In this document: in pieces, positions 1-44,368 of the stretch | How the letters are laid out: every line of letters begins with the position of its first letter | How positions within the stretch are numbered: the first letter of the stretch is position 1 | Source: Paludibacteraceae bacterium | GTDB taxonomy: Bacteria > Bacteroidota > Bacteroidia > Bacteroidales > Paludibacteraceae | Reading direction: 5' to 3' | Assembly: GCA_024401455.1 (NCBI GenBank) | Contig: JAKSLA010000024.1 | Coordinates: 1-44,368 of the forward strand | Length of the DNA: 44,368 bases | Notes under the pieces: model-generated | What the model saw: the letters and a program-made list of their open reading frames with translations, nothing else | The model's database searches: none | What the model was told of the DNA's origin: nothing | Translations under genes and position numbers: made by a program

Positions 1-668
1 AGGTCGGAACATTGGTAAAGTTTGCCTGTATAGATTCCGTTCCAATCCTCTTTTTCCTTGATAGGAATATGATTGGTTTCACTTTTGTCGTAAAGAATGG
101 GGGCATAGCGGTTGTATTTCGTCATAGTCCAAGAATCCACATAGCCTTTTTCCCCATCAATTTCTCTGTAAGCTTTGCTTTTCTGCGTTAGAAACTTGTT
201 ATCACGTAAAACGATATTTTTTCCTTCTACAGTCAAAGTGCCGAAATCGCTAATGGCATCTTTGTCACAAGATTCGTATCCTTCCTCTTCGATAATATCC
301 TTCACTTGTAATTTTAGGACCTTTTCTCCTGTTTCCTTGGCGGAGAGTATAAATATTTTTTTATACTGTTCCTCTCCATAAGTGAAAACTATGCTATCGA
401 ATGAGACGATGTTCAGTGACAAGTCAAGATTATTTATATAATACTCTTCTTCTGGATCCAATTCTCCGTAGAATGTGTCGAACCAAGAGAATGGCGTCGT
501 ATCAATCTCTATAGCACTGGGTTGAACGCTATCTGAGACGACAACGATGGAATCGGACATGCCGTTGCCGACATCCGACGATGTGGTTTTCTGCTGCTCA
601 GATGTGCCGCACGCCGCCAAAAGGAGAAGCGTAATTCCTGACGAAAGGAAAATTTTTGTATATTTCAT
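1..668 (-). CDS. Lipoprotein of unknown function, cut by the left window edge
   Basis: An open frame runs without a stop from an ATG at 668 to the left edge, giving at least 222 residues. The N-terminus is a lipoprotein signal: a short basic start (MKYTK), a hydrophobic run and the lipobox LLAAC at about residues 16-20, followed by a Ser/Thr/Gln-rich linker. The mature part is acidic and Tyr/Asp-rich (for example DPEEEYYINNLDLSLN), with no motif I recognise. It is probably anchored in the envelope. The C-terminus lies outside the window, so length and family cannot be judged. Confidence 0.75.
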   Translation of the reverse strand, partial: MKYTKIFLSSGITLLLLAACGTSEQQKTTSSDVGNGMSDSIVVVSDSVQPSAIEIDTTPFSWFDTFYGELDPEEEYYINNLDLSLNIVSFDSIVFTYGEEQYKKIFILSAKETGEKVLKLQVKDIIEEEGYESCDKDAISDFGTLTVEGKNIVLRDNKFLTQKSKAYREIDGEKGYVDSWTMTKYNRYAPILYDKSETNHIPIKEKEDWNGIYTGKLYQCSD

Positions 669-815
669 ATAAAAGGGGGATAATATGATTATATTATTTC
701 AGTCTGCGAAATCAACTCAATCTCGCCATTGGTAAACTCGGAAATTTTTAAAATTAACCCAAAACTAATTTGAGAGACCTAAAATGTCTATCTATAAAGT
801 ACTTAAAATGGACTA

Positions 816-2369
816 TCAGATTCTATTCCCCACCTTCCACTCCGTCAAATTCCTCTCCTTCGTGCTGAAATTCGCCCCTATCTTCACAATCTTCTTGTCG
901 TGGGAAGATACTTTTTCTGCATAACGTTTTTCGTCTATCTGCGCCAACGCTATTTCCGCCGACTCGTCACGTTTGCATTCAATGATGTAGATGTAATTGT
1001 TTGTTTCGAAGAAGAGGTCGATACGTCCGCTCAACACAGGACGTTCCACTGTCACATTGTATCCCGTTGCTCGGATCATCAAATAAAGAAGATTGCGGAA
1101 GTTGGCCTCAATCAGTTTGACTTTATCGCTTTCAAATGGAACCTCACTAATGATCTGTTGCATCTGAGTCATAAACGAATCCACGTCGTCGTTACGAATA
1201 TGCTGTTTCAGTGTATAAATGTCTGTATCCCATTCGTTCATGGATTTCCCAGCGAACTCAATCGCTAAATAGCGGACAAAACCATCGGCAACCTCCTCAT
1301 TGGGGAATCCCAACTTGTAGATTTCATCTTCGTAACTCTTGATTGTCAGATATCCACTTTGATAAAGTGCGGCGATAATATTGTCCTCTCCATTGCCAAA
1401 CGATGCCATACCTTCCGCTGTTGACACTATCTCTTTATTGAAAGTGGTCAAATCATAACTTTGTTTTTTTAAGATCTTCGCCAAATAAGTCGGTGTGCCA
1501 GTCGCAAACCAATAGTTGTCAAGTTTTTGTTTTGACAAAGAATTCAAAAGGCTAAAAGGATTATAGATATCCTCAGCATCTTCAGAAAAATGATAGCCAT
1601 CATATTTCTTTTTTAATCTTTCGTATATTTCATCTTTGGAAACGCCTTTTTTATTTGCGAAAGATTCAACCTCCCCATCAAAATATTTCCGCAACTCTCT
1701 TTCCGAAATGCCACAAATGCTAGAATACTTATCGTCTTTTGAAATATCGTTTAAATTATTTGCTGCGCTGAAGATTCCCAATTTGCCATAACGAGTGACA
1801 CCTGTCAGGAATGTGAATTTGATAAGGCTGTCACCTCTTTTGAAAATGCCATATAAACTTTGGAGAACAGCTCTGTTATTGTCTTGAATCTCTGTTAATC
1901 CAATAGCATCAGTAAGAGGCTTGTCATACTCGTCAACAAGAATGACGACTTTTCTTCCTGTTCGTTCTTTGGCACGGGAAATCACACCGTAAAAACGATC
2001 TCCAATTTCTTTTTCACTTTCAACCCTACCATATTTAAGCTCCCATTCCGACAAAACAGAGCCTAATCTGTTTTGCAACGCAGACTCTTTTGTATAGTCA
2101 CCTCCTGAAAAATCCAAATGAAAAACAGGATATTCAATCCATTCCGTCTCCAGCGAATCGATAGCGAGACCTTTGAAAAGATCTTTTTTACCAAGGAAAT
2201 AAGACTCCAAGGTTGTGGTAAGCAGACTTTTGCCGAAACGACGCGGGCGGCTCAAGAAATAATACTCTCCTGAGGAAACTAATTTGTAAACCAGATCAGT
2301 TTTGTCCACATAGACATAACCGCCAGTGATTAATTTTTCAAATGTCTGAATACCTATTGGAAATTTCAT
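816..2369 (-). CDS. AAA-ATPase-like / PD-(D/E)XK nuclease-domain protein, copy 1
   Basis: Predicted 517-residue protein of the AAA-ATPase-like family with a C-terminal PD-(D/E)XK fold (the group also called DUF1703). Near residue 40 it has the family's P-loop variant RPRRFGKSLL. IVLVDEYDKPL follows at about 145-155 as a Walker B-like strand and FLTGVTRYGK is further on. The C-terminus carries GRIDLFFE...IYIIECKR, the D...ExK core of this nuclease fold. These proteins are abundant in Bacteroidota and have no settled function. I chose the ATG at 2369 over a GTG two codons earlier because copy 2 has the same ATG and the family starts near MKFPIGIQ. It has its own -7 box at 2394-2401 and is a tandem paralogue of the next gene. 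Confidence 0.85.
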   Translation of the reverse strand: MKFPIGIQTFEKLITGGYVYVDKTDLVYKLVSSGEYYFLSRPRRFGKSLLTTTLESYFLGKKDLFKGLAIDSLETEWIEYPVFHLDFSGGDYTKESALQNRLGSVLSEWELKYGRVESEKEIGDRFYGVISRAKERTGRKVVILVDEYDKPLTDAIGLTEIQDNNRAVLQSLYGIFKRGDSLIKFTFLTGVTRYGKLGIFSAANNLNDISKDDKYSSICGISERELRKYFDGEVESFANKKGVSKDEIYERLKKKYDGYHFSEDAEDIYNPFSLLNSLSKQKLDNYWFATGTPTYLAKILKKQSYDLTTFNKEIVSTAEGMASFGNGEDNIIAALYQSGYLTIKSYEDEIYKLGFPNEEVADGFVRYLAIEFAGKSMNEWDTDIYTLKQHIRNDDVDSFMTQMQQIISEVPFESDKVKLIEANFRNLLYLMIRATGYNVTVERPVLSGRIDLFFETNNYIYIIECKRDESAEIALAQIDEKRYAEKVSSHDKKIVKIGANFSTKERNLTEWKVGNRI

Positions 2370-2425
2370 AATCACGTTTTTATGGAATTTCTACAAAGAT
2401 AATGAAAATCTTGCGAATATGGAAT
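2129..2425. repeat. Direct repeat, left copy: promoter plus 5' end of AAA gene copy 1
   Basis: About 297 bp here match 3918-4214 at a constant offset of 1789 bp with only a few differences, for example T/C at 2152 and two changes near 2389. The block covers the -7 box, the leader and the first ~80 codons. Outside it the two genes are clearly diverged. Confidence 0.85.
2394..2401 (-). promoter_or_regulatory. Predicted -7 box TATCTTTG of AAA/PD-(D/E)XK copy 1
   Basis: TATCTTTG matches the Bacteroidota -7 consensus TAnnTTTG and lies 24 nt upstream of the ATG at 2369. No clear TTG is seen at the -33 position. The same box sits at the same distance in front of copy 2. Confidence 0.5.
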
Positions 2426-2494
2426 CACAATTCCCGAATACGACACATGCATCCGACACCTGCTGCGCAGGAATCGGCTACCCTTGACTGCGTC

Positions 2495-2515
2495 AAAATA
2501 GGTCCGCTGGACCTA
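2495..2515 (-). terminator. Possible terminator downstream of AAA/PD-(D/E)XK copy 2
   Basis: A perfect 7-bp stem (TAGGTCC / GGACCTA, 3-nt loop) is followed on the minus strand by TATTTTG. It lies about 90 nt past the stop of copy 2. The weak T-tract makes this a tentative call. Confidence 0.3.
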
Positions 2516-2604
2516 CTAACACGCTGACGACACACGCTTCATGAGCCAATTAATGGTTTAGCGGACTTGATGCGAAATGAAGGGGTGCCTTAAACGATAT
2601 AGGT

Positions 2605-4158
2605 TTATAAATTCTCCACAATCCACTCCGTCAAGTTCTTCTCTTTGGTGCTGAAATTTGCCCCGATCTTCACAATCTTCTTGTCATGAGAAGATATTTT
2701 TTTCGCATAGCGTTTTTCATCTATCTGAGCCAATGCTTCCTGTGCGGAACTATCTCGCTTACATTCAATGATGTAGACGCAATTGTTTGTTTCAAAGAAG
2801 ACGTCGATGCGGCCACCCAACACAGGATGCTCCACTGTCACCTTATGCCCAGTTGCTCGGATCATCAGATAAAGCATATTGCGGAAATTGGCCTCAATCA
2901 GTTTGACATTATTGTTTTCAAATGGAATCTGGCTCATTATCAATTGGATCTGAGACATGAACGCATCCACGTCGTCTTTCATAAGCAACTGACGAAGTTT
3001 GACAAGATCAAGATCCTTTTTATCACTTGTTGACGACATCACATAATTTGGAATCAGTATTCGTGTCAGCCCCTCTGACACCTCCTCATTAGGGAATCCT
3101 AGCAGATAACATCCGTCACGAAAATCTTTTATTGTCAGATAACCACTTTGATAAAAAGCCGCAATCACATTAGACTCTCCATTTCCAAATGTAGCAAGCA
3201 TCTCTTCCGTTGCCATCAATTCATTCTCAAAATCAGGAATGTTGATGTCACTTTTTGAAAGAATCTTCGCCAAATAAGTCGGCGTGCCTGTCGCAAACCA
3301 ATAATTGTCGAATTTCTGTTTCGAGATTGAGTTCAACAAACTGAATGGATTATAAATATCCTCTGATTCCTCTGAAAAATGATAGCCATCATATTTCTTT
3401 TTCAGGATATCGTAGATTTCATCTTTAGAGACACCCTTTTTGTTTGCGAAAGATTCAATCTCCCCATCAAAATATGTATGCAACTCTCTTTCTGAAATTC
3501 CACAAATGCCGGAATAGCTATCGTCTTTTGAGATGTCGTTCAGATTATTTGCCGCACTAAAGATCCCCAATTTACCGTAACGAGTGACGCCCGTCAGGAA
3601 TGTGAATTTGATATATTTGTCGGAATTTTTGAAAACTCCATATAAACTTTGCAAAACAGAGCGGTTCTCATCTTGAACATCTATGTTACCTATGGTGTCT
3701 GTCAACGGCTTGTCATATTCGTCGATAAGGATTACGACTTTTTTTCCTGTTTTTTCGTATGCACGTTCAATAACACCTTGGAAACGAGAGCCGAATGTCA
3801 CCTCATTGGTGTTGGCACCAAACTTACTTTCACATTTTTCTAAAAACAGATTGACTACGCTATCAAGCTCATTCTCCTTGATATACCTATTCCCTGAAAA
3901 ATCAAGGCGAAACACCGGATATTCAATCCATTCCGTCTCTAGCGAATCGATAGCGAGACCTTTGAAAAGATCTTTTTTACCAAGGAAATAAGACTCCAAG
4001 GTTGTGGTAAGCAGACTTTTGCCGAAACGACGCGGGCGGCTCAAGAAATAATACTCTCCTGAGGAAACTAATTTGTAAACCAGATCAGTTTTGTCCACAT
4101 AGACATAACCGCCAGTGATTAATTTTTCAAATGTCTGAATACCTATTGGAAATTTCAT
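2605..4158 (-). CDS. AAA-ATPase-like / PD-(D/E)XK nuclease-domain protein, copy 2
   Basis: A 517-residue paralogue of the gene at 816-2369 with the same domain order: RPRRFGKSLL P-loop near residue 40, VVILIDEYDKPL Walker B-like strand, FLTGVTRYGK, and GRIDVFFE...VYIIECKR at the C-terminus. The first 83 residues are identical to copy 1 and then divergence begins abruptly (PVFRLDFSGNRY here, PVFHLDFSGGDY in copy 1). The ATG at 4158 aligns exactly with the start of copy 1; a longer frame to 4185 would run through the promoter and is rejected. Function is unknown; family and tandem duplication are clear. Confidence 0.85.
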   Translation of the reverse strand: MKFPIGIQTFEKLITGGYVYVDKTDLVYKLVSSGEYYFLSRPRRFGKSLLTTTLESYFLGKKDLFKGLAIDSLETEWIEYPVFRLDFSGNRYIKENELDSVVNLFLEKCESKFGANTNEVTFGSRFQGVIERAYEKTGKKVVILIDEYDKPLTDTIGNIDVQDENRSVLQSLYGVFKNSDKYIKFTFLTGVTRYGKLGIFSAANNLNDISKDDSYSGICGISERELHTYFDGEIESFANKKGVSKDEIYDILKKKYDGYHFSEESEDIYNPFSLLNSISKQKFDNYWFATGTPTYLAKILSKSDINIPDFENELMATEEMLATFGNGESNVIAAFYQSGYLTIKDFRDGCYLLGFPNEEVSEGLTRILIPNYVMSSTSDKKDLDLVKLRQLLMKDDVDAFMSQIQLIMSQIPFENNNVKLIEANFRNMLYLMIRATGHKVTVEHPVLGGRIDVFFETNNCVYIIECKRDSSAQEALAQIDEKRYAKKISSHDKKIVKIGANFSTKEKNLTEWIVENL

Positions 4159-4214
4159 AATCACGTTTTTATGGAATTCCCACAAAGATAATGAAAATCT
4201 TGTGAATATGGAAC
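3918..4214. repeat. Direct repeat, right copy: promoter plus 5' end of AAA gene copy 2
   Basis: Partner of the block at 2129-2425 (offset 1789 bp), nearly identical in DNA including third codon positions. This suggests recent gene conversion or unequal crossing-over rather than purifying selection on the protein. Confidence 0.85.
4183..4190 (-). promoter_or_regulatory. Predicted -7 box TATCTTTG of AAA/PD-(D/E)XK copy 2
   Basis: TATCTTTG lies 24 nt upstream of the ATG at 4158, identical in placement to copy 1. The rest of 4191-4440 shows no gene I can support. Confidence 0.5.
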
Positions 4215-4445
4215 CTCAATGCCAGAATCCAACACGCGCTGACTATCCCCAATATTTGCAGGAATTTCCCACGCAATCAGGTCCTGCAGACTTTTTTCGC
4301 TTGCGACAGTCTGACACCATTTATTCGCATGATTCACAATAATACTTGTCGGCGTAATCAATCAATTGTGCCTCTATTGTTGGTTATCTTATATTGAGAA
4401 AATAGGTTAGTGGAGAATTCACCCGTCGGAACAACGAAAAATGTA

Positions 4446-4453
4446 TATCTTTG
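4446..4453 (+). promoter_or_regulatory. Predicted -7 box of the ABC-F gene
   Basis: TATCTTTG fits TAnnTTTG and lies 20 nt before the ATG at 4474, giving a very short leader. No convincing -33 TTG is visible. Confidence 0.5.
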
Positions 4454-4473
4454 TATCTAAAATTTAGGTTTTA

Positions 4474-6366
4474 ATGGCAGCAAATTATCTTCAAGTTGAA
4501 AATCTGACAAAGTCTTTTGGCGACAATCTCCTTTTCGAGAACATCTCGTTCGGAATTTTTGAGGGTCAGCGAGTGGCTTTGATCGCAAAGAATGGTTCGG
4601 GAAAAACCACGTTGCTTAATATCATCGCGGGCAAAGAGTCGTATGATGGCGGTTCCATCGCTTTCCGTCGTGATCTGCGTGTCGGTATCTTGCCTCAAGA
4701 CCCCAAATATCCCGATGGATTGACGGTTTTGCAGGCTTGCTTTATGTCGGATAATGAGGTGGTGAAGACGATAGCCGAGTATGAACAGGCGTTGCTCAAT
4801 CCTGTGGATGACGACCGCTTCAACGAGTTGCTGACCAAAATGGAAACCTATAAGGCATGGGATTACGAGACACGCATCAAGCAAGTTTTAGGCAAGTTGA
4901 AGATCCATAATTTCGATCAAAAGGTCGAAAATCTCTCGGGTGGTCAGTTGAAACGCGTGGCATTGGCCAATGTTTTGATCACGGAGCCGGAACTGCTTAT
5001 CTTGGACGAGCCGACCAACCACCTTGATTTGGAGATGGTGGAGTGGTTGGAAGACTTTTTGACACGCTCCAAAATGGCGCTTTTGATGGTGACGCACGAC
5101 CGTTACTTCCTGGATAGGGTATGTAGCGATATTTTGGAGATTGACCAACAGTCGCTTTACGCCTATAAGGGCAACTACTCCTACTATTTGGAGAAGCGTC
5201 AGGAACGTATTGATATGCAGAACGCTGAATTGGCTCGCGCCAACAACCTTTTCCGCAAGGAGTTGGATTGGATGCGCCGTCAGCCGCAGGCTCGCGCGGG
5301 CAAGGCTCAATACCGTATTGATTCGTTCTACGAGTTGGAGAAAAAAGTGAAGGCTCGCAGGGAGAAGGCCGATGTCAGTTTTGATGTGAAGGCGTCTTAT
5401 ATCGGCAGCAAGATTTTTGAAGCACAGTATATCTCCAAAAACTTCGGTGATTTGAAGATTCTGGACAATTTCTACTACAATTTTGCCCGTTACGAAAAAT
5501 TGGGAATTGTAGGTAATAATGGAACGGGAAAATCCACCTTTATTAAGATGTTGATGGGCGAGGTTCAGCCCGATAGTGGCACGATCGATGTCGGTGAAAC
5601 CGTGCGTTTTGGCTATTATAGCCAGGAGGGATTGAAATTCGACGAGCAGATGAAGGTCATCGATGTGGTAAGAGACATTGCGGAGGAGGTACATTTGGGT
5701 GACGGACGCAAGATGGGTGTCTCCCAATTTTTGCAGCACTTCCTTTTCCCTCCTGAAAAGCAGCACAATTACGTCTATAAATTGAGTGGAGGCGAGCGTC
5801 GTCGTTTGTATTTGTGTACGGTCTTGATGCGCAATCCGAACTTCTTGGTTTTGGATGAGCCCACCAACGATTTGGATATCGTGACGTTAAATGTCTTGGA
5901 AGAGTATCTTCAGTCGTTTAAAGGCTGCGTCATCGTGGTTTCGCACGACCGTTATTTTATGGATAAGGTGGTCGATCACCTCCTTGTTTTCCATGGCCAA
6001 GCCAATGTTCAGGATTTTCCGGGCAACTACACCGATTTCCGCGAATGGCGAGAGGTGAAGGCAATGCTTGAAAAGCAAGAGAAGGAGGCCGCAGAAAAGG
6101 CAAAGCCGAAAGAGCCGGAGAAGAAGGATAATCGCAGGGAAAAGGAGCGCCCTCGCAGGTTGACCTATAAGGAGAAGCAGGAATACGAATCCTTGGAGGG
6201 TATCATTGCCGCGTTGGAGGAGGAGAAGGCTGAGATTGAGGCCGCCTTGTCTTCGGGAACTTTGCAAGGAGATGAGTTGATTGAAAAATCAAATAGAATA
6301 GGCCAAGTCATCGATGAATTGGACGAAAAAACGATGCGTTGGTTGGAGTTGAGCGAGTTGGCTTGA
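4474..6366 (+). CDS. uup: ABC-F family ATPase, Uup type
   Basis: A 630-residue soluble protein with two ABC ATPase domains and no membrane segment, as in ABC-F ribosome-associated factors. Domain 1: Walker A AKNGSGKTT at 38-46, signature LSGGQ at 154-158, Walker B LLILDEPTNHLD at 174-185. The linker (about 235-300) is long, basic and helical. Domain 2: Walker A GNNGTGKST at 347-355, signature LSGGE at 437-441, Walker B FLVLDEPTND from 457. Residues 525-630 are Lys/Glu-rich and coiled-coil-like, resembling the Uup C-terminal domain that binds nucleic acid. Length is close to E. coli Uup (635). EttA is a less likely alternative because it lacks this tail. The protein probably acts on the ribosome or branched DNA. 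Confidence 0.9.
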   Translation: MAANYLQVENLTKSFGDNLLFENISFGIFEGQRVALIAKNGSGKTTLLNIIAGKESYDGGSIAFRRDLRVGILPQDPKYPDGLTVLQACFMSDNEVVKTIAEYEQALLNPVDDDRFNELLTKMETYKAWDYETRIKQVLGKLKIHNFDQKVENLSGGQLKRVALANVLITEPELLILDEPTNHLDLEMVEWLEDFLTRSKMALLMVTHDRYFLDRVCSDILEIDQQSLYAYKGNYSYYLEKRQERIDMQNAELARANNLFRKELDWMRRQPQARAGKAQYRIDSFYELEKKVKARREKADVSFDVKASYIGSKIFEAQYISKNFGDLKILDNFYYNFARYEKLGIVGNNGTGKSTFIKMLMGEVQPDSGTIDVGETVRFGYYSQEGLKFDEQMKVIDVVRDIAEEVHLGDGRKMGVSQFLQHFLFPPEKQHNYVYKLSGGERRRLYLCTVLMRNPNFLVLDEPTNDLDIVTLNVLEEYLQSFKGCVIVVSHDRYFMDKVVDHLLVFHGQANVQDFPGNYTDFREWREVKAMLEKQEKEAAEKAKPKEPEKKDNRREKERPRRLTYKEKQEYESLEGIIAALEEEKAEIEAALSSGTLQGDELIEKSNRIGQVIDELDEKTMRWLELSELA

Positions 6367-6432
6367 TTGCTTTCTGATATCTCCTTTCCCCATCGAGATG
6401 GTCTCAAATGATTTATGTAAACGATTTATAAG

Positions 6433-7314
6433 ATGAAAACACAAAAATTGGGAGGTTCCGACTTTAATCAGTGGCTTCTGGGCATTCCTTATGAACTCGC
6501 CTTCTGGAACAACGTGTTTCGTTGGACGGCTACGTTCAATGGTATGATGCGATGGTCCAAGTTGGGAAGACACATTCAACTTGAGGGAATGGATGTCTCC
6601 TCTTTTTTGAGAAACTATGAGACCCCCGTCGTTTTAGATATAGGTTGTGGGTTGAGTTTCGCCAATGGAGATATTTTGTCTTCGGCGGAGGGCGATAAAA
6701 AACTGGAGGTGCATTATATAGATCCCCTGGCTGATTATTACAATGCCATCAAACGTCGCCACAAGCGAAACTTGCCTGATATTGAATTTGGTATGATGGA
6801 GCACATCTCTTCAACATGGAGCGGTGAGAAGGTCTCTTTAGGCATAATCTGCAATGCTCTCGACCATTCATCTTCGCCTCTGCAAGGCATAATTGAAGTG
6901 CTCAAGGTGCTGAAAGTAGGAGGGTGTCTTTATCTCAATCATCATCCCAATGAAGCGGAGTTCGAACATTATAAAGGGTTCCATAAATTTAATATCTGTA
7001 TAGATGAGGAGCAGCGATTGATTATTTGGAACAAAGAGCAGAAGATAGTAGTTGACGATGTTATAGCATCTTATGCAAGTGTCAGGACCACGACTCTTGA
7101 GAATGGATTTGTAGTTGCTGTCATCACAAAGGAGGCGGAGATTCCCGATGACGGTCAAAAGTTCTCTTCCGAGCAGTTGCGGTCGCTCATTCAAGCCCCA
7201 TCAAAGAAGTTCTCATTCAAGATGAAATACGCATGGTATAATTTCATTCAATTTTTTGTCCAAGCCCTTTCGTGGGAAAACAAACAGAAATTGAAGCGGT
7301 TGATTTATAAATGA
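6433..7314 (+). CDS. Class I SAM-dependent methyltransferase
   Basis: A 293-residue protein with the class I methyltransferase glycine motif VVLDIGCGLSFANG at about 61-74. HYIDPLADYY follows as motif II-like, then IICNALDHSSSPLQGIIEV and LKVGGCLYLNHHPNE, the usual motif IV/V layout of small-molecule methyltransferases. The substrate cannot be told. The C-terminus is basic and aromatic and might touch membrane, but no TM segment is clear. The gene follows the ABC-F gene by 66 nt on the same strand and may be co-transcribed with it. A bidirectional terminator follows. Confidence 0.75.
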   Translation: MKTQKLGGSDFNQWLLGIPYELAFWNNVFRWTATFNGMMRWSKLGRHIQLEGMDVSSFLRNYETPVVLDIGCGLSFANGDILSSAEGDKKLEVHYIDPLADYYNAIKRRHKRNLPDIEFGMMEHISSTWSGEKVSLGIICNALDHSSSPLQGIIEVLKVLKVGGCLYLNHHPNEAEFEHYKGFHKFNICIDEEQRLIIWNKEQKIVVDDVIASYASVRTTTLENGFVVAVITKEAEIPDDGQKFSSEQLRSLIQAPSKKFSFKMKYAWYNFIQFFVQALSWENKQKLKRLIYK

Positions 7315-7327
7315 TGTTATAAAGAAA

Positions 7328-7356
7328 AGGCGTCTCGATGATTCATCAAGACGCCT
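7328..7356. terminator. Bidirectional terminator between convergent genes
   Basis: Stem AGGCGTCT / AGACGCCT with inner pairing GATGA/TCATC, then ATTTTAG on the plus side and a mirror tract of TTTTCTTT on the minus side. It separates the methyltransferase from the convergent lipoprotein gene. Confidence 0.7.
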
Positions 7357-7383
7357 ATTTTAGTTTGGTTGGTAATTTTCAGA

Positions 7384-7770
7384 TCATTTGTCTATTTCGT
7401 TTGCGAAGCCTTCCAGGAAGTCGGTTGCGCTTTCCGTCATCTCTTCTATTATGTTGGGAAGGTCTTCCAATTGCTTTTTGAATCCGTTGATGCTCTTTTT
7501 TGTCATCTGGGCGGCAATTTTCCCTCTTAATTTTCTGATTTCCTTCTTTTCTTCGGCTGTGTATGTGCGTTTGCTCATTTTTTCGTTTAGCGCTTCGTAG
7601 CGGTTGGCGAAATTCTCCCAATCTTGAGCGTCGAACTCATCTCCTTCGGTTTCCAATTCCTCTTTGAGGGATGACAACTCGTTAATGGTGCTTTGGTTCG
7701 TTTCGCAGGAGGCTAAAAACAGCGAAAAAAAGAGAATGCTAACTATCCTGATTAAATTGAATCTTTTCAT
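7384..7770 (-). CDS. Small helical lipoprotein of unknown function
   Basis: A 128-residue protein with a lipoprotein signal (MKRFNLIRIVSILFFSLF then lipobox LASC, Cys at residue 23). The mature part is short, highly charged and predicted helical, rich in Glu, Lys and Asp, with the repeated-looking pattern DWENFANRYEALNEKM. Small lipoproteins of this build are frequent in Bacteroidales and unstudied. It is transcribed alone, convergent with the methyltransferase. Confidence 0.7.
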   Translation of the reverse strand: MKRFNLIRIVSILFFSLFLASCETNQSTINELSSLKEELETEGDEFDAQDWENFANRYEALNEKMSKRTYTAEEKKEIRKLRGKIAAQMTKKSINGFKKQLEDLPNIIEEMTESATDFLEGFANEIDK

Positions 7771-8219
7771 GACATATTATTTTAATGAATAATAGGTGAG
7801 GTCTTATTCCGAGGTGTCGGATTAGATTTTAGTAGGGTCTAAACCTCCTCTGCTAAACACTCTATGCTAATTTAGCAAAAAATATCGTTAATCCTACTAA
7901 TTTGTTCGAATTTTTAATCCCAAGTTTTTCGCCGGAGATGGATGCGGCCTTTTTACATTTTGATTTTAAGCCTATTATCTTATTAGCATCTCTTCCATTT
8001 CTGTTTTATTGATTCATATTGGGCTGACCTCTATAAAATTCCTCAAAATAATTCCAAAAATCTCTTGAAATGAATTTATAGAGATTACCTGAAATGATAA
8101 TCAAAGAATAATTCGTACATTTGTACGTTTTTTACATATTTTCTGTATAATAATTCAAACAAGGGGAATATTAATGCACTCGCGGATAAAATAACATATT
8201 TATATAAAGAGTTCGTTTT
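7771..8219. other. 449-nt intergenic region before the SulP gene
   Basis: AT-rich, with no reading frame I can support. It holds a 9-bp inverted repeat CTCTATAAA (8029-8037) / TTTATAGAG (8075-8083) with a 37-nt spacer, and the SulP promoter described separately. The space must also contain the promoter of the divergent lipoprotein gene at 7770, for which I see no good TAnnTTTG box. Confidence 0.5.
8114..8127 (+). promoter_or_regulatory. Predicted SulP promoter -7 box inside a palindrome
   Basis: TACATTTG (8116-8123) fits TAnnTTTG. It lies inside the palindrome CGTACA-TT-TGTACG (8114-8127), so a dimeric regulator could cover the -7 box. The predicted leader to the ATG at 8220 is about 90 nt. 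No -33 TTG is evident. Confidence 0.45.
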
Positions 8220-9968
8220 ATGAAATTTTCCATTTCGGGCATTTTTGCTCCAAGGATTGTGCCTTGCCTAAAAGATTATGACAAAGGCAAATTTATGGCC
8301 GACCTTATGGCCGGAATTATTGTCGGTATCGTAGCGCTTCCGCTCGCTATCGCATTTGGTATCGCTTCGGGTGTGACTCCTGAGAAGGGTATTATCACCG
8401 CTATCGTTGCAGGTTTCATCATCTCCTTGTTGGGAGGTACGAAGGTTCAGATTGGTGGTCCGACGGGTGCATTCATCGTCATCATCTACGGCATCATCGA
8501 GCAGTATGGTATCCAAGGTTTGACAGTGGCCACGCTGATTGCAGGAGTGCTCCTTATCTTGTTGGGCTTCTTTAAGTTGGGAACGGTCATCAAGTTCATT
8601 CCTTACCCAATCATCATCGGCTTTACGGCAGGTATTGCCGTCACCATCTTCACTACGCAGATTGGTGACGTGTTGGGCTTGAAAGAGACGGTTTTGGTGG
8701 ATGGCAGGGAGTTGTTGGTTCCTGTTAAGACGCCTGGTGATTTCATCGGTAAATGGGTCGCTTATGCTAATCACATTGATTCTTTCAACTTATATAATTT
8801 CGTTGTGGCGATAGGAAGTATCCTTACTATCATCTTCTCTCCAATGTTGCTTAAGAAGGTTCCTGGTCTTAACAAGATTCCGGGATCTCTATATGCCATC
8901 ATCCTTATGACGCTTGTTGTGTGGTATATGAAAAATTCAATGGGTATCGAGGGTATCGACACCATCGGCGACCGTTTCAGCATCAAGGCCGAGTTGCCAG
9001 AGCCTGTCATCCCGGATTTGAATTGGCCGATTATTAAGAATTTGTTCCCTGTTGCCATCACGATTGCCGTTTTGGGTGCAATCGAATCACTGCTTTCTGC
9101 TGCGGTGGCTGATGGTGTGACAAGTGATCGTCACGACTCTAATACAGAGTTGATTGCTCAAGGTATTGCCAATATCGCTTCTCCAATCTTGGGTGGTATC
9201 CCTGCTACAGGTGCCATCGCTCGTACGATGACCAACATTAACAATGGCGGTAAGACGCCAGTGGCTGGTATCATTCACGCGGTTGTCCTTCTGCTCATCC
9301 TGTTGTTCTTGATGCCTTTGGCAGAGTACATTCCGATGGCTTGCTTGGCAGGTGTCTTGGTGATTGTCTCTTACAACATGAGTGGCTGGCGTACGGTAAA
9401 GGCTTTGTTCAAGAATCCGAAATCTGATATTTCTGTGATGCTCATCACTTTCTTCTTGACCGTTATCTTCGACTTGACAATCGCTATCGAGTGGGGTCTT
9501 GTCCTTGCTTGCATCTTGTTCATCTCTCGTATCATGGAGACGTCAGAAATCTCTGTCATCACGAATGAGATTGACCTTAACAAGGAGTCAGATGTTCAAT
9601 TGCATGAGGAGAACTTGTCAATCCCTGAGGGTGTTGAGGTATATGAGATCAATGGTCCATATTTCTTCGGTATCGCAACGAAGTTTGATGAAATGATGTC
9701 TCAGTTGGGCGAGCGTCCTGTCGCACGTATCATCCGTATGAGAAGGGTTCCGTTCATCGACTCAACTGGTATCCACAACTTGACAAGCCTTTGTGAAATG
9801 AGCCAGAAGTTGGGCATCATCGTCATCCTTTCGGGTGTGAACGATAAAGTTCGCAATACTTTGGGCAAGGCTGGCTTCGAAAAAGTGGTCGGAAAAGATA
9901 ACATATGTTCAAATATTAACGAGGCATTGGAAAAAGCCTCCGAATATGTTTCCAAAGCCGAAAAATAA
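8220..9968 (+). CDS. SulP family anion permease with STAS domain
   Basis: A 582-residue inner-membrane transporter of the SulP/SLC26 family (sulfate, bicarbonate or other anions by symport or exchange). The N-terminal 430 residues hold about 10-14 hydrophobic segments and the family motif region around DLMAGIIVGIVALPLAIAFG. Further family stretches are GGPTGAFIVI and SPILGGIPATGAIARTMTNI. A cytoplasmic STAS domain spans about 460-570, with the regulatory loop RMRRVPFIDSTGIHNLTSL. Full length for the family. The specific anion cannot be read from sequence; in Bacteroidota, bicarbonate/Na+ symport and sulfate are both plausible. It is transcribed alone, with its own promoter region and a strong terminator. 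Confidence 0.9.
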   Translation: MKFSISGIFAPRIVPCLKDYDKGKFMADLMAGIIVGIVALPLAIAFGIASGVTPEKGIITAIVAGFIISLLGGTKVQIGGPTGAFIVIIYGIIEQYGIQGLTVATLIAGVLLILLGFFKLGTVIKFIPYPIIIGFTAGIAVTIFTTQIGDVLGLKETVLVDGRELLVPVKTPGDFIGKWVAYANHIDSFNLYNFVVAIGSILTIIFSPMLLKKVPGLNKIPGSLYAIILMTLVVWYMKNSMGIEGIDTIGDRFSIKAELPEPVIPDLNWPIIKNLFPVAITIAVLGAIESLLSAAVADGVTSDRHDSNTELIAQGIANIASPILGGIPATGAIARTMTNINNGGKTPVAGIIHAVVLLLILLFLMPLAEYIPMACLAGVLVIVSYNMSGWRTVKALFKNPKSDISVMLITFFLTVIFDLTIAIEWGLVLACILFISRIMETSEISVITNEIDLNKESDVQLHEENLSIPEGVEVYEINGPYFFGIATKFDEMMSQLGERPVARIIRMRRVPFIDSTGIHNLTSLCEMSQKLGIIVILSGVNDKVRNTLGKAGFEKVVGKDNICSNINEALEKASEYVSKAEK

Positions 9969-9993
9969 TCTTATATTTACATAAGTTAAATCG

Positions 9994-10033
9994 AAATCTC
10001 CTATTCCGTTTCGTTTAATGGAATAGGAGATTT
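9994..10033 (+). terminator. Strong terminator of the SulP gene
   Basis: A perfect 14-bp stem: AAATCTCCTATTCC (9994-10007) and GGAATAGGAGATTT (10020-10033), 12-nt loop, followed by TTGGTTTTTG. Confidence 0.85.
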
Positions 10034-10162
10034 TGGTTTTTGTGTTTCTAAAATAGAATGAACTTAGTGGATTTTTGTGCGGACTGAACTCTTTATTTTG
10101 GAAAAAAGGATAGTGTTTTGTTAAGCACCTTTTAGGAGGGAGTGAATCTAAATGGAGTGATT

Positions 10163-11059
10163 ATGCAAATGAATGATTCTGAAATGCGTGTGGCTTTTCG
10201 CGACAAATTGCGTGAATTGCTTTTGGATGTAGCCTTGATGGACGATATTGACCGTGTTTATGTCCCTTTGGCGAACCTTATTTCCGAAGGACTGAATATG
10301 GCTTCTAAAACGCAAGTCATAGGGATAAATGGGGCTCAAGGTTCGGGAAAGACGACTTTCTCCACCTTGATGAAACTTGTCTTGGAGATGGGCTTCAACC
10401 TTCGTGTCGTTTCATTGAGCATCGACGACATCTATTTGACACGTGCCGCTCGCGAGGAGTTGGCCGCCTCTGTTCATCCGTTGCTTCTTACGCGCGGTGT
10501 GCCTGGTACGCATGACGTGCCGTTGGGCATTGCCACTTTGAATTCGTTGTGTGGCGCTACGCCTACAACCGTGACTTATATCCCTCGCTTTGACAAGGCG
10601 GTTGACGACCGTGTGCCAGAGACGCTTTGGGAGCGTTTTGAGGGCCGTCCGGACGTAATCCTCTTCGATGGATGGATGATGGGTGCAGTAGAGCAGCCTG
10701 AGGCGGATTTGGTTGAACCTATCAACGCATTGGAGGCAAAGGAGGATGCCGACGGGTCTTGGCGTCGTTTCGTCAACGAGCAGTTGAAGACTGTCTATAA
10801 GCCTCTTTTCGAACATTTGGATTTGCTTGTTATGCTACAAGTCTCTTCGTTTGATAAAGTTTATGAGTGGAGAAGTCTTCAGGAGCAGAAATTGATGATG
10901 AAATCGCAAGGAAGGAAAAACTCCCGCATTATGAATAGTGATGAACTTTTACGGTTTATCTCCCATTATGAGCGTATTACGCGTCATGTGTTGGCGGAAA
11001 TGCCGTCTCGTGCTGATATGTTGTTCCGTGTGAATGACGACCATAGGATCGTTATGTAG
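10163..11059 (+). CDS. P-loop kinase resembling D-glycerate 3-kinase
   Basis: About 298 residues, with Walker A GAQGSGKTTF near residue 57 after the usual N-terminal helical region. Next come LSIDDIYLTRAAREELA, HPLLLTRGVPGTHDVPLG and the Walker B-like strand VILFDGWMMG. This order is that of glycerate 3-kinase and its bacterial homologues (phosphoribulokinase/uridine kinase superfamily). The likely reaction is ATP-dependent phosphorylation of glycerate or a similar small acid; substrate is inferred. Start: ATG 10163 is preferred over the in-frame GTG at 10142, although AGGAGG at 10134-10139, unusual in this phylum, lies just before that GTG. The stop lies 10 nt from the convergent yidD. Confidence 0.7.
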   Translation: MQMNDSEMRVAFRDKLRELLLDVALMDDIDRVYVPLANLISEGLNMASKTQVIGINGAQGSGKTTFSTLMKLVLEMGFNLRVVSLSIDDIYLTRAAREELAASVHPLLLTRGVPGTHDVPLGIATLNSLCGATPTTVTYIPRFDKAVDDRVPETLWERFEGRPDVILFDGWMMGAVEQPEADLVEPINALEAKEDADGSWRRFVNEQLKTVYKPLFEHLDLLVMLQVSSFDKVYEWRSLQEQKLMMKSQGRKNSRIMNSDELLRFISHYERITRHVLAEMPSRADMLFRVNDDHRIVM

Positions 11060-11073
11060 GGGCGTGCCTCTAC
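11056..11073. terminator. Small hairpin spanning both stop codons of convergent genes
   Basis: GTAGGGG-CGTG-CCTCTAC (one G-T pair) covers the stop of the kinase gene and the stop of yidD. There is no T-tract, so it is only a possible weak terminator. Confidence 0.3.
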
Positions 11074-11309
11074 GGAACGGGGTCGTATCCGCTTCCTCCC
11101 CATGGGTGGCATCTCAATATCCTTCTGATGGCGAGATAAAGTCCTTTGATCGGACCGTGTTTCTTTAGCGCCTCGATGGCATACTGGGAGCAAGTCGGTG
11201 TGAATCGGCAAACGGGAGGCAGCATGGGGGAAATGGCATGCCGATAAAAGTGAATGGGCAGTATCAAAAGATAGGATATGGCCTGTGATATTTTGTGAAA
11301 AATCCCCAT
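11070..11309 (-). CDS. yidD: Membrane protein insertion efficiency factor YidD
   Basis: A 79-residue protein with the YidD hallmarks: an N-terminal amphipathic/hydrophobic stretch ([18 protein letters not shown]), then [17 protein letters not shown] with the conserved cysteines, and a C-terminal [16 protein letters not shown]. It works with YidC at the inner membrane in protein insertion. It follows rnpA by 12 nt on the same strand, the classical pairing, and is the last gene of the minus-strand cluster starting at rpsO. Confidence 0.95.
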
Positions 11310-11321
11310 TTTATCGGATGT

Positions 11322-11708
11322 TTAGGGAAGTTGCTTGATCAATTTTTCCAACGCGAGTTTGGTCCTTTTCAGGACGAACGAAGAGGGTTCCAACTTATCG
11401 CCAATGTAGTTGAATGAGAAGTGGAGTTGATACTCTTTTCCTGCCAAATAATCGAATAAAATTCCCTTGTTGACGCGGTAGCTCTCTCTGAGTTGGCGCT
11501 TTATATGGTTGCGGTCAACGGCGTGCTTAAAGCGCTTCTTAGGGGCGTTGACAAGCAGACGGGCAGGAATGTCGTCTCTCTTTTCTGCCCTACGGAATAC
11601 AACCCTTATAGGGTAGCAAAAAAAAGTTTTCCCTGTGGCATATAGAGCGTCCACAGCGGTCTTGCCATAGAGATGTTCTGCTTTTGGGAAGGTGTTTCTG
11701 TATTCCAT
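11322..11708 (-). CDS. rnpA: Ribonuclease P protein component
   Basis: Protein subunit of RNase P, which trims the 5' leader of pre-tRNAs together with the RnpB RNA. The family signature RNHIKRQLRESYR is present with its basic RNR-type helix, after FRRAEKRDDIPARLLVNAPKKRFKHAVD. I start it at ATG 11708 (MEYRNTFPKAEHLYGK), giving 128 residues; a frame extending 13 codons upstream (to 11747) does not match the family N-terminus. It sits between hemD and yidD, the order common in Bacteroidota. Confidence 0.93.
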   Translation of the reverse strand: MEYRNTFPKAEHLYGKTAVDALYATGKTFFCYPIRVVFRRAEKRDDIPARLLVNAPKKRFKHAVDRNHIKRQLRESYRVNKGILFDYLAGKEYQLHFSFNYIGDKLEPSSFVLKRTKLALEKLIKQLP

Positions 11709-11774
11709 ATAAAAGAAAAACGATAGGGCATTCACTTTCGTGTTCACCCTATCGTGTATGTTTTGTTACGTTTG

Positions 11775-12560
11775 TTATTTTTTCTTGTTGTTCTCTTTCA
11801 AGAAAAGATCAATGGCGGCTGGCATCGAAGGAGCTTCGGGTGTAGGAGCTTCAACGTTTACTTGAAGGCCAGCGTGCTTGGCAGCATTGATAGTGCCCGG
11901 GCCAAAGCAGCCAATCTTGATGTCCCCCTGATTGAAGTCGGGGAAGTTCTTGAATAGGGATTGGATACCTGAAGGGCTGAAGAACACCAACATGTCGTAG
12001 TTGAAGTCCTTGTCTTGCGTAAAGTCGGTACTTACCGTCTTGTAGCACACAGCCTTGGAATAGATAGCCTTTGTATTGTCTAACAAGGCGATGATGTCGT
12101 TTTTGTGGTCGTCAGAAGCCGACTTGTTTGCGTCGTAAACATCAGATACGGCAACGAGGAATTTCTCGTCGATGTGTTTGTTGATTACCACCATCAAATC
12201 CTCTACTTTAGAGGTTGTTCCGAAGAAAATCTTGCGTTTCCTGTATTGGATGTAGTTTTGGAGATAAAGGGCTACCGCTTCTGAAATACAGAAATACTTC
12301 ATTGTCTCTGGGATTGTGACGCGCAATTCATCGCAAAGACGGAAGAAGTGGTCGATTGCCGCTTTTGCAGTGAAGACTATCGCCGTGTGCTCCAAAATGT
12401 TGACTTTTTGCTGACGAAACTCTTTGGCCAAGATGGGCTCTACTTTGATGAATGGCCTAAAATCCATCTTGACTCCGTATTTTTCGCAGATGTCAAAATA
12501 TGGTGACTTCTCGGAAGTCGGCTTAGGCTGAGATACCAATATGTTTTTTATCTTAGTCAT
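11775..12560 (-). CDS. hemD: Uroporphyrinogen-III synthase
   Basis: A 261-residue protein of the Bacteroidota HemD type. It would cyclise hydroxymethylbilane to uroporphyrinogen III in tetrapyrrole synthesis. Visible features: N-terminal KNILVSQPKPTSEKSPYF, FTAKAAIDHFFRL, CISEAVALYL, then LVFFSPSGIQSLF and IGCFGPGTINAAKHAGL, the motif pair expected for the two Rossmann-like lobes. The C-terminal tail is Pro/Lys-rich. It lies 21 nt after the DUF4271 gene. The family is divergent, so the call rests on these motifs plus gene order. Confidence 0.88.
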   Translation of the reverse strand: MTKIKNILVSQPKPTSEKSPYFDICEKYGVKMDFRPFIKVEPILAKEFRQQKVNILEHTAIVFTAKAAIDHFFRLCDELRVTIPETMKYFCISEAVALYLQNYIQYRKRKIFFGTTSKVEDLMVVINKHIDEKFLVAVSDVYDANKSASDDHKNDIIALLDNTKAIYSKAVCYKTVSTDFTQDKDFNYDMLVFFSPSGIQSLFKNFPDFNQGDIKIGCFGPGTINAAKHAGLQVNVEAPTPEAPSMPAAIDLFLKENNKKK

Positions 12561-12581
12561 TTTGACAAATAAAATTAAGAC

Positions 12582-13529
12582 CTAAATAATGCGCTCAAGC
12601 TCTATAATTAGGGCAATTGCGGGCAAAATTTCGATGGTGCAAAGATACAAAATCAAATAGAATATAGAAAATGTCCCTTTGAAAAAAAATGACGATGCTC
12701 GAAACAAATAGAATGCGAACAGTAGTCCGACGGCACCGATACCCAAATAAAGGGAGGGGAGAATCAGGAATGAAGGCGAATAGACCAGCATTAATACGCT
12801 TGGAATTAGGACAATGCCGCAGAGCGAGAAGAAGAGCAGTTTCATTTTCTCCAACTTGTGGAATGTCTCGTTGTCGAAAAACACATAACAAACGCCTTGC
12901 GTCAACATCAACTGCAGGCACAAGGTCACACAAATGGCGAGAATGGAAAAGATCCAAGCAAGGGAGGGCACCGTGGTGATCGTCGAGAAGGTCTCTTCGA
13001 AGAAGTAGGCCACCCAAGCCATATTGGCGGCGGACAGAATTAGTAGGGGCAGCATCTCTTGAAACTCGTCGATCGGGGTGAGTTTGGAGGTGTCTCCCGA
13101 TGAAGTGGGGGAGAATAGGTTGTTTATCTCCTTGGTCAGCGTCTTCTTGCGTATGGCAAGGCTGAATGCGTAGAGGGTGAAGATGATAAAGAGGCAAGGG
13201 GTGAACCAAAAGTGATTTTGGACCCGTTCTTTAAGGGGTGTCCCATCGATGTTTACCAAGATGGTCTGCTTCTTTACTTCTTCTTTCTTGTGCTTCAAGG
13301 CCTCAATGGCCTTGGTGCTTTCGTTGCTGAAGGGGAAGAGGGCCTGTGCAACACTTGGTTCTTCGCTTGCCAAACTGTCGATGGGTGACGACATGGGAGA
13401 TAGCCAAGCCCCCTCTTGGGTAGGAGAAGCAAGAAGAGCCGAGTCGGATGGGGCAGGGGCTGCGCTGTCCGTCTTGGCTGCGATGAGCAAAGGGCTTTGG
13501 AATACCAGTGTGTCGCTTGTGGTTGGCAT
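12582..13529 (-). CDS. DUF4271 family integral membrane protein
   Basis: A 315-residue protein beginning at ATG 13529 (MPTTSDTLVF). The N-terminal third is Ser/Pro-rich and polar; from about residue 105 on there are six to seven hydrophobic segments (WFTPCLFIIFTLYAFSLA, LLILSAANMAWVAYFF, and others), typical of DUF4271. This family sits beside hemD in many Bacteroidota and its function is not known. A frame extending upstream to 13721 would overlap rpsO and run through its terminator, so it is rejected. The first gene after the rpsO terminator, it is probably read with hemD, rnpA and yidD. Confidence 0.8.
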   Translation of the reverse strand: MPTTSDTLVFQSPLLIAAKTDSAAPAPSDSALLASPTQEGAWLSPMSSPIDSLASEEPSVAQALFPFSNESTKAIEALKHKKEEVKKQTILVNIDGTPLKERVQNHFWFTPCLFIIFTLYAFSLAIRKKTLTKEINNLFSPTSSGDTSKLTPIDEFQEMLPLLILSAANMAWVAYFFEETFSTITTVPSLAWIFSILAICVTLCLQLMLTQGVCYVFFDNETFHKLEKMKLLFFSLCGIVLIPSVLMLVYSPSFLILPSLYLGIGAVGLLFAFYLFRASSFFFKGTFSIFYLILYLCTIEILPAIALIIELERII

Positions 13530-13621
13530 CGAATGTGTCGTGTTTTCTCTTTTCAGGGTAAATGAAGCGTTTCCTCTCCTTTGTGTGCAGATAAAGCGTC
13601 TGCAGGGTGTGAAAAACATAA

Positions 13622-13650
13622 AAAAAGGGCTCGCCAAAAGCGAACCCTTT
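13622..13650 (-). terminator. Terminator of rpsO
   Basis: On the minus strand, AAAGGGTTCGC / GCGAGCCCTTT forms an 11-bp stem (one G-T) with a TTTTG loop and continues into TTTTTTATG. It lies just after the rpsO stop and before the DUF4271 start, so some read-through would be needed for co-transcription. Confidence 0.8.
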
Positions 13651-13668
13651 GTGCTTTTCAGCAATCTC

Positions 13669-13938
13669 TTACTTTCTAAGATTGTTTGCCTTGAGGGCAG
13701 CACGATATCTTTCGATATCAACAGCCTTCAAATAGTCAAGCATTCTACGACGCTTACCTACAAGCATCTTAAGAGATCTAGAAGTGTTATAATCCTTCTT
13801 GTTGGCCTTTACGTGCTCAGACAAGTGCGAGATACGGTATGTGAATAGCGCTATCTGGCTTTCTGGAGAACCAGTATCGGTATTGGACTTTCCGTGCTTC
13901 TCGAAGATGTTCTTCTTAATTTCAGAATTTAAATACAT
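13669..13938 (-). CDS. rpsO: 30S ribosomal protein S15
   Basis: An 89-residue protein, standard length for S15, which binds 16S rRNA in the platform of the 30S subunit. Recognisable stretches are GSPESQIALFTYRISHLSEHVK and KRRRMLDYLK, the helices that contact helix 22 and the three-way junction. The promoter at 13971-13978 and terminator at 13622-13650 frame it as a short transcript. Confidence 0.97.
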   Translation of the reverse strand: MYLNSEIKKNIFEKHGKSNTDTGSPESQIALFTYRISHLSEHVKANKKDYNTSRSLKMLVGKRRRMLDYLKAVDIERYRAALKANNLRK

Positions 13939-13970
13939 AATTGTTTATTATTAGTTGTTTAAAAACGCTG

Positions 13971-13978
13971 CAAAGATA
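13971..13978 (-). promoter_or_regulatory. Predicted rpsO promoter
   Basis: TATCTTTG (-7 box), preceded 20 nt upstream by a T-run TTTT where a -33 TTTG is expected. The leader to the rpsO ATG is about 30 nt. Confidence 0.55.
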
Positions 13979-14072
13979 ATTCTTATTTATGAATTATGAA
14001 AACCTTTTGGGAAAGAAAAACTCGGTAATCTTATTCAATCGGTTGCTTTATTCCATGTATATCAAAAGGAAA

Positions 14073-14095
14073 GCCGATGCAATGGCTGCATCGGC
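14073..14095 (-). terminator. Terminator of the GH10 xylanase gene
   Basis: Perfect 9-bp stem GCCGATGCA / TGCATCGGC with a 5-nt loop, followed on the minus strand by TTTCCTTTT. Confidence 0.6.
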
Positions 14096-14126
14096 CCTCC
14101 TCATTGTGTGTGATGAAGCGTGTGAT

Positions 14127-16169
14127 TTATTTCTTGACAATAAGTCTCTTGACTACTGTCTCCTTGTTTGTGCTGATACGAACCATGTAGATTCCGTTCT
14201 CAACATCATCGAGAGAAATCTCTGCAGAAGTAGTAGTCTTGATGGTTGTTCCCGTAGGAGCAATAATCTCGATTAGAGCACCCTCTTCTACACCGATAAC
14301 TTCAATTGCTGAAGATGCTGGGTTTGGAACGACAGCGATTACTGCGTTGCTTGCCATTGAAGTAAGGCCGGTTGCATCGCTTGCCTCGAACTTGATCCAG
14401 TCAACGTCAATCCAATCCTTGTCGATAGAGAGTCTCAATGTTTGCTCTCCCTTGTAGAGTTTCATTGAACCAATCTTAACCTCAGCGAATGTACCCCAGT
14501 CGCCAGTTTTGTCGATTGTGACTTCCTTAACTTCGTTGCCGACAGATACGGTCATCAAACCACCGTCGCTGTTGCCTGTTCCGACTCTCAATGTAACGTC
14601 GTATTCGCCATCGGCAGCAACGTCAATTGTGTAGTTCATCCACTCGCCCTTTTGGCAGTGTCCAAGAGCAATGCCACCGTCGATCTTCTTGATATCGATA
14701 TCGTCAGAACGATAGAAGTCTGTGTAATCGTCACATTTGTTGCCTTCGCTCAAATCGTTGTATGCCTTGCCTGCGAAGCCGTTGTCATAGTTCTCTGCCT
14801 CAATCTTGCCAGGAACTACTGCTGGAGTGCCTCCGTAAGGGCCAACCTCGATAACTTTAATTGTCGTTGTGGCAGTTGCCTTGTTGTCGCTCTGATCGTA
14901 GCCTGTAGCCTCAATCTTATATTCGCCTACCTTTTCTGGTGTCCAGTCAAATTCAAATGGAGCTACCCACTTGTCCTTGATCTCTATGCCATTAGCCTTG
15001 AAGTTTACATTCTTCACGTCCTTCATGGATGCAGAAATCTTGATTGACTCACCCAAAGCAATGACAGTTTCGCTGGCAGAAATTGTCAAGGATGGACCTC
15101 CTGCTGCCTTACCGCAGAACTTAGCGCTTGCCTTTTTAGCCGCATCAGAAGCCATATATTGTCTCAACCATGTCATGGCAGGACGGTCTTGGCCATTCTT
15201 GATCAAACCTGAATCATCTACCCAAGTAGCACCATGGACATAACCCCAAAGTGTGATACCAGAAACGAAATCAGCCTCCCATGCAATAGGAATTTGCTCG
15301 GAATAACGTGTCTTTTGTCCATTATCTCCTTGCTTAGCGATATCGTACTCAGTCAAGAAACAAGCCAACTCGCGGCCTGACTTTTGTGTGATTTGATTGT
15401 GAATGTCATACAAACGGCTCTTGAAATCGTTACCAGACATGTCGTTCAAGTCGTGGCTTTGGTGTCCGTATGCATCAATAGGGGCTCCTTGCTTAACCAA
15501 TGTAGAGACGAGGTCGATAAACTCGTTCTTTTGCCATTGGAATGTGTTATAGTCGTTATATACAAGCGTTGCATTTGGGAAGAACTTACGAGCCATCTTA
15601 AATGCCTCGGTGATCCACTTATAGTCGCCTGGATTCGTACTACCACTCATTGCCTGACTCAAGTTTCTCTTGAAGGTCTTAGCTTGACCGCCATTGTCAC
15701 CTTCTGCGTGACCAGGGATGGCCTCGTTAACAACGTCTATGATTGTTACGTCAGGGAATTTTCTTGAACATGCCTCAAACCAAATGTCGATCTGCTTTCT
15801 CAATCGGTCTCCAGTGAAGTCCTTCAAATAGCCTGGGTATTGAGATGTCCATAGCAAACAGTGGAATTTAAACTGTACGCCGTGTTGTTTACACCAGTTA
15901 TACTCTCTTTCTGCTGCAGCCCAGTTCCATGAAGACAACGCTTGCTCTACAGATTGTACCTCCTTATTGGCGATAGATCCCCACTTTGTCTCGTTTTCTG
16001 GAGTCAATTGCTCCCACATTGTAGCATAATCATCAGGAATAGCTCCTCTTGTAGTGATATTACCAAGGAACTTACAAGGATTACCCTTAGAAAGCTGAGC
16101 TTGGGCTGAACCTAAACTCATGCACATTGCTGCTGCAATTGCAAATGACGTTAGTATTACGTGTTTCAT
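14127..16169 (-). CDS. Secreted GH10 endo-1,4-beta-xylanase with CBM6 and T9SS tail
   Basis: A 680-residue multidomain enzyme. Residues 1-24 are a Sec signal peptide ending SAQA. About 28-345 is a GH10 barrel: FHCLLW with H103, proton donor E149 in DVVNEA, nucleophile E274 in FLTEYD, and GITLWGY near 304-310. An Ig-like bacterial domain follows (about 358-440). A CBM6-like module spans about 447-596, with IEAENYD at its start and KGEWMNYTIDV and DWIDVDWIKFE inside. The last ~75 residues (VPNPASSAIEV to VKRLIVKK) look like a type IX secretion sorting domain. It would cut xylan at the cell surface or outside. It is monocistronic, with no SusC/SusD pair nearby. Confidence 0.93.
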   Translation of the reverse strand: MKHVILTSFAIAAAMCMSLGSAQAQLSKGNPCKFLGNITTRGAIPDDYATMWEQLTPENETKWGSIANKEVQSVEQALSSWNWAAAEREYNWCKQHGVQFKFHCLLWTSQYPGYLKDFTGDRLRKQIDIWFEACSRKFPDVTIIDVVNEAIPGHAEGDNGGQAKTFKRNLSQAMSGSTNPGDYKWITEAFKMARKFFPNATLVYNDYNTFQWQKNEFIDLVSTLVKQGAPIDAYGHQSHDLNDMSGNDFKSRLYDIHNQITQKSGRELACFLTEYDIAKQGDNGQKTRYSEQIPIAWEADFVSGITLWGYVHGATWVDDSGLIKNGQDRPAMTWLRQYMASDAAKKASAKFCGKAAGGPSLTISASETVIALGESIKISASMKDVKNVNFKANGIEIKDKWVAPFEFDWTPEKVGEYKIEATGYDQSDNKATATTTIKVIEVGPYGGTPAVVPGKIEAENYDNGFAGKAYNDLSEGNKCDDYTDFYRSDDIDIKKIDGGIALGHCQKGEWMNYTIDVAADGEYDVTLRVGTGNSDGGLMTVSVGNEVKEVTIDKTGDWGTFAEVKIGSMKLYKGEQTLRLSIDKDWIDVDWIKFEASDATGLTSMASNAVIAVVPNPASSAIEVIGVEEGALIEIIAPTGTTIKTTTSAEISLDDVENGIYMVRISTNKETVVKRLIVKK

Positions 16170-16241
16170 GTTTAAATGCTTTTTATATTAGATATAAAGT
16201 TTTATTTCAAAAACGAAATTGTTTGCCTATTCGTTACGATG

Positions 16242-16249
16242 CAAATGTA
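16242..16249 (-). promoter_or_regulatory. Predicted -7 box of the GH10 xylanase gene
   Basis: TACATTTG fits TAnnTTTG and lies about 72 nt upstream of the ATG. No clear -33 TTG was found. The remaining ~200 nt up to 16463 hold only the terminator of the next gene. Confidence 0.45.
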
Positions 16250-16392
16250 GATTACTAATATTGATTATGGCTGTAAAATCATATCATCTATTTGTACTTT
16301 TAGTGCATTTCCCGCTTTTGTGCTCGGATTTTACACAATTCTTATTTTTTACCCTATAATGTGGATGATATGGGACGATGGGGTAGGAAGAT

Positions 16393-16442
16393 AAAAAAAA
16401 CACCGATGAAATCATTGTTTTTTTGCAAATCATTCATCGGTG
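16393..16442 (-). terminator. Terminator of the YidE-type transporter gene
   Basis: CACCGATGA (16401-16409) pairs with TCATCGGTG (16434-16442); on the minus strand the stem runs into TTTTTTTTATC. Confidence 0.75.
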
Positions 16443-16463
16443 CCTGTGCGTTATTGCTCTTTT

Positions 16464-18125
16464 TTACAAGAAAATTAAAACTAACACTTGGGCTAACATA
16501 ATTCTGAGGAACATGGTTAGCGGATAAACGGTGACATAAGCGGTGGATTGTGCTTGTGTCGGAGCCAAAGAGTTGGCGTATTCCAATGCGGGAGGGTCTG
16601 TCATCGCGCCCGAAATGATACCGCATATCTTCAAATAGTTGAATTTCATGAGGCGTGCCACGATGGCGATGGTCATGATCGGGATGAATGTGATGGCGGC
16701 TCCGTAGAGCATCCATTGATAACCGCCCTCGGCGATGGTGGTGACGAATTTTGTACCCGACGACAATCCTACGCAGGCAAGGAAGAGGATGATTCCCAAC
16801 TCGCGCAACATCATGTTTCCGCCCGGAGACATGTAGAAGTCGAGTTTGCCGATACGACCGAAGTGACCGAGCATAAGCGAAATGATGAGCGGACCTCCTG
16901 CCAAACCAAGTTTTGCGGCGGCTGGCAATCCAGGGATGTCAATCTTGATGCTGCCGATGACGATACCGAGTAAAATGCCCAAGAAGATAGGGATGGTGTT
17001 GGGCTTAACCAACTCCTTGGAGGAGTTACCGATTTCTTTCTCGATGTCGTTGAGCAAATCTCTTTTCCCGACTACGCGGAGGGTATCTCCGAATTCGATG
17101 ATGGTGTTGTTGGAAGGAAGGATTTCCAAACCGGCACGGAAGATACGGGTGATGTTGGCGTCGTAACGTCTATAGATACCGATTTGCTCGATGGTCTTTC
17201 CTGCAATTTTACGGTTGGTTACCAAAAGGTTGACCATGGCCAAACTTCCGGAAACGGCTTTCTTCTGACCGATTACGACTTCACCGATTTTCATCTGCAG
17301 TTTGCTGATGTGCTCTGTGGAAGAGACACCGAAGATGATGTCACCTGCCTGAAGTGTCTCGTCTTCCGATGCTAAGACGAAGTTGTCGCCTCTTTGGATA
17401 CGAGAAATGGCCAACTCGCTCTCTACGAAACTCTTGATGTAAGAAATCTTTTGGTCGAAGAGGTTGGGGTTGTTCACCGTAATTTCCACGCTCTCCAACT
17501 TCTGGCGGTTGTTGGCGTCCAACTGGTTGTTGTAGTCTTTCTCCTCTTGGTCAATTTTTATTTTGAAGAAGGCGCGTACGAGCAACATGGTGAGGATGAT
17601 ACCGATGACACCAAACGGGTAGGCAACCGCGTAGGCCATACCGGCTTGTTCTACGGCGTCTTTGCTGTCGCTCAAGGCTTGTTGTGCGGCACCCAATCCT
17701 GGCGTGTTAGTTACCGCACCGCAGAGGACACCGGTGATGACTGAAAGGTCAACACCTCCAAATAAGTGGAAAAGTAGTGCGATTGCTGTGCCTAAAACAC
17801 AGATGGCGGCAGCGAAGAGATTCATTGTTAAACCGTCGTTCTTGAAAGAACTGACAAATCTGGGGCCGACGTCGATACCAATGGCGTAGATGAAGAGGAT
17901 GAGACCGAACTCCTTCACGAAGTGTAGAATCTCACCGTTGAGCGGTTCGAATCCTGCCTGGGCTTTGAGATGAGCCAAAAGGATTCCTACGAATAGCACA
18001 CCGGCAATGCCTAATTTGACACCTTTGATGTTTAATTTGCCGATATACATACCGGCTGCTGCCGTGAGGCAGAGATAAATGAGGGTGGAACTCAGTCCCG
18101 TTCCGCCGAATAACTCGCTAAGCAT
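16464..18125 (-). CDS. AspT/YidE/YbjL-type transporter with two RCK_C domains
   Basis: A 553-residue inner-membrane protein with the duplicated AspT/YidE layout: about five hydrophobic segments at 15-185, a cytoplasmic middle part of about 205-375, and a second membrane half at 380-553. The middle part holds two RCK_C (TrkA-C) type domains, seen as RGDNFVLASEDETLQAGDIIFG and IIEFGDTLRVVGKRDLL. The repeated motif pair GAVTNTPGLGAAQQAL and GAMTDPPALEYANSL marks the two halves. Substrate is not known for most members; AspT exchanges aspartate and alanine. Full length. The -7 box at 18166-18173 lies just upstream. Confidence 0.88.
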   Translation of the reverse strand: MLSELFGGTGLSSTLIYLCLTAAAGMYIGKLNIKGVKLGIAGVLFVGILLAHLKAQAGFEPLNGEILHFVKEFGLILFIYAIGIDVGPRFVSSFKNDGLTMNLFAAAICVLGTAIALLFHLFGGVDLSVITGVLCGAVTNTPGLGAAQQALSDSKDAVEQAGMAYAVAYPFGVIGIILTMLLVRAFFKIKIDQEEKDYNNQLDANNRQKLESVEITVNNPNLFDQKISYIKSFVESELAISRIQRGDNFVLASEDETLQAGDIIFGVSSTEHISKLQMKIGEVVIGQKKAVSGSLAMVNLLVTNRKIAGKTIEQIGIYRRYDANITRIFRAGLEILPSNNTIIEFGDTLRVVGKRDLLNDIEKEIGNSSKELVKPNTIPIFLGILLGIVIGSIKIDIPGLPAAAKLGLAGGPLIISLMLGHFGRIGKLDFYMSPGGNMMLRELGIILFLACVGLSSGTKFVTTIAEGGYQWMLYGAAITFIPIMTIAIVARLMKFNYLKICGIISGAMTDPPALEYANSLAPTQAQSTAYVTVYPLTMFLRIMLAQVLVLIFL

Positions 18126-18165
18126 GCGTCTTATTCTAAATTGTTAGTGTTTTTAAAAAGTCGTG

Positions 18166-18173
18166 CAAAATTA
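18166..18173 (-). promoter_or_regulatory. Predicted -7 box of the YidE-type transporter gene
   Basis: TAATTTTG fits TAnnTTTG, 40 nt upstream of the start codon; no good -33 box. Confidence 0.4.
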
Positions 18174-18214
18174 CAAAAAGATTATGATGTTTGTCTTCTA
18201 ATAAATATTAAAAA

Positions 18215-18249
18215 AGGTGGACGTAAGTCTTTTTGACTTTTGTCCACCT
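18215..18249 (-). terminator. Terminator of the Wzz-like gene
   Basis: AGGTGGAC / GTCCACCT stem with inner AAGTC/GACTT pairing; the minus strand continues TTTTTTAAT. Placed directly after the Wzz-like gene at 18271. Confidence 0.8.
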
Positions 18250-18270
18250 CTATATGTCGCGTTTGCCTTT

Positions 18271-19221
18271 TTATTTTTCCTTTAAATAGTCCATGATCGC
18301 CTTCTTGTGTTTGAGGAAAAGAGCGATGAGGAGGAACAGCAGGTAGGCGATGGCCGCATTTTGGATAATGGCGGTCGATTTTTTGTTCACTGCCTTTTTA
18401 GTGGGTTGGAACTTTGACGTTACGCTGGCAATCTCTTGTTTCGCATCCAATTGTGTGACAATGGTGTTGATCCTTTTCAGAATATCTACTTTGTTGAAGT
18501 AGAACATCTGCTTGTCTGTGTTGATTTGGAGGTCTTTGAGATTGATTCCATTGGAACTTTTCTTGAAATACTCGATTCGCTGGAGACTGTCGATTTGTGC
18601 CAAGTCGTTTCGGAGCGACTTCTCCATTTCGGAGAGGCTGACAATTCTTGCCCTGTTCAAATCTTGGAGGTACTCGTTGTCGGCAAGGTATTCCATGATG
18701 GCCAATTCCATCTCTTCGTAATGGTCGGTGGTCTGCATTCCGAGCGAAATGACTAATCCGTTGCGAAGGCGGATGTTGCTTGTGTCGGACGCTTGGTATT
18801 TCCCGTTGTAGTCAACCATGTCGGAAAGGGAGTCTTTGTTCATGTCGATCTGGAAATATGGCTTCACGAAGCGCACCTCTTTGGCGATTTCGTCAGAGAT
18901 AGAGAGCGCTTTTGCCAAACCTTCAGGGTCGAGGTCTTTGACATATTGGTTCAACGCATTGATCATTTCTGCGTATTGAAACGAGTCGCCGTCGTTGATG
19001 GCAATGGTCATGTCGCCTCGGTACACTTTGCGGTCGCCTGTCGTCTGGTAAAGTGCATAAGCGATTGCCACAATGAAGAAAATGGTTAACAGAACCTTAT
19101 ATCTGTAGGTGAGCTGTAACATCTTTCCGATGTATGAAGCCATCCACTTGAGCAGTGCATACCCGTATAGTCCGATTTTTTTGAACATTGTGAAAATGTT
19201 CATCTCTTTGTTTTCTTCCAT
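18271..19221 (-). CDS. Wzz-like two-TM membrane protein of unknown role
   Basis: A 316-residue protein with one TM near the N-terminus (VLLTIFFIVAIAYALYQ, about 44-60) and one at the C-terminus (IIQNAAIAYLLFLLIALFL, about 284-302). The ~220-residue periplasmic part between them is mostly charged helix, including SEMEKSLRNDLAQIDSLQRIEYF. This is the topology of polysaccharide co-polymerase/Wzz chain-length regulators, but the Pro-rich segment before the second TM is absent and no polysaccharide genes lie nearby. The Wzz label is therefore only structural. It has its own promoter box (19255-19262) and terminator. Confidence 0.65.
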   Translation of the reverse strand: MEENKEMNIFTMFKKIGLYGYALLKWMASYIGKMLQLTYRYKVLLTIFFIVAIAYALYQTTGDRKVYRGDMTIAINDGDSFQYAEMINALNQYVKDLDPEGLAKALSISDEIAKEVRFVKPYFQIDMNKDSLSDMVDYNGKYQASDTSNIRLRNGLVISLGMQTTDHYEEMELAIMEYLADNEYLQDLNRARIVSLSEMEKSLRNDLAQIDSLQRIEYFKKSSNGINLKDLQINTDKQMFYFNKVDILKRINTIVTQLDAKQEIASVTSKFQPTKKAVNKKSTAIIQNAAIAYLLFLLIALFLKHKKAIMDYLKEK

Positions 19222-19251
19222 TTCTTTTAGGTTGTTATATCTCTTTGTAAT

Positions 19252-19263
19252 CTACAAATGTAG
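19252..19263 (-). promoter_or_regulatory. Predicted -7 box of the Wzz-like gene inside a small palindrome
   Basis: TACATTTG (complement of 19255-19262) lies in CTACA-TT-TGTAG, 34 nt upstream of the start codon. The layout is the same as at the SulP promoter. Confidence 0.45.
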
Positions 19264-19280
19264 TCACATATTGTCACTTA

Positions 19281-19910
19281 TTACTTATCACTCGCCACTT
19301 TTTTTGCGTTCTTCTCTTTTGCGGCGCTTGTTCCTTTGACTCTTCCTGCGTTTTTGTTGGCAAAATCTTTCCAACTGGTGAAGTGCGCCTCTTTCAGAAC
19401 CGATTTGCTGTTGAAGAAGTGGGTGAGGGCTACGCCGACGGCGTCTGTGGCGTCAAGTTGCGGAAGCATATCTTCTTGCGGGATGTGCAGATATTTGCGG
19501 AGCATTTCAGCCACCTGCTCTTTGGCGGCCATACCATTGCCGGTGATGGACATTTTGATTTTTAGCGGTGCGTATTCGTTCACTTGCAATCCGCGATAGA
19601 GTGCGGCCGAGATGGCAACGCCTTGGGCCCTTCCTAATTTCAGCATGGATTGGACATTTTTGCCGAAAAACTGCGATTCAATCGCAAATTCTTGGGGATG
19701 ATAATCGTCTATCAACTCCAATGTGCGCAAGAAAATCTTGTTGAGTTTGATATAGGGGTCAGTATATTTCTTTAAGTCCAATACGCCCATCAACATCAGA
19801 CTGGGTTTGTTGCCCGATATTTTGAGCAATCCATATCCCATCACATTCGTTCCTGGGTCAATGCCTAAAATGATGCGGTCTTTGGCGTTGATGATTTGTT
19901 TTTCAGCCAT
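19281..19910 (-). CDS. ruvC: Holliday junction resolvase RuvC
   Basis: Crossover junction endonuclease that cuts Holliday junctions with RuvAB in recombination repair. All four acidic catalytic positions are visible: D18 in LGIDPGT, E78 in AIESQFF, and D153 and D156 in LDATDAVGVAL. KNVQSMLKLGRAQGV also fits the family. At 209 residues it is longer than E. coli RuvC (173) because of a basic Ala/Lys-rich tail (about 185-209). It lies 15 nt downstream of the DUF4286 gene and is likely co-transcribed with it. Confidence 0.95.
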   Translation of the reverse strand: MAEKQIINAKDRIILGIDPGTNVMGYGLLKISGNKPSLMLMGVLDLKKYTDPYIKLNKIFLRTLELIDDYHPQEFAIESQFFGKNVQSMLKLGRAQGVAISAALYRGLQVNEYAPLKIKMSITGNGMAAKEQVAEMLRKYLHIPQEDMLPQLDATDAVGVALTHFFNSKSVLKEAHFTSWKDFANKNAGRVKGTSAAKEKNAKKVASDK

Positions 19911-19925
19911 GTCTTTTCCCCGTTT

Positions 19926-20228
19926 TTAAAACAGTTGTTTTAGGTATGTGGAGAAGAAAAGTACCTTTTCACCGAAATTATCGCGGATTGTCTGCTCCAT
20001 CTTCTCTTTGTAGTTCTTCTCCCAAATCTTCATCTCGTTGATGCTTGGCGCCGTGAATTGAAGAGAGTAGGATTCGCCTTCGACCTTGTTGCTCAATACC
20101 TTGAAAAGGGCTGGGTTTTCTAATGGCGTGTTCTCGACAACTTCGTTGATATAGTGGTTGCGTAGCCATTGCATCCAGGGAGCGTGAACCGACTCATCTA
20201 CTACAAAGGTGGTGTTGTATATCATCAT
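19926..20228 (-). CDS. DUF4286 family protein
   Basis: A 100-residue soluble protein matching DUF4286, a small Bacteroidota family: MIYNTTFVVDESVHAPWMQWLR at the start, SYSLQFTA in the middle strand, and EKVLFFSTYLKQ at the end. It has a ferredoxin-like alternation of strands and helices. No function is known. It is the first gene of a pair with ruvC; a -7 box TACTTTTG lies at 20247-20254. Confidence 0.85.
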   Translation of the reverse strand: MMIYNTTFVVDESVHAPWMQWLRNHYINEVVENTPLENPALFKVLSNKVEGESYSLQFTAPSINEMKIWEKNYKEKMEQTIRDNFGEKVLFFSTYLKQLF

Positions 20229-20246
20229 AACTTTTTATTTTTAGGG

Positions 20247-20254
20247 CAAAAGTA
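20247..20254 (-). promoter_or_regulatory. Predicted -7 box for DUF4286-ruvC
   Basis: TACTTTTG fits TAnnTTTG, 18 nt upstream of the ATG at 20228. Confidence 0.45.
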
Positions 20255-20276
20255 GTATTAATTTGCAAATCTATCT

Positions 20277-20284
20277 TATCTTTG
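20277..20284 (+). promoter_or_regulatory. Predicted -7 box of the AmgK-RapZ fusion gene
   Basis: TATCTTTG fits TAnnTTTG. It would give a ~125-nt leader that holds a small hairpin CAGCACT-TGC-AGTGTTG at 20322-20338. Confidence 0.4.
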
Positions 20285-20414
20285 TTGAAAATAAGGGGCG
20301 TCGCTTCAGTTGACTCGTAGGCAGCACTTGCAGTGTTGGGGTGATTATTTGCTTTTTGGCTATGCTCCCTTGCCTGGTTTCTGAAATCCCCTTTAGTTCA
20401 AACTAATTTGTAAA

Positions 20415-21845
20415 ATGGAAGAGATAATCGCATTATTTGAATCTCTCACGGGCGTAAAAGACCCTAAATGTGTGAAGATAGCGGGCGAAGGTTCCAACCG
20501 TTCCTACTATAGGCTTTCGGCTGGCGAAACCTCCTATATAGGAGTGCAAGGCGAGAGCCTCGAAGAAAATAACGCATTCATCGCTATTTCCGACCATTTT
20601 TCAAAGAGAGGTTTGCCTGTGCCTCGGGTGCTGTGCGTATCTGAGGATAGAATGCGATATCTCCAAGAGGATTTGGGCGACACGTCACTTTTTAGCGTGA
20701 TTTCCAATGGCGTCCGTTCGGGAAGTTTTTCGGCAGAAGAGGAGGCTCTTTTGATGAGGACGATCGCTTGCTTGCCGGATTTGCAGTTCAAAGGTGGCGA
20801 TGGAATGGACTATTCTTGCTGCTATCCGCAACCAGAGTTTGATAAGCGTTGCGTGATGTGGGATTTGAATTATTTCAAATATATGTTTTTGAAGCCACTC
20901 GGGATGGATTTCTCCGAGCCTCGTTTGGAAGATGATTTCGAACATTTGTGTGACGACTTGCTTCAAGAACAGTCGGAGACGTTCCTCTATCGCGATTTCC
21001 AGTCGCGCAATGTGATGGTCAAGGACGGAATGCCTTACTTTATTGATTTTCAGGGTGGCCGGAAGGGACCAATCTATTATGATGTGGCTTCGTTCGTTTG
21101 GCAGGCTCGTGCTAATTTCCCCGATGCACTGAAGTGGAAGTTGGTGGATGCCTATTTGGCCTCTGCTAAAAAATATCGTGCTATTGATAGTGTGGCGTTC
21201 AAAGAGAAACTTCGTCTCTTCGTTCTGTTCCGCAATCTGCAAGTGTTAGGTGCTTATGGCTTTAGAGGATTGTATGAGAAAAAACGCCGTTTCATCGAAT
21301 GTATTCCCTTTGCCGTGGCAAACTTGAAGACGTTGTTAGGCACTGGATTTTCGAACTATCCATATTTGTCCGAACTTTTGTTGAAGATGGTGGACCTTCC
21401 TTCTCTGCAAAAAGAACAGAAGCCGGTAGAAAAACCGGCGTTGAAGGTTTTGGTCTATAGTTTCTCTTACAAAAAAGGTATCCCTGAAGATCCAAGTGGT
21501 AACGGCGGCGGATATGTGTTTGATTGCCGTGGCGTTCACAATCCGGGAAGGTACGAACAATACAAATCTTCTACGGGAATGGATGCGAATGTCATTCAGT
21601 TTTTGGAGGAGAACGGCGAGATACTGAAATTCTTGGAGAGCGTCTATGCTTTGGCCGATGCTCATGTGGCTCGATATATAAAAAGGGGATTCACCCATTT
21701 GATGTTCTCGTTCGGATGTACGGGTGGTCAACATCGCTCGGTCTATTCGGCGCAACATGTGGCAGAGCATATTGCAGAGAAGTTTGGCGTTGAAGTGGAG
21801 TTGATTCACCGAGAACAGAAGGTGAGGCGCGTCTTCAATGGATGA
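20415..21845 (+). CDS. AmgK-like sugar kinase fused to a RapZ C-terminal domain
   Basis: A 476-residue fusion. Residues 1-325 are an APH/choline-kinase fold of the AmgK (N-acetylmuramate/GlcNAc kinase) type: GSNRSYYRL glycine loop near 26-34, catalytic-loop RDFQSRNVM with D194 and N199, and metal-binding D211 in YFIDFQGGRKGP. Residues 343-476 match the C-terminal domain of RapZ: LVYSFSYKKGIP, VFDCRGVHNPG and FGCTGGQHRSVYSAQHVAE. In E. coli this RapZ domain senses glucosamine-6-phosphate. The RapZ N-terminal P-loop domain is absent. The likely role is in amino-sugar salvage or cell-wall sugar sensing. A partner nucleotidyltransferase (MurU-like) is not present next to it. Confidence 0.85.
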   Translation: MEEIIALFESLTGVKDPKCVKIAGEGSNRSYYRLSAGETSYIGVQGESLEENNAFIAISDHFSKRGLPVPRVLCVSEDRMRYLQEDLGDTSLFSVISNGVRSGSFSAEEEALLMRTIACLPDLQFKGGDGMDYSCCYPQPEFDKRCVMWDLNYFKYMFLKPLGMDFSEPRLEDDFEHLCDDLLQEQSETFLYRDFQSRNVMVKDGMPYFIDFQGGRKGPIYYDVASFVWQARANFPDALKWKLVDAYLASAKKYRAIDSVAFKEKLRLFVLFRNLQVLGAYGFRGLYEKKRRFIECIPFAVANLKTLLGTGFSNYPYLSELLLKMVDLPSLQKEQKPVEKPALKVLVYSFSYKKGIPEDPSGNGGGYVFDCRGVHNPGRYEQYKSSTGMDANVIQFLEENGEILKFLESVYALADAHVARYIKRGFTHLMFSFGCTGGQHRSVYSAQHVAEHIAEKFGVEVELIHREQKVRRVFNG

Positions 21846-21957
21846 AGGAGGTCCCCTGAATTCCTCGATTTTCTAATCGATGGAAGATTCTTTAAATGTT
21901 CGATAAAAAGGGCTTTTTTTTGATAATAAAATAATAGAAACCATAAAAACAGTTTAT

Positions 21958-23742
21958 ATGAAGAAACAACTTTACTCATTAGCGTTGATGGCTGCGATGG
22001 GAACAATGTCTGCTTCGGCTTTCGAGTTTGGAAACTATTCCGAAGGCTATTCGACGGCAGACTATCGTGAAGCCCTCAATATGGGATTGAAATTCTTTGG
22101 TGGCCAGCGTTGCGGCGATACGCACAACTGGATGTTGATGGGAAACAGGGAAGTTACCAAAAAGTATTGTCACACGAAGGACGGACAAGGTTCTGTCAAC
22201 GGCGGTGGCAACGGAAACTATGATTTGACCGGTGGATGGCACGATTGTGGTGACCACATTAAGGTGGGTACGACGATGGGATACGCGGCCGTCTCTTTGT
22301 TGGTCGCTTATGACCTTTGGCCAGAGGCTTTCCAGGACAACTACGATGATTCTTACGGTTCGCCGAATGGCATCCGTGATGTGCTTGATGAGGTGAAGGT
22401 GGCAACCGATTATTTTATGAAGTGTTTCCTTGACAATGGCGCTTTCGTTTACTACGTTGGTTTTGAGGGCGACCACAATGTATGGGTGACTTCTTCCAAG
22501 CAATCTACGCTAAAAGTGGAGAATGGTGGTGATCCGCGCCCTGTTTGGACGGCTACCGATAAGGGTGGTCCGCAAGCGGCCAATTATGCTTCGGCTTTGG
22601 CTTTGATGTCAATGAAATATCCTGACGCCAACTACCGTCAGCGTTGCAAAGAGTATGCTTTGAAGGCTTATGAATTTGCAAAGAAAAACAAGTCGCAGCA
22701 CGCTTCAATCCCTATGTTCTATAGCAATCCTAATCAGGAGTGGACGGACGAGTTGGCTTTGGCGGCTATCATGATGTATAATATGACGGGCGAGGAGCAA
22801 TACAAGTCGGAGGCTATCAGTTTCTTGTCGGGCAAGTGGGAGTCTAACTCGCCTTTGGCTTGGGATACGATGACAGACTTCGCTTATTATTACATTGCCA
22901 AGGCCGATCCTTCGGCAAACAATGGTCAGGGAGGCACTTTCGCAAGTTTCTTGGAGAAGAACGTATTTGGGCTACACTTGAGCAATGCCAAGAGAGATTC
23001 GAACGGATTCCCTTACTATACAAACAACTGGGGAACAAACAAGTTGGCTTGTGGTGGCGCGGTGGCAGCCGCCCTTTGGGTGAAGTTGGTTGAGGATGGC
23101 GATATTACTACCTCTCAGAACGTGAACGAGGCGAAGAACTTCAATGCTCGTGTCGTTGATTATGTGTTGGGTAAGAATGAGTTCAACCACACGTTCTTGC
23201 ACGGATTTAAGGGCGATATGCACTTCCGTATTCACCACCGTAACGCGATGGGTAGAAATGATAACCCGCCTACCAATACTAAGAATACTTGCGACTATAT
23301 GTTCGCCAGCGGCGGTTTGATCGGTGGTCCTTCAAGTACGGGCGTTTTTGCCAATGTAATCGAGGGCGGTGCCTCTTATACGGAGACGGAGGGTGGATGT
23401 GACTATAACGCTCCTTTTGTTGCTGCCATTGCCAGATTGGTGGCCGAGAAAGATCCTGTTGATAATACGGGAGTGGCTGAGTCGCGTGCTATGACGGAGC
23501 GAAGCTTCTCTGTTTACCCAACTCGTTTTGATGATTATGTGGTGATTGATATGATAGAGCGTGCCTACGACAAAGAGGCGGTTGCTGAATTGGTCACTCT
23601 TGATGGTAGGGTTGTTCGCAGAATGGATATTTCCGGCCAAATCTCTTCGGTTGTTGAGACTTCTGGCTTGACTTCAGGCCTGTACTTTTTGCGCATCGTC
23701 AGTGAAGGTACGACGTTGACTTATAAATTGATTAAGGAGTAA
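21958..23742 (+). CDS. Secreted GH9 endoglucanase with T9SS tail
   Basis: A 594-residue enzyme. Signal peptide 1-21 ends SASA. The GH9 (alpha/alpha)6 barrel covers about 30-505. The nucleophilic-water pair D96 and D99 lies in GGWHDCGDH. MHFRIHHRNAMGR holds the conserved His near 427. The proton donor is most likely E478 in TETEGGCDYNAPF. No N-terminal Ig or CBM domain is present. Residues about 517-594 (FSVYPTRFDD to TLTYKLIKE) fit a type IX secretion sorting domain. It would cut cellulose or mixed-linkage glucan outside the cell, complementing the GH10 enzyme 6 kb away. It starts 112 nt after the fusion kinase gene and ends at a strong hairpin. Confidence 0.93.
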   Translation: MKKQLYSLALMAAMGTMSASAFEFGNYSEGYSTADYREALNMGLKFFGGQRCGDTHNWMLMGNREVTKKYCHTKDGQGSVNGGGNGNYDLTGGWHDCGDHIKVGTTMGYAAVSLLVAYDLWPEAFQDNYDDSYGSPNGIRDVLDEVKVATDYFMKCFLDNGAFVYYVGFEGDHNVWVTSSKQSTLKVENGGDPRPVWTATDKGGPQAANYASALALMSMKYPDANYRQRCKEYALKAYEFAKKNKSQHASIPMFYSNPNQEWTDELALAAIMMYNMTGEEQYKSEAISFLSGKWESNSPLAWDTMTDFAYYYIAKADPSANNGQGGTFASFLEKNVFGLHLSNAKRDSNGFPYYTNNWGTNKLACGGAVAAALWVKLVEDGDITTSQNVNEAKNFNARVVDYVLGKNEFNHTFLHGFKGDMHFRIHHRNAMGRNDNPPTNTKNTCDYMFASGGLIGGPSSTGVFANVIEGGASYTETEGGCDYNAPFVAAIARLVAEKDPVDNTGVAESRAMTERSFSVYPTRFDDYVVIDMIERAYDKEAVAELVTLDGRVVRRMDISGQISSVVETSGLTSGLYFLRIVSEGTTLTYKLIKE

Positions 23743-23792
23743 TAACGTATTTGTTCTGGTCGCTCTTTGAAAGGCGACTTTCGGATAAGATA

Positions 23793-23827
23793 AAAGCCGG
23801 GGGAAACGATTGTTTCTTTCCGGCTTT
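23793..23827. terminator. Bidirectional terminator between GH9 and the ferredoxin gene
   Basis: AAAGCCGG (23793-23800) pairs with CCGGCTTT (23820-23827), with inner GGAAA/TTTCC pairing. It is flanked by TTTCTTATG on the plus side and TTTTATCTTATC on the minus side. Confidence 0.75.
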
Positions 23828-23853
23828 CTTATGTCTTCGGGTGTCAAAGTGCA

Positions 23854-24534
23854 TCAGTCAAAAAGAAGAAACCGTTCTTCTCTTGGCTTTCTCAAATACC
23901 ATTTCATAAATATTGATAATTGGAAGTCCAATGCCTTTTGTGGACAAGCGTTTACGCAGCGAAGGCAACGGATGCAACGGTGGTTAGTAACCCCGTTCTT
24001 TGTGGCTTGGTTGGGGCAGATTTGCGTGCATAATCCACATTTGTTGCATAGTCCCGACCGTGTGATTTTTACGCCCATTCGACTGCGAAGACCTGGAAAG
24101 AAGTCGGCAAAGATGTTTTTGTGAAAACGAGGGATGGTTATAGCCTTGTTCGAATCTATGTGCTTTAGTATGAGGCCCAATTGCTCTTTAAGGAAAGAGT
24201 CTCCTTGCTTTAAGTAAGAGTGGCCGGTTGGTACGTAGGCGGCGGCGATGATGTTGCCCTTGATGAGTTGTGCCGCTTCGGCTAAGACGTTGCCAAACGA
24301 CATTCGTCCGTAGGTGGCAACCAGAATGAATCGCTGCGCGTCTATCTTAGGAAGGTGTGATTGGACTATAGGGGGAATGTTTTGACAATAGACGGGGAAG
24401 ACGACGATGGCGACATCGGCAGGCTTGCCCTTGTGGGGAATCTCTATGATTTCGGATTGTAGTTCGTTGGCCAAATATTCGGCCACTGCCTTGCTGTGCC
24501 CGCTTGCCGAAAAATAATGGATGCAAGTCACCAT
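23854..24534 (-). CDS. Flavodoxin-like protein with two 4Fe-4S clusters (EFR1 type)
   Basis: 226 residues. The N-terminal part (CIHYFSASGHSKAVAEYL, VVFPVYCQNIPPIV, ATYGRMSFGNVLA) is a flavodoxin fold. The C-terminal part has two complete ferredoxin motifs, CNKCGLCTQICP and CIRCLRCVNACP, so it should carry FMN and two [4Fe-4S] clusters and move electrons. The ATG at 24534 is chosen because it overlaps the stop of the upstream ATP-PPase gene in ATGGTGA, an arrangement for translational coupling; an upstream-extended frame would overlap more. The natural reading is that it delivers electrons to the ATP-PPase or its product. Confidence 0.82.
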   Translation of the reverse strand: MVTCIHYFSASGHSKAVAEYLANELQSEIIEIPHKGKPADVAIVVFPVYCQNIPPIVQSHLPKIDAQRFILVATYGRMSFGNVLAEAAQLIKGNIIAAAYVPTGHSYLKQGDSFLKEQLGLILKHIDSNKAITIPRFHKNIFADFFPGLRSRMGVKITRSGLCNKCGLCTQICPNQATKNGVTNHRCIRCLRCVNACPQKALDFQLSIFMKWYLRKPREERFLLFD

Positions 24535-25925
24535 TTTTCTTCGATGAAATGGGTCATTATCTTGCATTCGGGGATTTCTTCAAGCGAAAAGCCCAAATGC
24601 GTCTTGATTTCATTGATGGCCTCTTCTCTCGATAGCGCTTTGCTGCTGGAGGCTAACGCCATTTCAAGGGCGCTAAACGGAATCATCTTGCTTTTGCAGT
24701 GATAGAATCGGATGAATTGGGAATATTCCTTGCAACGCTCGATTTTGCAACTGGTGTGGAGTCCTTTCGTGTTGTCGGGTAGGGCTACCCAGCCACACTC
24801 TTTTTCGATTAATTCCTTGGTTTCTTTCCAATCGTACACGCCATCACTGATCTTGTCCAAGTCTATTTGTACAAAGGCAGGAATGGTGCCTAACCAGGAT
24901 GACTTGCGGATGCTTCGTTTGAGCGGTTTGACAAGGCTCGGCACTTGATGGATGGCCTTGACGACGTTACTTATAAGATCGTTGCTGTATCCAGCCACTT
25001 GTTTGATCCACGGGTCGCCGTAGGCCAGTTGTTTCATGGTCATCAACGTGTGGAGTTGGCCTCGTTTGAGCGGCGGCCTTAAAGTAAGTATTCGTCCGAT
25101 GTTGATTAAAAACTGCAAAGCCCTGTTGTCGGGAAACGAGTAGGCTATTTTTGGGGCTAACCCGTTATAATATAGTCCGATGAGTTGGGCTGGTTCGTTG
25201 CCTGCGATAAAGTAGGGGATGCGTTCTTCCACTAAAGTCGGATAGAAAAGAATGTAAGCCAATGAAGGGCAGGCGCAGGTGTTGCCACTCAATTCGTAAA
25301 GTTTTTTGTAGATGGTCTGCATGTCCGCATTGCTCACATAGCGGTTGATGAACTCAACGGTAGAGAAGTGGCGTTTGGCATTCTCTATGCTTTGTCGGGC
25401 GTTGTCAGACATATAAGGGATTTCCCATGTGACGGCTAACACTCTCAGTTTCTTTACTTTTGCCAAGTAGTATAGGAGGTAGGTGGAGTCTTTCCCTCCC
25501 GTGAAGAAAAGAGCCACGTCAAAACGCGAGTTTTTTGCGCGTGGAATGTCGGTGATTAGGGGAACGACGCTTCGCAATTGTTGGCTGAGTTCGTGGGTTT
25601 GGCAAATGGGGCATTGCCCTTGTTCGTCAAATTCAAGCCCTGGAATCATGTAGTTGTTGGCCGAACAAGTGGTGCAGAATTGAGCCTCTTCAATTCTTTT
25701 GGGGGTTGTCTTCACTTCGGATAGTGGTACGACCTGTTTGTCGAGCAGCGGTTGCAACTTTTGCCTCTCTGCGTCGGACAGCACTTTGGGGAGCTGTTGG
25801 ATGATTTCCAGTTGCTGTGAGGAAATCTTTACTCGGTTTCTAAGCAGATTCGCCTTGTTGCGAAGTCCGTAATAGTAGAGGGAGTTCCCTTCCACTTTCC
25901 ATCGGCTCTGTAGTGCGTATTCCAT
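24528..25925 (-). CDS. ATP-pyrophosphatase of the sugar-amidotransferase/thiolase type
   Basis: A 465-residue protein of the PP-loop ATPase (adenine nucleotide alpha-hydrolase) superfamily. Residues 1-70 form an unassigned, helix-turn-rich domain. A zinc-ribbon follows, with C84, C87, C105 and C108 (FCTTCS and CPIC). The PP-loop is FTGGKDSTYLL (142-151). C217 and C219 lie in NTCACPSLAY, and C-terminal HTSCKIERCKEYS adds more cysteines. The ribbon + PP-loop layout is that of N-acetyl sugar amidotransferases (WbpG/PseA-like) and of TtuA-type thiolases. It would adenylate a carbonyl for attack by N or S. Substrate unknown. It overlaps the ferredoxin gene by 7 nt and lies 12 nt after the TlpA-like gene. 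Confidence 0.75.
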   Translation of the reverse strand: MEYALQSRWKVEGNSLYYYGLRNKANLLRNRVKISSQQLEIIQQLPKVLSDAERQKLQPLLDKQVVPLSEVKTTPKRIEEAQFCTTCSANNYMIPGLEFDEQGQCPICQTHELSQQLRSVVPLITDIPRAKNSRFDVALFFTGGKDSTYLLYYLAKVKKLRVLAVTWEIPYMSDNARQSIENAKRHFSTVEFINRYVSNADMQTIYKKLYELSGNTCACPSLAYILFYPTLVEERIPYFIAGNEPAQLIGLYYNGLAPKIAYSFPDNRALQFLINIGRILTLRPPLKRGQLHTLMTMKQLAYGDPWIKQVAGYSNDLISNVVKAIHQVPSLVKPLKRSIRKSSWLGTIPAFVQIDLDKISDGVYDWKETKELIEKECGWVALPDNTKGLHTSCKIERCKEYSQFIRFYHCKSKMIPFSALEMALASSSKALSREEAINEIKTHLGFSLEEIPECKIMTHFIEEKW

Positions 25926-25937
25926 CGATGAAAAGGT

Positions 25938-27326
25938 TTATTTCTTTAGAAGTATTTGCTCCATTAACAATCTCAAGTTGTCGCTGGGCTCGGCACCCCT
26001 TGAAAGGAGAAACTTCCCCTCTTTGTCGATGAGCATAAATGACGGTATGTTCTTTAGCCCGAAGTCGATTTTCACTTCGTCAGAATTATTGGCGTTTAAG
26101 AATACCATCTTGTTTCTGAAATTCGATTCCAAAGATTTGATGCGGTTCAAATCGTCGAAAAGGAATAGGTTGACAATCTCCAATCTGTCCTTGTATTGGT
26201 CCTTAAATCTCGATAGAATGGTCAAATCTTTGTGTGTCTGGTCGATTCTCGAATTGCAGAAGTTGATGTAGATGTATTTGCCTTTGTATTCGGAGAGTTT
26301 ATGCAGTTTGCCTTGGGTGTCTGTGCCTTCCACTTCGGGAATAGGCATGCCCATCAGGTTGGCGGATGATTTGTAGATGACTTTAGCAAGCAAGTCACGG
26401 TTGTTGTCGGAGAGAATGCCTCCTCCAAGTTTACTCATCATATCGACCAGTTTCTGGCGATCGTATATGTCGCTGTTTGCCAAGTCGTAAAGAAGTTTTA
26501 TGCCGACCAACTCTTTAAGGTTGGAGTCTGTCAATCCATATTGGTTGCTGAGTAGGGCGAAATACATCTTGACGTTCTCTGTTTCAATGATTTTGTCGAA
26601 CAATGCGCTGATTTCAACTTCGTCGCGTTTGCGTTGCACGAAATCGTCGAAGAGGCTGTTGAATAGATCCCAAAAGGCGGGGTTGTGGACGTCTGCGCCT
26701 ACTTTGTTGAATTGCTTGATGAGGGAATCTTGCTTGATTTTGGGCGCCATCGAGAGTAGTAGCAAATAGCGGTACTCCTTGTATTGAAACTGAAAATCGT
26801 CGTCTAAATCGACAAAAATGCGTCTCAAGTCGGAGATTGAGGCTTGAACCGAATCAATAGGTGCGCCCCATTGCATGTGTTTCATCGTATAGAAGTCAAA
26901 TGCCTCTTCAAACTCCATCATTTGGTAGTTGAATTCGCCTTTCTGAAACTCTTTCGCTTGGAGCAGATAGTCGGTAGGAGAGAAATAAGGGTCCAGTTTC
27001 ATTGGAAGGCTGCGCTCACGGTAGGCGGGAAGGACCACTTCGTAACTCTTGCCCGGTTGGAGATAGATGAAACCGTTATAGACATCCATCGGGATGAATG
27101 CCTCGGTCACTTCGTTAATGTTGGTGGTGAGCGTGAAGTTGCCGGCTGAGTCAACCTCAGCCTCCGCTATGCTTCTTGTGTCGTTGATAATTCTATCGGT
27201 GTAAGCCAAGAGGTTCAACTTCTTTCCTGCGTAATCTTTCGCCACACCATAGATTTTTGTCTCTGAAGCCATTGCACTCAAGGAACAGAGCGCAAGCAGT
27301 AGGCCCAAAATCATTCTCCTTTTCAT
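25938..27326 (-). CDS. Exported TlpA-like thioredoxin-fold protein lacking CxxC
   Basis: 462 residues. A signal peptide begins MKRRMILGLLLALCSLSAMAS. An N-terminal beta domain resembling DUF4369 follows, then a long helical middle (about 130-320), then a TlpA/AhpC-type thioredoxin fold (about 330-462) with GKYIYINFCNSRIDQT and IPSFMLIDKEGKFL. The redox CxxC that should follow the first strand is absent (only one Cys, FCNS), so disulfide exchange is unlikely. I start at ATG 27326, 18 nt downstream of its -7 box; an upstream-extended frame to 27611 overlaps mnmG and the promoter. The downstream ATP-PPase and ferredoxin genes may share this promoter. Confidence 0.8.
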   Translation of the reverse strand: MKRRMILGLLLALCSLSAMASETKIYGVAKDYAGKKLNLLAYTDRIINDTRSIAEAEVDSAGNFTLTTNINEVTEAFIPMDVYNGFIYLQPGKSYEVVLPAYRERSLPMKLDPYFSPTDYLLQAKEFQKGEFNYQMMEFEEAFDFYTMKHMQWGAPIDSVQASISDLRRIFVDLDDDFQFQYKEYRYLLLLSMAPKIKQDSLIKQFNKVGADVHNPAFWDLFNSLFDDFVQRKRDEVEISALFDKIIETENVKMYFALLSNQYGLTDSNLKELVGIKLLYDLANSDIYDRQKLVDMMSKLGGGILSDNNRDLLAKVIYKSSANLMGMPIPEVEGTDTQGKLHKLSEYKGKYIYINFCNSRIDQTHKDLTILSRFKDQYKDRLEIVNLFLFDDLNRIKSLESNFRNKMVFLNANNSDEVKIDFGLKNIPSFMLIDKEGKFLLSRGAEPSDNLRLLMEQILLKK

Positions 27327-27349
27327 CCTGCCGAATTTTGTATATTTTA

Positions 27350-27357
27350 CAAATATA
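27350..27357 (-). promoter_or_regulatory. Predicted -7 box of the TlpA-like / ATP-PPase / ferredoxin unit
   Basis: TATATTTG fits TAnnTTTG, 23 nt upstream of the ATG at 27326. No separate box was seen before the ATP-PPase gene. Confidence 0.5.
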
Positions 27358-27569
27358 GAATATTTCTCCGTAAAAGACCATAAGGGACTTCCATAAAAAA
27401 ATCCCCGATTTTTTAATTTTGGGGCAACCACAAGGGCGTTGAGACAACAAATCACCCTTTTTTGTTCTGAAATTGGGAATCCTGTATGGAAGAGACGAAA
27501 AAAAATGCGAAATTTGCATCCGATAAGAAAGGACTGAATGGTAGCCTTTTCTGCTAAAATAGTTTTACG

Positions 27570-29444
27570 ATGACATTCAAGTATGACGTTATTGTAGTGG
27601 GTGCGGGACACGCCGGATGTGAGGCTGCCGCTGCCGCTGCTAATTTAGGTTCGAAGACGGTGCTTATCACGATGGATATGCACAAAATTGCTCAAATGAG
27701 TTGCAATCCCGCCGTGGGCGGTATCGCAAAGGGACAGATTGTCCGTGAGATTGACGCTTTGGGCGGTTTTTGTGGAATCGTGACGGACCTTACGGCTATC
27801 CAATTCCGTATGTTGAACCGTTCGAAAGGCCCTGCTATGTGGAGCCCTCGTTCGCAAGCCGATCGCCAGAAGTTTAGTGAGAAGTGGCGTAGCATCCTTG
27901 AAAATACGGACAACTTGAGCATTTGGCAAGATTTCGCTACCGAGTTGGTGGTGAAAGACGGCGCCGTGACGGGTGTCAAAGTCGGAATGGGGGCTGTCTT
28001 CGAGGCAAAATGCGTGGTTTTGACCGCCGGAACTTTCTTGAGCGGTTTGATGCACTGCGGACGTGTGCAGGTGCGCGGAGGTCGTATTTCGGAACCTGCC
28101 TCGTATGGATTGACGGAGCAGCTGAATGCGTTAGGCGTGCGTAGCGATAGGATGAAAACGGGTACGCCCGTACGTATAGATGGCCGTTCCATCGACTTTT
28201 CTGTTATGGCGAAGCAGGATGGCGAGAACGATTTTCATAAGTTCTCCTTCCTTGATTTCAAACCTCGCCCGTTGGAACAGCGTAGTTGTTTCATCACTTA
28301 CACGAATGAGCAGACGCACGATATTTTGAGAAAGGGTTTGCCTGATTCTCCTCTTTACAATGGTCAGATTAAGAGTATCGGCCCTCGTTATTGTCCAAGC
28401 ATTGAGACGAAAATCGTCACTTTTGCAGACAAGACGCAACATCAATTGTTTATAGAGCCAGAGGGTGAGACTACGCAAGAGTATTATTTAAATGGTTTCT
28501 CCTCTTCCTTGCCGTTGGATATTCAGATGAATGCGCTTAGAACCGTGAAGGGTTTGGAGAACATCCGCATTTATCGCCCAGGCTATGCGATTGAGTATGA
28601 CTATTTTGATCCGACGCAGTTGAAGCATAATTTGGAATCGAAGATAGTGAAGAATCTCTTCTTTGCAGGACAGGTCAACGGAACGACGGGTTATGAGGAG
28701 GCGGGTGGCCAAGGTATCATCGCTGGTATTAATGCGCACATCAATTGTCACGGTGGCGAACCGTTTGTTTTGAATCGTGACGAGGCATATATTGGCGTTT
28801 TAATCGACGATTTGGTGACAAAAGGTGTGGACGAACCTTACCGTATGTTTACTTCGCGTGCCGAGTATAGAATATTGTTGAGGCAGGACGATGCTGATGC
28901 TCGTCTGACGGAGCGTTCTTATAACATAGGTCTTGCTCGTCGTGAACGTATGGACCTTTATCGTGAAAAGCACGATTTCATCGAAAGATTGGTTCATTTT
29001 ATACAGAATTATTCCATCAAACCAGCCTATATCAACTCCTTCTTGGAGAGCAGTGGAACGACTCCGCTCGCGGGTGGTTGTAAGTTGGTGGATTTGGTGA
29101 ATCGCCCTCAGTTGACGATTGAGAGCTTGGCAACTGCCATCCCGGCATTGCAGGCGGAAATAGCGAAAATCCCTAATCGTCAGGGCGAAATTGTTGAGGC
29201 GGCCGAAATTCAAATCAAGTATCAGGGATATATAGAGCGTGAGATGATGATTGCAGAAAAGCTTCATCGTTTGGAGAATATTAAGATTCAAGGAAAGTTC
29301 GATTATGCCTCTATCCATTCCATTTCAACGGAGGCTCGTCAAAAACTGGAACGCATCAATCCGGAAACCATCGGACAAGCAAGCCGTATTCCGGGCATCT
29401 CGCCAAGTGACATCAATATCTTGTTGGTGATGATGGGACGTTGA
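27570..29444 (+). CDS. mnmG: tRNA wobble-uridine modification enzyme MnmG (GidA)
   Basis: A 624-residue FAD protein, standard length. With MnmE it installs the (carboxymethyl)aminomethyl group at C5 of U34 in several tRNAs. Visible: FAD-binding VVGAGHAGCEAA near the start, SCNPAVGGIAKGQIVREIDALGG, RSKGPAMWSPRSQADR, GTPVRIDG, and GQVNGTTGYEEAGGQG, all family signatures. The C-terminal helical tRNA/MnmE-binding part (about 550-624, ending in IPGISPSDINILLV) is intact. Divergent from the TlpA-like gene. Confidence 0.97.
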   Translation: MTFKYDVIVVGAGHAGCEAAAAAANLGSKTVLITMDMHKIAQMSCNPAVGGIAKGQIVREIDALGGFCGIVTDLTAIQFRMLNRSKGPAMWSPRSQADRQKFSEKWRSILENTDNLSIWQDFATELVVKDGAVTGVKVGMGAVFEAKCVVLTAGTFLSGLMHCGRVQVRGGRISEPASYGLTEQLNALGVRSDRMKTGTPVRIDGRSIDFSVMAKQDGENDFHKFSFLDFKPRPLEQRSCFITYTNEQTHDILRKGLPDSPLYNGQIKSIGPRYCPSIETKIVTFADKTQHQLFIEPEGETTQEYYLNGFSSSLPLDIQMNALRTVKGLENIRIYRPGYAIEYDYFDPTQLKHNLESKIVKNLFFAGQVNGTTGYEEAGGQGIIAGINAHINCHGGEPFVLNRDEAYIGVLIDDLVTKGVDEPYRMFTSRAEYRILLRQDDADARLTERSYNIGLARRERMDLYREKHDFIERLVHFIQNYSIKPAYINSFLESSGTTPLAGGCKLVDLVNRPQLTIESLATAIPALQAEIAKIPNRQGEIVEAAEIQIKYQGYIEREMMIAEKLHRLENIKIQGKFDYASIHSISTEARQKLERINPETIGQASRIPGISPSDINILLVMMGR

Positions 29445-29526
29445 TCAGCGTTGGTAGTCGATTTAGATAGAGGATTGTAAACATTAAATCGGGGAATTTA
29501 TGGAAGCCCCCTAAATACAAAGGAAA

Positions 29527-29997
29527 ATGAAGAAGGAATTATTGACATTGTCAATGGGCGCATTGCTTATGGCAAGTTGCGGCGGCGCGCAACAATCAAA
29601 CAACCAAGAGACGAATGCTAATGAGTCGGCTGAAGTGGTGGCTCAAAGTAACTCGGTGGCGTTTGAGGCACTTGCTGGGAAATGGAACATCGTCAAGTTT
29701 GGTGCAAATGAGGTAGCAAGAGACTCGGCTTCTTTCATTGCGTTTGATATAGATAGCATGAGGATGAGCGCAAGTGCAGGTTGCAACGGCATTGGCGGCG
29801 AAATTTCAAGAACGGGCAGCAATGCAGATTTCATTGCTTTTGAGAATGTGTTGGCTACCCAAATGATGTGTGAGAATATGCAAAACGAGGCCATGTTGCT
29901 TGATGCAGTCAACAAAACTCGTGCTTTCCGTCCGGAAGGGGAGAAAATCAACTTGGTGGATGAGAAGGATTCGGTTTTGGTCGTATTGCAAAAGTAA
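29527..29997 (+). CDS. META-domain lipoprotein (HslJ-like)
   Basis: A 156-residue lipoprotein: signal MKKELLTLSMGALLMASC with the lipidated Cys at residue 18, then a Gln/Asn-rich linker. A META domain covers about 45-156, identifiable from LAGKWNIVKFGANEV, SAGCNGIGGEIS and the MMCENMQNEAMLLDAV stretch. The META/HslJ family is linked to stress or drug tolerance in other bacteria, with no known biochemical activity. It is read from mnmG or alone and ends at a strong terminator. Confidence 0.85.
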   Translation: MKKELLTLSMGALLMASCGGAQQSNNQETNANESAEVVAQSNSVAFEALAGKWNIVKFGANEVARDSASFIAFDIDSMRMSASAGCNGIGGEISRTGSNADFIAFENVLATQMMCENMQNEAMLLDAVNKTRAFRPEGEKINLVDEKDSVLVVLQK

Positions 29998-30042
29998 GGT
30001 TTTGTAAAAGGCCTATTATAAAGAGATTTCTTAAAGATAAAT

Positions 30043-30084
30043 ATGGGGTGGATTCGCATAATGCAGATCCACCCCATGTTTTTT
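30043..30084 (+). terminator. Terminator of the META lipoprotein gene
   Basis: ATGGGGTGGAT (30043-30053) pairs with ATCCACCCCAT (30067-30077), with inner GCAT/ATGC pairing, followed by GTTTTTTGC. Confidence 0.85.
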
Positions 30085-30170
30085 GCTGTTCCACCCAAAA
30101 CGGTGTTTCGGGGAACCAAGTGTATGCATTCTGAAATGCAGATTCCTTCGATGAAACCGTCTGTTTTTTG

Positions 30171-31505
30171 TTATAGACTTGGTAAACTCATACCCGTGAT
30201 TTTGCGGTAGAGGTCGAGGGCATAGATGTCTGTCATGCCTGAGATGTAATCCAATACGGCCAAAATCTTCGTGTAGGGATCTTGGGCATCCCATTCGTAT
30301 TGTTCTGGGATTCGAGCCAGAAGTTGTTTCGAATAAGCCTTTTCTGCGTCAAAAACGGCATTGATCTCTTTGTCAATCAGCGTATAAATGATGTTGTAAC
30401 CTGCAATCTCTATATCCACCACATCTTTCGATTTGTAGATGCGTTTCAAAGAGAGGTCAACAATCTTTTGATAAGCGTTGCGCACCTGTTCGTTCATACA
30501 ATCAACTAAAGAAGAGGTGAAAGTGCCCGATAAAATGGCCTCTTCGTTTTCGATGAAGACGCGGGAACACTCCTCGATCAAAACACCTACTACGCCTGAG
30601 CGGAGATAGGCAATTTGCTCATTTACATCAGTGACGGCGAGCATTGTCTCCCGTTTCCTTCGTTGCTTTTCCTCTGGGAAGAAATTCAAGAAGAGTTGTT
30701 TGGTCTCCTCGCTGCTGACCAATTTCAGTTTGTGGGCATCCTCCAAATCCATTATTTCGTAACAGATGTCATCGGCGGCTTCCACCAGAAAGACCAATGG
30801 ATGGCGGGCATATTTGTATTCGTCCAACTTCAAAAGTCCCAAGTCATCGGCAATTTTGACGAAATCCTCGCGCTCGCTTTGGAAGAAACCGAACTTCGTT
30901 TTCTTCTTGTTTACGACATAATCCGATTGGTAGGGATATTTGACGATGGAGGCTATCGTCGAGTAGGTGAGGACGAACCCTCCTTTGCGTCGTCCTGCAA
31001 ATTGGTGTGTCAACAGGCGGAAGGCGTTGGCGTTGCCTTCAAAGTGAATGATGTCGTTCCACTGGCTGTCTGTCAATCCATAGCGAGATTTTAGACATTG
31101 GCCGTTACCTTCCGAAAAGTACGATGAAATGGCGGTTTCTCCCGAATGGCCGAATGGCGGATTGCCCATGTCGTGGGCCAAACACGCAGCCGAAACGATG
31201 GAGCCGATTTCTGCGATGAGCGGTGCTTTCTCCTTGCCATACTTATCAATCAAATGTCTTGCTACATTGTTGCCCAAGGAGCGACCTACGCAAGAAACCT
31301 CCAGACTGTGCGTCAAGCGGTTGTGGACGAAGATGTTGCCCGGCAGGGGGAAAACCTGCGTCTTGTTCTGCATTCTGCGGAAAGGAGCAGAAAAGATCAA
31401 ACGGTCATAGTCGCGTTGGAAGTCCGAGCGGTCTTGGTTCTTCTCGTCGTGATAGTGTTCCAATCCAAATCGTTTGGTGGAGATTAGTTTTTCCCATTTC
31501 ATCAT
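30171..31505 (-). CDS. dgt: Deoxyguanosinetriphosphate triphosphohydrolase
   Basis: A 444-residue HD-domain dNTPase that splits dGTP (and possibly other dNTPs) to deoxynucleoside and triphosphate. Metal ligands are visible: H66 in NRLTHSLEV, H111-D112 in CLAHDMGNPPFGHSGE, with H120 close by, plus a later EAADDICYEIMDLED carrying the distal Asp. FSAPFRRMQNKTQVFP is the conserved N-terminal motif. Length fits bacterial Dgt homologues. It has its own promoter (31548-31576). It probably helps dNTP homeostasis; no defence genes flank it. Confidence 0.93.
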   Translation of the reverse strand: MMKWEKLISTKRFGLEHYHDEKNQDRSDFQRDYDRLIFSAPFRRMQNKTQVFPLPGNIFVHNRLTHSLEVSCVGRSLGNNVARHLIDKYGKEKAPLIAEIGSIVSAACLAHDMGNPPFGHSGETAISSYFSEGNGQCLKSRYGLTDSQWNDIIHFEGNANAFRLLTHQFAGRRKGGFVLTYSTIASIVKYPYQSDYVVNKKKTKFGFFQSEREDFVKIADDLGLLKLDEYKYARHPLVFLVEAADDICYEIMDLEDAHKLKLVSSEETKQLFLNFFPEEKQRRKRETMLAVTDVNEQIAYLRSGVVGVLIEECSRVFIENEEAILSGTFTSSLVDCMNEQVRNAYQKIVDLSLKRIYKSKDVVDIEIAGYNIIYTLIDKEINAVFDAEKAYSKQLLARIPEQYEWDAQDPYTKILAVLDYISGMTDIYALDLYRKITGMSLPSL

Positions 31506-31547
31506 AAAAATTGCACTTTTTTAGGCTTCTAAAGCCTGGTTTGTTTA

Positions 31548-31576
31548 CAAAGATACCACTTTGGACTTAATATCAA
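31548..31576 (-). promoter_or_regulatory. Predicted dgt promoter
   Basis: -7 box TATCTTTG (complement of 31548-31555) with a -33 TTG (complement of 31574-31576) and an 18-nt spacer; 42 nt upstream of the start. Confidence 0.6.
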
Positions 31577-31657
31577 TTTGTATCTCTTACTTTTATTTCA
31601 AATGTAGGAGTGACATATGCCCTCACGAAATTAGTGTTACAGTTTGATAGTGAGATA

Positions 31658-31686
31658 TAAAAAAGCCACCCATTGCAGAGTGGCTT
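31658..31686 (-). terminator. Terminator of hicAB
   Basis: AAGCCAC / GTGGCTT stem; the minus strand runs on into TTTTTT. It lies about 20 nt after the hicB stop. Confidence 0.75.
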
Positions 31687-31707
31687 CTTTGACATGAAGT
31701 TAAAAAA

Positions 31708-32115
31708 TTATCCCAATTGGGCAATGTCTTTTCCGAAGGTTCTAAGACCGTTCAATATTTTTTCCTCATTCTTTGCATTGGGTTTGTTCTGACCTGTCAC
31801 ATAGTGCGACAACTGACCTTTTGCGATGCCGGTAATCTTTGACAGACCCGATAGAGTGAATACTGTTGCGTAATAAGATAAGAACGACACTACATCAATG
31901 ACAAAATCAAATTCCACTTCCTCAAAATCCTTGCCCTTTTCCGCATAATACGCTTTCATTTCCTCATAACCTGATAAAAAATCCTCTTTGGCTTTCTCCA
32001 AGGTTTCGCCAGTACCTGTAATCAAGTAAGACAAATCTTTTACGTCGATGTCCATATAGATGCTATATGAACCATCCTTGGCACGTTCGATAACGGATCT
32101 AATAGTTTTCGTCAT
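31708..32115 (-). CDS. hicB: HicB-type antitoxin with HTH domain
   Basis: A 135-residue antitoxin. N-terminal part: HicB partial RNase-H-like fold (SYSIYMDI, GTGETLEKAKEDFLSGYEEM). C-terminal part: an Xre-type helix-turn-helix (GLSKITGIAKGQLSHYVTGQNKPNAKNEEKIL) for DNA binding. Start ATG 32115 (MTKTIRSV) is preferred to an extension of 10 codons. It follows hicA by 77 nt, in the toxin-first order usual for HicAB. It would neutralise HicA and repress the operon. Confidence 0.88.
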   Translation of the reverse strand: MTKTIRSVIERAKDGSYSIYMDIDVKDLSYLITGTGETLEKAKEDFLSGYEEMKAYYAEKGKDFEEVEFDFVIDVVSFLSYYATVFTLSGLSKITGIAKGQLSHYVTGQNKPNAKNEEKILNGLRTFGKDIAQLG

Positions 32116-32192
32116 TTTACTTCTTCCTCCTTTAGTTTCCAACATAATATTTCATACATGCAAAGAGGTAGGTGATTTGCTCACCTACTCTT

Positions 32193-32381
32193 TTACTTGA
32201 CTCCTGACATCTTCAAGATGGCTTTGAGTGTGCCCGTTGCGACCTCTTCGCTCCCGTGGTTACTCATCTTAAACTCTCTGTCAGTTATTGGTGAGTACCA
32301 AAGTGGGTGGCCGCCCATTTGCCTTCCGGTTGAGTAACAACCATTTGCTTTTAGTTTTTTCTCAAGTTCTTTATACTTCAT
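32193..32381 (-). CDS. hicA: HicA-type mRNA interferase toxin
   Basis: A 62-residue toxin with a double-stranded-RNA-binding-like fold: MKYKELEKKLKANG, then the catalytic-His segment QMGGHPLWYSP (usual G-S-H context changed to G-G-H), then MSNHGSEEVATGTLKAILK. It would cleave mRNAs when freed from HicB. Start ATG 32381 is taken over an upstream-extended frame because the family begins here and the -7 box is at 32403-32410. Confidence 0.9.
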   Translation of the reverse strand: MKYKELEKKLKANGCYSTGRQMGGHPLWYSPITDREFKMSNHGSEEVATGTLKAILKMSGVK

Positions 32382-32402
32382 GTTTTCTGAACTTTTGACA
32401 TG

Positions 32403-32432
32403 CAAATATAGTGTATCCGTTTGAATATACAA
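32403..32432 (-). promoter_or_regulatory. hicAB promoter with candidate HicB operator
   Basis: -7 box TATATTTG (complement of 32403-32410) and -33 TTG (complement of 32430-32432) with a 19-nt spacer, close to the Bacteroidota consensus. An inverted repeat TGTAT-N10-ATACA (32412-32431) fills the spacer and would block RNA polymerase if bound. A second TATATTTG lies at 32447-32454. Confidence 0.65.
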
Positions 32433-32569
32433 TGAAAATATGCAAACAAATATAAGATGGGCGTATTCTATATTTTAAAGAATGAAAAAGAGGTTTGATT
32501 TAACATAATGGAATTTCTGAGCCTTGTAATTTAATGTTTCTTAAACATTCCCTCTTGATTCTTTTTTTG

Positions 32570-32577
32570 TATCTTTG
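32570..32577 (+). promoter_or_regulatory. Predicted -7 box of the CHASE2-caspase operon
   Basis: TATCTTTG fits TAnnTTTG and gives a leader of about 100 nt before the ATG at 32685; no -33 TTG at the right distance. Confidence 0.45.
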
Positions 32578-32684
32578 GAACTATTTAAGGGGGCTTTTGT
32601 AAAGCCTCGATTTATTTGGGCGTGCTCTTAATTTTTTTTTGCGCAAAGCAAAATTCGCCCTTAAACGTAAAAACGGGAAGCATT

Positions 32685-33950
32685 ATGATGGGATTCAATG
32701 GCAGACATTTTTTGTACGGACTTGGCGTCTTGATCATCACTGTTTTGATCTGTGTGATGGTGGGGGCTTTGAGTTTCAGTACGCTTTTCTTGGATCCTGT
32801 CGGTCAGGTGATTAAGAGTTTTCATTTCACCGATTCATATTTCTACATCGAAAATAATTCGGAAGGAATGTCGGATGCCAATCCCGATGTTGTGCTCTAT
32901 GATCTTTCCGGATGTTATTCGCGGGCAGAGATAGCCGGCGCGGTACAGAATTTGTACGACAAAGGGGCGAAGGCGATTGCGCTGGATGTCATTTTTGGAG
33001 GCACGTCGGCCCATGACCCGTCGGCGAACGATAGTTTGATGAATGTGATGCGGCGATGCCACGACCGGGTGATTGCTGCTTGCCGTGCGGTCCCGACGAT
33101 GGATGGCTTCTCTTTCGAGTCTTCCTTCTTTGCCAAAGAGACGGGCTGTCACGAGGCGTGCGTGAATGTGGAGAACGATATTGTCCGCACCTTTACTCCT
33201 ACGCTTTGCTTCGGTGATACTTGCTTGCCGACATTCGTTTCGGTCATTACAGAACTTGCCTATCCCGAGGAGCATAAGGCTTGGGTGGAGCGTGGTGAGC
33301 AGAAAAGCCTCATCAACTATAAGTACGTCTTTTTTGATCGATGGCATATATATGACGAGATTACCGAGGAAGACGTGAAAGACCGAGTCTTCCTTTTCGG
33401 CGATTTTTCCGATTTGAGGGACTTCCACTCCATTCCAGTCGAGATTGACGGGTCGCGCCGCATATCGGGAACCACCATCCATGCTTATGCTATCACGACG
33501 ATAACGAAGGAGCGTCTTATTACATTGATGTCTGAAAGGGCTGGCTTGATTTGGGGCGTCGTCATCAGTTTCTTCTTTTGCGTGCTTTGTTGTCAAGTGA
33601 CGGAGAAGTATGATAAAATTGCGGGATTGGTGATGAATGTTTACCAAATAGCCTTGCTGCTCATTCTCGCCTTTTTAGGCGGCGTGGTCTTCTTCAAGTT
33701 GCGATACAATGTCAATTTGGTTTATGTGATGCTGGGCATCGGATTGGCCGGATTTTCGACAGATTTGTGGTATTATATTACCACGACACGTCTATACCTT
33801 TTCTTCGCAAATTTGAAGAAGGACAAAAAGAGAGACCTTGAGGTGGCTGAGGAAGGTAGTACGGAAAAGGTAGAAAACGAAGAAAAGATAGAAATAAGTG
33901 AAACAAATACGGAAGCGGAGACTCCACTTCCTTCAGATACGAACAAATAA
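32685..33950 (+). CDS. CHASE2-domain membrane protein
   Basis: 421 residues from ATG 32685; a TTG-initiated extension to 32616 is not supported. One TM near the N-terminus (FLYGLGVLIITVLICVMVGAL) precedes a periplasmic CHASE2 sensor of ~230 residues (ALDVIFGG, VFLFGDFSDLRDFHSIPVE, GTTIHAYAITTI). Three TMs follow (AGLIWGVVISFFF; NVYQIALLLILAFLGG; LVYVMLGIGLAGF) and then a highly charged cytoplasmic tail of about 45 residues. CHASE2 normally sits ahead of a kinase, cyclase or phosphatase, but here no output domain exists. The next gene starts 12 nt later and encodes an exported caspase, so signalling may go outward, within the periplasm. This last point is inference. Confidence 0.85.
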   Translation: MMGFNGRHFLYGLGVLIITVLICVMVGALSFSTLFLDPVGQVIKSFHFTDSYFYIENNSEGMSDANPDVVLYDLSGCYSRAEIAGAVQNLYDKGAKAIALDVIFGGTSAHDPSANDSLMNVMRRCHDRVIAACRAVPTMDGFSFESSFFAKETGCHEACVNVENDIVRTFTPTLCFGDTCLPTFVSVITELAYPEEHKAWVERGEQKSLINYKYVFFDRWHIYDEITEEDVKDRVFLFGDFSDLRDFHSIPVEIDGSRRISGTTIHAYAITTITKERLITLMSERAGLIWGVVISFFFCVLCCQVTEKYDKIAGLVMNVYQIALLLILAFLGGVVFFKLRYNVNLVYVMLGIGLAGFSTDLWYYITTTRLYLFFANLKKDKKRDLEVAEEGSTEKVENEEKIEISETNTEAETPLPSDTNK

Positions 33951-33962
33951 AAAACAACAATC

Positions 33963-35978
33963 ATGAAATGGATATTTTCGATATTGCTCGTATTTCTTTC
34001 TGTTACTAGTTCAATGGCCCAGAATAGGGCCTATAAGGACAGTCAAACGGGCAAATGGGGATTTAGAAACGATGCGGGAAACGTAGCTGTCAAACCTATT
34101 TATGACGAATATGACCAAGGAAACACTTTCACCAATAGTAAGCATTTTGCTGTTGTGCGATTGGGCGACCTTTGGGGATGCATAGGCAAGGACGGCGAGT
34201 ATGTCACAAAACTCATATTCAAGAGCAAGTTGTTGGCTATCAAAGCCGGACAGGAATGGAACAAGAAAGCCAAATTGGGAGAAAGTCTTTACGAGGGATT
34301 CGATGTGAAGACGCACAAATACGGTTTCGCTGATTATCAGGGAAATTGGGTTATTTCACCCATATTGGACGATGTGGATTCGGAATACTCCTTTGTAAAA
34401 GGGAAGAAATATGCCGTGGTGAAGTGTGATGGTTGTTGGGGAAGCATCGATAGAAATGGCGTCTTCTCGACAAAGCCTGTGTTGGTGAGCAATGATGATG
34501 CCCGTTCGGCTAATTCGGAGGTGTCGGTCTCGGCTCTTTTGGGTGAGTCGATCTATGATGCATACGATGCTTCTCTCAAGAAGTGGGGCTTTGCCAACTC
34601 TTTGGGTAATTGGGCTATCCGTCCGATTTTTGACAACATCGACAGACAATATTCGTTCAGTAGTGGCCGTGCCTTTGCCGTTGTGAAATATAAGGGCAAA
34701 TGGGGATGTGTGAGCCGTCTTGGTTCGTTCATCGTCAAACCAACGTATGCCAACGCTGCGGCTGCAAAGGGGGCTGGTTTTGCTTGGCAAGGCAAAAATC
34801 CTGGTTCAATCAGTGCTTCTGATGTTGCCAATATTGATGATGGAAAGTATAAAAACAGTTATCTGGCAACCAATTCAGGTGTGAAGCAGGAATCGGCACC
34901 CGCCAACAACTCAAATGCCAACAAGAGCAATAATAACCAAGGATCAAATGGCAATGTGGTTTATACCACACCTCCCACTATCAAGATTTTGACGCCGAAG
35001 AATGGCTCTGACTATACTACTTCTGAATTGACTTTCACCTATGAGGCGAAGACAGCAGACGGTAAGGCACCCGAAATACTTGTCTATATCAATGGTGAAC
35101 TGCAACCTCGTACGAAGGGGGTGAAGCGTGTAGGCTCGCAGATGACGATTGCCATGCCTCGCATTGAAGATTGCCGTGTCCAGTTGATTGCTAAAGATGC
35201 TAATGGTCAAAATAGCGACCCTGCCGTGGTTTTGCTTCACTATCGTGGCGATCGTCCGAAACCGAATTTGCACATCTTTGCCGTAGGCGTGAGCGACTAC
35301 GATCAGGAAGATCTTAAATTGCAGCACGCCGCAAAGGATGCCTCCGATTTCTCGAAGACGATTTCCAATATGCCTACCAATATGTATGTGAAGAAAGCCC
35401 CTGTCCTTATTACGGATAAGAGTGCTACCGATAAAAACATTAAGAAGGGACTTTCCAATTTGGTTAACAAGGTGGAGCAGGGTGATGTCATTATGCTCTT
35501 CTTCTCTGGCCACGGAAGCAAAGAGGGATCGGAGACATACTTCCTCTCTTGTAATGCCGAGAGTAACGACTTGTTCTCCTCTTCTGTTAATTTTGATGCT
35601 ATCCGTACAGCCATTAAGCGTTTGAAAGACCGCAAATGCCGCGTGTTGGTGTTTATGGATGCTTGCCACTCGGGTGCCCTTTACGGACAGAAATCTGTGA
35701 CGGAGAGTTTCGCACTTTCTGATCCTGGTGTCATCGGCTTCTATTCAAGTACCGAAAGCCAGAAGTCGAACGAGTCTGAGCAATGGAACAATGGCATCTT
35801 CACCAAGGCTCTTTTGGAAGGATTTAACGGCAAAGCGGTTGATCAAGACGGTAACATTACTATTGATGAGTTGGAGCGTTACGTCCGCGAGTCGGTCCGC
35901 AAGGCAACGAACGGAAAGCAGATGCCGATCTTTGAGAATAAACAAGGAAACTTCGTGCTATTCGAAGCCAACAAATAA
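33963..35978 (+). CDS. Exported WG-repeat caspase-family peptidase
   Basis: 671 residues. A signal peptide (1-19, ending SSMA) directs it to the periplasm or beyond. About 20-300 is a set of degenerate WG repeats (KWGFRNDAGN, KYGFADYQGNW, KKWGFANSLGNW, KWGCVSRLG). A low-complexity Asn/Ser linker covers about 310-332, and a beta domain with TIKILTPKNG about 338-428. A C14 caspase/metacaspase-type domain covers about 434-671, with catalytic H517 in FFSGHGS and C568 in FMDACHSGAL. Both dyad residues are intact. Cleavage specificity and substrate are unknown. It is the second gene of an operon with the CHASE2 protein and ends at a terminator. Confidence 0.88.
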   Translation: MKWIFSILLVFLSVTSSMAQNRAYKDSQTGKWGFRNDAGNVAVKPIYDEYDQGNTFTNSKHFAVVRLGDLWGCIGKDGEYVTKLIFKSKLLAIKAGQEWNKKAKLGESLYEGFDVKTHKYGFADYQGNWVISPILDDVDSEYSFVKGKKYAVVKCDGCWGSIDRNGVFSTKPVLVSNDDARSANSEVSVSALLGESIYDAYDASLKKWGFANSLGNWAIRPIFDNIDRQYSFSSGRAFAVVKYKGKWGCVSRLGSFIVKPTYANAAAAKGAGFAWQGKNPGSISASDVANIDDGKYKNSYLATNSGVKQESAPANNSNANKSNNNQGSNGNVVYTTPPTIKILTPKNGSDYTTSELTFTYEAKTADGKAPEILVYINGELQPRTKGVKRVGSQMTIAMPRIEDCRVQLIAKDANGQNSDPAVVLLHYRGDRPKPNLHIFAVGVSDYDQEDLKLQHAAKDASDFSKTISNMPTNMYVKKAPVLITDKSATDKNIKKGLSNLVNKVEQGDVIMLFFSGHGSKEGSETYFLSCNAESNDLFSSSVNFDAIRTAIKRLKDRKCRVLVFMDACHSGALYGQKSVTESFALSDPGVIGFYSSTESQKSNESEQWNNGIFTKALLEGFNGKAVDQDGNITIDELERYVRESVRKATNGKQMPIFENKQGNFVLFEANK

Positions 35979-36000
35979 CGATAATTGACGCAAGGAGAAG

Positions 36001-36030
36001 GAGCCGGCTTTCAGGTCGGCTCTCTTTTTT
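36001..36030 (+). terminator. Terminator of the CHASE2-caspase operon
   Basis: GAGCCGGC / GTCGGCTC stem, 6-nt loop, then TCTTTTTT. The MFS gene starts only 21 nt later. Confidence 0.8.
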
Positions 36031-36050
36031 GCTAAAAGTTCTGCAACCCA

Positions 36051-37268
36051 ATGAAACTATTCACGCGTGATTTCCTTTGTATCTGTGTTGCCAATTTTAT
36101 GCTGTTCTTTGGCTTCTATGCCGTACTGACGCTTCTGCCTTTCTATATGAAAGATGAGTTGGAGGCATCGCAGCAGATGATAGGCTTTGCTCTGACGGCT
36201 ATGACGCTTGCCAGTGTGACGATACGCCCTATTGGTGGTTACATTTATGACAACATACAAAGGCGTCCGCTCTATTTAGGGGCTTATTTGCTTTTCGTCC
36301 TTGTTACAGGCGGGTTCGCATGGGCAAGTTTCTCGGCTCTTATCATCGTGATGCGAATGGTTCAAGGAGCCGCATTCGGAACCGCCACGGTGGGTGGTTA
36401 TGCGATTGTTGCCGACTTGCTTCCCCAAGAACGTATAGGAGAAGGAGTGGGGTATTATGGCCTTGCCAATACCCTTGCCATGTGTCTTTCTCCTATGTGC
36501 GTCCTTTCCCTTAAAAACACGCTTGACTATCAATGGCTATTCCTCCTCGCATCGTTGGTAAGCGCCATAGGGCTATTTTCAGCCTTTCTGATACAAGTTC
36601 CTAAACGGGAAATGCCCAAACGGAGGAGTCTTCTTACGTTAGACAATCTATTTGTGTTGAAAGGATTTGTTCCTGCTCTTTGTTTCCTTTTGGCAGCAAT
36701 CCCTTACGGAATGACTACCGCATATATGGCGTTGTATGCCCGCGATCTTGGGTTGGGTGCGGAGGCAGGCTTGTTTTTCACGTCAATGGGGATTGGATTG
36801 GGTGTTTCCAGAGTGTTTGGCGGAAAAATAGCAGACAAAGTGGATGTTCGTAAACTCATAACAGCGGCTTTCATCCTTTGTGTTTTCACTTATCTCATGA
36901 TTGCCTCTTTTCAGCAGTTGGGCGCTCTTCCTCTGTCGTTTTTGTTGGCAATATATTTGTTTTCAGCCATGTTGGTAGGCGTTGTTTATGGTACGCTTCA
37001 TCCGTCCATTAATAAGTTGATGCTTATGCTCACCACGGCTGATCATCGAGGCGCAGCCTCAAGCACGTATCTCACGGGTTTTGATCTTGGCATCGGTGTC
37101 GGAATGTTGGTGGGTGGGTTGTTGGCAGGCTGTTTCTCCTCTTATGGTGCGGGCTATCTTTTGGGGGCAGTAACCACCTTCGTTGCTTTGGTCGTTTTCT
37201 GGGTTTGGACTCGTATGGATTCGACGCGTGTCTCGACACATTCCCCCTTGAGAGAACGCAAGGGGTAG
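36051..37268 (+). CDS. MFS transporter
   Basis: A 405-residue inner-membrane protein with about 12 hydrophobic segments. The loop 2-3 MFS motif appears as RPIGGYIYDNIQRRP, and GGKIADKVDVRKLI matches it in the second half. RMVQGAAFGTATVGGYAIVADLLP is the helix 4-5 region typical of drug or small-solute exporters (DHA-like). Substrate cannot be told. It follows the caspase terminator by 21 nt, so it may rely on read-through or a promoter overlapping that hairpin. Confidence 0.88.
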   Translation: MKLFTRDFLCICVANFMLFFGFYAVLTLLPFYMKDELEASQQMIGFALTAMTLASVTIRPIGGYIYDNIQRRPLYLGAYLLFVLVTGGFAWASFSALIIVMRMVQGAAFGTATVGGYAIVADLLPQERIGEGVGYYGLANTLAMCLSPMCVLSLKNTLDYQWLFLLASLVSAIGLFSAFLIQVPKREMPKRRSLLTLDNLFVLKGFVPALCFLLAAIPYGMTTAYMALYARDLGLGAEAGLFFTSMGIGLGVSRVFGGKIADKVDVRKLITAAFILCVFTYLMIASFQQLGALPLSFLLAIYLFSAMLVGVVYGTLHPSINKLMLMLTTADHRGAASSTYLTGFDLGIGVGMLVGGLLAGCFSSYGAGYLLGAVTTFVALVVFWVWTRMDSTRVSTHSPLRERKG

Positions 37269-37399
37269 CACAGTTTTCCTATGCCCACCGCCCAAGCGTC
37301 TTTCCCATTGTTGTTTTGCGGGTAGGGCTCATCTCCAATCTTTATCATTAAAGATGCCCCGACCATATTATCGCGTAATAGGGCCTTCTACAAAGCCCC

Positions 37400-38353
37400 T
37401 TATGCTTGTTCTAATTCCTGGTCAATCTTTTTGTTGTATTCCTCTGCATATTCCTTTGAAACGTAGTTTTCCAAGGTGGTGCAAGCGAAGGAAGAAAAGT
37501 CGATGGCACATTGGATGATTTTATCCCAAGTCTCGTTGGAAACCGTGCCATTGCAAAGATCTTCTCTGCGTATGTCGTATTTGCAAAGGCCGAAAATTAT
37601 GCCTGCGTTGAAGTTGTCGCCTGCTCCGACGGTGCTTATAGGCGTGATTTTGTTGGCCGCATATTTCTTCTCTCTTCCGGCGCTGAAAGCTGTGAGACCG
37701 TCCGCCCCTTGAGTGTAGAGGAAGTTCTTGCAATAGAATTCGATATGTTCCTTGTATATTTGGTTGGCTCCGCTCTCTTCGTAGATGTTTACGAAATCTT
37801 CGTCCGACCCTTTGATGATGTCGGCGTATTCGAAGTTCTCCAATATGTTAGGCATCAAGAATCTGGACTCGTGAGCGTGTGACTTGCGATAGTTCACGTC
37901 GTAATAGATGATAGCCTTTCTTGTCTTTGCAAATTCGAGTAAATCGGTTATTTTCTCTCTTAGTACGGGGTTGATGGCGTAATAAGAACCGATGACAACG
38001 ATGTCGTCCTCGTCAATGATAGGAGTGACAAAATCCAGTCTGTCCGACGAATAATCCTTGTAGAAAAGATAGTCGGCATTTTGCTTCTCGTCCAAAAAAG
38101 CGAGGGCCAAATGGCTTTTGCCTCCGCAAGAACGGATGTACTCTGTGTTGACGTTGTTCTCTTGTAGGCAGTCTGTGATTACTTTGCCGATTCTGTCGTC
38201 CCCGATTTCGCTGATGAAGATAGGGTTGAGGCCTGTTCTTCCTAAAGTGATGAGAGCGTTGTAAACGGAGCCGCCTGGTCGTCCGCTGATAGGTTGCTCA
38301 TTCTTAAATATGATGTCGAAGACTGTCTCCCCGATGCCTATAATCTTTCTCAT
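37400..38353 (-). CDS. PfkB-family carbohydrate kinase
   Basis: A 317-residue ribokinase-fold sugar kinase. Signatures: GRPGGSVYNALITLGRTG near the N-terminus (PfkB signature 1), and STVGAGDNFNAGIIFGL with the catalytic Asp in GAGD (signature 2). IISEIGDDRIGK-like text fits fructokinase/2-keto-3-deoxygluconate kinase. The most likely substrate is fructose, but this is inferred. It lies 8 nt after the upstream lipoprotein gene, so they are one transcript. Confidence 0.85.
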   Translation of the reverse strand: MRKIIGIGETVFDIIFKNEQPISGRPGGSVYNALITLGRTGLNPIFISEIGDDRIGKVITDCLQENNVNTEYIRSCGGKSHLALAFLDEKQNADYLFYKDYSSDRLDFVTPIIDEDDIVVIGSYYAINPVLREKITDLLEFAKTRKAIIYYDVNYRKSHAHESRFLMPNILENFEYADIIKGSDEDFVNIYEESGANQIYKEHIEFYCKNFLYTQGADGLTAFSAGREKKYAANKITPISTVGAGDNFNAGIIFGLCKYDIRREDLCNGTVSNETWDKIIQCAIDFSSFACTTLENYVSKEYAEEYNKKIDQELEQA

Positions 38354-38361
38354 GTCGTCTC

Positions 38362-39699
38362 TTAAAATTGAGTGTTAGTTCCGTATAAGATGTCATCAAT
38401 GATGAACTGTTTCAAGATGCCCTTCCAAGCAAACTTGCCATTGTCGCCGTGGTTGCCGCCGACAAGCAGAATGGAGTTCTTGGCTTGGTCGATGAATACC
38501 TGAGAATTGACGAATTGACCGTTGCCAGGCATGATTCTGTGTGGGTTCTTTTTCCAAGAGAGGCCTGAATCGTTAGAAGAGTAGGTCTCGTTAATGAATT
38601 CACCGTTGGCATTCTTTCCTCCCATGACGCAAAGCAATTTCTCGTAGGAGAAGATGGTCATTCCTTCGTGGTAAGGGAATGTCGTGCCTTGGCAAGGGTT
38701 GATAATGAAACCGGACTTGTCCACCGAAAGGATGATGCAACTGCTGTCTTGAGCCTGACTGAAGATGTAGCCTAAGTTTGAATTGCCGGAAGCGGATACG
38801 GTTGCTGTCAAATTCTCGTAAGAGATTTTCTCGGCAATGGACCTGCTGACGGTTAGCGCCGAGTCTGTTGATGATACGAAGCAGAGAGCGTTCGTTTTGT
38901 CTTCCGCTTGGGCGATGAACCAGAGTCGGTTGCCTAATGTGAAAATCGGTTTGGATGATACAAATCCAGACGGAGTTTGTAGAGAACTGGATGCAAATTT
39001 TTGGTCGCAGTTTGACTCGTAGAGGTTGTTGCCCATTTCAACGTAGAATTTGTCGTTGAAGACGGTGAGCGTTCTCCAGTCAGGAGTCGCCTCGTATGTT
39101 TCCGTGCTTATGAGTTCCCAAGTTGCTCCATCTTTGGAAGTCAAGTAGGAGGTGTTCTCTCCGTTGGTGACGAATAGGTGATACATTCCGTTGGCGAAAA
39201 CACTCTTCTCGTTGCCTGTCTCGGAAATGACCGTAGCATTGTCGCTGATGGCCAACCACTCAAACGCCTCTACGTCGTATTTGTGGACGCGGAGATTGAT
39301 GGTGTAGTCTTTAAATTGAGTGCTATCTACGGATAGCGATCTTATCTTTACCTTTTGAGAGAAGTCCAACTTGAAAGAAGTGTCTTTAGGGTATGTCTTC
39401 CAGACGCCTGCACTATCATAGAATATGTTTGTCTTGACCTGGTAGCCATTGAATTCAGGGTGCAAAGCTTTGATGTTGGTGCCGAAAGAGAGGGAGTCGT
39501 AGTTGTAGATTGACTCTTCTACATCATTTATGATGAATGTTCTCTCGATCCCAGCAATGCTCATGGTTCTGACTCTTGGGTCGCTATAGTTCAACTTGTT
39601 GGAATCTGAGTCGTCGTCATCGTCGCACGATGAAAAAACGCTCAAAGAGAGACTGGCGAGTAGGCCAAATAGCCAGATGTTTTTTTTGCTCATATTCAT
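38362..39699 (-). CDS. Propeller-like lipoprotein (DUF6242-like)
   Basis: A 445-residue surface or periplasmic lipoprotein. Signal MNMSKKNIWLFGLLASLSLS, lipobox FSSC, then a run of five Asp, a surface-export-like acidic stretch just after the Cys. Residues 45-170 form a beta domain, and the rest has repeats with SSNDSGLSWKKNP and TSKDGATWELIST, typical of BNR/kelch-like propeller blades. It matches the Bacteroidota family I know as DUF6242; this name is tentative. Start ATG 39699 is chosen because it precedes the signal peptide and lies 46 nt after an excellent promoter. Operon with the PfkB kinase; possibly sugar-binding. Confidence 0.75.
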   Translation of the reverse strand: MNMSKKNIWLFGLLASLSLSVFSSCDDDDDSDSNKLNYSDPRVRTMSIAGIERTFIINDVEESIYNYDSLSFGTNIKALHPEFNGYQVKTNIFYDSAGVWKTYPKDTSFKLDFSQKVKIRSLSVDSTQFKDYTINLRVHKYDVEAFEWLAISDNATVISETGNEKSVFANGMYHLFVTNGENTSYLTSKDGATWELISTETYEATPDWRTLTVFNDKFYVEMGNNLYESNCDQKFASSSLQTPSGFVSSKPIFTLGNRLWFIAQAEDKTNALCFVSSTDSALTVSRSIAEKISYENLTATVSASGNSNLGYIFSQAQDSSCIILSVDKSGFIINPCQGTTFPYHEGMTIFSYEKLLCVMGGKNANGEFINETYSSNDSGLSWKKNPHRIMPGNGQFVNSQVFIDQAKNSILLVGGNHGDNGKFAWKGILKQFIIDDILYGTNTQF

Positions 39700-39744
39700 T
39701 GTTTTTTGATGGGCGATGCGGATTCCCTTTCGCCTTTTATCAAG

Positions 39745-39776
39745 CAAAAATACAAACAATTCGGTTACTTGCCAAA
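39745..39776 (-). promoter_or_regulatory. Strong predicted promoter of the lipoprotein-PfkB operon
   Basis: -33 TTTG (complement of 39773-39776), 20-nt spacer, -7 TATTTTTG (complement of 39745-39752): full match to the Bacteroidota consensus. Confidence 0.75.
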
Positions 39777-39809
39777 CTGTAATTCTGAAATAAGTGTTAA
39801 CCCAAGATT

Positions 39810-39845
39810 GATGCGTCAAAAGATGTTTCCAATATTTGACGCATC
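39810..39845. terminator. Perfect 11-bp inverted repeat, possible terminator of the AAA gene
   Basis: GATGCGTCAAA (39810-39820) and TTTGACGCATC (39835-39845), 14-nt loop. It lies 32 nt after the stop of the AAA/DUF4143 gene. It lacks a T-tract on the minus strand, so an operator role is also possible. Confidence 0.4.
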
Positions 39846-39877
39846 TCACTTCATCTTTCGTCCATCCATCGTAGCCG

Positions 39878-41200
39878 CTACATGATGGCTTTCACATATC
39901 TCTTTAATTTATAGGCTAACGGGAGAGGTATTGAAAGCAAATTGTTTTTAAACGACAGATCTGTATTGGCAATTCGGATTAAACGGTTGGGCGAGTATTT
40001 ATCGGAGTATGATTTCAGACTTTGTCCGGATAGATTGGTGCCCGCTTTCACTTCTATCGGATAAATTTCCGTGCCAAACTGAGATACGAAGTCTATTTCT
40101 GCGATTCCGTTGGAGACCCAATAGTACGGATCGCATTCTAAGTTTGGCAATATCGACTGCAAAACGTAGTTTTCCGCTATCGCTCCTTTTGTCTCTGTAA
40201 ATGCAAGAGAATCGGACAAAAACACCTCTGCAGGAAGTTTACATAACACTCTCAGTAAGCCGCAATCCACAGCATAAACCTTAAAAGAAGAAAGTTCTCT
40301 ATATGCACTTAAAGGCAAGGCTGGTTTTGAAACACAACTTACAATATTGATCAATCCTGCATTCTGCAGCCAAAAGAGTGCGTCTTCATATTCTCGTGCC
40401 CTTGCTCCGCTTTTTATCGCTTTATAAACAAACTTTTTGTTTTCTTTTGCCAGTTGTGATGGGAGACTATTCCATAACTGCGTTATTCTGATGACTTCTG
40501 TGGATGATGCATATTTCGAGAAGTCGGCCTCATACATCTCAAGGATGTTCTTAAGTTCATTCTCAATCAAATCATATCTTCCGTTTATTAGGCGCAATAC
40601 AGCCTTTGGCATTCCTCCGCAGATCAAATATTGTCTGTATCTGTCGTTTAGTTTTGTCAATACTGCGACGGGAAGATTTTCCGCTTTATCGTTATCTTCT
40701 ATCCATTGCCAGATCATTGGTTCTGTGGTATGTAGGAACTCTCCAAATGTGATGGGATACATTTGCATCACTTCGACCTTCCCTACCGGAACGGTCATGT
40801 TTTTATGCTTTATTGCTACACCTAACAATGAACCAGCCGCTATTATATGAAGTTCTGGCATCAGTTCCGCAAAATATTTCAAACTGTTTAAGGCATATTC
40901 GTTGGCTTGAATCTCATCAAAAATCAACAACGTCTTTCCGACTTCAATTTTTATGCCTGTGTATAGTTGTATCTCTTCGATTATACGTTTGGGGTCTTTG
41001 CTCCGTTCAAAGATTTCACAGATATCTGGCTGCATATCGAAATTTATCTCTACGACGTTGCTGAAGTGATCTCTGCCAAATTTCCTCATTGTCCAGGTCT
41101 TTCCAATCTGTCTTGCCCCTTTAAGAAGAAGAGGATATCTTTCGGTCCTGTTTTTCCATTCGATAAAATCGTTTATTATGTATCTTTGTATATCTTCCAT
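39878..41200 (-). CDS. AAA ATPase with C-terminal DUF4143 domain (full length)
   Basis: A 440-residue protein of the AAA_14 + DUF4143 family, highly multiplied in Bacteroidota and archaea. Walker A is LLLKGARQIGKTWTMRKFG (P-loop GARQIGKT near 29-36), Walker B TLLIFDEIQANEYALNSLKYF, sensor-like IIAAGSLLGVAIK, and the C-terminal nuclease-like WVSNGIAEIDFVSQFGTEIYPIEVKAG carries D...E-x-K of a PD-(D/E)XK fold. Function unknown; proposed roles include DNA or protein remodelling. Its promoter region holds four 33-bp-period repeats. A truncated relative lies at 43655. Confidence 0.88.
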   Translation of the reverse strand: MEDIQRYIINDFIEWKNRTERYPLLLKGARQIGKTWTMRKFGRDHFSNVVEINFDMQPDICEIFERSKDPKRIIEEIQLYTGIKIEVGKTLLIFDEIQANEYALNSLKYFAELMPELHIIAAGSLLGVAIKHKNMTVPVGKVEVMQMYPITFGEFLHTTEPMIWQWIEDNDKAENLPVAVLTKLNDRYRQYLICGGMPKAVLRLINGRYDLIENELKNILEMYEADFSKYASSTEVIRITQLWNSLPSQLAKENKKFVYKAIKSGARAREYEDALFWLQNAGLINIVSCVSKPALPLSAYRELSSFKVYAVDCGLLRVLCKLPAEVFLSDSLAFTETKGAIAENYVLQSILPNLECDPYYWVSNGIAEIDFVSQFGTEIYPIEVKAGTNLSGQSLKSYSDKYSPNRLIRIANTDLSFKNNLLSIPLPLAYKLKRYVKAIM

Positions 41201-41223
41201 ATAATCAATTGTTTTTACTGAGA

Positions 41224-41231
41224 CAAAAGTA
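41224..41231 (-). promoter_or_regulatory. Predicted -7 box of the AAA/DUF4143 gene
   Basis: TACTTTTG fits TAnnTTTG, 23 nt upstream of the ATG at 41200. The -33 region, 20 nt further up, is the TGTG of the nearest 33-bp repeat, so the repeat array abuts or overlaps the promoter. Confidence 0.55.
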
Positions 41232-41247
41232 TGAATTTCTATGGTAT

Positions 41248-41366
41248 TTTACACATTTTCCTAACCTGTTTTTATGGGAATTTACACATTTCCCTAACCT
41301 ACTTTTGCATTATTTTACACATTTTCCTAACCTAATTTTGTAGAAATTTACACATTTTCCTAATCT
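41248..41366. repeat. Four direct repeats, 33-bp period, upstream of the AAA gene
   Basis: The 20-bp core TTTACACATTTTCCTAACCT starts at 41248, 41281, 41314 and 41347, exactly every 33 bp (single mismatches in copies 2 and 4). The 13-bp intervals vary but tend to contain a T-run. The array ends at an inverted repeat GCCGTT-ATATCG-AACGGC (41367-41384). Nothing else is seen in the 349 nt between the flanking genes apart from the promoters. Confidence 0.9.
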
Positions 41367-41487
41367 GCCGTTATATCGAACGGCTTATCCTCCATTTGAT
41401 GAGATGCTCTATGGCAAGATCAAAACCATATTGATTTTCTGTATATCCCAATTGAAAAAAACAGTGGGTAATATGAAAAAAAATAGT

Positions 41488-41515
41488 TACTTTTGGATGT
41501 ATGCAGAAAGCATAC
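41488..41515 (+). promoter_or_regulatory. Predicted -7 box and hairpin before the small Cys-rich protein gene
   Basis: TACTTTTG (41488-41495) fits TAnnTTTG; a perfect hairpin GTATGC-AGAAA-GCATAC (41499-41515) lies at the expected start of the transcript. Confidence 0.45.
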
Positions 41516-41549
41516 CATTAGAAAATATCACACAGAAAAAACGGATTGA

Positions 41550-41873
41550 ATGAAAATAACAATAAAAACCACAGCCGTTATCTTTTTGTTAATCATTGGC
41601 ATACAGACGGCCAATGCTCTGGATGCCCAGCAGACAGGCAGAAAGAATGTGACCAAAGACGGCAAGCAATACGTTGAAACCAAGAACAGGAACAAGGAGA
41701 CGGTGTATTACTGCAAAGGCAGTAAAGCCTACGCCTTCCACCTCTACCGGGATTGCAGTGGCTTGAACCAGTGCAAGAGCGATATTGTGGAAATGCAGCA
41801 GAAGGCAGCGCAGGACAGCACCCGAAAACGCTGCAAGAACTGCTGGAACAGGTTGCAGAAGGAAAAAAAGTGA
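41550..41873 (+). CDS. Small secreted Cys-rich protein, Ada-like metal-binding motif
   Basis: A 107-residue protein with a signal peptide (MKITIKTTAVIFLLIIGIQ, cleavage near ANA). The mature part has YYCKGSKAYAFHLYRDCSGLNQC and ends in RKRCKNCW. The spacing of Cys/His (C...H....C....C...CxxC) recalls the small Ada-like zinc-binding or disulfide-knotted domain seen at the ends of some phage and secreted nucleases. No catalytic domain is attached. Function unknown. Confidence 0.65.
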   Translation: MKITIKTTAVIFLLIIGIQTANALDAQQTGRKNVTKDGKQYVETKNRNKETVYYCKGSKAYAFHLYRDCSGLNQCKSDIVEMQQKAAQDSTRKRCKNCWNRLQKEKK

Positions 41874-41977
41874 GGGATTTTTTGAAAATAATCTTGCTTA
41901 TGACACTATTTGGCAACATCTCATGCTAATTTAGCGCACGCATAATTCATTATGGTTAAACTAAAAATTAAAGGCTT

Positions 41978-42550
41978 ATGAAAAGAGTTTTGTTCATATT
42001 CATCAGTTTGATGATTTGTGTTTGTGGCTACAGTCAAAAGCACATGAAGTTCCAAGGCATCGAGATTGACGGCACAAAGAAAGAGTTTGTTGACAAATTG
42101 ATTAAGAAGGGTTACAAGTATGTAGGACCGGCTGACAATATGGAAATGCTAAGTGGAACATTTACAAGCAAGAAAGCCATAGTTGCAGTGACATCGAACT
42201 CAGACAACAACGTCATTTCTGTTGGCGTCATGTTGCCAGAAAAAACGGAGTGGAAAGCCCTTGTAAACGAGTATAACTATTACCAAAACCTATATTCTCA
42301 GAAATATGGGATGCCAGTAGAAGTTAATGAAAAAGATGGCTCTGGTACCGACGACAATTACATCAAGATGATGTCGTTGGGAAATGGCGAAACGGAATGG
42401 GAATGCTGGTTTGAGACAGAAGAAGGCGAAATACTCTTGAGCATAAAAGGTAGCAAAGGAATTATTGACAGATCAGGTCACATCATAATAATGTATCGAG
42501 ACAAGACCAACTTCTTGGAGAACCAGAACAAGGACATTGATGATATCTGA
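41978..42550 (+). CDS. Secreted protein of unknown function
   Basis: A 190-residue protein with a signal peptide (MKRVLFIFISLMICVCGYSQ). The mature part starts MKFQGIEIDGTKKEFVDKLIKKGY, a pattern I have seen in secreted Bacteroidales proteins of unknown role. It is mixed alpha/beta, has no Cys pairs of note and no catalytic motif. It starts 104 nt after the small Cys-rich gene on the same strand. No function can be given. Confidence 0.65.
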   Translation: MKRVLFIFISLMICVCGYSQKHMKFQGIEIDGTKKEFVDKLIKKGYKYVGPADNMEMLSGTFTSKKAIVAVTSNSDNNVISVGVMLPEKTEWKALVNEYNYYQNLYSQKYGMPVEVNEKDGSGTDDNYIKMMSLGNGETEWECWFETEEGEILLSIKGSKGIIDRSGHIIIMYRDKTNFLENQNKDIDDI

Positions 42551-42699
42551 TTTGAAGTTTATGATCAAAGAAAAAACTTAAGCTGTCTGATAAAATGTGT
42601 ACTTTGGCGTTGTGTATGTTGGTGGTCTTGCAAAGGATGGCAAGAAAGAATGAATACAAGTTCGAACTCCAAGATGACAGCCTAAGAAAATAATTTCAT

Positions 42700-42707
42700 T
42701 AATTTTG
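42700..42707 (+). promoter_or_regulatory. Possible -7 box before the gene at 42824
   Basis: TAATTTTG fits TAnnTTTG, but 117 nt of leader and no -33 box make it tentative. The 273-nt gap around it holds no supported gene. Confidence 0.25.
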
Positions 42708-42823
42708 CCACACTATTGGCAGGGGGCGAAATGCCTATGTGGTTATCATTCGAAATATGCATGTTAGATAATCAGCTGACTCTCTTTTGATTATAATTTA
42801 TCGAACTCACGTTTATATATATT

Positions 42824-43237
42824 ATGAAAAGAATAATAACGTCAATATATGCTTTACTAATTTCTATGATTTATGTGAATGCAGTAAGCAATTCTTATGA
42901 CTACTCTGTTTCAATGGTTTCAGGAGGAAGGTATGAAATAGTACAATCATACAATCACTTCCTATATACCTTCAAACTTGATAAGCGAACAGGAAAAGTA
43001 TGGAGACATCGCCATCGATATGAAGAGGGAGCAGGACTACCTATTTGGGTAGAAACTCGCCGTCAGAATGAAGTAGCAGATAGTAAATATGTGGAAGGTG
43101 ATAATTTCCAACTGTTTATAGGGGAATTGGGCATATATCTGCTTGATGTAAACAATGGAACAACTTGGCGTTTTTACGACCATGATCGCTACAAATTAGA
43201 TATAGATATGTGGATAGAAGAATCAAATGTCAAATAG
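42824..43237 (+). CDS. Small secreted protein of unknown function
   Basis: A 137-residue protein with a signal peptide (MKRIITSIYALLISMIYVNA). The mature part has YTFKLDKRTGKVWRH and YLLDVNNGTTWRFYDH, two related strand-turn-strand units in which DxxTGxxW recurs, so it may be a minimal beta-propeller or beta-sandwich. Function unknown. It is AT-rich like its neighbours. Confidence 0.6.
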   Translation: MKRIITSIYALLISMIYVNAVSNSYDYSVSMVSGGRYEIVQSYNHFLYTFKLDKRTGKVWRHRHRYEEGAGLPIWVETRRQNEVADSKYVEGDNFQLFIGELGIYLLDVNNGTTWRFYDHDRYKLDIDMWIEESNVK

Positions 43238-43273
43238 AATAAGGGGAGAAAATCAATCGGGATGAGGATGTAA

Positions 43274-43340
43274 GAGGATGTAATTTAAACTTTGTATTTG
43301 ACGTTTTGTTTTGTCTTGACACAGTTTAGATTACATCCTC
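43274..43340. repeat. Large inverted repeat with 18-bp arms
   Basis: GAGGATGTAATTTAAACT (43274-43291) and AGTTTAGATTACATCCTC (43323-43340) pair at 17 of 18 positions around a 31-nt spacer. It lies 36 nt after the small secreted protein gene. It may be a transcript hairpin or the remnant ends of a mobile element. Confidence 0.75.
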
Positions 43341-43541
43341 TAAATATACCAAATTTGTTGCGGAAATGGATAGAAATGCTCGAATTTTTGTCCATCGCAG
43401 TGCCAAGTGCCAAGTGCAAAAATATTAAAAGTGCCCCCCTTCCCCAAGAATGGTATGGTTGGGGATTAAACCTTATCCGAATGATCAGTGTTCATTTCCC
43501 GAAGCGTTGAAGTGAACCATTAAGCACCGACTTGCTTGTTG

Positions 43542-43625
43542 TTCCGTTGAAAAAATGTAATCTTAGGGCGGTTATTCCGTTGAAAAAATGTAATCTTAGG
43601 GCGGTTATTCCGTTGAAAAAATGTA
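43542..43625. repeat. Direct repeats, 33-bp period, upstream of the truncated AAA gene
   Basis: Units start at 43542, 43575 and 43608. The first two are identical over all 33 bp; the third keeps 18 bp (TTCCGTTGAAAAAATGTA). The array ends 29 nt before the ATG of the truncated ATPase at 43655. Confidence 0.92.
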
Positions 43626-43654
43626 GAATTGTAACTTAATTCTTTGTGATTCAA

Positions 43655-43903
43655 ATGGAAAGGTACTTGTATAAAGAACTGGAGAAATGGAGTTGTTCGG
43701 AAGGTAGAAGACCATTGGTGCTGTTTGGTGCAAGACAAGTGGGTAAGACGTGGCTGCTGAAGGAATTTGGCAGTCGCAGATACAAGAACGTAGCTTTTGT
43801 CAGTTTTGACCGCAACGATGCGGCTGCCCAACTTGTGACGTCCGAAAAGTCGGCAGAGAAACTACTGAGAGGCTTGTCTGCCAAAGCACGAAGAGTAGTG
43901 TGA
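43655..43903 (+). pseudogene. Truncated AAA_14/DUF4143 ATPase (N-terminal fragment)
   Basis: 82 residues from ATG 43655 (MERYLYKELEKW). It keeps the family's Walker A (PLVLFGARQVGKTWLLKEFG) and the following VAFVSFDRND, then ends at a TGA after LSAKARRVV. Walker B, sensor, DUF4143 and nuclease-like parts are all missing, and I see no continuation in another frame downstream. It corresponds to about one fifth of the gene at 39878-41200. Most simply, it is a remnant of a second copy; expression of the short P-loop peptide is not excluded. Confidence 0.8.
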
Positions 43904-44019
43904 TATTCCCTTGTCTTGACTGGGCGGTAAGTCATGCTCATGGTGGCCCCTAACTTGTTGAATCAAACCTCGGTTATTGCTTTCCAAGTGACATTGTAAC
44001 CTGGAAAGCAGGAAAAAAT

Positions 44020-44049
44020 TTTGAACAACAGATTTAATGTGTATCTTTG
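44020..44049 (+). promoter_or_regulatory. Near-consensus orphan promoter
   Basis: -33 TTTG (44020-44023), 18-nt spacer, -7 TATCTTTG (44042-44049). No reading frame follows before the terminator at 44100-44133. Confidence 0.6.
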
Positions 44050-44055
44050 CTCACA

Positions 44056-44133
44056 AGTTAACTGTTTGTACATAAGCAATACAAATATAGTTTACTTTCG
44101 GGAGGGAACGGCGGAAAGTCTCCTCCCTTTTTT
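44056..44133 (+). ncRNA. Candidate ~78-nt small RNA
   Basis: Bounded by the orphan promoter at 44020-44049 and a terminator hairpin GGGAGG / CCTCCC (44100-44127) with TTTTTT. No start codon with a sensible frame lies between them. The 5' end is estimated from the usual -7 box to start-site distance. I recognise no known RNA family. Confidence 0.45.
44100..44133 (+). terminator. Intrinsic terminator of the candidate small RNA
   Basis: GGGAGG (44100-44105) and CCTCCC (44122-44127) pair around a 16-nt loop, followed by six T. Confidence 0.7.
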
Positions 44134-44281
44134 GCATTTGTATTTGCACTTATAATTTGAACTTAGGTAGTACATCCTAAAGATGAAACGTAAACATCCA
44201 TTTTGATATTTGCAACCACAAACATAACCAATAATCATATCCAAACCAAAAGCCTTGCCTGCCATGCTTCGTCGTAACGCA

Positions 44282-44311
44282 TAAAAAAAGCCGGCGAATA
44301 ATCGTCGGCTT
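44282..44311 (-). terminator. Terminator downstream of the tRNA
   Basis: AAGCCGGCGA / TCGTCGGCTT stem (one G-T) with a 4-nt loop; the minus strand continues into TTTTTTTAT, 5 nt past the tRNA 3' end. Confidence 0.8.
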
Positions 44312-44315
44312 CTTG

Positions 44316-44368
44316 TGGGCCCAACAGGACTTGAACCTGTGACCCCCTGATTATGAGTCAGGTGCTAC
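44316..44368 (-). tRNA. tRNA with CAT anticodon (Met or Ile2), 5' part beyond the edge
   Basis: The minus strand shows the anticodon arm CTGA-CTCATAA-TCAG with anticodon CAT, the T arm ACAGG-TTCAAGT-CCTGT, and the 3' acceptor strand TGGGCCC with discriminator A at 44316. CCA is not encoded. The D arm and 5' acceptor strand are cut by the window edge. CAT may be elongator Met, or Ile2 read as AUA after lysidine modification; I cannot decide without the rest. Confidence 0.9.

Follow-up and report, generated by a model that had tools for sequence, protein, structure and literature searches.

Repeat arrays at the promoters of PDC-S01-type ATPase–nuclease genes, putative operators for their own products

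Two ATPase genes and their arrays

The window (the whole analysed stretch of Paludibacteraceae contig JAKSLA010000024.1, 44,368 nucleotides) carries two PDC-S01-type genes, each preceded by a tandem array. The intact gene (39878–41200, minus strand; 440 residues) encodes an AAA_14–DUF4143 ATPase–nuclease, identified from its open reading frame, Pfam and PADLOC (PDC-S01, E = 1.1e-156); the second is a remnant (43655–43903, plus strand; 82 residues) retaining only the N-terminal part of AAA_14 in Pfam (PADLOC PDC-S01, E = 3.8e-24). Before the intact gene lie four direct repeats of 33 bp (41235–41366, minus strand; Tandem Repeats Finder (TRF) 41235–41363, 3.9 copies, score 153), each formed by a conserved AGGTTAGGAAAATGTGTAAA and a linker of greater variability; a minus-strand pattern search recovered the repeat starts at 41248, 41281, 41314 and 41347 given in the initial annotation. 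The array before the remnant (43538–43625, plus strand) holds 2.7 copies of the 33-bp unit GTTATTCCGTTGAAAAAATGTAATCTTAGGGCG (TRF score 169, 98% matches). Both arrays end shortly before the ATG, as annotated, with 35 nt intervening at the intact gene and about 30 nt at the remnant. A Bacteroidota-type −7 box, TACTTTTG, is read from the sequence at 41224–41231 (minus strand), 3 nt past the proximal edge of the intact-gene array. Just these two arrays among 16 TRF rows for the 44-kb window exceed a score of 50, and the intact-gene array scores 60 against 18 for the best of 100 dinucleotide shuffles. At up to two mismatches its unit has four sites in its own genome (90.3% complete), all within its own array, and an 18-mer of the unit has no exact match in viral_contigs. 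The element GAAAAxxTGTxA reported as common to both arrays is real and fits a clade-wide core, AAAA[AG]TGT[AG]. The remnant's array resembles those of its nearest N-terminal relatives no more than average, and prediction from them failed.

The AlphaFold model of the intact protein (pLDDT 89.6) includes a predicted winged-helix domain at residues 233–311 (40268–40504, minus strand), placed by the predicted secondary structure and by the covariation peak described below. Across 40 aligned proteins G33, K34, D95, E96, E383 and K385 are invariant and D370 is nearly so; we take these to be the Walker motifs and PD-(D/E)XK residues. The top fold match in Foldseek is SSO1545 (PDB 2fna; E = 2.1e-7, TM-score 0.42 on the query, 11% identity), an archaeal AAA+ ATPase for which we know of no established function. 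DNA-bound Orc1 proteins are among the next hits, the Orc1-type structures 2v1u and 2qby matching at E values of about 1e-5 with TM-scores of just 0.26 and 0.24 on the query. PDC-S01 is the best match for both window genes and for nine of the ten paralogs tested from the same genome, and DUF4143 matches number up to 21 in a genome.

PDC-S01 is a PADLOC candidate defence gene for an ATPase with a PD-(D/E)XK domain, ranked fourth in frequency among defences across all prokaryotes in the accessible text of PMC12988326; experimental validation of most PDCs of the core defensome is described there as pending. In rumen genomes it is the most frequent individual locus, according to the available part of PMC13356809. 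The accessible portions of these two papers yielded neither an antiviral assay of PDC-S01 nor any array, operator or regulation for it, and the word 'promoter' is absent from the main text of PMC12988326.

Prevalence, spacing and promoter position

The initial annotation had proposed a family-specific cis-regulatory array, and the enrichment check it named was run on 234 non-redundant relatives left from 269 after removal of those at least 85% identical. A direct-repeat array precedes 125 of the 234, against 3 of 189 neighbouring control genes, and a dyad takes its place in 36 more (controls, 9 of 189), so that array or dyad is found in 161/234 relatives and 12/189 controls. A later gene set, 142 retained from 182 by the same identity rule, has upstream arrays in 100. 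In 444 kb of the window's own genome, each of the six arrays with a period of 22, 33 or 34 precedes a PDC-S01-type gene. The arrays are far more general than the two window loci, and the proposal of a family-specific element is supported. At the thresholds used, 70 of the 234 relatives have neither array nor dyad, yet in 24 of these the best period is still 32–34, where 3.2 would be expected; one subfamily has a single dyad and no array. Genes dropped were L007, L013, L135, L182 and L191 (without a Walker motif), L204, L227 and L297 (short upstream region), L223, L225, L242 and L291 (no Walker motif in the frame picked) and, from the later set, L372, L410 and L412 (3 of 185); L202, L213 and L214, unprocessed, were left out of the counts, as were L422–L427, unused.

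The exact 33-bp period first described holds for both window arrays in TRF but not family-wide, where periods are mostly 33, 32 or 34 and sometimes 20–24. Among 130 non-redundant arrays the period is 32–34 in 112, 20–24 in 8, and 25–31 or 35–39 in none; the mode is 33 bp, with 32, 34 and 22 also occurring, all helical-turn periods. The 33-bp array passes through an open frame in L006 and L014. A coding repeat as the general cause is ruled out by the periods of 32 and 34 found elsewhere. Copy number has a median of 2.8 and reaches 10.6 within the 260 nt examined, and it varies among near-identical genes (6.7 copies in L079 versus 2.9 in L074, at 99% amino-acid identity). Such variation is what phase-variation tracts would give, copy number setting promoter strength with no cognate binder, but we consider this very improbable: the periods hold to helical turns, dyads are found where arrays are absent, and the units covary with a domain of the protein.

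The 3′ end of the array lies at a median of −38 from the ATG. Of 114 same-phylum genes that carry an element, 83 (the boxed genes) have upstream the motif TAnnTTTG, taken here as the −7 promoter element of Bacteroidota, where shuffling predicts 10.5; the element overlaps the core promoter in 63 of the 83. The median distance between its end and the −7 box is 2 nt (quartiles −14 and 15); most of the element would therefore lie upstream of the transcription start in many genes. Regular repeats next to a nuclease gene might alternatively act as RNA, in the manner of CRISPR-like arrays, guide arrays or leader structures; this is barely credible, both because of this upstream location and because the linkers lack the uniqueness of spacers: outside the core, the half-units of adjacent copies agree at 0.67, where chance gives 0.31. 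A CRISPR or guide array is rejected on the latter ground.

In some close pairs (L249–L248, L195–L063 and L024–L001) homology stops at a sharp edge where the array lies. Over all close pairs the start of the homology block does not follow the start of the array (Spearman −0.22, n = 49), and such edges are therefore not claimed as general. An empty-site analysis of the moved gene L001 placed its downstream flank on another contig of a relative, with the second flank not beside it, and gave no boundary.

Unit sequences and the winged-helix domain

Each copy was suggested at the outset to have its own specificity, and the units do follow the protein rather than the genome. Among 13 paralogous genes of the window's own genome the units resemble one another no more than shuffled sequences do (mean similarity of pairs 9.91, null 9.87), whereas relatives in other genomes share units; the more related two proteins are, the more alike their units (Mantel 0.40, against at most 0.17 in 500 permutations), and the units of one protein clade keep a common core across phyla. 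These observations weigh on whether a host transcription factor, rather than the ATPase, reads the arrays. The location of the elements at promoters would suit such a factor, which we nonetheless regard as improbable: with the units of own-genome paralogs unrelated, a single factor is unlikely to read all arrays, while a core kept by one protein clade across phyla, and the covariation of units with the winged helix of the ATPase, also speak against it. One host factor for all arrays is rejected, given the unrelated paralog units.

To locate a reader within the protein, 85 windows of 20 residues were scanned along its whole length. With the rest of the protein accounted for, residues 266–285, which cover the predicted recognition helix (268–280), are the best correlate of unit similarity (0.149, 91 genes), with a familywise p of 0.007 by free permutation; permutations confined to protein clusters gave familywise p values of only 0.066 and 0.076 in this discovery set. 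When the window was preset for the later set (93 genes) it ranked 4/85 (p = 0.002, free permutation), and the top six windows all begin at residues 236–266, inside the winged helix. Swapping the unit for the 30-nt leader drops the window to rank 77/85, and two coding stretches used as controls each recover their own residues. The coding control at nucleotides 700–733 also lifted the 266 window (0.123, rank 6/85), so that adjacent protein regions cannot be told apart completely. With partial correlations of 0.13–0.16 the effect is small, and a previous scan of 43 of the genes had its peak at 301–330, with 256–285 next. Residue–base mutual information, in two attempts, gave no domain-level excess for the winged helix (9 of the top 50 pairs, 9.0 expected); of the top 25 residues, 5 fall in the winged helix against 4.5 expected, and all five (269, 271, 273, 275 and 276) lie in the recognition helix. 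From the modelled fold and these correlations, the winged-helix domain is the likely DNA reader. The initial suggestion that the ATPase may recognize its own array is likewise supported by covariation in two gene sets.

A candidate operator for the gene's own product

The computations here show the arrays, how enriched and how spaced they are, that they overlap promoters, that unit and protein are linked and that units covary with the winged helix. All of this is consistent with a reading that we consider probable: each array is a cognate operator through which the downstream ATPase–nuclease controls its own expression. The protein would combine an AAA+ ATPase, a winged helix that reads a site of about 22 bp, and a PD-(D/E)XK nuclease domain. 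Sites would recur after three helical turns of DNA (~33 bp) or after two (22 bp), or form a dyad, an arrangement in which several protomers can align on nearly one DNA face over the core promoter. Repression of the promoter we infer from the position of the element: an occupied array would shut the promoter and hold a potentially harmful nuclease low, and loss of occupancy would presumably release its expression as the trigger. Paralogs may each have drifted to their own unit sequence, so that even where a genome has many copies, these need not regulate one another; each gene would be inherited or transferred along with its array. Arrays of up to 10.6 copies count against the operator, since they exceed what repression needs.

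Aspects of this arrangement have precedents. In plasmid iterons an adjacent Rep protein, which can also control its own gene, reads direct repeats about 22 bp long; here, unlike in iterons, the modal period is 33. Orc1/Cdc6 proteins are replication initiators without a nuclease domain. In the accessible text of PMC3528665, repeats (ORBs) adjoin each archaeal orc1/cdc6 gene and match within a protein family. PDC-S01 resembles them in its linkage-specific repeats beside each gene and in units that track the protein and not the genome, and may share their AAA+ plus winged-helix architecture, although the Foldseek TM-scores given above are just 0.26 and 0.24; it differs in its nuclease domain, in the up to 21 DUF4143 matches per genome and in the placement of its elements at promoters. 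RptR of E. coli defence islands, as described in the available part of PMC12255303, binds a series of direct repeats across its own promoter, which it represses, reading 6-bp palindromes in 9-bp repeats as a small dedicated repressor (homologues, 79 residues). The likeness lies in repeats that overlap the promoter of the putative reader's own gene. The window protein, unlike that small single-domain helical repressor, is a 440-residue AAA_14–DUF4143 protein; the presumed effector would itself be the reader, its sites would span about 22 bp and recur every 33 bp, and each paralog would have a private code.

A reading closer to ORBs or iterons, which we think unlikely though worth weighing, is that the ATPase uses its own array mainly as an assembly or holding site and not for transcription, the AAA+ nuclease being stored or loaded there until phage DNA or proteins set it free. 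The Orc1-like AAA+ plus winged-helix fold, repeats as linkage-specific as those of orc/cdc6 and ORBs (PMC3528665, accessible text), periods of 22 and 33, and the longest arrays, which extend past the core promoter, would all fit; the core promoter overlap (63 of 83 boxed genes) and the median of 2.8 copies per array suit an operator better. Somewhat less likely still is that these are self-addressed ATPase–nucleases, each assembling on its private array as Orc1/Cdc6 does on its ORBs, where the parked complex would act as a sensor; phage proteins or DNA could strip, titrate or remodel it, and its removal would free both expression and nuclease. Were that so, the array would be a built-in tripwire, and diversified protein–array pairs would give some twenty independent tripwires per genome.

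In the literature searched, which took in few subscription journals and preprints and was in part screened by title and start of abstract, we found no description of such arrays and no paper stating what PDC-S01 binds or does. Suspected to be antiviral, PDC-S01 is reported to rank with the most widespread candidate defence genes of prokaryotes (PMC12988326, accessible text). On the operator reading as on the others that make the ATPase the reader, the arrays predict, for many PDC-S01 proteins, a DNA target next to the gene that encodes them, and binding, regulation and triggering thereby become directly testable. The array can aid the finding and annotation of PDC-S01-type genes, and the many diverged helix–site pairs may offer natural data on how winged helices select their DNA. 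Arrays or dyads, together with a co-varying reader domain, suggest that each of these proteins reads and controls its own switch.

Repeat arrays and the genes that follow them

The initial annotation placed 33-bp tandem arrays before two ATPase genes in the window, and both are found: one of 3.9 copies at 41235–41363, 35 nt upstream of the ATG of the 440-aa gene (39878–41200, minus strand; AAA_14 and DUF4143 matches), and one of 2.7 copies at 43538–43625, about 30 nt upstream of the 82-aa remnant (43655–43903, plus strand; AAA_14 match). These arrays alone score above 50 among 16 repeat rows in the 44-kb window. PADLOC assigns both genes to PDC-S01, a candidate phage-defence gene. Between the arrays (41550–43237) lie three small genes without Pfam matches, whose first residues look like secretion signals.

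The genome holding the window is 3.27 Mb in size, 90.3% complete, and contains 21 DUF4143 matches. With the thresholds of the family-wide count, 13 of the 19 genes with a usable start follow a direct-repeat array, 4 a dyad (a mirror-image site in place of an array) and 2 neither, and the units vary gene by gene. A reverse scan of 444 kb (the window plus 400 kb) for any array of period 15–80 and score at least 26 gives six with a period of 22, 33 or 34, and every one precedes an AAA_14 gene: five lie 33–56 nt from the ATG, and the sixth is that of the window remnant. Two 21-bp arrays fall inside mechanical open frames of at least 100 aa, which is not proof of coding because three of the six AAA_14-linked arrays lie in such frames too. 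A truncated DUF4143 gene (locus L007, contig C91; 225 aa) without Walker motif seems to retain a repeated element (AGAAAAGTGTAA) upstream, as the window remnant does. An intergenic 23-bp tandem repeat (TTGTGGTCGCCCCTTTCTTTTTT; locus L150, 16270–16357) adjoins no DUF4143 gene, and contig C27 of the same genome carries a CRISPR-like array of a 37-nt repeat (GTCGCAGACCAACTTCCATTAAAACAAGGATTAAGAC) with spacings of 73–77 (locus L159, 10236–10714; about 30236–30714 of the contig).

Relatives were taken from the genus, from a similarity search with the window ATPase (80 named loci in many phyla), from a survey of the window's phylum, assumed to be Bacteroidota (DUF4143 match in 33 of 61 genomes), from viral contigs and from the order; 269 processed genes gave 234 non-redundant ones (<85% identity). 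Controls, under the same rule, were 189 other ORFs, all from loci L001–L123, being neighbouring ORFs with operon-internal genes included. The comparison with other genes bears out the enrichment that the initial annotation proposed to check: arrays of helical-turn period precede 125 of 234 family genes versus 3 of 189 controls (dyads, 36 and 9; arrays of other period, 3 and 2; neither, 70 and 175), with a Fisher p of 7.5e-37 that overstates independence, the genes being related and kinship only partly handled. Of the three arrays among the controls, at least the 33-bp one in locus L098 looks like a coding repeat. Even among the 70 family genes with neither array nor dyad, the best period is 32–34 in 24 (3.2 expected). 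A later, second set from the order, class and families has arrays in 100 of 142 non-redundant genes (182 processed). Six of eight annotated plasmid or phage records have a period of 32, 33 or 66 (shuffle p about 0.01); the remaining two have period 32 (p 0.02) and a weak 66 (p 0.07).

Several Bacteroides and Parabacteroides species carry a PDC-S01-like gene on a plasmid of about 98 kb (matches H23–H31), and on a Glaesserella parasuis plasmid (L321) the ATPase gene lies directly upstream of a type III restriction-modification methyltransferase. A gene of PDC-S27, another family of candidate defence genes, is preceded in the window's own genome by an imperfect dyad of 59 bp, from −88 to −30 (L021, contig C87), so the rule may reach this family also.

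Spacing, site structure and promoter overlap

The 33-bp period, claimed as exact, holds for both window arrays but not for the family: among 130 arrays scoring at least 18, the period is 33 in 78, 32 in 29, 34 in 5 and 20–24 in 8, the other ten having 40, 41, 44, 46, 51, 65 (two), 66 (two) and 78. None has a period of 25–31 or 35–39, and this avoidance of half-turn periods points to proteins lined up along nearly the same face of the double helix.

Within the window clade, about 21–22 bp of the unit are kept between adjacent copies (0.75–0.97) and about 11 bp are less conserved (0.5–0.7; chance 0.31 for both). Of the 91 units of this clade, 68 fit the pattern [CT]GnTnnnAAAA[AG]TGT[AG], whose core is fixed and whose left part varies; for the pooled set, under a slightly different cut, the count is 109 of 183. 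The unit of several genes has dyad symmetry of its own. In one clade, which includes many of the best phylum-survey matches, a lone dyad of the type TTATACAA..TTGTATAA stands just upstream of the ATG. Loci L189 and L190 carry the palindrome TATTGAGTAAATTTACTCAATA. At L009 in the window's own genome, with a protein start that by eye looks like theirs, the half-site TTGAGTAAA recurs as a direct repeat of 22 bp. The genes L079 and L074, whose proteins share 99% amino-acid identity, have arrays spanning 6.7 versus 2.9 copies, so array copy number can change quickly.

The promoter motif TAnnTTTG, sought within 80 nt of the ATG of 114 element-bearing genes of the window's phylum, is present in 83 (10.5 expected by shuffling). 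The array or dyad overlaps the core promoter in 63 of these 83, the median distance from box to element end being 2 nt (quartiles −14 and 15).

Covariation of unit and protein

Unit similarity tracks protein identity, with a Mantel correlation of 0.398 over 89 genes (best of 500 permutations, 0.166) and 0.258 over 123 (best of 300, 0.132); it is 0.174 inside the window clade (n = 91) and 0.273 in the later set (93 genes; computed without permutation). The suggestion that each copy has its own specificity agrees with the own-genome paralogues, whose units are no more alike than shuffled ones (9.91 versus 9.87).

We then correlated sliding protein windows with unit similarity, controlling for the remainder of the protein. 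An initial pass preceding the structural model (43 genes, 30-residue windows) peaked at residues 301–330 (0.180) and 256–285 (0.169). Extended to 91 genes and 20-residue windows (85 in all), the scan peaks at 266–285 (0.149), which stays top at word lengths of 10, 14, 18 and 20. The AlphaFold model of the window ATPase (pLDDT 89.6, pTM 0.90) has helices at 257–263 and 268–280 with strands after them, and we read residues of about 233–311 as a winged helix. Free permutation gives window 266–285 a familywise p of 0.007 (91 genes); permutation within protein clusters gives familywise values of 0.066 and 0.076, and 0.007 and 0.003 at 266–285 itself. Of the 85 windows, this one falls to rank 77 when the 30-nt leader replaces the unit. 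In two further controls, coding stretches beginning at the start or at position 700 each recover their own encoded residues, the latter also lifting the 266 window (0.123, rank 6). In the later set the six top windows start at 261, 251, 256, 266, 246 and 236, all within the winged helix; the preset window 266–285 ranks 4 of 85 (p 0.002, free permutation only; rank 5 at word length 10 and rank 4 at 18). Single residue–base pairs show no enrichment in the winged-helix domain. On balance, these results favour the winged helix of the ATPase itself as the likeliest reader of the array.

A putative self-repressing nuclease

Support for the whole reading is comparative throughout. The window unit has no further copy in its own genome at up to 2 mismatches, which makes the gene downstream of the array the likely target of its reader; as the array sits at the promoter, autorepression can be argued. 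The nearest fold neighbour is SSO1545; clamp loaders, Orc and Orc1–DNA structures come next. Conservation of AAA+ and nuclease residues across family proteins makes ATP-dependent nuclease activity probable for the window protein. The protein would be an ATPase–nuclease that represses its own promoter through its own array.

In the portions of the literature searched, such arrays are described nowhere. Two reports describe RptR, which autorepresses a defence locus via direct repeats in its promoter (PMC12255303), and haloarchaeal orc/cdc6 genes, with linkage-specific repeats adjoining AAA+ proteins (PMC3528665). What appears to be new is that a presumed effector, an ATPase–nuclease, has a private, helically phased operator array, and that it does so in a very large family.
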